Below, piece by piece: positions 1 to 64,000 of a DNA stretch of 64,000 nucleotides (the stretch's first letter is position 1; each line of letters starts with the position of its first letter). The DNA lies in assembly GCA_026705445.1 (NCBI GenBank), contig JAPPAR010000025.1:1-64000 (forward strand), given 5' to 3'. Under the pieces are notes generated by a model that saw only the letters and a list, made by a program, of their open reading frames with translations, was not told where the DNA came from and made no database searches. The DNA is from Candidatus Dadabacteria bacterium. Its GTDB lineage: Bacteria > Desulfobacterota_D > UBA1144 > Nemesobacterales > Nemesobacteraceae. Made by a program: the position numbers and the translations under genes.

Positions 1-201
1 CATGGCTGCTGACCCTAAAAACCCTTCCATATCCCTATGCGGTGAGAAATGCGGGCTAGAACATACTACGGTAGTAGCCAGTAGTCAATATTGCGCAATC
101 ATCAGACTTTTTCGCTGTCTTCGTTCCAAGCTTTCTGGTTTGTTCCGAAGACGGGGAATGCGCCCTGCCAGAATTGCCGCCCATTGCAGGTCCGAATCCT
201 C
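1..201. other. Non-coding flank downstream of the sterol methyltransferase
   Basis: I see no supported gene here. The plus-strand open frames that start in this stretch run antisense through the methyltransferase gene and look like shadows. A short perfect inverted repeat (TACTAC-G-GTAGTA, about 66-78) is present but has no T-run after it, so I do not call it a terminator. Confidence 0.5.
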
Positions 202-1224
202 CTATTCCGGCTTGCGGGCGTGGAAGAAATACATCGGGGTGAATATCCCGAGGCGCCCCGCTTCGGCGAAGGTTGCCGCAGTAAAGCTCAGAAGGTTGGA
301 AACCTCGGTTGTTCCGCGCGGCACGATTCTCAGCCGTTCAAGCAGCCAGAGCAGACCGTGGGTCAGTCGGCGCCCCACCGCGGAACTGCGAAAATTTGCA
401 AATGAAAGGCCCGATCCGACCATGGGCTGATACCATGGAATGCCCGGCGGGGCGTCGGCCGCTATATCGCGGGCCTCCACGAGTTCGAATCCGACTTTCC
501 GCAGGATGTCGTCCACCTCGTGCGTCATGGGGATATCCGGAAGAGCGCTGGCATACTCCATATCGGTCTTGAGCCGTCGGTGATCCGGGTCATCAGGGTT
601 AAACAGGTCAGTCATGCAACATTCGTAGACCGCCAGAGATCCGCCGGGCTTTAGCAGGCGGAAAATTTCGGCGTAAACCCCAGTCCTGTCCGGTGCGTGA
701 CAGGTCCCCTCAATGGAATAAGCGGCGTCGAAGGATGCGTCCGGTGCGTCGATTTCCATGAAATCGCAATGCAACCAGTCGGCCAGATGGCCAAGACCCG
801 CCGCCTCGCAGCGCTTCTCGGCCCGTTCGAGCTGCAGCGCATTGATGTTGACGCCCAGGATACGGGCGCCGGAGAAACGCGCAATCTCGATCAACGGGCC
901 GCCGACTCCGCAGCCCAGATCTATAGCCATCATTCCGGGCCTGAGGCCGAGCCTGAGGGCGATATAGTGTTCGTGCCGGGCAATCGACGCGGCAAAGCTT
1001 TCATTAGCCGCCCGCGAAGCGAAATGGATGGACTGCCCCCAGCCGTACTCGATAAAGTCGGTGGCGAGGTCGTACCAGGTTATTACGGGATTCCGGGAAT
1101 CCGTCTTGCTCTCGCCCGTACCTTCGTGCCCCGCGCCGCTAGGGTGACTTTTGAAACCCTCGATGCGCGTGGCGACATCGCCTGATTTTCCGCTTTTGAA
1201 GATGTCGGTGAGGTTCGATCCCAT
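202..1224 (-). CDS. Sterol 24-C-methyltransferase (Erg6/SMT family)
   Basis: This is a SAM-dependent methyltransferase of the Erg6/SMT family, which alkylates C-24 of the sterol side chain. From the ATG at 1224 (340 aa), the family regions appear in order: EYGWGQSIHF near residues 59-68 (family: YEYGWGxSFHF), the SAM-binding IDLGCGVGGP near 101-110, YSIEGTCHAP near 170-180 (family: YAIEATCHAP), then the C-terminal sterol-methyltransferase domain with PWYQPM and GIFTPMYFFHARKP at the very end. The frame can extend 25 codons upstream to a TTG at 1299, but the ATG gives the normal SMT length. It lies 111 nt downstream of dppF on the same strand and may be read through from it. No other sterol gene is in the window, so substrate (de novo or host-derived sterol) is unknown. 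Arginine codons are mostly CGN, unlike core neighbours. Confidence 0.85.
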   Translation of the reverse strand: MGSNLTDIFKSGKSGDVATRIEGFKSHPSGAGHEGTGESKTDSRNPVITWYDLATDFIEYGWGQSIHFASRAANESFAASIARHEHYIALRLGLRPGMMAIDLGCGVGGPLIEIARFSGARILGVNINALQLERAEKRCEAAGLGHLADWLHCDFMEIDAPDASFDAAYSIEGTCHAPDRTGVYAEIFRLLKPGGSLAVYECCMTDLFNPDDPDHRRLKTDMEYASALPDIPMTHEVDDILRKVGFELVEARDIAADAPPGIPWYQPMVGSGLSFANFRSSAVGRRLTHGLLWLLERLRIVPRGTTEVSNLLSFTAATFAEAGRLGIFTPMYFFHARKPE

Positions 1225-1335
1225 AATCAAAGTCCCGATTGATACGCCCGGAACATAACCGTCCATGCCCCGAAAATCAAAACTCCGGTCCGCTTTCAAG
1301 GAACATCCCGCACTGGGGACGGGGAAACGGACGGC

Positions 1336-2316
1336 TCAGACGTTATGACAGGCGACGCTGCGTCCGTCGGCTCCTTTTTTTTCCAGCCGCGGAGTCTCCC
1401 TTGAGCATACCTCCGTAGCCAGAGGACATCTCGGATGAAAACTGCAGCCCGAGGGAATATCCGCGAGATTCCTTATTTCTCCCGATACGGACGCTTCGCT
1501 GCCGTTTTCGCTCCCGGTTGTCCTTATCTCGGGGATTGCGGAGATAAGCATCCTGGTGTAGGGATGCGCGGGGTTTGAGTAGATATCGTCGCTTGAGGCA
1601 ATCTCGACTATTTTCCCAAGGTACATTACGGCCACAAGGTCGCTTACGTGCTTTACGACGCGGAGGTCATGGGATATGAAAAGGTAGGAAAGACCGTGTT
1701 TTTTCTGAAGATCCTTAAGCAGGTTTATTATCTGCGCCTGCACTGACACGTCAAGCGCCGAGACGGGCTCATCGCAGACAACAAATTTCGGGCGAAGAGA
1801 GATCGCGCGCGCTATTGCTATCCTCTGGCGCTGTCCCCCGCTGAACTCGTGAGGATAGCGACCCATGACGTCGGTTCCAAGACCTACCTCGCCGAGAAGC
1901 CGGACCACGAACTCGTGGCGTTCTTCCTTTTTTACCGTGTTGTGAATGCTTATTCCCTCAGAGACAAGCGAGCCCACGTTCATCCTGGGGTTAAGGGAAC
2001 CGTAGGGGTTCTGGAATATCATCTGCATTTCCCTTCTCAGGGAGCGAAGCCGAGCCGGGTCAAGTTCGGTGATGTCCTCTCCCTCAAAGAATATCTTCCC
2101 GGCGGTGGGAGCAAGAAGTCTCAGCACCGTTTTTCCAAGCGTCGTCTTGCCGCTGCCGCTCTCTCCCACAAGACCCACTGTACTGCCCCTTTCAATTTCA
2201 AGTTCTACTTCATCAACGGCACGTACATAGCTTGAAATTCTTGATAAAATACCCTTTCGGATCGGAAAGTACTTTTTAAGTTCTCTTACATTTAATATTG
2301 ATTCATTCATTTTCAT
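1336..2316 (-). CDS. dppF: Peptide ABC transporter ATP-binding protein DppF/OppF
   Basis: This is the second ATPase of a dipeptide/oligopeptide importer; it hydrolyses ATP on the cytoplasmic face of the DppBC channel. Walker A (GESGSGKTT, about residue 50), the signature (SGGQRQR), Walker B (FVVCDEPVSALD), the H-loop (ISHDL) and the C-terminal oligopeptide/dipeptide extension with the Cys motif (GCSFHPRCPLATEVC) are all visible. I use the ATG at 2316; the frame is open to 2370 but that part overlaps the higA end and has no family similarity. The start lacks a clear Shine-Dalgarno. In related operons dppF follows dppD directly; here 3.4 kb of restriction-modification and antitoxin genes separates them, so its expression may now depend on the upstream higA transcript. 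Confidence 0.93.
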   Translation of the reverse strand: MKMNESILNVRELKKYFPIRKGILSRISSYVRAVDEVELEIERGSTVGLVGESGSGKTTLGKTVLRLLAPTAGKIFFEGEDITELDPARLRSLRREMQMIFQNPYGSLNPRMNVGSLVSEGISIHNTVKKEERHEFVVRLLGEVGLGTDVMGRYPHEFSGGQRQRIAIARAISLRPKFVVCDEPVSALDVSVQAQIINLLKDLQKKHGLSYLFISHDLRVVKHVSDLVAVMYLGKIVEIASSDDIYSNPAHPYTRMLISAIPEIRTTGSENGSEASVSGEIRNLADIPSGCSFHPRCPLATEVCSRETPRLEKKGADGRSVACHNV

Positions 2317-2344
2317 AACTGAACAGACATAAATCAGTTCCGCG

Positions 2345-2650
2345 TTACGCCGCATTCTTTTCAGGTCCAAGGCTTTGAGCAGTTTCGCAACCCGACCTGA
2401 TCCGTGCCCGTCTAAGTTCCCATGACCTCTGCAGGTTAAGCCAGAGCCTCGGAGTCGTACAAAAATAACCGGACAAGCGTAGTGCCATGTCCTCTCTCAC
2501 GTCACAATGGCTGTTAAGAATCTTCGTGATCCGGTCTTTCGGCACCCTTAATTTTTTTGATAACTCGTCGATTGACAGCCCCAGCGCGTCAAGTTCCTGG
2601 CTAAGTATCTCACCCGGATGCACCGGCCTCATTCCGTTTACAGGGTTCAT
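2345..2650 (-). CDS. higA: HigA-family XRE antitoxin, orphan
   Basis: A 101-residue DNA-binding antitoxin of the HigA type. It has the family opening (MRPVHPGEILSQEL, residues 7-20), a helix-turn-helix around residues 25-50 and the C-terminal LWLNLQRSWELRRA stretch. The ATG at 2650 is preferred over the 2677 start because GGGAGAG lies just upstream of it. HigA normally follows a RelE-fold toxin gene, higB. The 137 nt upstream (2651-2787) is too short for one and I find no recognisable HigB residues there, so the toxin appears lost. It stops 28 nt before dppF and may be co-transcribed with it. Confidence 0.85.
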   Translation of the reverse strand: MNPVNGMRPVHPGEILSQELDALGLSIDELSKKLRVPKDRITKILNSHCDVREDMALRLSGYFCTTPRLWLNLQRSWELRRARIRSGCETAQSLGPEKNAA

Positions 2651-2787
2651 TCTCTGCTCTCCCTTGTTTAGCCCCAAACAGCAGGGTCGATAATAGGTTC
2701 AACCAGAACAGTATACGGGAAAACGGTTGTATAATTCCATCTTTACAGCGTCCTCACAAATAAAGCCAGGAGATTGGTCCTCATTAC

Positions 2788-3402
2788 TCAGGAACCTATG
2801 CCGATCAGTACTAGGGGAACTGGCGGCACTCCTCGCCCTTGCTTAAGCAGATTCAGCACTCCTCGTTCATAGCAAGGAACGCCAGAGGACATTTTCCGCT
2901 CCAGATCCTTCACAGGAAGTATCTCAATCCCCACGTCAATCATGTCAGAAACATAGGAACTGAGATGCTCGGCAAACAGTTCACGGGAGGTAAAAGCGTA
3001 ATCGTCAAACTGCAATTCCACCGCCACCCGACCTTTTGCAAAACAGGGCCGGTTATAATATCTTATCGCTTCATGTTCGGATCTTTTGATTCCACATCCT
3101 TTCTCATCTCCAGACATCCCGCGTACATTGCGAAGAAGATTTCCGTTGCGCATTACCCAGAATGCCGCCCTTCGCTGTTGCCACCCTCTGCTTTCAAAGC
3201 CATCTTTGAACCGTTTGCTGATTTCTTCAGGGGAAACCAGCAGGTTTTCCTGCTGCCCATCTTTTTCCGTAAAGACCCTGACTCGGCAAGCCTCGGCGTC
3301 AACGCTCTCTATCACAGTCCGTATGTCCGTCCATAGCTCCCCGTAGCGAACCAGCATACATTCCTCGCCGTTTAAGTGTGAATGACTAGATTTAATCTGC
3401 AT
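2788..3402 (-). CDS. BglII-type restriction endonuclease (first copy)
   Basis: A 204-residue protein resembling type II restriction endonucleases of the BglII family. A catalytic-type ExQ (VAVELQFDD, about residue 127) is followed by RELFAEHLSSY, DVGIEILPVK, SSGVPCYERG and the ending QGRGVPPVPLVLIGI, which matches the layout of the second endonuclease at 4858-5589 (ALEIEWNNKD, FDRDLENF, GVIVTRG, PLLLIGIP). I start at the ATG at 3402 because a strong GGAGGAGG lies 7-8 nt upstream; the frame continues to 3519 without family similarity. It faces away from the transposase and methyltransferase, and no cognate methyltransferase is next to it on its own strand. Specificity cannot be read from the sequence. 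Confidence 0.65.
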   Translation of the reverse strand: MQIKSSHSHLNGEECMLVRYGELWTDIRTVIESVDAEACRVRVFTEKDGQQENLLVSPEEISKRFKDGFESRGWQQRRAAFWVMRNGNLLRNVRGMSGDEKGCGIKRSEHEAIRYYNRPCFAKGRVAVELQFDDYAFTSRELFAEHLSSYVSDMIDVGIEILPVKDLERKMSSGVPCYERGVLNLLKQGRGVPPVPLVLIGIGS

Positions 3403-3577
3403 CGACAACCTCCTCCGGTTTTGCGGCATAGAAACCAGATACGAGATGGGAAAATACCAGATCCGGTTCTGCGAATCCAGTATCAGAATTGGAATATGCA
3501 CCCAGAGAATGAAGATCATTCAGGTCGCCCTTTCGGAAGAATACAGAAAACATTTCGGTTGCATATTGATTAGTCAA
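3392..3577 (-). CDS. Possible small ORF upstream of the first BglII-type gene
   Basis: A 61-codon frame with a TTG start overlaps the endonuclease start by 11 nt, an arrangement compatible with translational coupling. I recognise no family. A stop codon lies a few codons before the TTG, so it is not obviously the end of a longer gene. It could be a genuine small protein, the tail of a decayed gene, or chance. Confidence 0.2.
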   Translation of the reverse strand: MTNQYATEMFSVFFRKGDLNDLHSLGAYSNSDTGFAEPDLVFSHLVSGFYAAKPEEVVDAD

Positions 3578-3740
3578 CTCCCACGGATCAGAAGGCGAGA
3601 AGAATCAGGAAGGAGGCAAACATGCATATATAGATTTGATCAGCCTTATGAACATACGAGAGCTAAACGGATTAGCAAAAAAGATCGTAGGAACCCTCGA
3701 CATCTCCTTAATTTTTGGGTAAATTGCTTCCCGAAGTTTA
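3403..3740. other. Accessory intergenic region before the transposase remnant
   Basis: Apart from the doubtful 61-codon frame above, I see no gene. It is the divergent region between the minus-strand endonuclease and the plus-strand transposase and so probably holds promoters for both. I could not identify an IS1595-type terminal inverted repeat by eye. Confidence 0.4.
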
Positions 3741-4247
3741 ATGGAAGAAAAGATAATACCGAGCAAGAAAAACGGGGTCGTCGAGTCACTTCCTGAGGGA
3801 ACATCGCTAACAGAGATAATGAGGACGTTCCCTGATAACGCTACGGCTGAAAAATGGTTTGTTGAAAACCGCTGGCCAGACGGGATACACTGCCCGTGCT
3901 GCGGAGCGAAAAATATCCAGGAAAGAAAAACCCGTAAGCCTCAACCTTACCGTTGCCGTGATTGTCGCAAGGATTTCTCCGTCAAAACAGGGACGCTGAT
4001 GCATCATTCTAGGCTTGGACTTCAGGTTTGGGCGATAGCCATATATCTTCTTGTTACCAACCTCAAAGGTGTTTCCAGCATCAAACTCCATAGAGGTCTG
4101 GATATCACTCAAAAGAGCGCATGGCACTTGGCTCACCGCATAAGAGAGACTTGGAAGGAAAATAAAGACATGTTCCCTGGGCCTTTAGAATTTGATGAGA
4201 CCCTTACGGGTGGTAAAGGCCTTCCCTGTCAAGGACTGATCTCATGA
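3741..4247 (+). mobile_element. IS1595-family transposase, truncated after the first catalytic Asp
   Basis: The 168-residue product is the N-terminal half of an IS1595 (ISXO2-like) DDE transposase. A zinc ribbon is visible (CPCCG near residue 53 and YRCRDCRKDF near 73), then the conserved GTLMHHSRLGLQVWAIAIYL segment and LAHRIRETW. The first catalytic acidic motif (EFDETLTGGK) is reached at about residue 152 and the frame then ends within 15 residues. Intact members are about 300 residues, so the rest of the DDE domain is missing and the protein should be inactive. The stop overlaps the methyltransferase start (ATGA), so the remnant now serves as the leading cistron of the methyltransferase-endonuclease operon. 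Confidence 0.85.
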
Positions 4248-4861
4248 ATGAAGAATTATCACGGTATCTTAATGGCAGGAAATTCGGAACTGTACTAGCC
4301 GACCCTCCTTGGAGATTTCATAACAGAACCGGCAAGGTTGCCCCGGAACACCGCAGATTGTCGAGATATGACACCATGACATTCGAGGAGATAGCGGCAC
4401 TCCCTGTAAAGGACCATGTTGCCGACATTTCTCATTGTTATCTATGGATACCGAATGCGTTGCTCCCTTATGGTTTAGACATATTGGACGCTTGGGGCTT
4501 TGAATACAAAACAAATCTGATCTGGCACAAAATACGTAAAGACGGCGGGTCGGATGGAAGAGGCGTAGGATTTTACTTCCGAAATGTGACAGAAATCCTG
4601 TTATTCGGCGTTAGGGGGAAAAACGCCAGAACCCTTGCCCCGGGCAGAAGCCAGGTTAATTTGATAGCCAGCCGCAAAAGAGAGCATTCACGTAAACCTG
4701 ATGAGCAATATGATCTTATAGAGAGCTGTAGCCGGGGACCGTATCTTGAATTGTTTGGACGTGGCACCAGAGAGAAATGGGTAGTGTGGGGCAATCAGGC
4801 TAATGGAGACTATCAACCTGACTGGCCTACATACAAATACAATTCGACGGGTGCCGAGTGA
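4244..4861 (+). CDS. MT-A70 family adenine methyltransferase
   Basis: A 205-residue DNA N6-adenine methyltransferase of the MT-A70 class. The catalytic DPPW is at residues 20-23, followed by LWIPNALLPYGLDILDAWGF, the HKIRKDGG...GVGFYFRN region, TEILLFGVRGK and the C-terminal YDLIESCSRGPYLELFGRG, the usual order in this family. It overlaps the transposase remnant by 4 nt and the downstream BglII-type endonuclease by 4 nt (GTGA), so the three are read as one unit. The arrangement implies it protects host DNA from the 4858-5589 endonuclease. Confidence 0.9.
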   Translation: MNEELSRYLNGRKFGTVLADPPWRFHNRTGKVAPEHRRLSRYDTMTFEEIAALPVKDHVADISHCYLWIPNALLPYGLDILDAWGFEYKTNLIWHKIRKDGGSDGRGVGFYFRNVTEILLFGVRGKNARTLAPGRSQVNLIASRKREHSRKPDEQYDLIESCSRGPYLELFGRGTREKWVVWGNQANGDYQPDWPTYKYNSTGAE

Positions 4862-5589
4862 GCTTATCTTTACTGACGGATGCGGGATTTGATATTACCC
4901 ACAAAAACCACGCCTTAGCAGTTCTTGCCAGGGATTTTCCTGTACCATTTGAAGAATTATGTGAAGTGTTAACGGGCATAAGGATTGCGGATGTGGAACT
5001 GATACAGGGTGGAGGGGGCGAAGCAAGTTCCACTCAGAGACTGCGCAGAGATCTGACTGATAAAAACTGGGAGAAGCGCAGGATCACTATCAGAAAGACA
5101 GTGGACGAGCTGGAAAAGTTTTCAGTAACGCACGAAATTGACCATGTCAGAAGAACTGAGAATGGGACAATCGCTCTTGAAATAGAGTGGAATAATAAAG
5201 ACCCGTTCTTTGATCGCGACCTCGAGAATTTCCAGCGCATACATAAAGATGGGGTGATTAGCGCAGGCGTGATAGTGACTCGCGGCAGATCACTTCAAGA
5301 TAGCTTGGTCAAAATTGTGGCTGACTGCGCTTCACGCCACAACATCAGAGGATTTGAGGACTTATCCGTATTCGGAGTAAGTCCGACAAAACGACAACGT
5401 GACATGGTGAAAACCACAGGTGATGATTTCATAAAAGATTGGGCGCCTGTTTTCGTACGGGATAAATTTGGAAGGGCTACGACACACTGGGACAAGCTGC
5501 AGGACCGTATTGAAAGAGGTGTTGGAAATCCATGCCCGCTACTTCTCATAGGAATTCCGGCATCCGTAGTATACGAGGGAGAATTATAG
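4858..5589 (+). CDS. BglII-type restriction endonuclease (second copy)
   Basis: A 243-residue type II restriction enzyme of the BglII class, partner of the MT-A70 methyltransferase upstream. EIDHVRR near residue 97 and ALEIEWNNKDPFFDRDL near 111-127 form a PD-(D/E)xK-like D...ExE site; GVIVTRG near 140 and the terminal CPLLLIGIPASVVYEG complete the family pattern. The GTG start overlaps the methyltransferase stop. It shares residue layout with the divergent copy at 2788-3402 but is clearly different in sequence, so the two are not a recent duplication. Confidence 0.78.
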   Translation: MSLSLLTDAGFDITHKNHALAVLARDFPVPFEELCEVLTGIRIADVELIQGGGGEASSTQRLRRDLTDKNWEKRRITIRKTVDELEKFSVTHEIDHVRRTENGTIALEIEWNNKDPFFDRDLENFQRIHKDGVISAGVIVTRGRSLQDSLVKIVADCASRHNIRGFEDLSVFGVSPTKRQRDMVKTTGDDFIKDWAPVFVRDKFGRATTHWDKLQDRIERGVGNPCPLLLIGIPASVVYEGEL

Positions 5590-5759
5590 TGAGCGAAGAC
5601 CAAGAGAAATCTGACGGGCGGACGGAAATTATCCCGCCTATACCTGACACACCAGAGAACGTAGCCAAGGCTATTATGATGAATAAGCCTAAGAAGGAAT
5701 GGGATTACCTAAAGCGAAATCAGGCACGGAAATTTGGAGTTGGAAGAAAAGAGAAGTGA
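5589..5759 (+). CDS. Small hydrophilic protein at the end of the RM operon
   Basis: A 56-residue product starting at the GTG that overlaps the endonuclease stop by one base (TAGTG). The frame is open further upstream but only inside the endonuclease gene. The sequence is lysine-rich with a PDTPENVAKAIMMNKPKKEW core, a type I have seen in short proteins near DNA methyltransferase genes, but I know of no assigned function. It ends 35 nt before the convergent dppD stop. Confidence 0.5.
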   Translation: MSEDQEKSDGRTEIIPPIPDTPENVAKAIMMNKPKKEWDYLKRNQARKFGVGRKEK

Positions 5760-5794
5760 AATAGGAGTTCGGATGAGTATATCTTTCCAACGCA

Positions 5795-6787
5795 TTATTC
5801 CACCCCGTTTTCCAAAAACATCTCGTAGCGGAAACAGGCTGAACCGTGAGAATCAGAAACGCTGTAAAGGTCCGGCTGCGCCTCAAAACATTTCCCCTCC
5901 GCGTACTCGCAGCGGTTGTTGAACCTGCATCCCTCGGGGAACTCCCCGGGAGACGGAATCGTACCTCTGATCGAGTGAAGCTCCTCGCCCGCCGACTGTC
6001 CGGGAATCGAGTTTATAAGCCCTATCGTGTAGGGATGGGCAGGGGCGGAGAAAAGCTGCTTGACGCTTCCCTGCTCGACCACCTTCCCCGCGTAAATAAC
6101 ATAGACATCATCAGCAACGTTGGAGATAACCCCGAGGTCATGGGATATAAGCATGACCGCCATCCCCATCCTGTCCCGAAGGCTTTTTATAAGAGACAGA
6201 ATTCCCGCCTGGATGGTCACGTCAAGGGCGGTCGTAGGCTCATCGGCTATCAGCAGCTCGGGGCTGCAGGCAAGGGCCATAGCGATCATCACCCTCTGGC
6301 ACATTCCCCCGCTCATTTCGTGCGGGTAGCTCGAGTATCTCTCGGCGGGAGAGGGAATGCCGACTGTGTCTAGCAGATCAACCACTCTTTTCTTCTCCTC
6401 TTTCCTCGAGACGTTCTCATGAACCCTTATGACCTCGCCTATCTGGTCTCCCACGGTGTAAACGGGATTAAGGGAACTCATCGGTTCCTGGAATATCATG
6501 GAGATCCTGTTTCCGCGGTAATGCCTGAGTTCCCGCTCGGTGAGCGAAAGTAGGTTTTCTCCCTTGTATATAACCTCCCCCGAGTTCACCCTGGCAGGCG
6601 GCACGGGCAAAAGCCCCATGACAGAAAGAGCTGTGAGGGTTTTTCCGCAGCCGCTTTCCCCTACGACCCCGACTATCCTCCCCTCTCCTATACTGAGGCT
6701 CACGTCTCCCAGGACTTCAAGCTCCCCGCCCTCTGAGGGAAAGGACACGTTAAGGTTTTTTATCTCAAGCAGCTCTGAATTCGCCAT
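5795..6787 (-). CDS. dppD: Peptide ABC transporter ATP-binding protein DppD/OppD
   Basis: First ATPase of the peptide importer, 330 residues. Walker A (GESGCGKT, near residue 45), the Q-loop ([12 protein letters not shown]), a signature SGGMCQRV (canonical SGGMRQRV has Arg in place of this Cys), Walker B ([12 protein letters not shown]), the H-loop (ISHDLGV) and the C-terminal peptide-transporter Cys motif ([14 protein letters not shown]) are present. It lies 9 nt downstream of dppC in the same operon. The restriction-modification block begins 35 nt past its stop, so the insertion fell exactly between the two ATPase genes. Confidence 0.94.
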
Positions 6788-6796
6788 TGCGTAATA

Positions 6797-7795
6797 TTAT
6801 CTTTCCTTTAGCTTGGGGTCTATCGCGTTTCTGAATCCTTCCCCCACCAGATTAAGAGCCGTAACCGTCACGAAAATCGCAAGCCCGGGGAAAAGAACAA
6901 GCCACCACGCGAAATCCACGTACTTCTGGGACTGCGAGATTATCTCTCCCCAGCTGGGTTCCGGGGGCGTCACCCCGAACCCGAGAAAGCTGAGACTCGA
7001 TTCAACCAGTATCGCTCCCGCCACTCCGAAGGTGGCGCTCACCAGAACGGGCGCGAGAGCGTTTGGAAGCATGTGTTTTAGTATAATCCTGCGGTCGCCG
7101 CTTCCAAGCGCCCACGCAGCCTCGACGTAGTTCGTCTGGCGAAGCTTAAGGAACTCCCCGCGAACGAGCCTCGCCACGCCCGTCCAGCCCGTTATGCCTA
7201 TCACTATCATGATGTTATAAATGCTGGGCTCAGTAAAGGCGAGGATGGTGAGAATCAGGAAGAAAACGGGGAAAGTGATCATCACCTCTATCAGCCTTGA
7301 AATCGCAAAATCAATCCAGCCGCCGTAATAACCCGCGACCGCTCCCAGTATTATTCCTATCACCATGGCTATCCCGACTGCGACCACTCCTATCGAGAGC
7401 GATATCCTCGCTCCGTGAATCATCCTGCTGAGAACGTCCCTTCCCCTGTCGTCCGTGCCGAGAAAATGGTTCCCGTCGGGAGCCGAGAGAACGGAGAAGA
7501 AATCGCTTTCCGTGGGACTGTACTTTACGGGGGGGAAAATCGCGAACGAATCCGGATCGTCAAGATACATGCCCCGAAGGTCCTCTCCGCGAAACTCGGG
7601 ATAATCGATAACCACGGGGAAATAGTACTTGCCCTCCTCAACGAGCACTATGGGCCTGTTGCCCGCGAGGAAACTTTCAAAAAGCGCCGTCACCGCGAGG
7701 AGGATTATGAAAAAAAACGAGACATACGCGAGGGAGTCCTTCTTGAACTCGATCCATACCCTGTCCCAGTACCCGACGCCTGAGCCCTGCTTCAT
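6797..7795 (-). CDS. dppC: Peptide ABC transporter permease DppC/OppC
   Basis: Inner-membrane permease of the peptide importer, 332 residues. There is one N-terminal membrane segment (about residues 22-42), then a roughly 70-residue extracytoplasmic stretch, the HFLGTDDRGRDVLSR motif typical of OppC N-domains, and five further membrane segments. The EAA coupling loop (EAAWALGSGDRRIILKHMLPN, about residues 225-245) docks the ATPases. It overlaps dppB by 4 nt and is followed closely by dppD. Confidence 0.93.
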   Translation of the reverse strand: MKQGSGVGYWDRVWIEFKKDSLAYVSFFFIILLAVTALFESFLAGNRPIVLVEEGKYYFPVVIDYPEFRGEDLRGMYLDDPDSFAIFPPVKYSPTESDFFSVLSAPDGNHFLGTDDRGRDVLSRMIHGARISLSIGVVAVGIAMVIGIILGAVAGYYGGWIDFAISRLIEVMITFPVFFLILTILAFTEPSIYNIMIVIGITGWTGVARLVRGEFLKLRQTNYVEAAWALGSGDRRIILKHMLPNALAPVLVSATFGVAGAILVESSLSFLGFGVTPPEPSWGEIISQSQKYVDFAWWLVLFPGLAIFVTVTALNLVGEGFRNAIDPKLKER

Positions 7796-8793
7796 GACTT
7801 CCTCTCAAAGCCGATCCTGGGGTCAACCACGGCGTAGGTTAAATCCGATATGAGAATGCCGATCAGGGTAAGGAAAGCGGAGATGGTGGCGACGGCCATT
7901 ATTACTGGGTAGTCCCTTGAAAGCACGGACTCAAATCCCAGCCTTCCTATCCCGGGGATCGAAAAGATGGTCTCTATGATAACGCTTCCCCCTATCATGG
8001 CGGGAAGAATCGAGGCGATTATCGTAACTATGGGAATAAGCGAATTCCTGAGAGCGTGCTTGAAAAGCACCCTGTTTGGCGCAAGTCCCTTGGCCCTGGC
8101 TGTCCTTATGTAATCCTCCCGGAGCACTTCAAGCAGGCTTCCCTTCTGGTAGCGCGAAAGCGATGCGAGGGAGGCGTAGGTAAGGCAGAACACGGGGAGA
8201 ACAAGATGCCACAGGAAATCGAGGGTTCTCTCGAGAAAAGGAAGGTCCTCGTATCCCCTCGAGTGCACTCCGTATATTGGGAAGATATCAAAAGCTCCCC
8301 CGCCGCCGAAGAAATAGATAAGCACCACGGCCATCCAGAAGCTCGGAATCGAGTAGAGGAGAAAAAGAACGAAAGTCGTTGCGCGCTCCGCAAAACTCCA
8401 CTGCCTAACGGCTGACCAGGCCCCGATCGGTATGGCTAACAGGTACACGAGGAAGATCGAAAGAGCGTTCAGTATGAGGGTGATCGGGAGTCTTTCCGCT
8501 ATCTTGTCTATTACCGGGCGGTGGTCCTTGTAGGAATTTCCGAAATCAAGCGTCACGATCTGGCCGAGCCAGATGAAATACCTCTCGTGAACGGGCTTAT
8601 CGAGACCGTAGAGTTTTTTGGTCTGCTCGACTATCTCCTTGGTCACCTGATCGCTTTTTATTCCCTGATCAAGCGACATCCTGCTCTCAACGGGGCTCCC
8701 CGGGGCAAGCTGTATCACCAGGAAAGTGATAAGGGTGATCCCGAACAGCGTGGGAATCATCAGCAGAAGTCTTTTCAGGATATAGTCCTTCAT
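7792..8793 (-). CDS. dppB: Peptide ABC transporter permease DppB/OppB
   Basis: Inner-membrane permease pairing with DppC, 333 residues. It opens with the family N-terminus (KRLLLMIPTLFGITLITF), has six predicted membrane helices and an EAA loop around YIRTARAKGLAPNRVLFKHALRN. In related operons it follows the binding-protein gene; here dppA is 7.3 kb upstream, beyond AbiE, decarboxylase, dehydrogenase and HipAB genes. An AT-rich stretch with a TATAAT (minus strand, 8833-8838) lies upstream and may be a replacement -10 element, without a good -35. A decayed partial copy of this gene lies at 10826-11000. Confidence 0.93.
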   Translation of the reverse strand: MKDYILKRLLLMIPTLFGITLITFLVIQLAPGSPVESRMSLDQGIKSDQVTKEIVEQTKKLYGLDKPVHERYFIWLGQIVTLDFGNSYKDHRPVIDKIAERLPITLILNALSIFLVYLLAIPIGAWSAVRQWSFAERATTFVLFLLYSIPSFWMAVVLIYFFGGGGAFDIFPIYGVHSRGYEDLPFLERTLDFLWHLVLPVFCLTYASLASLSRYQKGSLLEVLREDYIRTARAKGLAPNRVLFKHALRNSLIPIVTIIASILPAMIGGSVIIETIFSIPGIGRLGFESVLSRDYPVIMAVATISAFLTLIGILISDLTYAVVDPRIGFERKS

Positions 8794-8919
8794 TGGGGAA
8801 AAAAAGAATATCCTTCAAGAGTTGGATTTTTTATTATAAACCGAACGGAAAGTATACTCGCCATGCCGAAATTTACTTCATATGCTTCCAAAAACAAGCT
8901 CTTAGGGTCGGTCAGGAAC

Positions 8920-9843
8920 TCAGATGGTATCGTGGATATATGGATTGTCCCTGAGTACCCGTACCAGTTTCCTTACGGCTTCGCCTCGTTTACCACGACT
9001 CATTCTGTCAAGATTGATCCGCTTCCAGAGAATCGCGGGCAAGTTCCTCGCATCGGGAAAAGGAAGCAGGTTCCAGTCCGGCTCCCCTTCATTAAACCCG
9101 ACGAGAAAAGCCCTGTGGCGCTCCGTGAGGGCAATTAGAATTCTCCCCGGCAGCGCAAGCTGGGTTTCGAGCAGGTTCTCAAGGCTCACATCGATTCTCG
9201 CCATCCCCGCAAAACGATGATGATAAAGGTTCCTTATGTCCTGAATTCTGGGATCAAGCACCTCATGAGTCGGCTTGCGATGGCTGACCAGATAAACGAC
9301 AAAAGCGTCAAGTATCTCACGAGTAAGCGCTGCGCCTCTTTTAAAAAACAACCAAACATCGAATATGTCCCGCGGATGCTGTCTCTGCAGGGCCGCGCAG
9401 AATTTGCCCGCGTAAAGCTCCGCCTCCGAGAGGCAGTTTATCTTCATGCTCCCGCCGAACTCTTTTTCAAGCAACGGACACAAGGGCATCCTGACCGGCG
9501 GCAGCAAGGTTCCTCGCACCACTTCGTTAACTTCGATCTTAACCAGCATGCCGTCTTTTCTTACCAAGGCCTTAAAATTCTCCTGGATGTCCACTTCCGC
9601 CCCGGACAAGAATTTTCTGATCTCAGACCTGATCGCTTCCATGTTCTCACGGATATCGCGAAACGCTTCGTCGCGGCCGTTAAGCGGCAGGTAGCAGAGA
9701 TCGATGTCCACGGAAAGCCTCGGGCAATTCCGGAAGAAGAAATTGATGGCCGTGCCTCCCTTGAGAGCGAACACCTCCTGTCCGGCGGCAATCCGCAACG
9801 TCTCAAGCAGCAAGTCCGATTGCCTTCGATACGCTTCCGTCAT
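8920..9843 (-). CDS. abiEii: AbiEii-type nucleotidyltransferase toxin
   Basis: A 307-residue toxin of the AbiEii/AbiGii family, which acts as a nucleotidyltransferase in type IV toxin-antitoxin systems and in abortive phage infection. The DNA polymerase beta-like motif is visible as GGTAINFFF (about residues 29-37) followed by SVDIDL (44-49), and the later RDIFDVWLFFK (about 180-190) matches the conserved second region. The ATG overlaps the antitoxin stop by 4 nt. It ends 126 nt before dppB. Both active-site aspartates are intact, so it is probably functional. Confidence 0.9.
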   Translation of the reverse strand: MTEAYRRQSDLLLETLRIAAGQEVFALKGGTAINFFFRNCPRLSVDIDLCYLPLNGRDEAFRDIRENMEAIRSEIRKFLSGAEVDIQENFKALVRKDGMLVKIEVNEVVRGTLLPPVRMPLCPLLEKEFGGSMKINCLSEAELYAGKFCAALQRQHPRDIFDVWLFFKRGAALTREILDAFVVYLVSHRKPTHEVLDPRIQDIRNLYHHRFAGMARIDVSLENLLETQLALPGRILIALTERHRAFLVGFNEGEPDWNLLPFPDARNLPAILWKRINLDRMSRGKRGEAVRKLVRVLRDNPYIHDTI

Positions 9844-10637
9844 GAATCCATCCAGATTTCGGGAACCGTTATCTTGAATCTCGAGTTCCAGAGTCCGCCG
9901 CTTACAACATGTCGGCTCCCTGAACCGAGATTAACGGACCCCAGGTTCAGTTCACGGTACCATTCGTGACTGACAATCTCCGCCAAGGCAAGAAACAGCC
10001 GCTTTGCCTTTACCGACCTGCACGCAAGCAGGATGCTTTGCACCATCTCAGGGCGCAATGTCGCTAGGCCTTCCATAAGCTGCCTGGCTTCCTCGAAATC
10101 CGCGTGGTTCGGCAGCAGGTAGCAGTACTCAAGCATGGCCCGTTCGGGAGAGCTTATTTCGAGCGAGAACTCCCCGGCACGCCAGTTGGTCACGCCCGCT
10201 GAAACCGGGTCAAACAGCGCATCGGCGTTAAGAATGCGCAGGTTTGCGGCAAACGGTTGACGCGTAAACCACTGGGGCAGTTTCCTTTCGGACCCGACGG
10301 CTAGCTGTAGAACGGGGCTTGCTCCAAGCGGCAGGTAATGCAGTCGCCCCTGATACCCAAGCGCCGTACACGCCGCGGGGTAAACGGTTACGGAACGCTG
10401 CCGTTGCAAAGCGTAGATGGATCCTGACAAGGTAGGTTCCGTTCCAGCCCTCATCCATGCCCCTCTGCCAATAGGACTCAGCCACCCGCTGCTCTTGTAG
10501 CCCTGCAGCAGCTGGGGGGAAACCCGTTGCAAGGCTAGCCACCCGCTGGTCATGGGAACACCCGGGGGATTCTGGGCAAGCACGCGATTGATTCTGGTTC
10601 CCCGTGGCGTTTCATACTGTGTTTCTACGTAGCTCAT
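9840..10637 (-). CDS. abiEi: AbiEi-type antitoxin / autorepressor
   Basis: The 265-residue upstream partner of the AbiEii toxin. An N-terminal winged-helix region (RVLAQNPPGVPMTSGWLALQ..., residues 18-60) carries the GWLSPIGRGAW turn usual in AbiEi proteins, and the C-terminal half contains SPERAMLEYCYLLP, matching the family's conserved antitoxin domain. AbiEi proteins bind inverted repeats in their own promoter; a candidate is at 10752-10767. Gene order antitoxin-toxin with a 4 nt overlap is standard. Confidence 0.87.
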   Translation of the reverse strand: MSYVETQYETPRGTRINRVLAQNPPGVPMTSGWLALQRVSPQLLQGYKSSGWLSPIGRGAWMRAGTEPTLSGSIYALQRQRSVTVYPAACTALGYQGRLHYLPLGASPVLQLAVGSERKLPQWFTRQPFAANLRILNADALFDPVSAGVTNWRAGEFSLEISSPERAMLEYCYLLPNHADFEEARQLMEGLATLRPEMVQSILLACRSVKAKRLFLALAEIVSHEWYRELNLGSVNLGSGSRHVVSGGLWNSRFKITVPEIWMDS

Positions 10638-10751
10638 ATCAATGTTCTCGGCCTGCCTTTGATTAAAGTTTTTATTTATTATTTAGAATATAAATACTAT
10701 TATACTATATTTTTAAGAAAATATAAAAACAGTTTCCTGAAAATGTTTATA

Positions 10752-10767
10752 TATCTATCAATAGATA
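10752..10767. promoter_or_regulatory. Perfect palindrome upstream of abiEi (candidate operator)
   Basis: TATCTAT-CA-ATAGATA is a perfect 7 bp inverted repeat 115 nt before the abiEi start, inside a 150 bp AT-rich stretch (10650-10800) that must hold the promoter. A further partial half-site (tctat) lies just beyond. AbiEi proteins are known to repress from such repeats; the assignment here is by position and symmetry only. Confidence 0.4.
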
Positions 10768-10825
10768 AGTATTTATTTTATCTATTTCTCTAAATTCCTC
10801 AACCGAGGAAAACGCTTTCACCTCT

Positions 10826-11000
10826 GAAAGCCCCTTTGCTCTTGCGGTCCTTGTGCAGTCCTCCGGAGCACTTCAAGAAGGCTCTCCTTCTGGTAGCGGG
10901 AAAACGACGCGAGGGAGGCGCAGGTAGGATTCTCTCGAAAAAGGGAAATCTTCATACCCTCTCGAGTGCACGCCGTATATGGAGAAGATATGAAGAGTCC
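10826..11000 (-). pseudogene. Decayed internal fragment of a dppB gene
   Basis: The minus-strand translation reads SPYTACTREGMKISLFREN, then SLASFSRYQKESLLEVLR, which lines up with IYGVHSRGYEDLPFLER and SLASLSRYQKGSLLEVLR of the intact dppB at 7792-8793. About 47 nt between the two blocks are missing relative to dppB, and the reading frame is broken after LLEVLR. Nucleotide similarity by eye is near 80%, so it is either an old duplication or the remnant of a paralogous transporter. It has the same orientation as dppB and lies on the far side of the AbiE genes from it. Confidence 0.85.
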
Positions 11001-11017
11001 AGCACGATTAACCGGAA

Positions 11018-12472
11018 TCAATCAGTTCGAGTCAAACTCTCCGTCCCGAATTTCGAGATGACTTCCAATGTCTCGCGTACGTCGTTCCAGGTCGTCGAGT
11101 GGTTGATTACGCACATCCTGAGCGCAAACGTCCCGTGAAGAAGCGTCGATGATATGAACGCGCGGTCTTCCCAGAAAACACGGGCGAGTACGGTCCTGTT
11201 GATTTCTTCCAGTACGTCTTCGCCAAGGTCGGTGTTTGCGGGGTTTACGCGGAAGCATGCGATCCCCAATGTCGCAGGAGTTAACATCTCCAGGGTGGGA
11301 CTGTCCTCGACGTACTCACCAATCCGGTGCGCAAGCGCCATCCCATGCGATACGGCTCGCCGGAACGCGGCCATTCCGAAAGCCTGAACGGACATCCAGA
11401 TCTTAAGCGCCCGGACGGAGCGGCTGAGTTGCAGGCCCCTGTCCGAAAAATTCGGATGGTTAGCACCCCAAATCGTGTCCTGGAGAATATCGTGCTTGGT
11501 GGCAAACACCCGCTCGAGCGTGCGTACATCCTTTACCATCAGGCCCCCTATCTCATAAGGCTGAAAGAACCACTTGTGTGCGTCCAGCACAACCGAATCG
11601 GCGCGTTCGATTCCACTCAAGATATTCTTTCCTTCCTCGGTCACGATAGCAAAGCCTCCATGCGCAGCGTCAACGTGAAGCCATATACCCTGGGCCTCGC
11701 AATAGTCCGCCATCGCTTCCAGCGGGTCGACAGCTCCGCTGCTGGACGTTCCAGCATTCGCACACACCGCAATGGGACTGAGTCCGGCGGCTCGGTCCTC
11801 GGCCACAGTCTCGACAAGCGCATCCATATCCATACGGAAACGTCCATCGGCTGGAATCATACGAATGCATTCTGGACGAATACCTATAACCCTGGCCGCT
11901 TTGACGAGCGCACTGTGGCTCTGGTCGCTCATGTACAAGCTGGCACGTTCCAGGTGGTTTGCGGCCTCCCGCGCCGCGACAAGGGCATCAAGGTTCGCCG
12001 CCGAGCCCCCGCTCGTCAACAGTCCGCCCGCACTCTCCGGATAGCCAATCCAGCGCCGAAACCAGTCGATCACGACAAGCTCAAGCTGACTCGGACCGCT
12101 CGAAGTCAGCCAGGAGCACTGGTTGACATTAAATCCGGCAATCATAAAATCGGCCAGCACTCCGGGCCAAGTGGGCTGCGAGGGGATAAATCCAAAACAA
12201 CGCGGGTGGTCCAAGCGCAGTGCGATCGGAAGGATCTCGTGTGCGACCTCCTCGATCACTTGTGAAGCCGAACGGCTCTCCTCGGGTGGAGGCTTGAGCA
12301 GCCGATCCTCAAGTTCTCGGCGGAACTCTCCCTCCCAGGCACCTTCTCCGGGCAAGTTCTCAATGCGCGACACCACCAACTCTGCCGTTTGGCGTGCAAG
12401 TTCCAGCATCTGTTCCGGTGACATACTGAGATCGCTTTTGACCCCACCATCACCGTCTTTTGCTTTGCTCAT
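11018..12472 (-). CDS. Group II PLP-dependent decarboxylase
   Basis: A 484-residue pyridoxal-phosphate enzyme of the group II amino acid decarboxylase family (aromatic amino acid, tyrosine, glutamate and diaminobutyrate decarboxylases). Visible are the N-terminal HPRCFGFIPS, the TSGGSAANLDALVAARE cofactor region near residues 150-165, HVDAAHGG near 250 and the PLP-lysine motif VLDAHKWFF near 280. It releases CO2 from an amino acid to give an amine; the substrate cannot be assigned. It is divergent from an aldehyde dehydrogenase, suggesting amine-to-acid conversion (a transaminase is missing here). Arginine codons are mostly CGN, unlike the flanking transporter genes. Confidence 0.85.
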   Translation of the reverse strand: MSKAKDGDGGVKSDLSMSPEQMLELARQTAELVVSRIENLPGEGAWEGEFRRELEDRLLKPPPEESRSASQVIEEVAHEILPIALRLDHPRCFGFIPSQPTWPGVLADFMIAGFNVNQCSWLTSSGPSQLELVVIDWFRRWIGYPESAGGLLTSGGSAANLDALVAAREAANHLERASLYMSDQSHSALVKAARVIGIRPECIRMIPADGRFRMDMDALVETVAEDRAAGLSPIAVCANAGTSSSGAVDPLEAMADYCEAQGIWLHVDAAHGGFAIVTEEGKNILSGIERADSVVLDAHKWFFQPYEIGGLMVKDVRTLERVFATKHDILQDTIWGANHPNFSDRGLQLSRSVRALKIWMSVQAFGMAAFRRAVSHGMALAHRIGEYVEDSPTLEMLTPATLGIACFRVNPANTDLGEDVLEEINRTVLARVFWEDRAFISSTLLHGTFALRMCVINHSTTWNDVRETLEVISKFGTESLTRTD

Positions 12473-12828
12473 CGCATGTCCTCACGGGCACAAAGGTGAA
12501 GTGCGCCGGATAAGAAAACAAACAATGCGGACGCAAACATAAAAAGTGCTGATCCGCTTCTGCTTTCTACAGTGGAACCCATTTCTGCTGAAATTTTTAT
12601 TGATTTTCTCCCTTTTTTAACCCGCGCCGGTTAAACAAGAAGGAGCAATCCAAACCTGTTTAACGCAGAGGAAATATTGTCGGGAGTAACGGTAATTATA
12701 CAATCTTTGGAAAAAGTCGAAACCCCTTTACATTCAGTCTAAACATTACCAACAGGCAGGAATGTGGTAGTATCAGATATCGTGATTGATATCTCGGCAC
12801 TTACTGCGGTGATTAAAGGAGAAACTGA
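12473..12828. other. Divergent intergenic region between decarboxylase and aldehyde dehydrogenase
   Basis: No gene is apparent in these 356 bp. It must hold both promoters. A direct pair of GATATC hexamers (12776-12781 and 12788-12793, 6 nt apart) lies shortly before the dehydrogenase start and could be a regulator site, but it may be chance. AAAGGAG is correctly placed for the dehydrogenase start at 12829. Confidence 0.4.
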
Positions 12829-14262
12829 ATGAGCCCAACAACGAAACCATTCCACCTTATCATCAACGGCAAGAAGGTTCCTACCGGGCGATGCTTTGAG
12901 GTGCTTAATCCCGCCAACGAAGAAGTGGCCGGGCTTGCGTCGCTTGCAAGAAAGAAAGATCTGGATGATGCAGTGCGAGCCGCCCAGACGGCGTTTGAAA
13001 AATGGCGCGAAGTGCCCGAATCCCAACGGCAGGCAGCATGTCTGGAAATCGCCTCCAAAATCGAGGAAAACACAGAGGAACTCGCCCGCATTCTGACCAC
13101 TGAGCAGGGCAAGCCCCTAAACGGCCTCGGCTCTCGCTGGGAAATCGGCGCCGCGGCAGCCTGGACCCGCTACACGGCCAGCCTTTCCCTGCCGGTTAAG
13201 GTCCTCCAGAACAACGATGAGGGAAGGGTCGAGCTTCACCGCAAGCCGATCGGTGTCGTGGGCTCGATTACTCCCTGGAACTTTCCGGTTCTGATCGCGA
13301 TCTGGCATATCGTTCCCGCTGTTCTCTCGGGCAACACGGTAGTGTCCAAGCCCTCCCCCTTTACGCCCCTGTCAACGCTGCGCCTAGTTGAACTCATGAA
13401 CGAGGTGCTGCCAGAAGGCGTGGTCAACTGCGTTGCCGGCAAAGACAGGCTGGGCGCCGCAATGACGGTGCATGAAGGGATCGGCAAGATCGTTTTCACC
13501 GGTTCCTGCGCGACCGGCCAGAAAATCATGGCGAACTCGGCGGAAACCATGAAGCGGCTTACTCTTGAACTCGGTGGAAACGATGCCGGAATCGTTCTTC
13601 CGGACGTCGACCCGAAGCAGATCGCCGAAGGGCTTTTCTGGGGCGCGTTCATCAATAGCGGCCAGACCTGCGCGGCGTTAAAACGGCTCTACGTTCATGA
13701 TGACGTGTACGACGAGGTCTGCGACGAGCTGGTTGAACTCGCCCGAAAGATGAAGGTTGGCGAGGGTATGAACGAGGATGTCGTTCTGGGTCCGATCCAG
13801 AACCGCAAGCAGTACGATATCGTGGCCGACTTGGTTAGAAGCGCGGAGTCCAAGGGACGCGTGCTCCTGGGCGGAGACCCCGGAGAGATACGGGAAGAAA
13901 TAGGCGGAAAGGGATATTTTTATCCGCTCACGATCATAGCCGATCTTGAAAACGGAGACCCCCTGGTTGACCAGGAACAGTTCGGTCCCGTTCTGCCGAT
14001 CATCCGCTATCACCATATCGAGGAAGCGATAGAAAAAGCGAACGACAATCCGAACGGTCTCGGGGGTTCGGTCTGGAGCCGGGACATAGAAAAGGCAAGA
14101 GAGATCGCCAACCGGATGGAATGCGGTTCGGTCTGGATAAACAAGCACGGGATGATCCAGCCCAACGCCCCGTTCGGCGGGGTAAAACGCTCGGGCTTCG
14201 GCGTTGAATTCGCAGAGGAAGGTCTGGTGGAATACACGGATATTCAGGTTGTCTTTTCCTGA
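12829..14262 (+). CDS. NAD(P)-dependent aldehyde dehydrogenase
   Basis: A 477-residue ALDH-superfamily enzyme that oxidises an aldehyde to the acid. GSITPWNFPVLIAIWHIVPA (residues 145-164), the NAD-binding SKPSPFTPL and FTGSCATGQKIM, the general-base motif LELGGNDAGI and the catalytic cysteine in NSGQTCAALKRLYV (about residue 282) are all present. The C-terminal APFGGVKRSGFG is also canonical. The substrate is not defined by sequence; the class includes succinate-semialdehyde and betaine-aldehyde dehydrogenases. Being divergent from the decarboxylase gene, it may oxidise an aldehyde derived from that enzyme's amine product. Confidence 0.88.
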   Translation: MSPTTKPFHLIINGKKVPTGRCFEVLNPANEEVAGLASLARKKDLDDAVRAAQTAFEKWREVPESQRQAACLEIASKIEENTEELARILTTEQGKPLNGLGSRWEIGAAAAWTRYTASLSLPVKVLQNNDEGRVELHRKPIGVVGSITPWNFPVLIAIWHIVPAVLSGNTVVSKPSPFTPLSTLRLVELMNEVLPEGVVNCVAGKDRLGAAMTVHEGIGKIVFTGSCATGQKIMANSAETMKRLTLELGGNDAGIVLPDVDPKQIAEGLFWGAFINSGQTCAALKRLYVHDDVYDEVCDELVELARKMKVGEGMNEDVVLGPIQNRKQYDIVADLVRSAESKGRVLLGGDPGEIREEIGGKGYFYPLTIIADLENGDPLVDQEQFGPVLPIIRYHHIEEAIEKANDNPNGLGGSVWSRDIEKAREIANRMECGSVWINKHGMIQPNAPFGGVKRSGFGVEFAEEGLVEYTDIQVVFS

Positions 14263-14282
14263 GCCGCCCCGGCGTCAGCTTC

Positions 14283-14329
14283 CCTCAGTCCTAAGTATTT
14301 GCGTAAACCCTCCGGAACAAACCACTCCA
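14283..14329 (-). pseudogene. Copy of the dppA 3' end
   Basis: On the minus strand this stretch translates to EWFVPEGLRKYL, matching the dppA C-terminus EWFVPESLRKY (16145-16182). The match continues a few bases past the dppA stop codon; by hand about 38 of 47 aligned positions agree, all but one difference being transitions. It lies in the same orientation as dppA on the other side of the HipAB genes, so the two form a direct repeat flanking them. Confidence 0.7.
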
Positions 14330-14412
14330 AGGCCGGAAACTCTCTAGTCAATTAGCAAGACTCGGGATAGCTCTCCGAGTTCTTTTCGGATTCAAATCCG
14401 CAAATGCCAGCA

Positions 14413-14619
14413 TTATCTCTCTATCAACCCCAGAACATCAAAGATTTTGATAGCACTTGACAACTGAATGTCTTGCTTCTGCTGCTCAAAACGCGAGACC
14501 GTCGGTTGACTCACCTCCGCTATAGTGGCTAAGCGACGTTGGGAGATTTTTCGTTCCTTGCGCCGCTTTATTGCCTCTTTGACAAGTAAGTTCCAATTGA
14601 GTCGAATGTTCCGTTCCAT
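14413..14619 (-). CDS. hipB: HipB-like XRE antitoxin
   Basis: A 68-residue helix-turn-helix protein (KISQRRLATIAEVSQPTVSRFE, residues 24-45) with a C-terminal DIQLSSAIKIFDVLGL stretch like that of HipB. HipB binds operator DNA and neutralises HipA. It lies downstream of hipA and overlaps its 3' end by 52 nt, the reverse of the classical hipB-hipA order. No recognisable start closer to the hipA stop would keep the whole HTH except this ATG. Confidence 0.8.
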   Translation of the reverse strand: MERNIRLNWNLLVKEAIKRRKERKISQRRLATIAEVSQPTVSRFEQQKQDIQLSSAIKIFDVLGLIER

Positions 14620-15779
14620 CTTTTCTCCATTTGCTGATGCAGTTTGTCTTTGATGTCCTGGCCGACATTCTTCGAGCCATCAACAGCGCCGTGGGCTTTA
14701 TTGAGACGGGTGGAGAAGTCAGAAACCGCCAGCATAACTGCTTTGTCGGGCAGGCCGAACAGCTTGCCCAGCCGGACTATGTTCTTCGGACCGATACTGC
14801 CGATTTTCATGTTCTCGGCCCCTGAAATCCCCAGTGCCAGTGTCTGATATTCCGGGTAGCAGGCGGCTGCAACAAGATCATAGCAGGGCGCAAGGCGCAA
14901 CCCACTTTCCGTGTGCTCCATGGCGAAGTTTTTAAGATGCGCATCCGTATTTCCTGTGAGAATACAGGCCATTACCCGGCGAAACAGGGTATCGCACTCT
15001 GCCCGCAGGCATATGTCGCCGTTTTGGATGATAAAATCGGCCATGTGCTCGCAGCAGGCCTCGTATTTGTCCTCCGAGCGGTTGCCGAGCAACTGGTTAA
15101 ATTCCTCGAAGTGAATTTGCTTGCCGTCTTCAGTCCTGTCAAACCGTTTGACGAGCAGAGACCTCTCAGCAACACCCTGAAGCGGTGCCAGGGTCATCTC
15201 CGCAACGGTATCTTCCTTGAGGAGCGCCGCGCACGCCTGCGTAGTTACATACTCAAGCCCGAGAATATCGGGCAGCGTGGGGGACGGGAGCTTAGCCATA
15301 TAGGCTGCCCGCTCTCCCCGTTTTACAGGGCGAAACACGCGGCCTTCCTTTATTGCGCCCAGTTTTGGCTGGACCCCGGAAAGAGACGCCCTTGCTGAAA
15401 GCGCCGCAATGTTTTCCGGGTCGCCGTGATCGATTTTAATCTCTCCGGCAGGGTCTGGATCAATGACGCTCACGGCACCGGCAAGGTCGGTGCCGAAGGC
15501 AAGCAGCAGCGAAAAACGGTCGTCCCTTCGCAGGCCGAGGGCACGTGCCTGCGCATTCTTAAGCCAGCCCTCCGCACATAGATTGTCAAAGAAAGGATGC
15601 AATCCATATTCGCTTAAATGAGGCTCGGCCCGAAGCGGAAGCGTGTAGGAAATAGCGGGCAAAGAGCTTTGCAGATAGCTTTCGTCGTAGGTAAATACGC
15701 ATCTGCCTCCGGCTTCCTGCGACAGAATGCCAGCGAAAATATCCTTGTAATATATTCTACCCCAGAGATTAGTTGCCAT
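14568..15779 (-). CDS. hipA: HipA-family Ser/Thr kinase toxin
   Basis: A 403-residue HipA kinase. The N-terminal HipA domain (residues 1-100) is followed by the Gly/Ser-rich nucleotide loop SLSGVQPKLGAI (about 152-163), the catalytic LTGNTDAHLKNFAM (about 285-298) and the metal-binding LAPCYDLVAA. HipA enzymes phosphorylate translation factors such as glutamyl-tRNA synthetase and induce growth arrest. All key residues look intact. The family is commonly about 400-440 residues, so length is normal. It is the first gene of the pair; hipB overlaps its end. Confidence 0.88.
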   Translation of the reverse strand: MATNLWGRIYYKDIFAGILSQEAGGRCVFTYDESYLQSSLPAISYTLPLRAEPHLSEYGLHPFFDNLCAEGWLKNAQARALGLRRDDRFSLLLAFGTDLAGAVSVIDPDPAGEIKIDHGDPENIAALSARASLSGVQPKLGAIKEGRVFRPVKRGERAAYMAKLPSPTLPDILGLEYVTTQACAALLKEDTVAEMTLAPLQGVAERSLLVKRFDRTEDGKQIHFEEFNQLLGNRSEDKYEACCEHMADFIIQNGDICLRAECDTLFRRVMACILTGNTDAHLKNFAMEHTESGLRLAPCYDLVAAACYPEYQTLALGISGAENMKIGSIGPKNIVRLGKLFGLPDKAVMLAVSDFSTRLNKAHGAVDGSKNVGQDIKDKLHQQMEKRWNGTFDSIGTYLSKRQ

Positions 15780-15815
15780 TGATTCCGTCCGCTTGGTTGT
15801 TTTGTTAACAGCATT

Positions 15816-15871
15816 AAATATTATAAAAAATATTTTATCAAATCTAGGTATTATAATATAACAATATAATA
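15816..15871. promoter_or_regulatory. AT-rich inverted repeats upstream of hipA
   Basis: Two inverted repeats lie in the 130 bp AT-rich region before hipA: AAATATT/AATATTT (15816-15835) and TATTATA/TATAATA (15849-15871). They are where HipB operators would be expected. In such AT-rich DNA short repeats can arise by chance. Confidence 0.3.
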
Positions 15872-15912
15872 AAATTGATCAAATAATTTACAAAAAACAT
15901 AAAATCTCCATT

Positions 15913-16140
15913 AGCTTCAATCGCACTCTTCCTAGCGCAATTGCATCACCACTTCATCTTTATTCATCCGTTTGACGACGGTAACGTAGAGTACGCCTGC
16001 TCCTAAATTAGATCCTGATGCGTTTCGGATACCCGCCTTTCGTGATTGAAAACAGGGACAAGAAAACCTGTTTTGCCGACCTGCAGAAGACTGATTTGGG
16101 GAACATGGATGATCTTGCCGCTTATCTCGGCAAAACCTTT
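15913..16140 (+). pseudogene. Decayed C-terminal part of a Fic-family gene
   Basis: The plus strand reads FLAQLHHHFIFIHPFDDGN, the Fic active-site motif (HPFxDGNGR), then after a frame disruption VRLLLN, a stop, and ILMRFGYPPFVIENRDKK followed by FADLQKTDLGNMDDLAAYLGK. This is the order of a Fic protein C-terminal half. A small deletion at GN/VR and an internal stop break the frame, and the N-terminal half is absent. It abuts the convergent dppA 3' end. It is one more toxin-type remnant in this insertion zone. Confidence 0.75.
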
Positions 16141-16144
16141 AGTT

Positions 16145-17797
16145 CTAATACTTGCGCAAGCTCTCTGGAACAAACCACTCCCTGGTATCAAACCCAAGCG
16201 GATATAGCCTTACGTTATGGAACCTCCTGTGCACGACCACGGTGGATTTCCTCGCGAACAGAAACGTGTACGGCTGCTCTTCGTGAAGAATCCTTGAGAA
16301 CTCCTCGTATTTTTTTATACGCTCAGGCCTTGAGAATTCCTCTCTCGCCTCCTCAATCAGAACATCCGCGCGGGGGTTTTTGAATCCCACGAAATTCGAG
16401 CCCTCTTCGGCCTGGGAAGAATGCCAGAGCTGGTAGGGGTCGCTTTCCACCCCGAGGCTCCACCCCAAGGTCACGGCATCGAATTTTCGCTCGGTTATGC
16501 TCTGGATGAAAACCGCCCACTCTATCTTTCTTATGCTCATCTCTATGCCGGAGCGGGAGAGCTCCTCCTTCAGTATGGTCGCTATCTTCTCACCGGTTTC
16601 AGAACCCGCGGGCAGGAGAAACTCGAAACGGAAAGAAACGCCGTCCTTGTCCCTTATTCCGTCACCGTCGCTGTCGCGCCACCCCGCCTCGTCAAGAAGC
16701 GCCCTGGCCCCCTTCGGATCATAGTCGTACGGCTTTACGTCCCTTGGGTACTCGGGGCTGTTCACGTAAAAGGTCGTGGTCACTATCTCTCCCAGACCCA
16801 GGAGAATTTCTCTCAGGATGGTTTCCCTGTCGACAAAATGGGTCATCGCCCGCCTCACCCTCTTATCGCTGAAAAAGGGTTTCCTCGAATTCCATCCTAT
16901 GTAGTTGTAACCCGGGGTAGTGTAAGAAGCCCTGTAGAACTTTTTCCGAAACGGTTTCCCGCAACTCTGCTTTGACCACTGAAGCGGAAGAAGACCCCCA
17001 TAGTCAAGCTCCTGCTTTTTCAGGAGCTGAAGCTTCACCGTGGGATCAAGCACGACCTTGTAGACCACTTCACTGAGCCAGGCGGGCTCGCCCCAGTAAT
17101 CGGGGTTTCTCCTGACCCTGATCTCCCTTCCGGTCTCCCAGTGCTCAAAGACGTAAGGACCCGTCCCGACGGGTTTCCTGCCTGCGGGGTTCGTGTTGAA
17201 ATCCCCTTTCGCGAACAGGTGCTTCGGCACTATGGGAATCCCGCCGCAGAACTCAAAAGCGCGGAAGTAGGGTTTTCCGTACTCGCATCTGACGGTATGG
17301 GAGTCAATCTTGGTGTAGGACTTTACGTCCTGGTAGTAGCTTTGGAGGTGGGCGGCGGCGACCTTGGGGTTCCTTATGGATTCATAGGAAAAAACCACGT
17401 CATCGGCGGTAAACGGAGTGCCGTCATGCCATTTCACGTCTTTTCTGAGATGAAAAGTATAGGAAAGCCCATCCCCGGAAACTTTCCAGGAACTTGCGAG
17501 AACGGGCTCGAACTCAAGGGTTTCGTTGTTTCTCCTTACAAGAGTCTCGTAGATTCCGCCGTTAACGATGCCTTCGTAGACATCAGTCGCTATAACGGGG
17601 TTGAGGGTCGCGGGCTCCTCGCCGAGTTCCCTTATGAGCGAACCCCCGGCGGAAAAAGCCTTCGGGTCCGCATTGCCGACAAGTGAGGTATTGTCGTTTT
17701 TATTCTGACAGTCCGTGCTCCGGGAGCATCCGGCAGAAAAGAACCCCGCGGACGCAACCAGCAACGCGAACACAAAGAGACGCAGAAACTTGTTCAT
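16145..17797 (-). CDS. dppA: Peptide-binding lipoprotein of the ABC transporter (DppA/OppA type)
   Basis: The substrate-binding protein, 550 residues, SBP family 5. An N-terminal signal with lipobox (SAGC near residue 24) predicts anchoring in the inner membrane. Family motifs include EEPATLNPV, SWKVSGDGLSYTFHLRKDVKWHDGTPFTADDV and the KKYEEFSRILHEEQPYTFLF region. A DSDGDGIRDKDG stretch resembles a Ca-binding loop and is common in this subgroup. It lies 36 nt downstream of the slipin gene and is cut off from dppBCD by 7.3 kb. Its 3' end is repeated at 14283-14329. Confidence 0.93.
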   Translation of the reverse strand: MNKFLRLFVFALLVASAGFFSAGCSRSTDCQNKNDNTSLVGNADPKAFSAGGSLIRELGEEPATLNPVIATDVYEGIVNGGIYETLVRRNNETLEFEPVLASSWKVSGDGLSYTFHLRKDVKWHDGTPFTADDVVFSYESIRNPKVAAAHLQSYYQDVKSYTKIDSHTVRCEYGKPYFRAFEFCGGIPIVPKHLFAKGDFNTNPAGRKPVGTGPYVFEHWETGREIRVRRNPDYWGEPAWLSEVVYKVVLDPTVKLQLLKKQELDYGGLLPLQWSKQSCGKPFRKKFYRASYTTPGYNYIGWNSRKPFFSDKRVRRAMTHFVDRETILREILLGLGEIVTTTFYVNSPEYPRDVKPYDYDPKGARALLDEAGWRDSDGDGIRDKDGVSFRFEFLLPAGSETGEKIATILKEELSRSGIEMSIRKIEWAVFIQSITERKFDAVTLGWSLGVESDPYQLWHSSQAEEGSNFVGFKNPRADVLIEEAREEFSRPERIKKYEEFSRILHEEQPYTFLFARKSTVVVHRRFHNVRLYPLGFDTREWFVPESLRKY

Positions 17798-17833
17798 GAA
17801 GTTTTTACAAAGAGTTTCGGTCCGGCAGAAAGC

Positions 17834-18592
17834 CTATGAATCCGTCTTTTCGTCTTTTTTTGTAAAGGCCGACAACATGTCAATCGGAAGAGGCAGAATG
17901 ATCGTTGAAGCCTTCTCGGAAGACACGTCGTTTATCGTTTGAAGGAACCTGAGCTGCAGGGAAACAGGGTTTGCCGACAGTATTTCTGAGGCTTCCGCAA
18001 TCTTGGCCGATGCCTGGAACTCACCTTCTGCGCTTATCACCTTCGCCCTCCTCTCCCTCTCGGCCTCCGCCTGCTTGGCCATCGCTCTCTGCATTTCCTG
18101 CGGGAGGTCAACGTACTTGACCTCAACCATGGTAACCTTGATTCCCCAGGCGTCGGTCTGCTTGTCGAGGACTTCCTGGAGCTTGACGTTAAGCTTCTCC
18201 CTCTCGGAGAGAAGCTCGTCGAGCTCCACCTGCCCGAGGATGCTCCTCAGGGTTGTCTGGGCAAGCTGGGAAGTGGCGTAGAGATAGTTTTCAACCTGAA
18301 GGATCGCCCTGTTCGGCTCAATCACCCTGAAATAGACAACCGCGTTCACCTTTACCGAAACATTGTCCTTGGTTATCACGTCCTGGGGAGGCACGTCCAT
18401 GGTTACAAGCCGCAGACTCACCCTGACCATCCTTTCAAGAAACGGGATGACGATTATGAATCCGGGACCCCTGACTCCGACTATCCTTCCGAGACGGAAT
18501 ATCACGCCCCTTTCGTATTCATAGAGGATCTTAAGTCCCGATATTACAATGAGAAAAACAATTACGAGAATTACAATCGCGGTTATCGACAT
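17834..18592 (-). CDS. Slipin (stomatin-like SPFH protein)
   Basis: A 252-residue SPFH-domain membrane protein. A single N-terminal membrane segment (residues 3-24) precedes the stomatin pattern [21 protein letters not shown], then [21 protein letters not shown] and [21 protein letters not shown]. Bacterial slipins form oligomeric membrane rings and pair with NfeD; here nfeD is 6 nt upstream, the usual order. The likely role is membrane organisation or membrane-protein quality control. Confidence 0.93.
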
Positions 18593-18598
18593 TGTGCG

Positions 18599-19984
18599 TC
18601 ACTGTTTGCCGTCATAATCTGAAACCCTGACGACGAGATCTCCTGTGCTCTCTATTACCTTTATTTTTTCCCCGGGTGAAAACTCGCGCTCGCCCGTCGC
18701 TTCCCAGTACTCTCCCCCGACGTAAACCTTTCCGCTTTTGTGGGACCAGGAAACAACCTCCCCCTTCTGACCCACCATCCCCTCGAAACCGCCCTGAACG
18801 GGAACTTTGAACGATTTCACGCCTAAATATACAATAAAAACCGAGAGCAATCCAATGCTTACGGCCACCGCCGCTATGGTTCCCCTGCTCACGCCGAGAT
18901 CAGATTCCGGCGTATCGAAAAGCAGAAGCCCCCCGAACACAAGGCACGCAAGCGCAGCAAGGCTCAAAAGGCCGTAACTCGTCACGTACACCTCCGATAT
19001 CAAAAGCGCCATGGCGACGAAAAGAAGTATGAGGCCGGCGTAGTTAAAAGGAAGTATCTGAAGGGAGACAAACCCGATTAGCAGGGCGATAAGCCCAGCG
19101 ACCCCGGGAAAAATCAGTCCCGGGTTATAGAACTCAAGGAATATCCCGAGCGAGCCCAGGGAGAGAAGCAGAAACGCTATGTCCGGGGTGCTTAGAATAT
19201 TGACCACTTTCTGCCGCAGGCTCATTTCAAGGCGCTGGGTGCTCGCGCCGGCTGTCTCAAGACGGACGCTCCGGCCGCTCGCTTTTACTTCCTTTCCGTC
19301 TATTGCGGAGAGAAGTGAGGGAATATCCGGGGATATAATGTCAATCACATTTTTGCTAAGCGCCTCGTCCGCTGTCACCGAAGCGCTTTTTCTTACCGAA
19401 TCGATTGCCCACTCCGCGTTTCTTCCCCTTTCCTTGGCTATGCTTTCCATAAAAGACGATGCGAAATTCTCAATCTTTTCGTTCATCACGTCAGAAGACT
19501 TGTCGTCTTTCTTTTCTTCCGGCTTCCCGGGGGCCGGGCCCCTCTGCTGGCCACGCCCCAGCATCACAGGATGGGCCGCCCCTATGCTTGTTCCGGGAGA
19601 CATGGCCGCCACGTGGGCCGAAAGCGTGATAAAAACTCCCGCGGAAGTGGCAGTCGCTCCCCTAGGATAGACGTAAACTATCACCGGAACCTCGGAATTA
19701 AGAAGGATCTTCACTATGTCCTTCGTGGAATTGAGAAGCCCCCCGGGAGTATCGAGGAGGATAAGCAGAGCAGTGGCATTCCGGGCGCGCGCTTCTGTGA
19801 GACCACTTTTAATGTAGTCCACTGTCGAGGGGTTTATGGAACCGTTTATCTCGATCTCGACTATCTCTGCCGTCCGGGGAGAAGCATCCGGATCGGCGGC
19901 GGATACCTGGTAACCCAAAATCGCGGAGAGAAGCAGGAAAAAGACTGAAATGCGCAGAAGCGGACCCCTGCCCGCTTGGGGCAT
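18599..19984 (-). CDS. nfeD: NfeD-family membrane serine protease
   Basis: A 461-residue long-type NfeD. After a signal segment (residues 10-30), a ClpP-like protease domain is seen: EIEINGSINPSTVDYI, LLDTPGGLL, then the catalytic serine region ATSAGVFITLSAHVAAMSPGTSIGAAHP. Four to five membrane segments follow (about residues 255-385) and a C-terminal OB-fold (GQKGEVVSW...GEYWEATGE). I use the ATG at 19984, which starts the signal segment; the frame is open to 20095. It pairs with the slipin gene. A divergent fragment of its 5' part lies at 21470-21732. Confidence 0.93.
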   Translation of the reverse strand: MPQAGRGPLLRISVFFLLLSAILGYQVSAADPDASPRTAEIVEIEINGSINPSTVDYIKSGLTEARARNATALLILLDTPGGLLNSTKDIVKILLNSEVPVIVYVYPRGATATSAGVFITLSAHVAAMSPGTSIGAAHPVMLGRGQQRGPAPGKPEEKKDDKSSDVMNEKIENFASSFMESIAKERGRNAEWAIDSVRKSASVTADEALSKNVIDIISPDIPSLLSAIDGKEVKASGRSVRLETAGASTQRLEMSLRQKVVNILSTPDIAFLLLSLGSLGIFLEFYNPGLIFPGVAGLIALLIGFVSLQILPFNYAGLILLFVAMALLISEVYVTSYGLLSLAALACLVFGGLLLFDTPESDLGVSRGTIAAVAVSIGLLSVFIVYLGVKSFKVPVQGGFEGMVGQKGEVVSWSHKSGKVYVGGEYWEATGEREFSPGEKIKVIESTGDLVVRVSDYDGKQ

Positions 19985-20189
19985 AACCCTTTTTCGTCCG
20001 GACTTTCGGGCCGGGGAATCAAACCTCAACCGATTCCCCCGATAATTCCCCGAGAGCCTTTGACATTGTCTTAAGAAACAACGTATCATGTTCACTCAAG
20101 AAATATTCTAACACAGCAGATAAATCCGGCAGTAATAAAACGGAATTTACAGGCTTGCCGCTTTTCTACAAGGCAAGAATTTACGATTC

Positions 20190-20807
20190 ATGCCCAAAAT
20201 AAAATATACGACCAAAGAACTTAAGCGCCCCGACAAATTCAGAGAGTTCCTGGCGGAATCCCTCGAAGGCCTCTCGGAGCACTTCAACAAGATACTTATC
20301 GGCATGGGCGTCATAGCGGTGGCCCTGCTCGCAGTCTGCTTTGTTTCCTCGCAACAGGAAGAAAAAGACCTCCTGGCAAACGAGCAACTCCGCGAGGCTA
20401 TTAAGAGCTACAACAGCGGAGAAATGGAGACCTCTCTTTCACAGCTGCAAACGCTACGTGAGGAGCATTCCGGAACCGACGTGTCGGTTCTGGCTCTTTA
20501 CCAGATGGGGATGATCAACTACCAGCTTGGGAAATTCGAAGAAGCGATAAAGCATCTTGAGCTTTTCCTCGATGATGACCCCGAAGACGGTATTTTCCGC
20601 GACGGCGCGAACCTAGTGATCGGGCTGTCCGCTTTCGAGCTTGAGAGCTGGGACAAGAGCATAGAATACTTCTCCGAAGTGAACAGAAGCGAAAGCCCCT
20701 ATTACGTCCAGGCGAGAAGGCAGCTGAGTCTTGTGTACGAAAAGATCGGAGAACCCGAGAAAGCGGAGAAAATTCGTAGCGAGACGCCAAGCGAAACTGG
20801 TCCGTAA
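20190..20807 (+). CDS. Membrane-anchored TPR protein (YfgM-like)
   Basis: A 205-residue protein with a cytoplasmic N-terminus, one membrane helix (about residues 34-52) and TPR repeats (LALYQMGMINYQLGKFEEAIKHLELFL, residues 98-125, and a second at about 140-165). This layout matches YfgM, an ancillary factor at the Sec translocon, although YfgM similarity is only architectural. It is divergent from nfeD with a 94-205 nt gap depending on the nfeD start. Confidence 0.7.
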   Translation: MPKIKYTTKELKRPDKFREFLAESLEGLSEHFNKILIGMGVIAVALLAVCFVSSQQEEKDLLANEQLREAIKSYNSGEMETSLSQLQTLREEHSGTDVSVLALYQMGMINYQLGKFEEAIKHLELFLDDDPEDGIFRDGANLVIGLSAFELESWDKSIEYFSEVNRSESPYYVQARRQLSLVYEKIGEPEKAEKIRSETPSETGP

Positions 20808-20912
20808 ACCGATCGGGACCCGGAGTCATCTTTAAGCTGCACTACTTCAAGGTAATTGTTGATCAGTGCGCGGTTTTACTGAATGAAGTCCAGGCTGACA
20901 GCCAACGGATGT

Positions 20913-21030
20913 TCAGTTATCTGGCGGTCTTTTGTCTTTGCTGGAGAAAATCAGCTTCTCCGCTTCTGGAAGAATCCTAGCGCGACATCATCAGAGCGTA
21001 GAAATAAGACGTATCGAGCAGTATCCTCAT
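20913..21030 (-). pseudogene. Truncated, frameshifted VapC (PIN) toxin
   Basis: Eighteen nt after the phd stop, the minus strand reads MRILLDTSYFYALMMS, the PIN-domain opening with its first catalytic Asp, then shifts frame and continues RILPEAEKLIFSSKDKRPPDN before a TGA at 20913. Intact VapC is about 130 residues; only the first 40 or so remain and the frame is broken, so the toxin is dead. Confidence 0.75.
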
Positions 21031-21048
21031 AGGACGATTCAGGATTTC

Positions 21049-21303
21049 CTACCCGAGCCCAAGGACTTTCCGGCTGAACGCAGGATCGTCAAACTCCTTC
21101 GGCCACCCTTCCTTGCTTTCCCGGATTCCGGCCCGTTTGCAATCCTCCGCAAGCTTCTCAAGGTCGATCCCTCCGCGCCCGCGCAGGCGCACAAGCTCAA
21201 CCACGGGTTCCCCGTATTTTGTTATGACGACACGCTCTCCCTTCTCGGCAGCGGACACAAGCTCGGAAAGACGCGCTTTCGCCTGACTCAAAGCAAATTC
21301 CAT
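21049..21303 (-). CDS. Phd/YefM-type antitoxin (VapB role)
   Basis: An 84-residue antitoxin with the Phd/YefM fold: an N-terminal AKARLSELVSAAEKGERVVITKYGEPVVELV (residues 8-38), then a flexible toxin-binding tail. It binds operator DNA and blocks a PIN toxin. The following vapC is truncated and frameshifted, leaving the antitoxin as an orphan. Confidence 0.87.
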   Translation of the reverse strand: MEFALSQAKARLSELVSAAEKGERVVITKYGEPVVELVRLRGRGGIDLEKLAEDCKRAGIRESKEGWPKEFDDPAFSRKVLGLG

Positions 21304-21469
21304 GAAGCAGCCTCCTGATTCACTGCACCGTTTAAAACTTCACATCCGAAAATGTGACTATATCGTGACTACAAATGGAAGTAAAGGAGCCGGGATCGGA
21401 AGAATCGTCTGGCAGGACGGCATGAAACCGGCTTCGAGACGACTCTTTACCAAGTACTTTGAGAAAACC

Positions 21470-21732
21470 GTGTCCTTCGTGGAGTTGAGAAGCCCTCCGG
21501 GAGCATCCATGAAAACAAGCAGAGCAGTGGCATCCCGGGCGTGCGCCTCCGAGAGACCGCTTTTAATGTAATCCACTGTCGAGGGATTTATGGAGCCGTT
21601 TATCTCGATCTCGACTATCTTTCCCGTCCGGGGAGAAGATTCCGGATCGGCGGCGGATACCCCGTAACCCAAAATCGCGGAAAGGAGCAGGGAAAAACTG
21701 AAACGCCAAGAAGCGATAAAGGTGCGAGACAT
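21470..21732 (-). pseudogene. Decayed 5' fragment of nfeD
   Basis: The minus strand encodes LLLSAILGYGVSAADPESS, then EIEINGSINPSTVDYIKSGL, EAHARDATALLVFMDAPGG and LLNSTKD, nearly identical to residues 20-110 of the intact NfeD at 18599-19984. Nucleotide identity over about 245 bp looks close to 90%. Similarity stops abruptly after the KD of STKD and the frame runs into unrelated sequence (to 21358). The active-site serine region is absent. It sits 4 nt from the end of the RecQ-UvrD fusion and has the same orientation as nfeD. Confidence 0.88.
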
Positions 21733-21735
21733 CGA

Positions 21736-24700
21736 CTATTCAGTAGACGGGCTACGATGGCGCACTTCGAGGAGCGGAAGCTCCCAATCGGGTACGGCAA
21801 TTCGATCTCGATACTCCGGTTTACAGTCCTCCTGTTCACGCGATACCATGCCGAGCACCCGGACTTCATCGACCTGGTTCAAATCTGGCTGCTGCCAACT
21901 TTCCGCGGTGTTCTTTGAGAGACATCCAACCTGCTTGCCCTCGCAGTCTAGCACCACGACTTGGCCAGATTGCTCGCGTTTCAAAGTGATCGAATCACCG
22001 ACTTGCATACGGGTCAGCGAGATGTGTACTCCGTGTCCTTCAGGCTTCTCACCCGCAAAGTCTATGAACAAATCCCGCATTCCAAGCACCGTGTAGCGGA
22101 CATGGGTAAGCTTGTCTGATCGGCCCTTGGCGACACTGACTTTACGAATGCGTAAGTTCTTCGACTCGAACTCCCGCACATAGGGAAGCGGATCGTCTCT
22201 CCGGTCTATCAACGCAAGTGTCTTACGTGCTCGCGTCATCGCTACGTAGTAGAGGCGACGCTCCTCCTCATAGGAGCCAATGTTCCCCTTCTTCCACTCA
22301 CCACCGAGCACAATGACATGGGAAAACTCTAATCCCTTCGCTGCATGCACCGTGCTAACCAACACCCCGTCGCCAAAGACATGCGAGCGGTAATGGTCGG
22401 CAAAGCACCTATATAGCGCCTCCACCACATCAACCACAGCACAAGATTCTTCTCCAAACTCTACCTCAATATCCATCAGCATACGGCTTGCCATTGCCGT
22501 CCAGAATGAATCTACACCACAAACCCTAGAGAGTTCCCCACGCAACTTTGGTATAGAGACCTCTGGCAGTTTACTTTCTTCCAAGTGTGTGAGCAGGCGT
22601 TTGAATTCTCGAATACGCCAAAGAGGCGGCAATCCATCCCGGAGAACCCTACGGACCGGCACTCCCTCACGTTCAAGGAGCGCGCGTACAGAAGCCAATT
22701 GATCATGCGTTCGCGAGAGGACAGCGAAGTTATACCAATCCGGCTCCGGATCGAGCCTTCGCAGACGCTCAATCTCTGCTAACACCGCAGCTGTTTGTGC
22801 CTCGCCACCCTCCACTTTCAGCAGTGAGACATGCCCTTGGGCAACATTATCCAGCAATTCCCACTCGCCGCCGGGAAGCTCTTTCAAACGATCCACATTT
22901 ACCCGAATCGAATGCTTCAATTTCATCCGGTCCCGGTTGTGACAGATCAATGTGTTAGACACGGCGATAATGCGCTGAGTAGATCGATAATTCTCGACTA
23001 GGTAATGTCGCTGGGCCTTGAACTCTTTCTCAAACTGACGCAAAAATTGGATGTTAGCGTCGCGCCACCCGTAGATGCTCTGATCGTCATCGCCCACTGC
23101 GAGGATCGTCGCGCAGCGGTCGCGGTCTTCGTCTTCGCCCGCCCGTCGCGCAATGTGAGTGATCAATTCATACTGTCGCGCATCAATGTCCTGATACTCG
23201 TCCACGAGCACGTATTCAAAACCTGAGAGCACTCGGTCCCGAAGCTCGTCCGGCTCCATTCCTACAACCTGCTCTTTACCCCGTAGGCGGCTGTTCGCCT
23301 CGTCAATGATACTGTCAAAGTCGATGTCCTCCTGACCTGCCACCTCGACCCGGGCGGCTATCGATCGCTCGGTCAGGTGCAGAGCAAGAGAGTGGTAGGT
23401 ATGTACGGCAACTTGGCGTGCCAGATCACCGACGAGATCTCTGAGCCGTACTCGCAACTGGTACATTGCGGAGCGGTTGAAGCAGACAACTAGGATGCGT
23501 TCGGGTCGTACGCGCTCTACCCTTAAAAGGTAGGCACATCGATGAACCACAACGCGCGTCTTTCCAGATCCAGGGCCTGCCAGCACTAGTAAATTGTGAT
23601 CCTTCGACGCGGTGACAATTTGCTCCTGAGCATCATTGCGGAGGCTTTCAACAATCTCCGCATAGCTCTCCCGCGACGTAGCTCGCTTGAGTGTCTTAGG
23701 ATCGTTCGCGAAATAATGCTGAACGAACTCAGACGCAGGCAGACTGAAGTAGCTTTGTATGTAGCGGCGACCGCTGTTGAGTTCTGCCTGTGCTTCCTCC
23801 ACATAGCGCCCAATTGCATGAATCTGACACACCCGTTGATCGTAGTGGTCTTGGAGGGGACGGTAATGGCGGTCGGAATAGCGTTTTCCTTTTGCCTCGT
23901 CCGGAAATCGTATAGTCATTGCCTGGCGGAAAATCGACAGGCCCTTCTGGAGCTTGATAACGTCGTGCTCGTCCAAGAACAGGAGCGTTTTCTCGATTGC
24001 GTTGAATGGGTCGCCGATCCGATTAACCAATCCGGATTGCCCGTTGATGCCGCACCGGAGATCTTCCAGAGAAAACAGCACGAGTTGTTCACCAATCAGG
24101 CCTTGTCGCTCGGCAATTGAGAGGAGAACTTTGAGCACCGTCCGGCTTACTTGGACGCGCAGGTCCACTTGTTCCCGAAAGCCAGCCCAGTCGGCTTGCA
24201 GACTCACACGCAAGCCATGTCGCCCGCCGCCTCCGAGCGTTATGAGCGCTTTTTGACTAAAGCCTTGGCGTGCCCAACCCACAAGTAGCTTTAGCGTGCT
24301 GTCGCGGGTGACTTTTATTCCCTCGGTTCGAAGGCGCTCCTGCAAATGGGAGATGGACAACAGTATTTCGGTGCCGGATGTTATATCAGAGTACTCAGTG
24401 CGCAAGAGGTCCACCACCGCTTTTTCAACTCTTACAATCTCCTCAAGCCGATCCAGCGACCGGCTCTTCGTCTTATGCCGAACCCAGGCCGTAAAGTAGA
24501 GTCCGCTCTCTAGCAATCCGGCGCGTGTCATTTCATCTAAGGTGCGGAGGATTTCCCGGGACGCAGTGCGGTCCCAATTTGCTGCGTCTTCGCCAATATG
24601 AGACTTGAGTGATCGAAAAGAGGGTAAGTGGGCAAGCTGATCAGTGTCGATTCCTTCTCGGATATCTGCCTCTTGCAGTTCACTGATTACTTCCAGCCAC

Positions 24701-26973
24701 CGCTGTTGTACATGTTCTGAGAGGTTAAGCTCCTCCATTTTTCTTTTTGCAGTATCGATATCAGGCACTGCCGGTACACCTTGGAAAACGCGGGTCTGGT
24801 TTTCGTCGCGTAGTACAAAGCCCGTGCGTTCCAACCATGAGATGGCGGTTCTGACCTTCGTATTCGCTGATGTTTCACGCTCATCGAACGACACCTCAGT
24901 GTCCGGTATCCGCAAAATTTCACCAGGTGAAAGCACGATTTCTTCAGCGTCCCGACGCCGTGCCCTGCGGACTGCTTTGAGTATCTGAGAAATGTCTCGT
25001 TGGGTAAGACAACCGCGCGAGGCCAAGTCGAACTGATCCTCGAGGTCACCTTTGGCAAAGAGCAGAACACAGTTTGCCGAATCGCCGTCTCGGCCTGCCC
25101 GCCCGGCTTCCTGCAGATAGTTCTCAAGGGATCCGGGAACGTCAGCATGTACGACAAGTCGCACGTTTTCCTTATCAATCCCCATACCGAAGGCGTTGGT
25201 CGCAACGATAATTGGCACCTTTCCAGAGATGAACGCATCCTGGACGCGCTTCTTCTCGGGTGGATCGATGCCGGCATGGAAATGCTCAGCATTCCATCCG
25301 TGGACGCGCAGTGACGTTGCAAGTTCTTCCGTCCGTCTGCGCCTGCCCGCGTAGATGATTGCTGCGCCTCGGGGTACTGTGGCCGACGGCTCTCCAATGT
25401 GCTCTGCAAGCAACTCGAGGATGCGAGCTCTTTTTTGCATAGGGGACACCTCTTCGACCGAGTAGTTCAGGTTCTCTCGGTCAACTCTATCAGTTGCGAG
25501 TACCTTGAGCTCTTGGCCAAGCTCATCACGGAAATGCGCAATGATTTCTTCACGTACGTCGAGCTTTGCGGTCGCAGTGAAACACGCTACCGGAGCAGGG
25601 TCAATCCCTTCTCTCGCCGAGAACTCGCGGATGAAGCGTGCCGCGTACAGGTAGTCTGGACGGAAGTCGTGGCCCCATCTCGAGATGCAGTGAGCCTCAT
25701 CGAACACCCAAGTGGCAATCTCACGCTGACGTATAGCTGTTTTGAAAGAACGGTTCCGCAGTTGTTCGGGTGAGACATAGAGGAGTGCAAACCGTCCGAG
25801 CCGTACTGCTTCGAGCACGTCATGACGCTCGGGCATGGTCAGGAGGCCATTCAAAGCAGCTGCGAGGTTCCCAGTCTTGGTCTTACGATTGAGATTCTCA
25901 ACCTGATCTTTCATCAGCGCCTGGAGCGGAGAAATAACAATGGTAAGTGCTCTGGTCCGCTCGTTGTGGACAATCGCGGGTAGTTGAAAGCAAAGCGACT
26001 TACCACCGCCTGTTGGCAGAATCGCCAAAATCGGCTGTTTTTCGATTCCCCGCAGGACAATCCGTTCCTGCAGACTATCTCCGTCGCTCGTCATTGGGGT
26101 CGGGTGAAAGGCTCTATACCCGAAATACTCCTCCAGTTTGCCACGGGGGTCGTGATGGACAAAGCAATACGTGCACCTCGGGTCGTCACACCGAACGCTC
26201 CGGACCGAGTGCAGAAATTGGGGAGCGGCCGGGAAAGTACGGTATACCCAGCGCGGAAGAATGGACTCAGTCCCTGATACCGTGAGCCAAGCAAGGGAAT
26301 AGGCAGCAGCCGGTCGAGTCATTGGGTCGTCTAGAAGAGACGGTAGTTTACGACGGATTGCAACCGGGCACGCCCTGTCGCGAGCGAAGTGCTCGAAGCT
26401 GCGGAGCACGAGATCTCGAGACAGTAGCCGGGCGCCAAGAGCTTCCAGAAAGATACCGGTCCCGTTCAGGTTAAGAGACGAGACACTGCCGGGAGCATCA
26501 GAGTCGTCAAAGCAGCTGCGATAGATCGACACTAGCCCTGGATGCTCGCGTTCCCGTTTCTCCAAGATAACCCAGCAGTCTTCCAACAGTTGCAACGAGA
26601 GCCGGCAGTCCGCAACGGGATCACTCTGCGCCGTATTAACAAGCTTGTAGTCTTTGACCAAGTGGTGATAGGGCTGCTGCGGACTCGCGAGAGGAGCCAA
26701 GTAGAGAGTATCTACAACAGGTAGGTTGAGAATCTCGGCACCCGGTAGGTGATCTTCTATGAAACGTCTATCGTGGGCAACTATGTTATGCCCCGCCACA
26801 AAACCAGCACCGTATGCAAATGCACTGAGTTTTTGAATCGCGTCATTTAACAATCCCACATCGCGAATCCGCAACTCGTCGCCTCCGCGTAACACACCAA
26901 TATCTCGAATCTGTCCGGCGATTACCTCAAGGTCTAATATGACGCACCTCTTGATAAAATCTGCGAATGACAT
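21736..26973 (-). CDS. DEDD exonuclease-RecQ-UvrD helicase fusion
   Basis: A 1745-residue DNA-processing protein built from three enzymes. Residues 1-160 are a DnaQ-like DEDD exonuclease (VILDLEV, GHNIVAHDRRF, DPVADCRLSLQLLED). Residues about 300-700 are a RecQ helicase (LPTGGGKSLCFQLPA near 320, WVFDEAHCISRWGHDFRPDY, ATNAFGMGIDKENVR, QEAGRAGRDG). Residues about 1110-1640 are a UvrD-type SF1 helicase (LAGPGSGKTRVVVHR near 1130, VLVDEYQDID, VGDDDQSIYGWRDAN, STVHAAKGLEF, VAMTRAR). A C-terminal beta-rich tail of about 100 residues (QVGDSITLKREQSG...DCEGKQVGCL) is HIRAN-like in look only. Every helicase motif checked is intact. Such fusions occur in accessory regions and suggest DNA defence or repair, but I know no assigned function. 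Arginine codons are largely CGN. A 50-residue ORF ends 3 nt upstream. Confidence 0.9.
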   Translation of the reverse strand: MSFADFIKRCVILDLEVIAGQIRDIGVLRGGDELRIRDVGLLNDAIQKLSAFAYGAGFVAGHNIVAHDRRFIEDHLPGAEILNLPVVDTLYLAPLASPQQPYHHLVKDYKLVNTAQSDPVADCRLSLQLLEDCWVILEKREREHPGLVSIYRSCFDDSDAPGSVSSLNLNGTGIFLEALGARLLSRDLVLRSFEHFARDRACPVAIRRKLPSLLDDPMTRPAAAYSLAWLTVSGTESILPRWVYRTFPAAPQFLHSVRSVRCDDPRCTYCFVHHDPRGKLEEYFGYRAFHPTPMTSDGDSLQERIVLRGIEKQPILAILPTGGGKSLCFQLPAIVHNERTRALTIVISPLQALMKDQVENLNRKTKTGNLAAALNGLLTMPERHDVLEAVRLGRFALLYVSPEQLRNRSFKTAIRQREIATWVFDEAHCISRWGHDFRPDYLYAARFIREFSAREGIDPAPVACFTATAKLDVREEIIAHFRDELGQELKVLATDRVDRENLNYSVEEVSPMQKRARILELLAEHIGEPSATVPRGAAIIYAGRRRRTEELATSLRVHGWNAEHFHAGIDPPEKKRVQDAFISGKVPIIVATNAFGMGIDKENVRLVVHADVPGSLENYLQEAGRAGRDGDSANCVLLFAKGDLEDQFDLASRGCLTQRDISQILKAVRRARRRDAEEIVLSPGEILRIPDTEVSFDERETSANTKVRTAISWLERTGFVLRDENQTRVFQGVPAVPDIDTAKRKMEELNLSEHVQQRWLEVISELQEADIREGIDTDQLAHLPSFRSLKSHIGEDAANWDRTASREILRTLDEMTRAGLLESGLYFTAWVRHKTKSRSLDRLEEIVRVEKAVVDLLRTEYSDITSGTEILLSISHLQERLRTEGIKVTRDSTLKLLVGWARQGFSQKALITLGGGGRHGLRVSLQADWAGFREQVDLRVQVSRTVLKVLLSIAERQGLIGEQLVLFSLEDLRCGINGQSGLVNRIGDPFNAIEKTLLFLDEHDVIKLQKGLSIFRQAMTIRFPDEAKGKRYSDRHYRPLQDHYDQRVCQIHAIGRYVEEAQAELNSGRRYIQSYFSLPASEFVQHYFANDPKTLKRATSRESYAEIVESLRNDAQEQIVTASKDHNLLVLAGPGSGKTRVVVHRCAYLLRVERVRPERILVVCFNRSAMYQLRVRLRDLVGDLARQVAVHTYHSLALHLTERSIAARVEVAGQEDIDFDSIIDEANSRLRGKEQVVGMEPDELRDRVLSGFEYVLVDEYQDIDARQYELITHIARRAGEDEDRDRCATILAVGDDDQSIYGWRDANIQFLRQFEKEFKAQRHYLVENYRSTQRIIAVSNTLICHNRDRMKLKHSIRVNVDRLKELPGGEWELLDNVAQGHVSLLKVEGGEAQTAAVLAEIERLRRLDPEPDWYNFAVLSRTHDQLASVRALLEREGVPVRRVLRDGLPPLWRIREFKRLLTHLEESKLPEVSIPKLRGELSRVCGVDSFWTAMASRMLMDIEVEFGEESCAVVDVVEALYRCFADHYRSHVFGDGVLVSTVHAAKGLEFSHVIVLGGEWKKGNIGSYEEERRLYYVAMTRARKTLALIDRRDDPLPYVREFESKNLRIRKVSVAKGRSDKLTHVRYTVLGMRDLFIDFAGEKPEGHGVHISLTRMQVGDSITLKREQSGQVVVLDCEGKQVGCLSKNTAESWQQPDLNQVDEVRVLGMVSREQEDCKPEYRDRIAVPDWELPLLEVRHRSPSTE

Positions 26974-26976
26974 AGC

Positions 26977-27129
26977 TTACATCACCACCTTCGCCTTAGA
27001 CGCCGACGAACGATTTCTGCGTTTTAGTTGCGGGCATTCAATACAAACTCGGATCAGTTTTTGAATTTGGTCACTATCTATAGTTGGAAAGCTTTTCCCC
27101 AACCTAAGTGCGTCATTTTTCTCATTCAT
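26977..27129 (-). CDS. 50-residue small ORF leading the RecQ-UvrD fusion
   Basis: A 50-codon frame begins MNEKNDALRLGKSFPT, contains a CIEC pair at residues 29-32 and ends in a basic tail (KRRNRSSASKAK). GAGGACAAG sits correctly upstream of the ATG at 27129, and the stop is 3 nt before the fusion start, so the two are very probably co-translated. I recognise no family. A short basic partner protein or leader peptide are both possible. Confidence 0.55.
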   Translation of the reverse strand: MNEKNDALRLGKSFPTIDSDQIQKLIRVCIECPQLKRRNRSSASKAKVVM

Positions 27130-27323
27130 GGCTTGTCCTCGTTATTGTAATTTAAAAACTGGTTTAATCGAACGAAAAAAACGGTTTAGGAATTGAAGAG
27201 AAAAAAAGAAGAAATTTGAGGTATCGCCTAGTCACCTCTGGAATATGTGAGGAGAACTACACTTGTACAGACTACGGCCTAGGGAAAGGACGAAAGCATT
27301 ATCTACAGCGTCAATCAAGATTG
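27130..27323. other. Intergenic region between the RecQ-UvrD unit and tRNA-Leu
   Basis: No gene seen. It must contain the promoter for the small ORF and helicase fusion. I looked for a repeat of the tRNA 3' end that would mark an attachment site and did not find one. Confidence 0.4.
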
Positions 27324-27409
27324 TGGTGCCGAAGGCGGGAGTCGAACCCGCACGCCCGTAGGGCACTACCCCCTCAAGATAGCGCGTCTGCCTATTCCGC
27401 CACTTCGGC
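27324..27409 (-). tRNA. tRNA-Leu (GAG)
   Basis: The minus strand folds as a class II tRNA: acceptor GCCGAAG pairs with CTTCGGC, the D-arm contains TGGCGGAATAGGCAGA, the anticodon stem-loop is CTATC-TT-GAG-GG-GGTAG, a variable arm TGCCCTACGGGCG follows, and the T-arm has GGTTCGACTCC. The discriminator is A and CCA is encoded (27324-27326). It marks the edge between the accessory zone and the core block that starts with apgM. Confidence 0.95.
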
Positions 27410-27450
27410 ACAAAATCGGATTGTAAAAAGTATCACGCAAGGGACAAATT

Positions 27451-28674
27451 TCAAGCGCCGAACTTGCGAAGCCGTCCCGCGTGAGCGAGAAGAAGCGGCA
27501 TTATCTCCGTCGCCTTTATGATCCCCAGGTCACCGGACAGGCAGGACGATTCGGAGAAACCCGCCACACCCCTTCCCCTGCAGTATTTAGAACTGATCAT
27601 AAGGGGCACCGGGTGCCAGCTGTGCGACTTCATTGCCGACGGGGTCGAGTGATCACCCGTTACGGCAAGAACATTAACCCCGAGTTCCATGATTTCGGGG
27701 AGAAGCGAATCGAATTCCTCTATCACACCCACCTTCGCCCCGAAATTCCCGTCCTCTCCGTAACTGTCCGTTTTCTTCACGTGCAGGTAGAAAAAGTCAT
27801 AATCTTCGAAATTACGAGAAAGCGTCTCGATCTCATCACCGATGGAATCCCCTGTGACCTCAAGGACGTCCATCCCGAGCAGCTTCGACACTCCCCTGTA
27901 CATCGGATAGGCGGCAACGCATCCGGCTCGAAGCCCGTAGGCCTCATCAAAGGTCGGAAGATCAGGCCTCACTGAAAAACCCCTAAGAAGCATGTAGTTG
28001 GCAACGGGCTCATCCCTTATCGCTTCGCAGGCCCTGTCAATCAGCTCTCCCGCGATCTCAGCCGTCTTCTGGGAACTGCCGTTCTCCCCGCGGGGCCTGA
28101 CAGGAGCTTTGCCTTCTGCCTGCGGGTCTGTGTCGCAGACAAGTGCGTCTGATTCCGAGAGCTGCGCCAGAAACGACAGAACCACGACAAACCTGTGCTC
28201 AAGACCCGGATAGAAATTTACTTTTACCCCGCATACCTCCTTGACGACCGACGAAATCCTGGAAATCACCCTCCTGTTCTCCTCGGTGCTGAGCCTGCCC
28301 GCTCTCCTGTCGGTAACGACCGGGTTATCCCCTTCGTATTTCACGGTGGCGAAGTTGCCCCTCACCGCCACATCCGACGGGCCGAGATCAATACCGAGGC
28401 CAAGCGCTTCGAGCACCCCCCTTCCTATCTCGTTTCTGAGGGGATCATAGCCGAAAAGCGCGAGGTGCGCGGCACCGCTTCCAGGGGTTATGCCCCTCTC
28501 AACCGGCACGTGTAGCCCCATAGACCCAGCCGAAGAAAGCCGGTCAAGATTCGGGGTTCGTGCCGCCTCGAGTTCGGTCTTTCCGTCAACGGGAAGCCCC
28601 CCGAGTCCGTCAAGAACGCAGAGAACTATCTTCGAGGAGTTTTTCTCAACAAGTTTTGATACTAGATCCTGCAT
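27451..28674 (-). CDS. apgM: Cofactor-independent phosphoglycerate mutase, archaeal ApgM type
   Basis: Interconverts 3- and 2-phosphoglycerate in glycolysis and gluconeogenesis without 2,3-bisphosphoglycerate. The 407-residue protein has the alkaline-phosphatase-superfamily metal sites: VLDGLGG (residues 17-24), ARTPNLDRL, the phosphoserine region TPGSGAAHLALFGYDP, HVKKTDSYGEDGN and the C-terminal VTGDHSTPSAMKSHSWHPVP. This is the archaeal/deep-bacterial ApgM form, not GpmI. Confidence 0.93.
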   Translation of the reverse strand: MQDLVSKLVEKNSSKIVLCVLDGLGGLPVDGKTELEAARTPNLDRLSSAGSMGLHVPVERGITPGSGAAHLALFGYDPLRNEIGRGVLEALGLGIDLGPSDVAVRGNFATVKYEGDNPVVTDRRAGRLSTEENRRVISRISSVVKEVCGVKVNFYPGLEHRFVVVLSFLAQLSESDALVCDTDPQAEGKAPVRPRGENGSSQKTAEIAGELIDRACEAIRDEPVANYMLLRGFSVRPDLPTFDEAYGLRAGCVAAYPMYRGVSKLLGMDVLEVTGDSIGDEIETLSRNFEDYDFFYLHVKKTDSYGEDGNFGAKVGVIEEFDSLLPEIMELGVNVLAVTGDHSTPSAMKSHSWHPVPLMISSKYCRGRGVAGFSESSCLSGDLGIIKATEIMPLLLAHAGRLRKFGA

Positions 28675-28709
28675 TTTTCTTCCTTGTCCGCCACCCGGGC
28701 GGGATAATA

Positions 28710-29477
28710 TCAGGGATCCCTCAGTTCTATTTCGGCTCCGTCATACGCCGGCTCTACATGATCCGGGAGTTCCGCGAGGAGCTTTTCGTATTCAAGCTCG
28801 TGTCCCATGTGGGTAAGAAGGGCCCTTTTGGGTCCCAGTTTCTCTATTTCCCCTACCGCCTGCTCTATGCTGAAGTGGGCCCTGTGGGGTTTGTACCTCA
28901 ACGCGCCGAGTATCAGAAGGTCAAGCCCCGAGAGCTTTTCGTAGGATTCCTCAGGAATGGCGCTGCAGTCGGTAACGTAACCGAAAGACCCGATCCTGTA
29001 GCCGAGTATCTGCCAGTTGTGATGATAGATGTCGATTGGCTCTATCCTGATCCCCTCGAACCTAATTTCCCCGTTTATCTCCTTGAAGTTAAGCCTGGGC
29101 TTTCCTCCCGCGGCGGGAAAGGAATCGAATATGTAGGCGAAATTCCGCTTTATGTTGGTAAGGGCGCACTTGTTCGCGTAACAGTCTATGTCCATTGAAT
29201 TTATGAAGTTAAACGCCTTAAGATCATCTATTCCGTGGGTGTGGTCCGCGTGGGAGTGGGTATAGAGAACGAGATCGATCCTGGTTATGCCCTCCCTCAG
29301 AGCCTGGGTCCTCAGATCGGTCGAAGTGTCGATAAGTATTTTCTTTCCGGCCACCTCGACAACCACGGAACTTCTAGTACGTTTGTTCTTAATATTATCC
29401 GATGTGCATACATCACATTGGCAGCCCACTACGGGAACGCCTGTTGAAGTGGCACATCCAAGCACTCTGACCTTCAT
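28710..29477 (-). CDS. PhnP-like metallo-beta-lactamase-fold hydrolase
   Basis: A 255-residue MBL-fold enzyme (start at the ATG at 29477; the frame has another ATG at 29489). The N-terminus LGCATSTGVPVVGCQCDVC carries the Cys cluster used by PhnP for a structural zinc, and THSHADHTHGIDDL is the metal-binding HxHxDH motif. DCSAI and LTHMGHE provide later ligands. PhnP is a cyclic phosphodiesterase; the substrate here is unknown since no phn genes are nearby. Confidence 0.83.
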   Translation of the reverse strand: MKVRVLGCATSTGVPVVGCQCDVCTSDNIKNKRTRSSVVVEVAGKKILIDTSTDLRTQALREGITRIDLVLYTHSHADHTHGIDDLKAFNFINSMDIDCYANKCALTNIKRNFAYIFDSFPAAGGKPRLNFKEINGEIRFEGIRIEPIDIYHHNWQILGYRIGSFGYVTDCSAIPEESYEKLSGLDLLILGALRYKPHRAHFSIEQAVGEIEKLGPKRALLTHMGHELEYEKLLAELPDHVEPAYDGAEIELRDP

Positions 29478-29581
29478 AGAACACGCCAAACATGGTAGAA
29501 TTAATTTTGTAAGAACATAACATACAAATCTTCCGAAAAAAATTTACAACGGCCCAACAGCCAATATACTTTCTGTGTAAA

Positions 29582-31315
29582 GTGAGAAGCCGCATAAAAC
29601 TTTTTCCCTTTCTCATAGCTTCTATCTGCCTGCTTACCCTTTCTTTCGCCACGGCGAAGGAGAAAAACAGGGCCCTCTTCGAAGAGAATTTCAAGCTTTA
29701 CCGCCAGATCGAGTCAAATTCCGAAAAATCCAAGAGAAGCGAAACATGGGATCTCGTGGGAAGCACTTTCTACAGGCTGTATTCGCAGGATCCCGAGTGG
29801 AAAAACGCCCCGCTCTGTCTCTTCGCCGCCGCCAGGGTCTACGACAGAAAGTCCCTCAGGTTCAAAACGCCCGAGGACTCCGAGAAAGCGCTTCAGTACT
29901 TGCGGGAGTTCGTGAAAAGATATCCGAAAGACAGCCTGGCCGACGACTCGTGGCTTCGGATGGGAAGGATCCTTGAGCGCAGGGGGGAGAAAAAGGAAGC
30001 CGCAACGGCGTACCAGAGGATCGTCTACGGAATGGAGGAAGCAGACACCTACGAGATAGCGAAGAAGAGGCTGGCGACACTCACGGGAGCAAAAACTTCA
30101 AAGAAAGCAGAGCCCGCGGCAAAAAAGGCGCCGCCCAAAAAATACCCCAAGGGATACGCCGTCGTAAAGAAAATAAGGCACTGGTCAACGGACGACTATA
30201 CGCGGGTCGTAATAGAGGCCGACAGAGAGATCAAGTACACATCCAAAATGCTGCGTGCCGACCCCGATCTCAAAACCCCTCCCCGCCTTTACGTTGACCT
30301 TGAAAAAACCGTCATCTCGGATTCGGTCAACATCGAGCCCATCACGAAAGGACTTCTTGAGAAGATAAGTTTCGCGAGCAACCGCCCGGGAGTCTCGCGC
30401 GTCGTGCTCTACATAAAGGATCTTGAAGGCCACAAGGTCTTTTCCCTGAGAAAGTCGGAACAGAACCCTTCTTTCCGGCTCGTGATGGACATAAAGGGAG
30501 CGGGAGCGCAGCCTGAGAAAATATTCGCGGAGGGTGCTCCTTCACACGACAAGCAGGGACCCTCTCTTAAATCCAAGGTTCCCGAAGGAGAGATAGCAAG
30601 CCTCAAGCAGGCCCTCGGACTCAAGGTAAGGACCATAGTGATCGACCCGGGCCACGGAGGACATGATCCGGGCGCCGTAGGTCCAAGCGGCCTCAGGGAA
30701 AAGGACGTAAACCTCAGGATAGCCAAGAGACTTAGGGAGAGGCTTATAGAAGAGGGAAAGAGCTTCGGCATAGAAAACGTCTACCTTACAAGAAGCACCG
30801 ACAGGTTCATTCCTCTTGAGGAGCGCACGGCAATAGCGAAAAAAAGAAAGGCAGACATTTTCATATCCATACACTGCAACGGGGCAAGAAGGAAAAAGGC
30901 GCACGGAATAGAGACCTACATACTGGGCTTTACAGACGACCAGACCTCACTCCAGCTCGCGGCCAGGGAGAACGCCACCACGACCAAGGGACTGAATGAT
31001 CTTGGAAGCACGCTCAAGCAATATATACTCAGCGCCAAGAAAGAAGAGTCCCAGCAGGTCGCCGGTTACGTGCAGAAATCCATAATTCAGAACGTTTCCG
31101 TGAAATACAAGTACATAAACAACAAGGGAGTGAAAAAGGCGCCTTTTGTCGTGCTGATCGGAGCGGATGTACCGAGCCTGCTGATTGAGACCTCTTTCAT
31201 AACAAATCCCAGAGAGGAAAAAAGACTGAAGAGCGAAGCCTACATAAATAGAATAGTGGACGGAATAGTCCTGGGAATAAAGAAGTACTCAATGCAGACC
31301 CAGAAAGTCTCCTGA
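29582..31315 (+). CDS. N-acetylmuramoyl-L-alanine amidase with TPR and AMIN domains (AmiC type)
   Basis: An exported peptidoglycan amidase, 577 residues, starting at GTG. After a signal peptide (residues 1-25) come TPR-like helices (85-165), an AMIN domain (about 190-310) and a C-terminal Amidase_3 domain: VIDPGHGGHDPGAVG (zinc His, about 353-367), RLREKDVNL, IHCNGA, and the catalytic LLIETSFITNPREE. It cleaves septal murein during division; AMIN targets it to the septum. The N-terminal TPR addition is unusual against E. coli AmiC. Confidence 0.93.
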   Translation: MRSRIKLFPFLIASICLLTLSFATAKEKNRALFEENFKLYRQIESNSEKSKRSETWDLVGSTFYRLYSQDPEWKNAPLCLFAAARVYDRKSLRFKTPEDSEKALQYLREFVKRYPKDSLADDSWLRMGRILERRGEKKEAATAYQRIVYGMEEADTYEIAKKRLATLTGAKTSKKAEPAAKKAPPKKYPKGYAVVKKIRHWSTDDYTRVVIEADREIKYTSKMLRADPDLKTPPRLYVDLEKTVISDSVNIEPITKGLLEKISFASNRPGVSRVVLYIKDLEGHKVFSLRKSEQNPSFRLVMDIKGAGAQPEKIFAEGAPSHDKQGPSLKSKVPEGEIASLKQALGLKVRTIVIDPGHGGHDPGAVGPSGLREKDVNLRIAKRLRERLIEEGKSFGIENVYLTRSTDRFIPLEERTAIAKKRKADIFISIHCNGARRKKAHGIETYILGFTDDQTSLQLAARENATTTKGLNDLGSTLKQYILSAKKEESQQVAGYVQKSIIQNVSVKYKYINNKGVKKAPFVVLIGADVPSLLIETSFITNPREEKRLKSEAYINRIVDGIVLGIKKYSMQTQKVS

Positions 31316-31322
31316 GGCCCCA

Positions 31323-35844
<4,522 letters not shown>

Positions 35845-35848
<4 letters not shown>

Positions 35849-37227
35849 CGCGGGCTCTCCTTGACCCCGGAACTCTTCTTAACGTAGTTAACCTTGTACA
35901 GTATGTTGTCGTTGATCCACTTGGCGTCCCACCACTCAAGCGGCCTCACCGGAACTCCCTGGACGTAAACCCCGAAATGCAGATGGTCTCCAACAGCAAG
36001 CCCGGTAGTGCCCGTCCTTCCCACGATATCTTTTTTCCCCACGCTGTCCCCGACGCTCACATCCATCGAACTCAGGTGGGAGTAAAGACTCATAACTCCC
36101 ATTCCATGGTCGATGATAACCGTATTGCCGTATATGCCGAGGTGCTCAGCGAAAACCACCACTCCGGTGTTAGAAGCGGGGACAGGGTATTTTTTAGTAA
36201 CCGAGAGGTCGTAGCCGAGGTGATACTGATTGTCGATCACGTTGCCGTCCATCAGGTATCTCCTGTGATCCGCAAATGTCGCGCCCACCTTGGAATTGCG
36301 AAGCTGGTTGAACTTCCCTTTCCAGAGAATCTCCTTCCTGCTTTGTCTTCCGATCTCATATATCCTGTTGTCGTTTTCCTTTCTCGTTTCGCTGTTGATC
36401 TTCAGAAACGCCTTGCGCAAATCGGGGGTCCCGTCATCTCCGACCGGGGAATAGCCGTAGACCTTGGTGAAAAGCGGAAGCACCTTGCTTTTAAGAAACC
36501 ACTCGGAGAGGCCTATCTCATCCTTTACGTAAGAGGCCCGAAGAAGCCGGTAATAGACAGATTCCCTCGCTTCGTTGCCGGCCGCGTCAGCCGCAAGAAT
36601 TTCTATCTTCTCACCCCTGTCCGCATTATACGGGTAGGCGAAAAAGGCAAGGTATACCGAGGGATCTTCGAAGTACCCCGTGTAGCCTTCAAAAAAGAGG
36701 TCTTTTATTTCAACGCCGCTTGAGACCGTGTCCTCAGAAACCTTGTAGATGACAACTCCTGCGCCCCCGTGTCTTATGTACAGCGCGGGCGAGAGTTCCT
36801 GTATCTGGGGAGGGATGAAATCCAGGGTGACTCTCTGGCTGAAAACGGCTTTTCTCCCGGGGAAAAGACCATTCATGAAACGGTCAGTCGCCTCTATTAG
36901 AAGTTCCGCTGCGCCGCTTTTTATGCCAAGCTTCTCGGGATTGATTCTCACGCTTATCACATCGCTTTTAGTTCCTTTCTCGTATTCTTTTTCAACAAGA
37001 ACGGATTCCCCGTAAGCGTCAAGCAGAGAGATGCGCACCTTGGAAAGCCCTGTGCCCTTGTCAGACACAGTCACCTCAAGGGGCTTTAAGCCGAGACTCT
37101 TAACATCCCGCTCAAGGGATATGACGGGAGGGCTCATCTCGGCAACGGAGATGATTTTTATGAGAGCAATTATCAGAAGCACAACCCCAAAAACAGCCGC
37201 AACCTGTTTTCCGGACACCTTTAGCAT
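35845..37227 (-). CDS. Membrane-anchored M23 (LytM) metallopeptidase
   Basis: A 460-residue murein endopeptidase. One N-terminal membrane segment (about residues 8-28), a long extracytoplasmic beta region, then the M23 domain near the C-terminus: HLGYDLSV (zinc His and Asp), GNTVIIDHGMGVMSLYSHL and GDHLHFGVYV (HxH). All zinc ligands are present, so it should be an active peptidase and not a degenerate activator. GGAGG lies 11 nt before the ATG. Confidence 0.88.
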
Positions 37228-37542
37228 TTAAAACAACCTCCTTCGAATTACCGTGGCAGCTTCGCTTATAACATCATAAGAGCAGCCCGGATAGCGTAAG
37301 TGAACCTGAAAGAAACCCTGTTTCCGCACCGCCTCGGGTATCTCAAAATTGCCTCTCGCACGATCCGGTTTTACGGGAAAAAGCCCGTAGCGAACAGAAC
37401 ATTTCTTTGGAAGGAACCTTCCGGGCACCTCAAGTGAGTTCTGTTTTTATTTGGCGGCTTTTAAGTATAATAGGCTTGTTAGGAAAATCCAGATCCTTAC
37501 AGCGTAACTGAAGAGAAGTTCCCTGCGTTTTCACTAAGGACA
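37228..37542. other. Divergent intergenic region between the M23 gene and tamB
   Basis: A 66-codon frame on the minus strand (37228-37428) ends exactly at the M23 start and contains its ribosome-binding site, but I recognise no family in it and its composition is not gene-like, so I leave it uncalled. Promoters for both flanking genes must be here. AAGGACA precedes the tamB GTG. Confidence 0.4.
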
Positions 37543-40500
37543 GTGCGTCGAAGAACGATTTTTTTTATATTCACGGCAGTAGTCTGCGGCCTTGTCTTGG
37601 GGCTTTTTCTGTTCTCCCAGACCGAGGGAAGCCGCCAGTACGCAAAAAACCTCATAGAGCGAAGGCTAAACTCAATCCCCAATTTCCATATCAGCCTCGG
37701 AGGTATCGAGGGAAGCATAATCTCCACACTGGAGATAAGCGATATTGAAGTAAAAATAGCCGGAGAGAGTTACATGGAGATCGAAAAACTCTCGACGAAC
37801 TATTCAATCCCGCTTCTTTACTCAATGATTTCGAGAAAGAAGCTCTACTTGTCCGACACGGAGATACGGGGTCTCAGAGTTTTTCTTGCAAAGGACAGAC
37901 GCGGGGTATGGGATTTCAAGAAACTGAAGAACCAAGACAAAACCGCCGAGGGCCCGCAAGGGGAAAGAATAAGCCTCATTTTCGCGAATAACAGAATCCG
38001 CGATTCCCGCATTACGATTGTTGACCGCACCAGAGACAAGGTCTGGGAATTTGACCTGGTTGAGGAGTCTCTGTTCTCGATAAACATCATTGAACTGACG
38101 AAAAAGATCGAACTTGACGCGAAGGACATAAATTTCGACTACGTGTCCCCCAGAATCAGGATAAGAAACCTCAAGGGGAAAATCGATATAGCTTCCTGGG
38201 ATTGCGTATTCAAAGACGCGGGATTCAAGGTCGAGGGCGTGCCGGTCAGGGGAAGCGGGATCGCGAGAGGCCTGAGGAACCCTGAATTCGACATGACCGT
38301 GTTTTTCGACACGCTCGGAATAACTGAAAAGGGAGAAATAAACCTCAAGGCAAAAACGAAGGTCAAGATGCATTCCTTAGACAACATGGTCGGCACGATG
38401 GAAATCTCGACACCCGATTCTTTTCTTAACGGAAAGCCGTTTCGGATGGACCTCAGTCCTGTAACCATTAAAGGGACAAAGACCTTTATAGAAGGCACGG
38501 CAGGCGGAGGATTCGGGGAGTCAAGCCTGAAGGGCAGCATCGACTTTAAGAAATGGCTCGCGGGAGAAGAGAAGAACTGGTTTGATCTCACCGCGGAGCT
38601 AAACGGCGCGAACACGGATGAACTGACCGAGATACTCAACCGCACCCCCTACCCGCTTAAGTTCGGAAACGACTCAAGGCTGAACTCGAATCTCAGGGTA
38701 AGCGGCAGCTGGGCGAGCAGGGAAATCTATTCCCTTCGGATCGAACCCGATTATCTCGACGTAATAGACAGCGAGCAGAGCAGCCTTCGGATCGAAGGTT
38801 ACATGACGTTCAGAAACGACGGTATGGATTTCGATTCGACCTCAAAGGCAAAAGGATTCAAGCTGAAATTCGAATTCCCAGATATCGCAATTGACAACTA
38901 TGTCGACGGAAGCGCGACTTTTAAGGGGGCGATACCGAAAAAAGGTAAGTTCTTTGAAAACAAGTACTTGCGCGTAAACGCCGATCTTAAAACAGACGAA
39001 CTATACGGAATAACGAGCATAAGCTCCCGGATAGACGGCAGCATTCAAAAAGGAACCCTGACAGTAAACAGGCTTAACGTCCTGTCCGATCAATTTTCCC
39101 TGTCCGCGGAAAAAACCAAAGTAACGCAGAAGAGCCTTGACTGCGTTTTTGAATTCAAAACGCAGGACCTGAGCTTTCTCTCCGAGATTGACGAAAGGAT
39201 CCCTCTGGTTTTAGGAAAAATAGACTCAAGCGGAAAGATAAGCGGAGACATTTCCACCCCGCTTATCGAGGCGAACTCGCGCGTAGAGAACTTCGCCTAT
39301 GAAGAAGATTTCATAGCCCAGGACATGTCCGTTAGGTCAAGCACCCGGATTGATTTAAAAAACACCCCCAAGGTATCGCTTGATATATATCTGCTGGGAG
39401 AACGGGCCCGCGTTCTCGGCAATTACTCGGACACGATCGAGGCAAAGCTTCGGGGAACGGAAACTCGCTTTGACGCAGGAGTTCTTTTGAGCAAGAAAGA
39501 CGGTTCCTACGCCTCTTCAGAATTCAGCGTCAGCGATCTCATGGAACACGAGAAAAGATTAAGGATCACGTATCTTGAAGGTCTTCTGGACGAAAAGCTG
39601 TTTAAAAACAAAGGAGATATCCTCCTTGACATATCTTCTGACAGAACAAGGATTCGGGGAGATGAACTTACCTACGGAGAAGGGAAAATCTCCGACTTTC
39701 TGGGAGAAATCGACAGGAAAGAAAAAACGATCGACCTGCGGGCCGACATAACAAGCTTCAATCCGCTGATCATATCGAAGGTTCTTAATCTCAGACACGA
39801 CCTAGGAGGGACTCTCAACGGAAAAGTCCGAGCCAGCGGTTCTTTTGCCGCTCCTTCAGTTCAGGCCGAAATAAGATCGGAAGGCTTCTCTTACGGATTC
39901 CCGGCATCGGGAGATATGAAAATCAGACTCGGTGGCAAAGAAGGAAGACTTTCTCTGGACCTGCTATCCTCACTGGGACAGAAGGAAAGCCTGAGCTTAC
40001 GGGGAGATCTGCTGGTTCCGCGAAATGCGCAGAGCCCGCTGGAAGCGGTAATGGGAACTTCGATGGACCTTGAATTGAAGTCGGACGGGTACGGTCTTGG
40101 TTTCGTGAAAATTTTTTCAAGTTCGATAGAGAAAATCGATGGCGACTTTTCATCCGGCAGTCTTTCTCTAAACGGCACCCTCTCAAGACCGCGTGTAAAA
40201 GGGAACCTTGAACTAAATGACGTAAGACTGTCTCTTACCCAGCTCAGAAACAGCCTGTTCACCGAGCACGCAAAGCTCTTGTTCAGCGGGACAAAACTCT
40301 CCCTGCCAAGGACCGAAATCCGTTCAAAACAGGGGAAAGCCTACCTGAAAGGCAAAATGGACATCTCCGATTTCACCTACCGCGCGGATCTTGAGATGGA
40401 GAAAGTCCGTTTTAATCCTCATTCGATAAAAACGGATCTCTCCGGCGATCTCAAGATAGAGAAAAAAGGCGAATTTCTTAAAGTAACGGGAAAGACCAAG

Positions 40501-41358
40501 GTCACCGCGGGAAGAATTCGCCTGTACCCGGGCAGGATAAAAACCATAAAAGACATCAGCTTCATAGAGAAGACCGAAAGCTTGGCCGACGAGTTTTCAC
40601 TTGAGGCACAGAATGAAACCGGTTTTTACAGAGAAAAAACCGCGATGGATATCTCAGTCGACATCTCCTCGGGCACGTGGATTAAAACCAAGGAGGCCAA
40701 CTTTAACACAAGAGGAAAACTGAGGCTTAGTAAAGAACCGGGCGGCGACCTTAACATGCAGGGAAACATAGTGTCATCCGAGGGGTATTACGCGGTCTTC
40801 GGAAAGCTTTTCGACATAGAGGACGCCACGCTTAATTTTACGGGGGCATCGAATAACCCGGATCTCAACGTCAAGGCCTATTACGACGCCGGCGATGTAG
40901 ACGTGTACGTAAACGTCACGGGAGACCTGAGGGAACCGGACCTGTCTCTCTCAAGCACTCCTGATCTCGAAGAAATCGACATAATCTCCTATATAGTCTT
41001 CGGAGCTTCGAGCAACAGGCTCCAGAGCCAGCAAAGGGCATTTATGGGGAAATTCGCGACCGCGGTTGCCGCAGGCGGAATCTCTGAGCTTTTAAGCTCT
41101 GAGATCGGCCTTGACCTGCTGAGCATACAGGAAGGAGACCGAGGGTTTGAGGACAGCACGCTGAAAGTCGGCTCCTACGTCACAAGGGACATCTTCGTCG
41201 GCTACGAGAGGTCGCCCTCCAAGACCTCGCTTGACCACACGGCGGAGATGCACAACAAGCTCAACCTCGAATGGAGACTGAACAGAAGATTCTCGATTGA
41301 AAGCCAGATGGGCGGAGAAAACCCCGGAGTCGATTTTTTCTACAATTTCAATTTTTAA
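37543..41358 (+). CDS. tamB: TamB-like translocation and assembly module protein
   Basis: A 1271-residue inner-membrane-anchored protein with one N-terminal membrane helix (residues 5-25), a very long repetitive beta region that in this family forms a lipid-carrying groove spanning the periplasm, and a C-terminal TamB domain (ITAGRIRLYPGRIKTIKDI..., DLEEIDIISYIVFGASSN, LSIQEGDRG, VGYERSPS) ending in a short beta-strand tail (GVDFFYNFNF). The start is GTG. TamB works in outer-membrane protein insertion and phospholipid transport; no tamA/bamA gene is adjacent. Confidence 0.9.
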   Translation: MRRRTIFFIFTAVVCGLVLGLFLFSQTEGSRQYAKNLIERRLNSIPNFHISLGGIEGSIISTLEISDIEVKIAGESYMEIEKLSTNYSIPLLYSMISRKKLYLSDTEIRGLRVFLAKDRRGVWDFKKLKNQDKTAEGPQGERISLIFANNRIRDSRITIVDRTRDKVWEFDLVEESLFSINIIELTKKIELDAKDINFDYVSPRIRIRNLKGKIDIASWDCVFKDAGFKVEGVPVRGSGIARGLRNPEFDMTVFFDTLGITEKGEINLKAKTKVKMHSLDNMVGTMEISTPDSFLNGKPFRMDLSPVTIKGTKTFIEGTAGGGFGESSLKGSIDFKKWLAGEEKNWFDLTAELNGANTDELTEILNRTPYPLKFGNDSRLNSNLRVSGSWASREIYSLRIEPDYLDVIDSEQSSLRIEGYMTFRNDGMDFDSTSKAKGFKLKFEFPDIAIDNYVDGSATFKGAIPKKGKFFENKYLRVNADLKTDELYGITSISSRIDGSIQKGTLTVNRLNVLSDQFSLSAEKTKVTQKSLDCVFEFKTQDLSFLSEIDERIPLVLGKIDSSGKISGDISTPLIEANSRVENFAYEEDFIAQDMSVRSSTRIDLKNTPKVSLDIYLLGERARVLGNYSDTIEAKLRGTETRFDAGVLLSKKDGSYASSEFSVSDLMEHEKRLRITYLEGLLDEKLFKNKGDILLDISSDRTRIRGDELTYGEGKISDFLGEIDRKEKTIDLRADITSFNPLIISKVLNLRHDLGGTLNGKVRASGSFAAPSVQAEIRSEGFSYGFPASGDMKIRLGGKEGRLSLDLLSSLGQKESLSLRGDLLVPRNAQSPLEAVMGTSMDLELKSDGYGLGFVKIFSSSIEKIDGDFSSGSLSLNGTLSRPRVKGNLELNDVRLSLTQLRNSLFTEHAKLLFSGTKLSLPRTEIRSKQGKAYLKGKMDISDFTYRADLEMEKVRFNPHSIKTDLSGDLKIEKKGEFLKVTGKTKVTAGRIRLYPGRIKTIKDISFIEKTESLADEFSLEAQNETGFYREKTAMDISVDISSGTWIKTKEANFNTRGKLRLSKEPGGDLNMQGNIVSSEGYYAVFGKLFDIEDATLNFTGASNNPDLNVKAYYDAGDVDVYVNVTGDLREPDLSLSSTPDLEEIDIISYIVFGASSNRLQSQQRAFMGKFATAVAAGGISELLSSEIGLDLLSIQEGDRGFEDSTLKVGSYVTRDIFVGYERSPSKTSLDHTAEMHNKLNLEWRLNRRFSIESQMGGENPGVDFFYNFNF

Positions 41359-41409
41359 AAGACAGGGCTTCGGTCATACTCTTGCCAGAAGCGATAACGG
41401 AGAAACGCA

Positions 41410-42753
41410 ATGAACGGGCAAAAGCCGGTCGTAGCCATAGTCGGAAGACCAAATGTCGGCAAGTCCACCCTTTTTAACAGAATAATAGGGTGGAACAAGA
41501 CGATAGTAGAGGATATCCCCGGCGTCACGAGAGACAGGGTCTATGAAGACACCCGATGGAAGGAAAAGGAGTTCACCCTGGTTGACACCGGAGGACTTTC
41601 ACTCGGCGAAGACGACCAGGACTACTCACTCATAAAAGAGCAGATAGACGTGGCTATCTCGGAAGCGGATCTCGTGGTGATGCTTTTTGACGGCAGGGAC
41701 GGGGTCCTGCCTCAGGATTCCGAGATAGTACGGTATCTTCGAAAGACCGAGAAAAAAGTCATCTACGCCGTAAACAAAATCGACCATGGAAACATAAAGC
41801 AGGTGCTGAAGACATACGAATTCTACGGAACAGGCACGGATGACTTCATGGCGATTTCCGCGCTTCACAACAAAAATATCTACGAACTCGTGGAGCAGAT
41901 CGCTTCCTGCATAGAAACCTCCGGGCAACCGGAAGAACCGGAAGAGTCAGAAGAGACGAGAATCGCCGTTATCGGCAAACCCAACGTGGGAAAATCCACT
42001 CTGGTGAACAGAATACTCGGAGAACAGAGACTCATAACAAGCTCCACACCCGGCACGACACGTGACTCCATTGACTCCATCTATGAAAAAGACGGGAAGA
42101 GATACGTCTTTATTGATACCGCTGGCATAAGAAGAAAGTCAAGAATAGACGCCCCGGTTGAGAAACACAGCGTCTTCCGGGCAATAAGGTCCATCGAAAG
42201 AGCCCACATCGTGCTGCTGATGATAGACGGTCAAGAAGGCCCGACCCACCACGACTCGCGCCTCGCGGAACTGATTAAAGGCAGAAACAGGGCCCTTATA
42301 ATACTGCTTAACAAATGGGACCTCGCTCCCGAGGACATAGCGGACCCCAAAGAAGTTGAAGAGGTTACAAAGGAGAAACTGACCGGGTTTGACTACGCCC
42401 CCGTGCTGACCATCTCCGCTCTTACCGGCAAGAAAGTCGGGAGAATTTTCGACGCTGTCGAGCGGGTGGAGGAAAATTTCAGAAGAAAGATCTCCACGGG
42501 AAAGCTAAACAGGTTCCTTGAAGACCTTACAAGACGCCATCCTCCCCCGGTCTACAGAAGAAAGGAGATCAAGCTTTTCTACATCTCGCAGCCTTTCACC
42601 GCACCGCCGACATTCACGATCTTCACGAATTCGGCAAAGGGTATCCCCGAGAACTACAGAAGGTTCCTTGAGAACAAGTTAAGGGAGTACGCGGACTTCG
42701 AGGGATCTCCCCTCAGGCTTCTGTTTCGGGACAGGGAAGGGAAGGAAGTCTAG
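41410..42753 (+). CDS. der: Ribosome biogenesis GTPase Der (EngA)
   Basis: Double-GTPase needed for 50S subunit maturation, 447 residues. The first G domain has GRPNVGKSTLFN (residues 11-22), DTGG and NKID; the second has GKPNVGKSTLVN (near 186), DTAGIRRKS and NKWDL, followed by the C-terminal KH-like domain (RHPPPVYRRKEIKLFY). GGAG is well placed before the ATG, 51 nt after tamB. Confidence 0.97.
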   Translation: MNGQKPVVAIVGRPNVGKSTLFNRIIGWNKTIVEDIPGVTRDRVYEDTRWKEKEFTLVDTGGLSLGEDDQDYSLIKEQIDVAISEADLVVMLFDGRDGVLPQDSEIVRYLRKTEKKVIYAVNKIDHGNIKQVLKTYEFYGTGTDDFMAISALHNKNIYELVEQIASCIETSGQPEEPEESEETRIAVIGKPNVGKSTLVNRILGEQRLITSSTPGTTRDSIDSIYEKDGKRYVFIDTAGIRRKSRIDAPVEKHSVFRAIRSIERAHIVLLMIDGQEGPTHHDSRLAELIKGRNRALIILLNKWDLAPEDIADPKEVEEVTKEKLTGFDYAPVLTISALTGKKVGRIFDAVERVEENFRRKISTGKLNRFLEDLTRRHPPPVYRRKEIKLFYISQPFTAPPTFTIFTNSAKGIPENYRRFLENKLREYADFEGSPLRLLFRDREGKEV

Positions 42754-42754
42754 A

Positions 42755-43963
42755 TCACCGGGCCTCGAGTATTATTTTCTGTACGTCCGCGGTTCGCTCG
42801 GCGGCGGAACACATTTCCATTACCCTGCGCCTCGAGTTTCGGCCCATCTCACCCCGGGCCTCCGCGTCCCGTGCAAGAATCGAGACGCTCTCCCCTATCT
42901 TCTGAAAATCCCCCGGTGCGCAGAGAAAACCGGTCTTTCCGTCCTCAATGGCCTCCGCTATTCCCCCTATTGAAAAACCCACGACGGGGAGACTGAACGC
43001 CATCGCCTCTATCACTGACCTCGGGAAAGGATCCGGGTAATTGGACGGAATGACGAAGAGGTCAAAGTCCTTAAGATACGGCCTTACGTCCTTTCTGTAC
43101 CCGGTGAAGATAAAGCTATTCCGCACCCCCAGCCTCTCCGCATGATCCTCAAGCTCCCGCAGATGGTTTTTCGGAAAGAACCACGGAGTATCTCCGACTA
43201 TAACGAACTTTGTTTTCTCCCTGATATTGCCGTCCGAGACAAGTCGGCTTACAGTGTCGATGAATTCCACGTAGCCCTTTCTCGGAACCACCCTCCCGGT
43301 GTTTCCGACAAGCACTGTATCTTGGGGGATGGAGAACTCCTCTCTTAGAGAACCCCGAACGGAATCCCTGTCGAAATCCGCGGGGTCAATGCCGTTATAG
43401 ACGACGTGAACCTTGTTTTTTGCCCTCTCAAACGGCTTGGCCGTGGCGCGGGAAACGCATATTATCTTCTTCACGCACTGAAACCCCGAGAGCGTTTCCA
43501 TTAAAGATTTCATAAACCGCGTCTGCTGTATGTTCCTTACGTGCCAGATAACGGGTTTTTTGTTTTTCCTCCCGATCAGAGTTCCCACGATTTTTGCAAG
43601 GGTTCCGTTGCAGTAGACAATGTCGATTCCGTTTTCCCTGATTATCTTAGGGGAACCGCAAAGCAGACGGAGCATATTCACTATGTTTATGATTATTGAG
43701 AAAACTCTCATAAGACCCGGGGCCCGTGTGGTGTCCGCCACCATTGTTGATTTCTGTATGTTCTCGGGAAACCTGGGGTCGACTATGACGTTTTCAAAGA
43801 TGCCCTCGGATTTCAGGCTCTCAGAGAATATGTCGTGTTTCGGCACGAGCACAAAAGGGTTTATCTTATCCCGGTCGATGTACTTCAGTATGTAGAGAAG
43901 GCTTCTTCCCGGTCCTCCGTCCCTTACCGAGTGGTTGATGAAAAGCACGTTTGTTTTTTTCAT
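42755..43963 (-). CDS. GT4-family glycosyltransferase
   Basis: A 402-residue GT-B glycosyltransferase. The N-terminal domain has INHSVRDGGPGRSLLYIL, and the C-terminal donor-binding domain has VGNTGRVVPRKGYVEFI, FTGYRKDVRPYLKDFDLFVIPS and the E-x7-E motif in EAMAFSLPVVGFSIGGIAEAIEDGKTG. It probably adds a sugar to a surface polysaccharide or glycolipid. Convergent with der (1 nt gap); no glycan cluster is adjacent. Confidence 0.9.
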   Translation of the reverse strand: MKKTNVLFINHSVRDGGPGRSLLYILKYIDRDKINPFVLVPKHDIFSESLKSEGIFENVIVDPRFPENIQKSTMVADTTRAPGLMRVFSIIINIVNMLRLLCGSPKIIRENGIDIVYCNGTLAKIVGTLIGRKNKKPVIWHVRNIQQTRFMKSLMETLSGFQCVKKIICVSRATAKPFERAKNKVHVVYNGIDPADFDRDSVRGSLREEFSIPQDTVLVGNTGRVVPRKGYVEFIDTVSRLVSDGNIREKTKFVIVGDTPWFFPKNHLRELEDHAERLGVRNSFIFTGYRKDVRPYLKDFDLFVIPSNYPDPFPRSVIEAMAFSLPVVGFSIGGIAEAIEDGKTGFLCAPGDFQKIGESVSILARDAEARGEMGRNSRRRVMEMCSAAERTADVQKIILEAR

Positions 43964-44078
43964 ATCGGCTGATATTGCGGTAAAATCCCCCGGAGTGTCA
44001 AAGCGGAGAAGAAAAATAAACTAATATGAATTTCATGTTATCTTTTATGTCAGGCAAATTAGAAATCGAGGAATCTTA

Positions 44079-44759
44079 ATGCACACAAAAACCTGCGCAA
44101 GCGCCGTGAAAATCTACCTGTTTTTCCTCTTTATTTCCTTATTCGCAGTTTCGGGATGCGGTCTGGATGTCGAGTTTGGCGGAAACGAAAATGAGGACGT
44201 GGAAGAAAATGAGATAATCACGGGATTTATCGAGGAGATAATTCCTGATATAGGTACGGATTCAACCGTTGTTGTAAAGGCAAGCGTAGTAAAAGATGAG
44301 ACAGTATTTTGCTGTGAAGATACGACATCTGTAAGAGATGATTTCCGCATAGAAAACAATCTCGATCCAAAAGCAGAACTTGAATTTCTTGAGAACGGAA
44401 ACTCCTCTCTTGGCACAATAAGAATTCCCGTTTTTCCGGGAGCTACGATCGATATCGCGGATATTATAATTGAGGATAGAGTCCCAAGGTATGATTACAT
44501 TAATATAAGCTTCGAGGGGCAGGTAGATTCGAAGAACTGTGTCAACGACACCACACCAAGTGGAACCATGAGGGTAGTAATATTATCTGAAGGTAACGAA
44601 ACGGAAGTAACAGTCAATCTGACATCAAGAACTGATATTGAAAGAGGGGACGAAGAGGATCTCCCTTGCGAAGAAATAGTCGAGGGACGCAAAGTTAAGG
44701 TAGACGGGAAACTGGGCATAGGCGAGACCGTAGAAGCAGACTTAGTTGAAATACTTTGA
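44079..44759 (+). CDS. Acidic lipoprotein of unknown function
   Basis: A 226-residue exported protein with signal peptide and lipobox (FAVSGC, Cys near residue 27). The mature part is strongly acidic (GNENEDVEENEIITG) with four further Cys (CC near 72, CVND, PCEE) and predicted beta structure ending in KVKVDGKLGIGETVEADLVEI. That tail resembles proteins with a domain of the DUF5666 type (a short beta fold with a GxVVEVEG-like strand), but I cannot confirm it. More AT-rich than its neighbours. Confidence 0.7.
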   Translation: MHTKTCASAVKIYLFFLFISLFAVSGCGLDVEFGGNENEDVEENEIITGFIEEIIPDIGTDSTVVVKASVVKDETVFCCEDTTSVRDDFRIENNLDPKAELEFLENGNSSLGTIRIPVFPGATIDIADIIIEDRVPRYDYINISFEGQVDSKNCVNDTTPSGTMRVVILSEGNETEVTVNLTSRTDIERGDEEDLPCEEIVEGRKVKVDGKLGIGETVEADLVEIL

Positions 44760-44776
44760 GCCCATTCCGCAACAAA

Positions 44777-45877
44777 CTACCTCCCCTCCACAGTCATCCG
44801 CGCCCTCTCTCTTCCTTTCTCCGTAAGAAAAAGCTTTCCGCCCGCAACAGCTATTTCTCCTTTCCGCTTCAGAAATTCGACCACTTTTGAGGCGAAATCA
44901 GCCGATCGGAACATACCTCTGCTGTCGGGGTGGTTCTTTACCGTCTCCCCTCTTTCCTGGTTGTAAAGACTCACAAGTAGCGAAGCCTCGGCAAAGTCCA
45001 TCCTCTGTTTTCTTTTTTCCCTCATTATGCCGAAGAATCCCCTTTGGGGAGCAAGGAGAAAAACCACGAGAAAAAACACCCCGCACACAAAAGCCATTGA
45101 ACCCGCTATGTTAACGTCAAGCCAGTTGGCGACCCAGAACCCCGAAACGGCTGCCGAGATTCCAAAGAGCACGCTCAGGAGAATCATCCTGAAAAGCGAA
45201 TCCGTAAGAAGGTAGGCGCAGCAAGGCGGAATCACTATAAGCGCTATAACAAGTATCGAGCCTACGGCGTCAAACGCCCCGACGCATGTAAGCGACACAA
45301 CAGCCATAAGCAGGTAGTGGATGAGTCGGGGACGGAATCCTATTGACGACGCAAAGCTCTCGTCAAAAGTCGACACCTTAAGCTCCTTGTAGAAAAAGGA
45401 AATGAAAAGCAGGTTCAGAAGAAGAATCGAACCCATTACGTAAACCGACTTGGGTCCCAGGTCCATACCCGAGAGAATCAGGCGGTTAAAAGGAGCGAAC
45501 GCTATCTCTCCGAGAAGCACGGAGTGGGTGTCAATATGCACGTTTCGCGCATACTTGGAAAGCAGTATGACCGCCACGCTGAAAAGAAACGGGAAGACTA
45601 TCCCTATCGACGCGTCCTTTTTGACCAGCCTTGCGCGGTTAACCGCCTCTATGAGCGAAATCGCAAGCACCCCGCTTGCGGCGGCTCCTATTATGAGAAT
45701 CGGCGATGAAAGGTCCTTCACGAGAAAAAAAGCGAGAATTATGCCGAGTAGAATGGAATGGCTGATCGCATCGGTCATCATGGACATTCTTCTTAGAACA
45801 AGGAACGCCCCCGGTATGGCGCACGAAGCCGCAACTATGACGGCTACCAGCTGTATATCAAACTGATGCGGGCTCAT
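44777..45877 (-). CDS. Mn/Fe ABC transporter permease with C-terminal winged helix (second permease)
   Basis: A 366-residue cluster 9-type metal permease (MntC/TroD class). Eight or so membrane helices include the family stretches ISHSILLGIILAFFLVKDLSSP, DVNIAGSMAFVCGVFFL and ALIVIPPCCAYLLT. After the last helix (about residue 280) comes a cytoplasmic tail of roughly 85 residues, FAEASLLVSLYNQERGET...VVEFLKRKGEIAVAGGKLFLTEKGRERA, which looks like a winged helix. It overlaps the first permease gene by 4 nt. Confidence 0.9.
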   Translation of the reverse strand: MSPHQFDIQLVAVIVAASCAIPGAFLVLRRMSMMTDAISHSILLGIILAFFLVKDLSSPILIIGAAASGVLAISLIEAVNRARLVKKDASIGIVFPFLFSVAVILLSKYARNVHIDTHSVLLGEIAFAPFNRLILSGMDLGPKSVYVMGSILLLNLLFISFFYKELKVSTFDESFASSIGFRPRLIHYLLMAVVSLTCVGAFDAVGSILVIALIVIPPCCAYLLTDSLFRMILLSVLFGISAAVSGFWVANWLDVNIAGSMAFVCGVFFLVVFLLAPQRGFFGIMREKRKQRMDFAEASLLVSLYNQERGETVKNHPDSRGMFRSADFASKVVEFLKRKGEIAVAGGKLFLTEKGRERARMTVEGR

Positions 45878-46998
45878 CCGTTACTCCCCACCGGTGAAAG
45901 CTTTCTGATCTCGCGAATACCGCTTGGGGTGAGCCGCCAGTTCTCTTCCCCCGCTCTCTCCACGTGCCCCGCCTCCTGCAGCTGCAAAAGACTTTTTCGC
46001 ACGTTAAACCCCTTCTCGCTTCCAAGCGCAAGCAGCTTCTCGGAATGTGCGTAGCCGGGGTCGTTATGCTCAAGAGCCAGATCGTGCAGGGCTTTTAAGA
46101 CGTAGTCCTTCTTTATCTCCCTTCTGCTCCTGGCGTCTTTGAATCTCAGGGTGAAAAACCCGTTCGGCGAGAAAAGAACCGAAAAAAAAGCGATAACGCT
46201 CACGCAGACTATAACCGCGGGTCCCGTCGGCACGTTCTCAAGCCCGGCACTCAGCGCAACACCCGTTACGCCGGAGACGGCCGCTATTGAGGCCGCAAGA
46301 ATCACCATCAAGCCCATACCGCCGGTCCACTGTCTGGCCGCAACCGCGGGGGCAATGAGCATTGAGCTCATAAGCACGACCCCTACTGTCTGCAGCCCGA
46401 TCACTATCGCCGTAACTATGACGGCCGTAACAAGCAGGTCCAGAGACTTCATGGAAAAACCCATAGTGCCTCCGAAATCCGGATCGAAGCAAAGAAGTTT
46501 GAACTCTTTCCAGAAAAGTCCCACAACCAAAAGGGCGAAAAGCCCCGTGACACCTATAACAAGAACGTCTTTTCCGACAAGCGCCTCCGCCTGGCCGAAA
46601 AGAAACTTATCAAGCCCCGCCTGGTTGGCATCCGGCATCTTCTGCGCGTAGGTAAGAAGAACAAGGCCAAGCCCGAAAAAGACAGAAAGCGCCATCCCCA
46701 TCGCGCTGTCGGTTTTTATCCTCGAGTTGCTGGTAATCAGGTTGATCAGAAAAACCGCCAGGACGGCTGAGAGCGCAGCCCCGATAAAGATCGGCAGTTG
46801 TTCCTTTACTCCCATTATGAGGAAGGCAAGCACTATTCCGGGAAGGGCCGCGTGCGACATGACGTCGCCTACGAGGCTTTGCTTTCTAAGCACCGCGTAA
46901 GAGCCGACCACGCCGCTTACAATGCCCAGGGAAGTCGCTCCCAAGAGAATGGTCCTGGCCGTATAGTCAGAGAAAAGCTCAACTGCAAATTCAAGCAT
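45874..46998 (-). CDS. Mn/Fe ABC transporter permease with C-terminal winged helix (first permease)
   Basis: A 374-residue paralogue of the other permease (SLVGDVMSHAALPGIVLAFL; SSMLIAPAVAARQWTG). After the membrane part (to about residue 290) the tail reads KKDYVLKALHDLALEHNDPGYAHSEKLLALGSEKGFNVRKSLLQLQEAGHVERAGEENWRLTPSGIREI when read in pieces: a DtxR/MarR-like winged-helix pattern. It starts at ATG 46998, sharing a base with the ATPase stop (TGATG). Permease-regulator fusions of this kind are known from Chlamydia YtgC-YtgR. Confidence 0.88.
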   Translation of the reverse strand: MLEFAVELFSDYTARTILLGATSLGIVSGVVGSYAVLRKQSLVGDVMSHAALPGIVLAFLIMGVKEQLPIFIGAALSAVLAVFLINLITSNSRIKTDSAMGMALSVFFGLGLVLLTYAQKMPDANQAGLDKFLFGQAEALVGKDVLVIGVTGLFALLVVGLFWKEFKLLCFDPDFGGTMGFSMKSLDLLVTAVIVTAIVIGLQTVGVVLMSSMLIAPAVAARQWTGGMGLMVILAASIAAVSGVTGVALSAGLENVPTGPAVIVCVSVIAFFSVLFSPNGFFTLRFKDARSRREIKKDYVLKALHDLALEHNDPGYAHSEKLLALGSEKGFNVRKSLLQLQEAGHVERAGEENWRLTPSGIREIRKLSPVGSNG

Positions 46999-47774
46999 CA
47001 CACTGCCCTTTTGGCCGATTTTCTTTCGGGGAAAAAGGAGGTCTTGCCTCCGTAAGCCTTTATGAGGTTCTCGGAATTAAAGACCTCATCCACCCTCCCC
47101 GAGGCCACAAGCCCCACATTCAGAATGGCGATCCGCTCGTAGTACTCGGAAACGGTGTTAAGATCGTGATGAACCGCAAGCACAGTCTTTCCCCCGGCGG
47201 TAAGCTCTTTCAGTATCCTGACTATCGCTTTTTCGGTCGTAGCGTCAACTCCCTGGAAAGGTTCATCCAGAAGGTAAACCGACGCGCTCTGAACAAGGGC
47301 TCTTGCGAGAAAAACTCTCTGCTGCTGCCCTCCGGAGAGCTGGCTTATCTGCCTCTGGGCAAACTCAAGCATATCGACTTTTTCAAGGGCGCTGAGTGCC
47401 TTCTCATGCTCCTTTTTTCCGGGACGCCTTATCCATCCCAGGTCTCCGTAACTCCCCATTTTCACCGTATCCACTACGGAGGTGGGAAAATCCCAGTCCA
47501 CAGAACCTCTCTGGGGAACGTAACTCACTTCCTTCCTCTGTTTCTCGTAAGGTTTGCCGTGGATGGAGACGACTCCCGCGACGCGCGGAACAAGTCCCTG
47601 GATGGATTTTATCAGGGTTGTCTTGCCGGCGCCGTTTGGTCCCACGACGGCGACCATCGACCCGCCTGGAATCTCAAGGTCTATATCCCAGAGAACGGTC
47701 TTGTCGCCGTAAGCGACAGTAAGGTCCGTCACACGGACTGCCGGAACGGCCGGATTCTGCTCTCCGCTGCTCAT
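46998..47774 (-). CDS. Mn/Fe ABC transporter ATP-binding protein
   Basis: The 258-residue ATPase of the metal importer (MntB/TroB/ZnuC class). Walker A GPNGAGKTTLIKSI (near residue 40), Q-loop YVPQRGSVDWDFP (characteristic of the manganese/iron class), signature LSGGQQQRV, Walker B VYLLDEPFQGVD and the switch VHHDLN are all present. It touches the gene for the binding protein upstream (1 nt overlap) and the first permease downstream. Confidence 0.94.
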   Translation of the reverse strand: MSSGEQNPAVPAVRVTDLTVAYGDKTVLWDIDLEIPGGSMVAVVGPNGAGKTTLIKSIQGLVPRVAGVVSIHGKPYEKQRKEVSYVPQRGSVDWDFPTSVVDTVKMGSYGDLGWIRRPGKKEHEKALSALEKVDMLEFAQRQISQLSGGQQQRVFLARALVQSASVYLLDEPFQGVDATTEKAIVRILKELTAGGKTVLAVHHDLNTVSEYYERIAILNVGLVASGRVDEVFNSENLIKAYGGKTSFFPERKSAKRAV

Positions 47775-48757
47775 TACCCATCTCCGGCGGCTTCGGCTTT
47801 GGAATCGGCAACCTCGATACTGCGGCTGAGGGATTCCACGATAGTATCCACGTTGCTTCTGAACATCCCTATGTAGCTGCCCTCTTCTGTTCCCGGGCTC
47901 CCCATCGAGTCCGAGTAAAGACTGCCGCCTATCCGGACATCAAAACCTCTTGCCTTCACCGAGGCCCGAAGGGCACGCATGTATCTGGGAGAGATGGAAG
48001 TTTCAACGAAAACTGCCGGAATTTTTCGCTCGGCAACTACCCTTGAGAGATTCTGTATATCCGCAACGCTCGCTTCAGAATCGGTACTTATTCCCTGAAG
48101 CCCCATTACCTCAAATCCGTAACCTCTTCCGAAATAATTAAAAGCGTCGTGGGCCGTTATAAGCACCCTTCTTTCGTGATGCAACAAGGCTATCTTCTTC
48201 TGTATGTAAGACTGTAAAAGGCTCAGTTCTTTGAGATAGGATTCGGCGTTCTGCTTGTAGATACCGGCGTTTTGCGGGTCGTAGAGTGAGAAAGCCTCCA
48301 TGACCACCTTGGCCGCTTTTTTCCACAGAGTGACATCAAACCAGATATGCGGATCGTAGTATCCTTCGTATTCCTCGGGAGAAAGAAGCAAGGACTTGTC
48401 GATTCCCTCCGCGACGCCCACGGTGAATATCCCGCTTTTTTTCATCTGCGCAAGAACATCCGTAATCTTTCCCTCGAGGTGAAGACCGTTATAAAAAATC
48501 ATGTCGGCTCCGGCAAGCTTTTCCACGTCCCCGGCGCTCGCCTTGTAAAGATGCGGGTCAACCCCGGTTCCCATGAGCGAGACGACCTCCGCTTTTTCCC
48601 CGGCGATGTTCTTGACCAGGTCTCCGATCATAGCGGTGGTAGTAACCACTTTTATCGTGCCTTCTCTTTTTACGCTTCCGCTACTTTCAGCGCAGGCTCC
48701 GCAGAGCACCAGCAATCCAGAAAGCAGAAAGAACCTTATGCCCGTTATCATTCTCAT
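47774..48757 (-). CDS. Manganese/iron-binding lipoprotein (TroA/PsaA type)
   Basis: The 327-residue cluster 9 substrate-binding protein. Lipobox LCGAC gives a lipidated Cys near residue 22. Metal ligands can be read as His in VDPHLYKAS, His in YDPHIWFD, Glu in VFVETSISPR and Asp in YSDSMGSPG. The His-His-Glu-Asp set is that of Mn/Fe binders such as PsaA, whereas ZnuA uses three His, and there is no His-rich loop, so manganese or iron is the likelier cargo. Confidence 0.92.
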   Translation of the reverse strand: MRMITGIRFFLLSGLLVLCGACAESSGSVKREGTIKVVTTTAMIGDLVKNIAGEKAEVVSLMGTGVDPHLYKASAGDVEKLAGADMIFYNGLHLEGKITDVLAQMKKSGIFTVGVAEGIDKSLLLSPEEYEGYYDPHIWFDVTLWKKAAKVVMEAFSLYDPQNAGIYKQNAESYLKELSLLQSYIQKKIALLHHERRVLITAHDAFNYFGRGYGFEVMGLQGISTDSEASVADIQNLSRVVAERKIPAVFVETSISPRYMRALRASVKARGFDVRIGGSLYSDSMGSPGTEEGSYIGMFRSNVDTIVESLSRSIEVADSKAEAAGDG

Positions 48758-48768
48758 TTTTTCCTCTC

Positions 48769-49428
48769 TCAGTTGTTCGCTTTCTCAACCAGTATGTACT
48801 TGGCAGCGTTTCGCCCTATGGGATATTCCTTCCCGGTCAGTTCGACGATTATGGGGCCCTTAAAAGGCTGCTTCGAAACAACTGTCATCTCGGTCTCGGG
48901 ATAAAGACCTATCCCGCCCAGGTAACGAAGCAGTTCCGGGTCATGATCGCTCACTTCAACCACTCTCACCAAGGTGTCAGGCTCCACATCCACAAGAGCA
49001 TCGCACTCCCTCACGATCATGGTGCCGTCTCGGCGCGGAATCGGCGAACCATGCGGGTCGGTCACCGGATAACCAAGAAACTTGTCGATCCTGTCTTCAA
49101 GATCCTCTGAGAGCACGTGTTCCCATTTCTCGGCTTCCTGGTGCACCTGGTCCCAGGGAACACCTAGCGCCTCCTTGAGGTAAAGCTCGATAAGCCGGTG
49201 ATGTCTGATTATCTCAAGAGCTATTTTCCTGCCAGCGGGAGTAAGCTTCACTCCCTGGTAGCGCTTGTGGGTTATGAGCTTTTTCTCCGAGAGCTTCTTC
49301 ACCATGCTCGTCACCGAAGCCGGAGACACGCCCAGTTTTTCAGAAAGCGCACTGGTCGAAACCTTCCCCTCGGAAGTCTCAACCTCGTAAATGGTCTTCA
49401 GGTAATCCTCTATTGATTGCGAAAGCAT
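48769..49428 (-). CDS. DtxR-family metal-dependent repressor with FeoA-like domain
   Basis: A 219-residue regulator. The N-terminal winged helix (SIEDYLKTIYEVE..., VSPASVTSMVKKLSEKKLI) is followed by the metal-binding dimer domain (RHHRLIELYLKEALGVPWDQVHQEAEKWEH; LGYPVTDPHGSPIP) and a C-terminal SH3/FeoA domain (LRYLGGIGLYPETEMTVV). It is the first gene of the uptake operon, 11 nt before the binding-protein gene, and should repress the operon when metal is plentiful through the palindrome at 49486-49501. Confidence 0.93.
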   Translation of the reverse strand: MLSQSIEDYLKTIYEVETSEGKVSTSALSEKLGVSPASVTSMVKKLSEKKLITHKRYQGVKLTPAGRKIALEIIRHHRLIELYLKEALGVPWDQVHQEAEKWEHVLSEDLEDRIDKFLGYPVTDPHGSPIPRRDGTMIVRECDALVDVEPDTLVRVVEVSDHDPELLRYLGGIGLYPETEMTVVSKQPFKGPIIVELTGKEYPIGRNAAKYILVEKANN

Positions 49429-49485
49429 CTTTTTTCTCTTTATCCAAGCAAAAGCCGCTTAAGATTCAGACAGGCAAAAAATTAT

Positions 49486-49501
49486 TTTAGTCTTGTCTAA
49501 A
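49486..49501. promoter_or_regulatory. Candidate operator of the DtxR-family repressor
   Basis: TTTAG-TCTTGT-CTAAA is an inverted repeat 58 nt upstream of the regulator gene. Read on the minus strand it overlaps a TAAAAT that fits a -10 element, so binding would block RNA polymerase. TTTAG/CTAAA half-sites resemble the ends of known DtxR/MntR-family boxes. Assigned by symmetry and position. Confidence 0.6.
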
Positions 49502-49562
49502 TTTGTTTTTAATTCTAGCAAAAACCTGTGTGCTGTCAAGGGAAAGTTCAGAGGTTATATTC

Positions 49563-49584
49563 AGCCGGGAGAAAATTCCCGGTT
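49563..49584 (-). terminator. Stem-loop after the Cache-domain gene, weak terminator candidate
   Basis: AGCCGGGA and TCCCGGTT form an 8 bp stem (one G-U pair) around a 6 nt loop, 22 nt past the stop of the minus-strand gene. It is not followed by a T-run on that strand, so it may be a processing or factor-dependent site and not an intrinsic terminator. Confidence 0.3.
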
Positions 49585-49605
49585 CCTTTGTTTCGCTCGC
49601 TCTAT

Positions 49606-51051
49606 CTAAATATGCTTTCTCAGAAAAACGGCCGAGAACAAGACAAATGCTATCAAAAACAGGTTAAGCAAATTACTTTGAGGCGTATGGGTGGTTGCGG
49701 CGATTGCGCACCCTTCGTCATCTTCTTTGCAATATTCTGCGTTGTCGAGATAAATTCCTGAACCGACGATACGCCAAGACGGGGGAGTATCCGAAGGAGC
49801 AAAAGGTGGTGTTACGTCTATCACCTCAATATAGCCTTTCTTTATAGAGAAGCCCGGGACTTCGTTTTTTTCAAGATAGCCCTCGTTGTTGTCCTCAAGA
49901 GTCTCGGGATGGTCCCAATGATATGTGACGAAGCCGTGATTCCCCACTGCCAAATCTGCCAGGTCCCCGCTTCCATCTGTCACTGCATTGCGAAAAGCTT
50001 CCAGGATATTTGCTCCGTCGCACTGAATCGGGTCAGGGTCGGTTAATGAGACGCTTAGTCCATAGAGATGGAAATCGAGCCCGTTTATGACTGCGGTGCC
50101 GTCCTCGGGAGACAGCATGAAGGGATATATAGAACCCTCCCTGTAATCTCCTCTGGCAAGACAGCCTGTTGTACTGAGAGCTATCCGGACAGATTTTTCT
50201 CCGAGTTCTTCCTCCGCAGACTGTATCTGTTCCGGTGTGCTGCCCGGAACAAGCCCTGTGGCAATGGAGACGAGTCCGGGTTCATCTCTGAGTAGCTGCA
50301 GTGCTATCCTGTCCTGGCGTGCCTTCAATCCCTCGGCAACTGCTTTCACATACTGTACAAGCGATTCTTCCTTCTCTTGCGGATCTTGTTCATCGTTAAC
50401 CTGCTTTGCGGTAACAGGAAGGCTGAACAGGGGATCATTACAGTTAGGATTGTCCCTCTCGATTAGATTGTAGTCATCCCTTGCGTGATGAAAACCCACT
50501 ACATTGATTGTACGGCCACCGGCGGAGAAGATGTCCACGCTCATTGCACATACCATTCTATCTTGTCCGTCATAGTGGTAATCTACGCATGCCGGTTCCT
50601 CGCTGTCGAGCAGAGCCTCCATGGTTATGGTCGTCATGCCGTCCCCATTTCTAAACTCAAAGGAAGGAAAATATTTTTTGAAATGCAGGTCGGGATACAA
50701 TCCATGGTTTACTATATATCCCTCGGGGTTTACAAGGATGGAGTAGACTTCACCATTATTGAAGACTCCCAGATCCCTCGCCCGTTGTCCCAATATCACT
50801 AATTCTCTGGCTTGCTCCGGGCGACTAAGGTTTGAGTCCTCCTGGATCAGTGCAATGTGCTCTGCCAAGTGACGGGCCATTTTCTCTATGGAAGCCTCGT
50901 CTCCAACACCGATGTTTTCCACATCTATATCGAGGTCTGGACTATGGGAATAACCCCTGTATTCATGAGCGGACGCTTCGGTGCCGAATAAGAAACTAAC
51001 ACCAAGTGCAAAAAACAGACTTAACAAAATCCCGTGCATTTTAATCTTCAC
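49606..51051 (-). CDS. Exported double-Cache protein with C-terminal sorting-type anchor
   Basis: A 481-residue exported protein. The signal peptide ends at TEASA (about residue 28). Two small-molecule-sensor-like Cache modules follow: the first contains YSILVNPEGYIVNHGLYPDL and NVVGFHHARDDYN; the second contains YPFMLSPEDGTAVINGLDFHL, GNHGFVTYHWDHPE, and WRIVGSGIYLDN, the single-Cache_2 pattern. No output domain is present. The C-terminus has a Cys (GCAIAATTH), a hydrophobic helix (LLNLFLIAFVLFSAVFL) and basic RKH, like CTERM sorting signals. I choose GTG 51051 because GGAGAGG lies 8 nt upstream; the frame is open to 51114. Confidence 0.7.
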   Translation of the reverse strand: MKIKMHGILLSLFFALGVSFLFGTEASAHEYRGYSHSPDLDIDVENIGVGDEASIEKMARHLAEHIALIQEDSNLSRPEQARELVILGQRARDLGVFNNGEVYSILVNPEGYIVNHGLYPDLHFKKYFPSFEFRNGDGMTTITMEALLDSEEPACVDYHYDGQDRMVCAMSVDIFSAGGRTINVVGFHHARDDYNLIERDNPNCNDPLFSLPVTAKQVNDEQDPQEKEESLVQYVKAVAEGLKARQDRIALQLLRDEPGLVSIATGLVPGSTPEQIQSAEEELGEKSVRIALSTTGCLARGDYREGSIYPFMLSPEDGTAVINGLDFHLYGLSVSLTDPDPIQCDGANILEAFRNAVTDGSGDLADLAVGNHGFVTYHWDHPETLEDNNEGYLEKNEVPGFSIKKGYIEVIDVTPPFAPSDTPPSWRIVGSGIYLDNAEYCKEDDEGCAIAATTHTPQSNLLNLFLIAFVLFSAVFLRKHI

Positions 51052-51295
51052 GCTAATTACCTCTCCAATAATTTTTTTTACCGAACTTAAATAACAATGA
51101 CGGCCAACAGCCATCTTATTAAATCAAGGCTGAAGTTGAAATGCAATAAATACATGGGGAAAGGTCAAAGAACATCAAGTACGCACTCTATGGAATGCAG
51201 GAAGGAAAATCAAAACCTAAGAGCTTGGTAGAATTCTATATAATTCCAAAATTCGAAGTTTTAAAAAGAGGTATTTATGCCTTAGAATAAGCCCC

Positions 51296-52111
51296 ATGCG
51301 GAAGCAGCAGCATAAAAGAATAAAACCCCTTGCGGGCGTGGCAGGTCTTGTCTGCTTCTTCCTCCTTACCCTCTCCGCAGGTTCCACAACAGAAAACAAG
51401 GAAAATCCTCCGAGCCGGACTACCTTCAAGGTGCTTAACTCTTTTCCGCACGACCCAACCGCCTTCACTCAGGGTCTTGCCTACAGAGACGGTTTCCTTT
51501 ATGAAAGTACCGGACTATACGGAAAGTCATCTCTTAGGAAAACGGATCCTGCCACGGGGAAAGTGCTCGCCAAGACAGATCTCCCCCGGGAATTTTTCGG
51601 CGAAGGTCTTACCATAATAGGCAACAGCATATACCAGCTCACCTGGAGGTCCAGACAGGGTTTCATATACGACAAAGGGAGCCTGCAGCAGAAAGAATCG
51701 TTTACCTATCTCACCGAAGGCTGGGGACTTACCGACGACGGAACTCAACTCATAATGAGCGACGGGACCGAAAAACTGTATTTTCTTTCCCCTAGGAACT
51801 TCGGGATAACGAAAGTCTTAAGCGTAAAGGAGAATGGATCGGCAGTCACCATGCTTAACGAGCTTGAATACGTGGAGGGAAAAATCTACTGCAATATATG
51901 GCAGTCGGACGATATAGTGGTCGTAGATTCCTACAGCGGCATGGTGGAGAGACGGATAAACTTGGGGGAACTAAGGGAAAGGCTGAGCTTTCCGGACAAA
52001 GCGGGAGTGCTGAACGGAATCGCCTGGAAACCCTCCTCCCGCACTTTTCTTATCACCGGAAAGAACTGGTCTGAGATTTTCGAGATAAGATTCGGTTCCC
52101 CTTTCCCTTGA
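51296..52111 (+). CDS. Glutaminyl-peptide cyclotransferase (plant/bacterial beta-propeller type)
   Basis: A 271-residue exported enzyme converting N-terminal Gln to pyroglutamate. After a signal segment (residues 12-30), the family opening VLNSFPHDPTAFTQGLAYRDGFLYESTGLYGKS reads in order, with FGEGLTI, LTWRSRQGFIYD, EGWGLTDDG, NELEYVEGKIYCNIWQSDDI and the closing LNGIAWKPSSRTFLITGKNW. These match the conserved blades of the papaya-type glutaminyl cyclase. It stands alone. Confidence 0.92.
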   Translation: MRKQQHKRIKPLAGVAGLVCFFLLTLSAGSTTENKENPPSRTTFKVLNSFPHDPTAFTQGLAYRDGFLYESTGLYGKSSLRKTDPATGKVLAKTDLPREFFGEGLTIIGNSIYQLTWRSRQGFIYDKGSLQQKESFTYLTEGWGLTDDGTQLIMSDGTEKLYFLSPRNFGITKVLSVKENGSAVTMLNELEYVEGKIYCNIWQSDDIVVVDSYSGMVERRINLGELRERLSFPDKAGVLNGIAWKPSSRTFLITGKNWSEIFEIRFGSPFP

Positions 52112-52150
52112 ACCGGAAACCCAAGCGGGTAGACTCATTTCCCCTTCTGT

Positions 52151-52224
52151 GTCCCCGTAGCTCAGTTGGATAGAGCGCAGGATTCCTAATCCTGAGGCCG
52201 CAGGTTCGAATCCTGCCGGGGACG
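52151..52224 (+). tRNA. tRNA-Arg (CCU)
   Basis: Acceptor GTCCCCG pairs with CGGGGAC; D-arm GCTC-AGTTGGATA-GAGC; anticodon stem-loop CAGGA-TTCCTAA-TCCTG with anticodon CCT; T-arm GCAGG-TTCGAAT-CCTGC; discriminator G. CCA is not encoded. It reads AGG codons, which core genes here use heavily. Confidence 0.96.
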
Positions 52225-52238
52225 CGCCAGCAAAAACC

Positions 52239-52931
52239 CTACGAAAAAAATTGCCTGAATATCACCCAGATGATCTTCACCCCGGCCATAAAGCTTCCCG
52301 TGATTGTTCCGGTTACCTTTGAAGTTCCTATTCTCTTCCTGTAACTCACCGGAACCTCTGTGCAGCGAAGCCCTTTTTTGGCGGCCTTCACCTGCATCTC
52401 AACCGTCCATCCGAAAGTCCTGTCTCTCATGCCAAGAGAAAGGAGCTTGTCGTATCTTATGGCCCTGAAGGGACCAAGGTCGGTAAAGCTCACTCCGTAA
52501 AACAGCTTTATAAGCCTGGTCGCCACATAGTTGCCCACAAGGGCCTGAGGCAGAAGCGCCCCCCTCTGTCTTTCACCGATGGTTCTTGACCCTATGACGA
52601 GATCATATCCGCCCTCGGTTATCGGTGAGATGAGGGTTTTCATTTCTCCCGGATAATCAGAATAGTCTCCATCCAGAAACGCTACAATATCAGGAGGATA
52701 CGGAGAGTTCTTAATGTAATCTATCCCCACAAGGCAAGCCTGCCCGTACCCTCTTCTCTCTTCGTCTATGACCGTAGCTCCGCAGCCCGAGGCAACGCTT
52801 GCCGTGGAGTCGGTCGAACCATTGTTAACGACCACTATCTCCGTAACGAGGTCCCGGGGAATATCCCCGATCACCTGCCCTATGGAGCGCTCTTCGTTTA
52901 AGGCAGGGATTATAACAACCGTCTTTTCCAT
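52239..52931 (-). CDS. GT2-family glycosyltransferase (polyprenyl-phosphate mannosyl/glucosyltransferase-like)
   Basis: A 230-residue GT-A enzyme: VVIIPALNEERSIGQVI at the N-terminus, VVNNGSTDST, the DxD motif in VAFLDGDYSDYP and the acceptor-site VPVSYRKRIGTSKVTG near the end. Proteins of this size usually transfer a sugar to a polyprenyl phosphate. The start is the ATG at 52931; a TTG at 52958 would overlap the addA stop. A hydrophobic C-terminus may associate with membrane. Confidence 0.9.
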   Translation of the reverse strand: MEKTVVIIPALNEERSIGQVIGDIPRDLVTEIVVVNNGSTDSTASVASGCGATVIDEERRGYGQACLVGIDYIKNSPYPPDIVAFLDGDYSDYPGEMKTLISPITEGGYDLVIGSRTIGERQRGALLPQALVGNYVATRLIKLFYGVSFTDLGPFRAIRYDKLLSLGMRDRTFGWTVEMQVKAAKKGLRCTEVPVSYRKRIGTSKVTGTITGSFMAGVKIIWVIFRQFFS

Positions 52932-52938
52932 GGGACTT

Positions 52939-55900
52939 TTATATGGAGACAAGCTCAACCTGCGGGATAAGAACTATGTGGCGCGAAAGCAGTGGTTTTT
53001 CGAATCTTGAGCGTATGGCTTCGCAGTAACCGTCCATCTGCTCTTCGTAAGCCTCACGGGCGTCTTCATTCATCGATTTTCTGTACTTATAATCAAAAAG
53101 ACGCATTCCCCCATCCTCTTCCGTCAGAAGGTCTATTCTGCCCCTTCTCGAAGCACCCTCACCGGGATCAAAGACAAATTTAAGCTCTCTTCTGATTTCC
53201 CGAGCCTCGCCTATAAAGGAAAAGAGCTCGGACTCTAGAAAATTCGAGGAAAGTTCCAGCAGCAGTTCCTTCATATTCGGGTTTGAAACAAGAAATTCCC
53301 CCAGAACGAACTCAATCTCTTTCTCGGCCGTTTCCTCCCTGAAATCCCAGACCTCAAGGAACCTGTGCATTATGCTTCCCGCTCTCTCCGGATCCTTTAA
53401 GCGGTCAGTAGGAGAAAACAGGTCTGGAAGCGGGGAGATCTCCGCCCGCTTTGGCTTATCCTCCCTGCCGTATGTGGGTTCCATGTATTTAAGCTGCAGA
53501 GGAACTTCCGTTTCCAAGGAGGAAGTATCCGGGGAGTCGGGTCCTTTTGAAGTTCCCCCCTCGTAGAAGCCCGGAAAAGAAATTCCCCAAGTGTCGTCTG
53601 TAAACCCTTTCGGCATTTCAAGACACCGGGAAGAGAGGGAAAGCCTCGAATCAATAAGCTCGGCGAAGCTTCCTTTTTCCACCTGCATCCGCTCCTCTTT
53701 GGCCAGACGGCGGCCGCTGAAACATATGAAAAGTCTTTCCTCGGCCCGGGTCATGGCCACATAGAGCGCCCTTCTCTCTTCCCAGGCCTCTTTTTTCTCA
53801 ACGCGGGATTTAAGATCCTCCCAATTATCCGAAGAGGAAGCCGGGTATCTGACTACAAAACCTTTTTTGATATCCGCCATCACCCTTTCAGACGGCGTCA
53901 CCCTTCTGTAGTTAGTGTTGCAGAGAAAAACGGTATGAAATTCAAGCCCTTTCGCCCCGTGAACCGTCAAAAGTTTCACTACCCCGCTGTCGTTTGTTTC
54001 CTCAAAAACCTGCTCTTCTTCGTAAGTTCGACGCATGGAATCAAAGTGCTCAACTACTTGGCGAAGCCCGTACCCCTTGTGCGAGACCAGGTTTTCTGTC
54101 ATCAGGAGAACCTTCTTCAGGTTCAGATACTTGGCCTTTCCATCCGGAAGCGCCAGGACCGCGGAGGAATAGCCAAGCCCGTTTACAGCGAAATCGACCG
54201 CCCTGAAGGCATCTCCGTTAACGTATTCCCTTCTCTTTTCATCAAGAAAACGAATGTATTGCCCGACTCGGGAGCCGTTTTCTCTTCCCTCTACCCGGAA
54301 ATGGGAGAAAAGCTCGTCATCCGACGCTCCGAAGTAAGGAGATCTGAGCACCGAGGCCCGAGCCAATAGATCCTGAGGGTCAAGAAAGTATGTGAGCATG
54401 CATATAACGTCCCTTACCTCGGGAAGGTCGTAGAAACCGCGCCCAATGCGGGACTGAAACCTTATCCCTTCCTTCGCAAGCGCTTTTTCGTATACAGAGA
54501 CGTTTGAAGACCTTCTGAACAGAAGAGCAATTTCTTCTGAGGATTCCTTCCGTATCTCTTTTATCCTTGACGCCACGGCGCGGGCTTCAAGTTCGATCGA
54601 CTCGTCGGCCTTCGCGCCTTCGCAAGCGATTATTTCCACCGAAATACCGGGGCCGGGCCGCGAAACGGGAACTGTCATCTTTTCGTAATATCCTTCGGGG
54701 AAGGTGCCGGCGAAAAAAACATTGAAAAAATCTATGAGACTACCGCTGGAGCGGTAGTTGGCCGCAAAGGATATTTTCTCGAAATCCCCAGTCTGAAGTA
54801 TCTTCCCGAACGTCTCCGGCTCGGCTCCCCTGAAACCGTAAACGGACTGGTTCACGTCACCGACTACAATAAGACTGCCTCCGGAGTCACCGTCCGTGAG
54901 AAGATTCATCAATCTGAGCTGAAGGGAATCAGTATCCTGGAATTCGTCAACTATAATAAACTTTAGGAAATTTCTGTAATAGCCTAATATTTCAGGATTT
55001 TTCTCGAAGAGTTCAATTGTGAGACGTATCATGTCCTCATACTCTATTTTCTCCTCAAGGATCTTCCTCTCTCTTAGAAAACGATGCGCGTCGCCGGATA
55101 AATCAAGATAGATAGAATTGATTTCCGAATCGTAATGTCCCATTACTGAAAAGACCGTGTCAACAAGCGCAAGCCTCGACTGCTCAACCTCGGACTTCGT
55201 CATCTCCTTTCTTGCCTCTTCATAAACGGCCCTCAGATAGCGAATATTCCGGTCAAGGCCCAGAGTCATATCTATTTTCCCGCTTAAATCCTGCAGGATC
55301 TGCTTTCTCCTTTTGGACTGGGACGAAAGAACGGAAATATAGTCCCCAATCCTCATGTGAAGATTTTCATCCATGGATTCAAGCGCTTCTGAATCGGGGT
55401 TTTTGGGGCCGGGGTTCTCTCCGTAATAGGAAAAAGGAGGAATCAGATGGAGCCTTGCCGCTTCTTTCAGTATCATCGCCATGATCTTCATAATCTGGGC
55501 ATAATCATAAGATTCCATCTCGAGAAGTCTCTGGAGCCCAGGGTCACCCTCCTCGATCTTCATGAGAAGAAACTTGCCGATATTTTGTTCGTAAAAAGCA
55601 TTCTCCTCGGAACCTTCAATCACGGAGAAATTAAGCGGGAGCCCCGAATCAAAGACGTTTTCTCTCAGTATCCCTGAACAGAAACTGTGGATAGTTCCTA
55701 TGGGAGCGGAGAAAAACTTCCTGCGCCACCCCTCGGCTATATTTCCTCTGTGGCCGTAATCCTCAATATACTTCGTAATCTCGGAACTTATTCTGGATTT
55801 CAGTTCTGCAGCGGCGTTTTCCGTAAAGGTAACGGCCACAATTTGAGGAATATCCGCTTCTTCTCCCTCCAGAATCCCCAGATACCTAGCTATTATGGCT

Positions 55901-56007
55901 CTTGTCTTTCCCGAACCCGCCCCCGCCCTGACCGCCACTTTTCTTGCCGGGCGAAGTATCAGGGACTGCTCTTCGTTAAGATCTAAGAAGTTGGAAACTT
56001 TCTCCAT
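52939..56007 (-). CDS. addA: AddA-like ATP-dependent helicase-nuclease
   Basis: A 1022-residue UvrD/RecB-type helicase with nuclease, which processes double-strand breaks for RecA. Walker A AVRAGAGSGKTRAII (residues 25-39), VTFTENAAAELKSRI (Ia), VDEFQDTDSLQ (II), VGDVNQSVYGFRGAEP (III), TVHGAKGLEFHTVFL (V) and YVAMTRAEERLF (VI) are intact. The C-terminus has the PD-(D/E)xK nuclease site GRIDLL...LFDYKYRK (about 955-980). It follows addB by 3 nt. Confidence 0.92.
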   Translation of the reverse strand: MEKVSNFLDLNEEQSLILRPARKVAVRAGAGSGKTRAIIARYLGILEGEEADIPQIVAVTFTENAAAELKSRISSEITKYIEDYGHRGNIAEGWRRKFFSAPIGTIHSFCSGILRENVFDSGLPLNFSVIEGSEENAFYEQNIGKFLLMKIEEGDPGLQRLLEMESYDYAQIMKIMAMILKEAARLHLIPPFSYYGENPGPKNPDSEALESMDENLHMRIGDYISVLSSQSKRRKQILQDLSGKIDMTLGLDRNIRYLRAVYEEARKEMTKSEVEQSRLALVDTVFSVMGHYDSEINSIYLDLSGDAHRFLRERKILEEKIEYEDMIRLTIELFEKNPEILGYYRNFLKFIIVDEFQDTDSLQLRLMNLLTDGDSGGSLIVVGDVNQSVYGFRGAEPETFGKILQTGDFEKISFAANYRSSGSLIDFFNVFFAGTFPEGYYEKMTVPVSRPGPGISVEIIACEGAKADESIELEARAVASRIKEIRKESSEEIALLFRRSSNVSVYEKALAKEGIRFQSRIGRGFYDLPEVRDVICMLTYFLDPQDLLARASVLRSPYFGASDDELFSHFRVEGRENGSRVGQYIRFLDEKRREYVNGDAFRAVDFAVNGLGYSSAVLALPDGKAKYLNLKKVLLMTENLVSHKGYGLRQVVEHFDSMRRTYEEEQVFEETNDSGVVKLLTVHGAKGLEFHTVFLCNTNYRRVTPSERVMADIKKGFVVRYPASSSDNWEDLKSRVEKKEAWEERRALYVAMTRAEERLFICFSGRRLAKEERMQVEKGSFAELIDSRLSLSSRCLEMPKGFTDDTWGISFPGFYEGGTSKGPDSPDTSSLETEVPLQLKYMEPTYGREDKPKRAEISPLPDLFSPTDRLKDPERAGSIMHRFLEVWDFREETAEKEIEFVLGEFLVSNPNMKELLLELSSNFLESELFSFIGEAREIRRELKFVFDPGEGASRRGRIDLLTEEDGGMRLFDYKYRKSMNEDAREAYEEQMDGYCEAIRSRFEKPLLSRHIVLIPQVELVSI

Positions 56008-56010
56008 GGC

Positions 56011-59000
56011 TTATCCCCGCGAATGCCCGGTTCTCCTTACCACCCCGTCTTTTACCCTGCAAAGGTCAGCGTAATCACAGTAAGAACAGGGACGACCCTT
56101 GGACATCTCGAGGTAGTGGGCTTCCTGGTTCTTCTCTTTTTTCCCCACATAGGGAGGAAAAAACCCTTTCTTTATGTTCTCCACGTAGTACTCCGCAAGC
56201 GAAGCCGCTTCATCAAGATAAGGGTCTTTGGAAGAAACGCTTTCTCCCGGTCTTCCGATTGAAAGATAAGATCCCCTGGAGGGAGCAGCCCCTTCATCAA
56301 ACAGCGCCTTTAGGTAAAGGGGAAGCTGCAGATTCTCAAAATCAAAATATTTTCTCCCTTTTACGCTTCCGATCTTGTAATCGATAACCGCGGTTTTCTT
56401 CTCATCGTCTCTGTGGACATCTACCCTGTCCACTTTTCCACTGATTTCTGCATTACCGATGCGAAAATTCACTTTTTGTTCGAAAACCCGGGGGATGAAT
56501 TCATCCTTTCCGATTCTTTGAATCTCATCGGTGATGAAGTTCGGCAAAATGCAGTCAAAAAACCTTTTCTTTCCAATCTCCTCTACATTCTTTGGGAGAT
56601 GGGAGAAAACCCCGGGCTTCGTTTCGTACTTCCTTCTGAGTTTCTCATAGACCTCCGCAATACGGCTCGCTTCTGGCCAGTCGGAGCCATCGGCGAAAAC
56701 TGTCTCCATGAACTCCTTGAGGATTTCGTGGGCAAGTGAGCCAAGGTCAAGCTGCGAGGCCTTCTGTTCGTCGGGATCCCCGACCACATCCAGTTTCAGC
56801 GTTTCCTTCGAAAAATACATGAAGGGACATGTCCCGTAGGTTTCGAGCTTTGTGGGTGAAAAAGTGTCCGGGTGTGGAGGGGCGTTGCGGAGGACCCCTT
56901 CGAAATTCGTATAATTCCCCTCAAGCTCAAGTCTTTTTCTCTCGGCGGAAATACCACCCGAGAGATAACCAACCAGATCCGAACCGTAATGCTCTTTTAT
57001 GACCTCGGCGATCTTAGGGTCGACATCCGGTATCCTCGAAGGTGAAAAACAGTAAAACAAGACATCTTCCCTAGAGAATATCTCTCCAGGTTCCGAGAAG
57101 TTTTCAGAGCGCCGCGCCGGAGGAGATATCCCCATTTCCTCAAGAAAGTCAGAGCGGATTACATCCCTTGATTTCTGGTCGTAGCGGAAGCAGGAAAGAA
57201 AGACCTTCTCAGAAGAGGCAGTGTTAAGGGTGGAGAAAAGATGTTTTTCCTTTTCATAATGAAGACCTTCCTCATCAAACACCCTTTTTTTTAGCGCCCG
57301 GTTTATTTCCGCCTTTTCCCTGGGCTTGAGCACGGGATCCGCAGGAAGAGGCGAAGGAAAACAAGTATCCGAAAGACCGACCAGAAAAAGAAACTTTGGG
57401 TTTATTCCGCGGGCTACGGAGAAATCAGTAACGCTCACCCTTTCCGAATCGCCATCGCAGGGAGTTTTATAGGGAACCGTTCTCTCTCCCATGAACTCAT
57501 CCAGAAAAAGAAGATATTCTCCGGGGTCTGAAACCCGGAAATCAAACTCTCCGTAAGAAAAGGAAAGCTCCTTCAGAAAAGAGAAAAATTCATCGAAACA
57601 CTCCCTGGTGGTTTGATTCCTCTCTATAAGCAGCACCGAACTCTCAGAAACCCTGAGTTCTGAAAAAATCTTTCTCAGATCAGAAGTCATCGCGGCAAAA
57701 GTTCTTCTTCCGAACTTTGACGATACCGAATCAAGTGCCGAGCCTATATCATGGGCGACCGCGGACAGCTGTGCATCCCGTTCCACTATGTGTTCCAGGA
57801 TCCTCTTCCAACCCGAGATACCGCTTACGGTCCTGTATTTCCTGTCTTCGGAGGAAACGCTTGCGGAAGAAATCTCCTTTACGAGACTGGCGCTGCGCTG
57901 CGAGAACTCAGACTCTCCTATATAGAGGGCAAAAAGCGGGTTGCAGAGAAGTCCGATCAGGTCGTTTCTGTGAAAATTGCCTGATTTGAGGCGAAGGATA
58001 TCGCCCGCAAGGCGCCCGTATACGCTCCCGGTCAAGGTCCCGGAGTTTCTGAGGTCAACCGCAACTCCGTTTTTCTCGAATATATTGGCTATGGAGCACC
58101 CGCGTTTCTGTGATGACCTAACAAGAACCTTAAAATCGGAGGCTTTACACTCCTTATCCACAATGAACTTTTTAATCTTCCTTGAGACGTACTCAATTTC
58201 ATCGTGAGAGTCCCGAAACTCACCGAACTCGCTTTGAGTCTTAGCTTCGAGGACTTCATCTGTCATTGCGGAATTTTCTTCATAAACTATGGAAGCTTCG
58301 CGAAGCTTTTCCAGGAAATAGTTTCTGTATTCATCCAGCTCGCCGAAGTCGCTCACGAAAAAGAAAGTTTCTGAAACCGCCGAGGAAAGGCTCTTTATCA
58401 CATCAAGCTCACAAAGCGTAAAATCGGAAAATCCAAAAACAACAAGCTTTTTCGCAGATGGGAAAAACGGGGTAAGCCCTTCCCTCTCTAACTCTTCTGA
58501 AACGACACGGGCAGAATCCGCATCATCAAGAAAGTCTCTCTCGGCGACAAGCGCTTCGTATTTTTCGTAGACAAGCCCTATATCCGAGAGTTTTTTCCGC
58601 AAGCTCCGAGCCTTGATTCTCCTAAGAGACCCGACAAGCTCCTTTGCGGAAACTTTGGTTTGTTTCAGTTTTAAAACAATGGAAGCTACGGCGTTAAGAA
58701 AATCCCGGTTCTTCGAAAATTCCCTGAAGACCTCAAGGTCTCCCGAGACTGACTCCGCTGCTTTCCTAGTTACAGATAGGGCCTGAGTCCTTGATATTCT
58801 TTTCTTTTTTAGGTTCGGAGACGCCTCGTTTACAAAATCCGAAAGTTCATTGAACGTAAGCAGGTTTTTTCCCCATACCCCCTCGCCAGAGTAATAATCT
58901 TCTATTTCCTGCACAACCGAGACCCCCGGAAGAAGGAAAAGGGTTGTCTCATCACTTGGGTTAAGCCCGTATTTTTTGAAAAGATCTTTGAAAGTGAATT

Positions 59001-59025
59001 CTTTAGGGTGATAGATCAGCTTCAT
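56011..59025 (-). CDS. addB: AddB-like nuclease subunit with iron-sulfur cluster motif
   Basis: The 1004-residue partner of AddA. The N-terminus lacks a Walker A (FLLPGVSVVQEIED in its place), as in AddB proteins that act without ATP. The C-terminal nuclease reads GKVDRVDVH...VIDYKIGSVKG (about 880-910). A Cys in LETYGTCPFMYFSKETL (near 735) and the terminal CSYCDYADLC form the four-Cys 4Fe-4S pattern of AddB. Its ATG directly follows the stop of a 44-residue ORF. Confidence 0.88.
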   Translation of the reverse strand: MKLIYHPKEFTFKDLFKKYGLNPSDETTLFLLPGVSVVQEIEDYYSGEGVWGKNLLTFNELSDFVNEASPNLKKKRISRTQALSVTRKAAESVSGDLEVFREFSKNRDFLNAVASIVLKLKQTKVSAKELVGSLRRIKARSLRKKLSDIGLVYEKYEALVAERDFLDDADSARVVSEELEREGLTPFFPSAKKLVVFGFSDFTLCELDVIKSLSSAVSETFFFVSDFGELDEYRNYFLEKLREASIVYEENSAMTDEVLEAKTQSEFGEFRDSHDEIEYVSRKIKKFIVDKECKASDFKVLVRSSQKRGCSIANIFEKNGVAVDLRNSGTLTGSVYGRLAGDILRLKSGNFHRNDLIGLLCNPLFALYIGESEFSQRSASLVKEISSASVSSEDRKYRTVSGISGWKRILEHIVERDAQLSAVAHDIGSALDSVSSKFGRRTFAAMTSDLRKIFSELRVSESSVLLIERNQTTRECFDEFFSFLKELSFSYGEFDFRVSDPGEYLLFLDEFMGERTVPYKTPCDGDSERVSVTDFSVARGINPKFLFLVGLSDTCFPSPLPADPVLKPREKAEINRALKKRVFDEEGLHYEKEKHLFSTLNTASSEKVFLSCFRYDQKSRDVIRSDFLEEMGISPPARRSENFSEPGEIFSREDVLFYCFSPSRIPDVDPKIAEVIKEHYGSDLVGYLSGGISAERKRLELEGNYTNFEGVLRNAPPHPDTFSPTKLETYGTCPFMYFSKETLKLDVVGDPDEQKASQLDLGSLAHEILKEFMETVFADGSDWPEASRIAEVYEKLRRKYETKPGVFSHLPKNVEEIGKKRFFDCILPNFITDEIQRIGKDEFIPRVFEQKVNFRIGNAEISGKVDRVDVHRDDEKKTAVIDYKIGSVKGRKYFDFENLQLPLYLKALFDEGAAPSRGSYLSIGRPGESVSSKDPYLDEAASLAEYYVENIKKGFFPPYVGKKEKNQEAHYLEMSKGRPCSYCDYADLCRVKDGVVRRTGHSRG

Positions 59026-59160
59026 CTAGTATGAATTCGGGACATTTGAAGGTCCAAATAACGCTTCAAACTGGTTGGCCGTTTCCTCGTAAATTCCCAA
59101 CTCTTTAAGGAAATCTTCAAAAAGCATGCCAGCTTTCCTCTTTTCAATATCAGCAGTCAT
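59026..59160 (-). CDS. 44-residue small ORF immediately upstream of addB
   Basis: A 44-codon frame, MTADIEKRKAGMLFEDFLKE followed by LGIYEETANQFEALFG, whose TAG is directly followed by the addB ATG. No separate Shine-Dalgarno for addB is evident beyond this frame, so translation may be coupled. The FEDFLKELGIYEE stretch is reminiscent of N-termini of some XRE-type antitoxins, but no HTH follows. Function unknown; it could be a small protein left from the adjacent toxin-antitoxin locus. Confidence 0.45.
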   Translation of the reverse strand: MTADIEKRKAGMLFEDFLKELGIYEETANQFEALFGPSNVPNSY

Positions 59161-59185
59161 CCTACTATCTTAAGTCTGGAAATTC

Positions 59186-59556
59186 TTATTGAGCCAAGAT
59201 TCTCAGCCATTCCGCCAGTTCTTTTTCATCAACAATACCCTGGGCAACTTTAATCATCATCTCACCCGCTTCCTCCGTGTCAAAATCCAATTCTATGCCG
59301 TTTACAGCCAAGCAAGTATCCATTGCCTTAAACGCGGTTCTCTTGTCACCGTCATTGAACGCATGACCAACTGCGATACAGCACGCATAACAAGCAGCAA
59401 GTCAAACACATCCTCAATCATTTCGTAGGCTACGCGGTTCTCGACACGGGCCAAAACGGACTCAATGGACTTGTTCAGGGCCATGCCTTGCAGTTCGTCA
59501 GGTCCAACAACCTGCTCATGCATGGCAATCACCCCCTCAGGTGATAAATATTTCAT
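59186..59556 (-). pseudogene. doc: Doc-type Fic toxin with a single-base frameshift
   Basis: The first frame reads MKYLSPEGVIAMHEQVVGPD to ENRVAYEMIEDVFD; after a one-base deletion at about 59385-59390 the next frame continues LAACYACCIAVGHAFNDGDKRTAF and ends VDEKELAEWLRILAQ at 59186. Restoring one base gives a 123-residue protein, the normal Doc length. The active-site motif HAFNDGDKR is present (canonical HxFxDxNKR has Asn where this has the second Asp). Doc phosphorylates EF-Tu. Either a real mutation, an assembly error or a programmed shift could explain the break. Confidence 0.85.
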
Positions 59557-59558
59557 GC

Positions 59559-59828
59559 CTATTTATCTTTTAGGTAATCCAGAACTGGCTGTATCTTGTC
59601 TTTGCGCTTTGCAATAGCCGCATCAACTTCATCGGAATCAGCAACTCTAAAGCGGGGTTCTTCCACGACGGAATTGGTAGTCGAGGAACCCCCATGCTTA
59701 TCACTATCCAAAGCAGTCAGAGGTTCGTCGTCGGCTTTTTTAGTCACTTTTTCAGGACTGCTTAATTCGCCCAACGACACGGTTTTTTCAGTCAAGTTGT
59801 CTTGCATGGCAGCCTCATTGTCTTGCAA
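59559..59828 (-). CDS. Putative antitoxin partner of doc, non-Phd type
   Basis: An 89-residue acidic protein whose stop is 2 nt before the doc start, the usual antitoxin position. It shows no Phd or HTH fold that I can see. The N-terminus repeats MQDN twice (residues 1-4 and 8-11; the second Met at 59807 could be the start). The middle is low complexity, and the C-terminus (DEVDAAIAKRKDKIQPVLDYLKDK, read in parts) is predicted helical, as expected for a toxin-wrapping tail. Confidence 0.6.
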   Translation of the reverse strand: MQDNEAAMQDNLTEKTVSLGELSSPEKVTKKADDEPLTALDSDKHGGSSTTNSVVEEPRFRVADSDEVDAAIAKRKDKIQPVLDYLKDK

Positions 59829-59887
59829 CTATAAGCATACGGAACTTCACCGAAATATCAATTGACATATCTCTGGGCAGTCACCCG

Positions 59888-60346
59888 CTAAGAAGGACTT
59901 TTCTCTCCAGATCCATGCTGTATCGATTCCGGTATCCCTTCAATCTGTATCTTCTTCGCCTTCATAATATTCTTGCGCTTGGAAAGAAAATACCTTTTAT
60001 GCTTGCTGTAGCGACCCCAGATCCTTACCCTGCTCCCGTTTTCAATACCTTCCACGAACCCCCTGGCGTAAACGTTTATTCTTTTTTCCGGATCATCCTC
60101 GAAGAACTGAAACAGGGTGAACTTTCTTCCGTTCGCCATTTTCTTAAACCGCAGATCGCCCACCTGCCCCTCAAGGGTGAATATCTTTTTATGAAACTCA
60201 TCCCGGGAGGAGAGAACCTGGGAAATGGTTACAGCCGGCGGTTCAAGTTCTCCGATATCGGTATAGGTCTTGTAAACCTCTTCTTTTCCGTAAGAAGAAA
60301 CCGGAACCGCCAAAAAAAGCAGAAAAACTAAAAGAATCTTCCTCAT
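59888..60346 (-). CDS. Exported OB-fold protein
   Basis: A 152-residue protein with a signal peptide (MRKILLVFLLFLAVPVSSYG) and a single OB-fold-like domain: FTLEGQVGDLRFKKMANGRKFTLF, INVYARGFVEGIENGSRVRIWGRY. This is the pattern of small periplasmic nucleic-acid-binding-type OB proteins, though periplasmic examples often bind other ligands. I start at the ATG at 60346, 57 nt after fumC; the frame is open to the fumC stop. Possibly co-transcribed with fumC. Confidence 0.65.
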   Translation of the reverse strand: MRKILLVFLLFLAVPVSSYGKEEVYKTYTDIGELEPPAVTISQVLSSRDEFHKKIFTLEGQVGDLRFKKMANGRKFTLFQFFEDDPEKRINVYARGFVEGIENGSRVRIWGRYSKHKRYFLSKRKNIMKAKKIQIEGIPESIQHGSGEKSPS

Positions 60347-60402
60347 TCTTCCAACCGTCGAAAATACTCTATACAGCCAAGCAGCCATCTGGGCCCAAGG
60401 CA

Positions 60403-61791
60403 CTACGAAACCGGCTTTGTCATCGACAGCGGGTCAAGGACCCTGTCAAGTTCCTCGTCTGAAAGCACTCCCTTTTTCCTTGCAACTTCCCTTACGGTGC
60501 TCCCCGAAGCGTAGGCTTCCTTCGCAATCGCAGCCGCATTGTCATAACCTATGATCGGCGCTAGGCTGGTGCACATGGCGAGGCTCTGCTCGATGGTTTC
60601 CCCGCAGCGCTCTTCGTCCGCCTCTATACCAGAGATGCACTTGTCGACAAACACGGTGCATACCCTCGAGAGAAGCCTTATCGACTGAAGGAGATTGTCC
60701 GCCATCATGGGCATCATCACGTTAAGCTCGAAATTCCCCGACTGCCCTCCGATCGTTATCGCCGCGTCATTCCCGATCACCTGGGCCGCGACCTGCGTAA
60801 CCGACTCGCCGATCACCGGGTTAACCTTCCCCGGCATAATGGACGAACCCGGCTGTATAGCGGGCAGAAGGATCTCCCCGAAGCCGCAGCGCGGGCCGCT
60901 TCCAAGCCACCGTATGTCATTCGCTATCTTGATGAGGCTCACAGATATCGTCTTGAGTGCTCCGCTTGCCTGAACAACCGCGTCCTTTGACGCCTGGGCC
61001 TCGAAGTGATTTTTAGCCTCCCTGAACTTAACCCCCGTAGCCTCGCTTATCCTCGCCGCCACCTTTTTTCCGAAATCCCTGTGGGTGTTTATCCCCGTGC
61101 CGACCGCGGTCCCTCCTATGGCAAGTTCCGAAAGGTCGGTTCTTGTCCTCTTTAGTCTCGAGATTCCGTGATCAACCATGCTCGCGTACCCGCCAAACTC
61201 CTGGCCGAGCCGTATAGGGGTGGCGTCCATAAGGTGGGTGCGCCCTATCTTTACTATGTGATCAAACTCCTTTGCCTTTTTCGAGAGCGCGTCGCGAAGA
61301 TACTCAAGCGACGGTATAAGATCCTTTTCTATCGCCTCAAGAGAGGAGACATGCATGGCCGTGGGGATCACGTCATTGCTTGACTGACCCATGTTCACAT
61401 GGTCGTTCGGATGCACCCGGGTCTTCCCCTTGAGCATCTCGGTCGCCCTGTTGGCTATCACCTCGTTCGTGTTCATGTTTGTCGAGGTGCCAGAACCCGT
61501 CTGAAAGACGTCCACCACGAAATGATCGTCGAGCTTCCCGTCGACAACCTCCTGCGCGGCTCTCGCTATGGCCCGCGCGGCACCCTTCTTCAAGAATCCG
61601 AGTTCTGCGTTTGTCTGCGCGGCGGCCAGTTTCACAAGACCCATCGCCCTTATGAATTCCCTTGGAAGAGTGCGTCCGCTCACGGGAAAGTTCTCAACCG
61701 CCCTTGCCGTCTGCGCCCCGTAATAAGCGTCCGGAGGAACTTTCATCTTTCCCATCGAGTCGGATTCCACCCTGTATTTCGTCTTAGCCAT
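60403..61791 (-). CDS. fumC: Class II fumarate hydratase
   Basis: Interconverts fumarate and malate in the TCA cycle. The 462-residue protein has the family start (MGKMKVPPDAYYGAQTARAVENFP), the TGSGTSTNMNTNEVIANRA region, VHPNDHVNMGQSSND, GRTHLMDATP and the superfamily signature GSSIMPGKVNPV (about residue 315). It is the iron-independent tetrameric form. It lies between the RND exporter and the OB-fold gene on the same strand. Confidence 0.97.
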   Translation of the reverse strand: MAKTKYRVESDSMGKMKVPPDAYYGAQTARAVENFPVSGRTLPREFIRAMGLVKLAAAQTNAELGFLKKGAARAIARAAQEVVDGKLDDHFVVDVFQTGSGTSTNMNTNEVIANRATEMLKGKTRVHPNDHVNMGQSSNDVIPTAMHVSSLEAIEKDLIPSLEYLRDALSKKAKEFDHIVKIGRTHLMDATPIRLGQEFGGYASMVDHGISRLKRTRTDLSELAIGGTAVGTGINTHRDFGKKVAARISEATGVKFREAKNHFEAQASKDAVVQASGALKTISVSLIKIANDIRWLGSGPRCGFGEILLPAIQPGSSIMPGKVNPVIGESVTQVAAQVIGNDAAITIGGQSGNFELNVMMPMMADNLLQSIRLLSRVCTVFVDKCISGIEADEERCGETIEQSLAMCTSLAPIIGYDNAAAIAKEAYASGSTVREVARKKGVLSDEELDRVLDPLSMTKPVS

Positions 61792-61859
61792 TTAAGATTC
61801 CCTCCAAATGATTGTCAATTTCAGTCAGGGAATTTATTATGCCACAAACAAAACCGGTT

Positions 61860-64000
61860 TCATAAGAAAGAGGGCCTTCTTCGGAACTCTAGCATTAGGC
61901 TGAAAACGGAAGGGATCAGAAACAGGGTGAAGACCGTGGAAAGAACAAGTCCGCCGACCACGACGCTTCCAAGGCCCTTGTAGAGCTCAGAGCCTTCCCC
62001 CGGGGCAAGCACAAGGGGAAGCATGCCGAATACGCTCGTCAGGGTGCTCATGAAGATCGGCCTTATTCTCACCCTTACCGATTCGCGTATGGCCTCCTGC
62101 TGCTCCATTCCGGCCCGGATGTTGTTAAGCGCCTGGTGAACTATGAGTATGGCGTTGTTAATGACTATCCCTATGAGAATCACAAAGCCCAGCATCGTCA
62201 GTATATCAAGCGGCTGGTACGTGAACAGGTTAAGGATGAAAAGCCCGAGGAACCCTCCGAGGGAGGCAAACGGAACCGTGACCAGGATGACAAGCGGATG
62301 GAGAAAACTCCCGAAAAGAGCCGCCATCAGCAGAAACGATATCACCACGGCCAGAAGAAAGTTCCACTGAAGCGCGTCTTTTGCCGTTGCGAGCTTGTCC
62401 GCTGTCCCGGCAAGGACAAAACCGGTCCGCTCCCCCACCTGGCCGCTTTGCCGAAGCACGGAGATTATATCGTCGTTAACGGTCTCTATCGCCTCCTCAA
62501 GCGCAACTTCCTCGGGAGGAGTTATCTGTATCGTTATCACCCTTTGTCTTTCGTAGTGATTTATCTGCTCCGGGCCGTTTTCAAGACTGACCCTGGCCAG
62601 GGCTCCCACGGTAATCACCTGCCCGCTCGGAGAAGTGATCATTATGTTCTCTATATCCTGGGTTCTCTCGGAGAAATCCTGCTCCGCCCGCAAGACTATG
62701 TCGACCTCCTGTCCCTCGAGGTTAAACTCGCTTGCCTGGACGCCGTCTATGAGGGATCTCACGGTAAACCCGAGCTCGCTGTTGGTGATCCCGACCCGGG
62801 AAGCCGCCTCCCGCTCAGTAACGATCCTGAGCTCGGGGTTTCCGAGATCAAGGCTCGGAATCGGTCTTATCTGCGCCCCGGGAAGGCTCTCCATGGACAT
62901 GAAAAACACGCTCCTGGCGGTCCTCAGTATCTCATCCAGATCATCTCCCGTGACGTTAACGTCTATCGACCTCCCCTCGCCTATGTTGGCGTTAAAGATG
63001 CTGGGCTGGATTATCACTCCGAATGTTCCCGGGACCTTGGACAGGGCCTGTTGAAGAACGGGAAAAAGTTCCTTGAGTTCCTTTCTGTTCTCGGCGACCG
63101 CGCCCATGAAAATCTGTTTTCCCCTCGCGACGTAGAAGAAATTCTTTATCCGTGGGAGATCTTTCCCGGTCGCGGTTTTTCCGTTCATGTAGGGTTCGAG
63201 GTCAGCCTCGAGCTGCTTTCCGATGGACGTATATTCCTCGACATTGTATCCGGGAGGCGGGATAAGTATCCCGAAAAGCAGGTTCCTGTTTCCCGTGGGC
63301 AGGTACTCGGTCTTGGGAAAGACGGCGATTATAAGCACTATTGACAAGAGGGTGAAGAAACCCACGAGAACCGCTCTTTTCCTGACGCTTGTCATTATCT
63401 CCTCGGTAAAGCGGTTTATAAAACCGGATACCCTCCCCGCGAAACTGAACAGCCGCGACATGATATGAAGGCGCTCAAGGGATTCCGCGCCCTTTGCGGA
63501 GAGGTACTTTGAAGACGCGGACGGTATGACGGTTATGGAAACAAGAAGACTAAGTATGACCGAGACGCTGATCGCTATGGCTATGTCGCGAAACAGCTGT
63601 CCCGTCTGCTCCTGAATGAACATGATCGGAATGAACACGGCGGCCGTGGTGAGGGTGCTTGCAAGCACCGCCCCCCAGACTTCGGTCGTGCCGTCATAGG
63701 CTGCCTTCATCCTCGATTTTCCCATCTGCATGTGGCGGTACACGTTTTCAAGGACCACGATCGAGTTGTCTATGACCATGCCGACGGCGAAGCTCATCCC
63801 CGCGAGACTGACCACGTTTAAGGTGCGCCCGAGCGCCTCGAAAACTATGAAAGTCCCTATGACGCTTGACGGTATGGCGATTGCCACGATCATCGTGCTG
63901 CTCGCGCTTCTCAGGAAAAGAAGAAGAACCGTTATGGCAAGCACGCCACCTATAATAAGATTTCCCCTCACGAGCTTTATCGCGTTTTTTATGTATCCGG
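61860..64000 (-). CDS. RND-family efflux transporter permease, C-terminal part (5' end outside the window)
   Basis: About 713 residues of an AcrB/HAE1-type inner-membrane exporter are present; the frame is open to the window edge, so roughly the first 300 residues are missing. Visible are the first membrane block with AVGMVIDNSIVVLENVYRHM (Asp-Asn where AcrB has Asp-Asp), STLTTAAVFIPIMF, a second large periplasmic loop, then FLLMAALFGSFLHPLVIL and GIVINNAILIVHQALN. It drives drug, metabolite or metal export by proton flow with a periplasmic adaptor and outer-membrane channel, neither of which is in the window. Confidence 0.94.
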   Translation of the reverse strand, partial: GYIKNAIKLVRGNLIIGGVLAITVLLLFLRSASSTMIVAIAIPSSVIGTFIVFEALGRTLNVVSLAGMSFAVGMVIDNSIVVLENVYRHMQMGKSRMKAAYDGTTEVWGAVLASTLTTAAVFIPIMFIQEQTGQLFRDIAIAISVSVILSLLVSITVIPSASSKYLSAKGAESLERLHIMSRLFSFAGRVSGFINRFTEEIMTSVRKRAVLVGFFTLLSIVLIIAVFPKTEYLPTGNRNLLFGILIPPPGYNVEEYTSIGKQLEADLEPYMNGKTATGKDLPRIKNFFYVARGKQIFMGAVAENRKELKELFPVLQQALSKVPGTFGVIIQPSIFNANIGEGRSIDVNVTGDDLDEILRTARSVFFMSMESLPGAQIRPIPSLDLGNPELRIVTEREAASRVGITNSELGFTVRSLIDGVQASEFNLEGQEVDIVLRAEQDFSERTQDIENIMITSPSGQVITVGALARVSLENGPEQINHYERQRVITIQITPPEEVALEEAIETVNDDIISVLRQSGQVGERTGFVLAGTADKLATAKDALQWNFLLAVVISFLLMAALFGSFLHPLVILVTVPFASLGGFLGLFILNLFTYQPLDILTMLGFVILIGIVINNAILIVHQALNNIRAGMEQQEAIRESVRVRIRPIFMSTLTSVFGMLPLVLAPGEGSELYKGLGSVVVGGLVLSTVFTLFLIPSVFSLMLEFRRRPSFL

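Follow-up and report, generated by a model that had tools for sequence, protein, structure and literature searches.

A candidate sterol C-24 methyltransferase and a putative sterol-remodelling gene cluster in a genus of Dadabacteria

Sterol methyltransferases (SMTs) move a methyl group from S-adenosylmethionine (SAM) to C-24 of a Δ24 sterol. The stretch of Candidatus Dadabacteria DNA analysed here (the window: 64,000 nucleotides at the start of one contig) carries close to its first base a gene of this family, which we term SMT-A, and this raises the question of what its product would do in a bacterium that appears unable to make sterols. Our answer is that SMT-A is probably a horizontally acquired, SAM-dependent sterol C-24 methyltransferase in a non-synthesising bacterium that would remodel and methylate imported sterols. 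The results behind this reading are the family membership and intact frame of SMT-A, its placement in a tree, its acquisition at the site, a resident gene cluster conserved in the genus and the absence of genes for sterol synthesis; from these we infer the uptake and source of the sterols, the site of methylation, the order of the steps and a role of the products in membranes or symbiosis.

The SMT-A protein and its relatives

The frame of SMT-A is intact: it runs on the minus strand from 1224 to 202, stop codon included, and encodes 340 residues. Its N-terminus is unsure because alternative in-frame starts lie upstream at 1266 and 1299. The gene and its conserved regions are:

202..1224, minus strand: SMT-A, sterol C-24 methyltransferase family protein, 340 aa (Pfam and tree)
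205..399, minus strand: Sterol_MT_C domain (aa 276-340), sterol-methyltransferase-specific and C-terminal (Pfam)
607..630, minus strand: SMT region IV, VYECCMTD (aa 199-206), with Cys for the Trp of YEW(V/C)MTD
691..720, minus strand: SMT region III, YSIEGTCHAP (aa 169-178)
895..924, minus strand: SAM-binding motif IDLGCGVGGP (aa 101-110)
1021..1056, minus strand: SMT region I, FIEYGWGQSIHF (aa 57-68), with Ile where yeast Erg6 has Tyr81

Pfam recovers both the Sterol_MT_C domain (78.4 bits, cut-off 21.7) and the Methyltransf_11 core (70.6 bits, cut-off 21.2), and the protein has a class I methyltransferase core with an LDxGCGxGGP-type motif; among the 25 NCBIfam matches listed, no model reached its cut-off. 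The original prediction had named this gene a bacterial SMT on the strength of four motifs (EYGWGQSIHF, GCGVGGP, YSIEGTCHAP and GIFTPMYFF), all of which are found in the translation, and the two domains, the motif regions and the tree position described below agree with that identification. Regions I, III and IV, with the consensus YEYGWG, IEATCHAP and YEWxMTD, read IEYGWG, IEGTCHAP and YECCMTD in SMT-A. Our comparisons with eukaryotes used yeast and Arabidopsis SMT sequences and count only as leads: SMT-A is 46% (plant) and 41% (yeast) identical to them, and against yeast Erg6, 383 residues long with YEYGWG at 81, it has an Ile at Tyr81 of region I and EG for EA in region III. The motif regions and the C-terminal domain are thus common to SMT-A and the eukaryotic SMT1/Erg6 proteins; the latter, however, lie outside the bacterial group of the tree and differ from SMT-A in regions I, III and IV. 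Given the region I Ile and the region IV Cys, the activity or product of SMT-A may differ from that of standard SMTs.

In a scan of named bacterial genomes, 29 loci (L059-L087) were clearly of the SMT type; nearly all of their frames scored above 275 bits in a profile comparison, with other methyltransferases reaching at most 166. We built a maximum-likelihood tree of 57 rows, which included cyanobacterial and actinobacterial methyltransferases. In it SMT-A, its copy in the sister genome G012 and an incomplete SMT of a Chloroflexota MAG (57% identical to SMT-A over 220 residues) form a supported clade (99/97) inside the bacterial SMTs; the cyanobacterial and actinobacterial proteins fall outside the SMTs and far from SMT-A. 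The tree check proposed with the original prediction therefore puts SMT-A within bacterial SMTs and away from small-molecule methyltransferases. Viral contigs held no SMT, only distant matches to the methyltransferase core. One SMT-bearing record among the named relatives cites a sponge in its title (Spongia_Bin9), and the MAG series RHO, IRC, CAR and SB06xx among the SMT-bearing genomes are presumably sponge-derived.

Active bacterial SMTs have already been published: SMTs from uncultured bacteria methylate desmosterol in assays and gave products ranging from 24-methyl to 24-isopropyl, and one of the enzymes assayed came from a Chlamydiae MAG that has no further genes of sterol biosynthesis (Brown et al., 2023; PMC10070321). 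Hence, the SMT-A gene by itself is a further member of a known family. It has the same domains and the same bacterial placement as these SMTs of uncultured and sponge-associated bacteria; its identity of about 39-57% is to the remaining bacterial SMTs of this analysis and not to the assayed sequences.

It is conceivable, though in our judgement unlikely, that SMT-A is an SMT-derived methyltransferase now acting on some other small lipid, such as an isoprenoid, a quinone side chain or a fatty acid. The substitutions in regions I and IV would fit such a shift, and PDB sequence and fold searches point the same way, in that they returned general class I methyltransferases, the nearest folds being small-molecule methyltransferases, along with a 231-residue chain named 24-sterol C-methyltransferase; no solved SMT of full fold was among the matches. 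The fold comparison adds little, since the predicted structure of SMT-A is of no more than fair quality (mean pLDDT 69.9). On the other hand, the C-terminal sterol domain is complete, SMT-A stands far from other methyltransferases in the tree and the same genome holds sterol-type reductase, Rieske and P450 genes, all of which argue for a sterol substrate.

The resident cluster and the absence of sterol synthesis genes

The window genome (G000; 1.78 Mb, 97.6% complete, 48 contigs) has three SMT genes: SMT-A and, on contig C35, SMT-B (333 aa, 50% identical to SMT-A) and SMT-C. Proteins of the SMT-C type are without the Tyr-Glu of region I, and their product may differ for this reason. SMT-C is frameshifted in the window genome, with one A missing from an A-run, and in the sister genome G009 it has TAG where G012 reads CAG; this interruption may be real decay or, in the window genome, an assembly error. 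The one-base deletion and the nonsense codon lie close together (L007:10329-11365 and L050:18772-19830).

The other components on C35 are: an ERG4/ERG24 sterol reductase (113.9 bits), for which the closest solved structure is 4quv, a delta-14 sterol reductase; a GPP34-P450 fusion (L139:2729-4747) whose P450 part is closest to CYP51 and CYP3A; a Rieske oxygenase carrying a C-terminal KshA domain (Pfam); an LkcE-type FAD oxidase; and an MMPL (RND) pump that matches the sterol-sensing domain weakly (24.5 bits, cut-off 22.3). Most of this cluster recurs in the sister genomes G002, G003, G006, G007, G009, G010 and G012. In G012 it is adjoined by a porin, a LolA-like/DUF1329 protein and an additional MMPL, whose sterol-sensing domain is clearer (46.6 bits) than that of the C35 pump, and a beta-oxidation operon lies beside these transporter genes. 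The cluster also encloses a group of genes (L007:11576-17596), most of them assigned by eye, for two STAS proteins, a histidine kinase and an RsbW-like kinase, together with a PP2C response regulator and a LivK-like binding protein; the majority recur with it across the genus and possibly constitute a regulatory switch.

Thirteen of the 14 genomes of the genus contain Sterol_MT_C, each with between one and four matches. Of the 134 genomes outside the genus a single distant one has the domain, and it was found in none of those sampled from the rest of the family or order. In this sample of relatives 10 of the 14 SMT-positive genomes carry the GPP34-P450 fusion versus none of the 134 SMT-negative ones, and 26 of the 29 named SMT-bearing genomes have it too; a literature search for the fusion found nothing relevant. 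The original prediction saw no sterol synthesis genes around SMT-A and proposed searching the rest of the genome for squalene epoxidase and oxidosqualene cyclase. Both are absent from the 14 genomes of the genus: PF13243 (squalene/oxidosqualene cyclase, C-terminal domain), the squalene epoxidase domain and the squalene/phytoene synthase domain each gave 0/14. The same searches found these families in control genomes, and the 14 include G007, a single 1.59-Mb contig rated 91% complete. The claim thus holds for synthesis; genes for sterol modification are present, in the cluster on C35. These gene contents support the picture of a bacterium that would be without de novo sterol synthesis.

With the synthesis genes missing, SMT-A should depend on import for its substrate, either directly or after conversion of imported sterols of the cholesterol type by the P450, Rieske or FAD enzymes; a putative action on host sterol, as originally suggested, is likely and is the best reading of the gene content. 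Sterols would be taken up from a eukaryotic host or the surroundings via the porin, the LolA-like/DUF1329 protein and the RND pumps, and would be remodelled by the resident P450, Rieske oxygenase, FAD oxidase and ERG4/ERG24-type reductase; the side chain of Δ24 sterols would then be methylated by up to three SMTs. The cluster could also serve another polycyclic lipid.

We regard it as distinctly improbable that the locus serves to break sterols down for carbon and that the SMT is incidental to this. The KshA-like domain of the Rieske protein agrees with such a role, as does the beta-oxidation operon neighbouring the transporter genes of the sister genome, which might be a hint of lipid breakdown in the genus. 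Methylation, however, adds carbon, the ERG4/ERG24 reductase is of a biosynthetic type, and an HsaC-type extradiol dioxygenase (2,3-dihydroxybiphenyl dioxygenase-type, TIGR03213) was found in none of the 14 genomes, in a search for degradation genes that covered the HsaC type only.

Returning to the remodelling and methylation of imported sterols, the less expected element is the locus, not the gene: unlike the SMTs of PMC10070321, those reported here number up to four per genome across a genus and occur with a non-synthesising remodelling and transport cluster. The steroid clusters of Ircinia symbionts, which occur in MAGs from many phyla and for which horizontal transfer has been reported, likewise combine an ERG24-type reductase with an SMT (PMC9531527). 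They hold lanosterol synthase and CYP51, whereas the genus studied here has no cyclase and has the GPP34-P450, Rieske and FAD genes instead. A putative sterol-remodelling locus shared across a genus that lacks sterol synthesis is a variant worth following. The literature searched had no description of such a cyclase-free, genus-wide locus, which is not proof of absence, and a search for Dadabacteria together with sterol returned nothing relevant.

The insertion site of SMT-A

The genes that follow SMT-A in the window are:

1336..2370, minus strand: dppF-like peptide transporter ATPase, the left flank of the SMT-A insertion
2345..5589: block splitting dppF from dppD, with a small HigA-like ORF (assigned by eye, without a Pfam match), a BglII-type endonuclease, IS1595, an MT-A70 methylase and a second BglII-type endonuclease
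5795..8793, minus strand: dppD, dppC and dppB, full length

SMT-A is an extra copy that interrupts the junction of dppF with the DUF177-fab genes. Six sister genomes (G002, G003, G006, G007, G009 and G010) have dppF and, about 50-115 bases later, DUF177 and the fab genes, with no SMT-A between them; the insertion after dppF is restricted to the window genome and G012, where an unknown 316-aa ORF stands between SMT-A and DUF177. Positions 56-3397 of the window are 99.55% identical to G012. The composition of the gene is likewise deviant: its GC is 0.599, whereas the 35 window genes measured stand at 0.527 +/- 0.026 and reach 0.576 at most, and CGN codons make up 83% of its arginine codons, compared with 41 +/- 18% in window genes. 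The acquisition proposed earlier from the arginine codons is thus backed by both compositional measures and by a site that is empty in six sister genomes. That SMT-A is an assembly artefact from another organism, as its position 202 bases from the contig end and its GC could suggest, is barely credible: this reading, contamination included, is largely refuted by the 99% identical copy in G012, which is internal (43.7 kb into a 56-kb contig) and lies between the same dppF and DUF177-fab genes.

The description of the neighbouring peptide transporter as broken did not stand: each of dppB, dppC, dppD and dppF has its full length, and the operon is only split, through the insertion of genes of restriction-modification and transposase type. 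Within the inserted block (window 2788-5589), oppositely oriented BglII-type endonuclease genes flank the IS1595 zinc-ribbon protein and the MT-A70 methylase, and an AbiEi/AbiEii-like pair, recognised by eye at 8920-10637, adjoins the dpp operon, making this a defence-rich spot.

Two kinds of SMT genome across phyla

The named SMT-bearing genomes fall into two kinds. A cyclase match of 155-204 bits is present in one of 14 genomes of the diverged clade (SMT-C type) and in 11 of the 14 remaining ones (Fisher p = 0.0003, which is only a guide as the genomes are draft and related). We read this class of matches as putative oxidosqualene cyclases; many of the frames are 1145-1581 residues long, which fits a candidate fused epoxidase-cyclase form. 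Several diverged-clade SMT loci, from Chloroflexota and Gemmatimonadota, also hold counterparts of the C35 genes for the GPP34-P450, Rieske and FAD proteins, at 56-77% identity, and one or more of these genes are found near an SMT in other phyla too. The sharing of so similar a gene set by several phyla suggests transfer between them.

We offer, as a tentative proposal in which our confidence is low, that several phyla share a horizontally moving, cyclase-free sterol-remodelling set that would work on scavenged sterols, comprising a diverged SMT (with the YE of region I lost), the GPP34-P450, the KshA-like Rieske oxygenase, the FAD oxidase and sometimes the ERG4/ERG24-type reductase; the diverged SMTs might carry out alkylations that have no assigned enzyme, for example C-26 methylation. 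Alkylated steranes from old rocks are taken to record eukaryotes, sponges included, and bacteria that modify sterols without synthesising them, if real, would be a further and hard-to-see source of such side chains. The gene set provides a concrete list of enzymes that can be assayed, including candidates for such orphan alkylations.

One Bacteroidota MAG has an SMT (L078:9219-10211) close to SMT-C of the window genome and of G012, which may reflect transfer or mis-binning.
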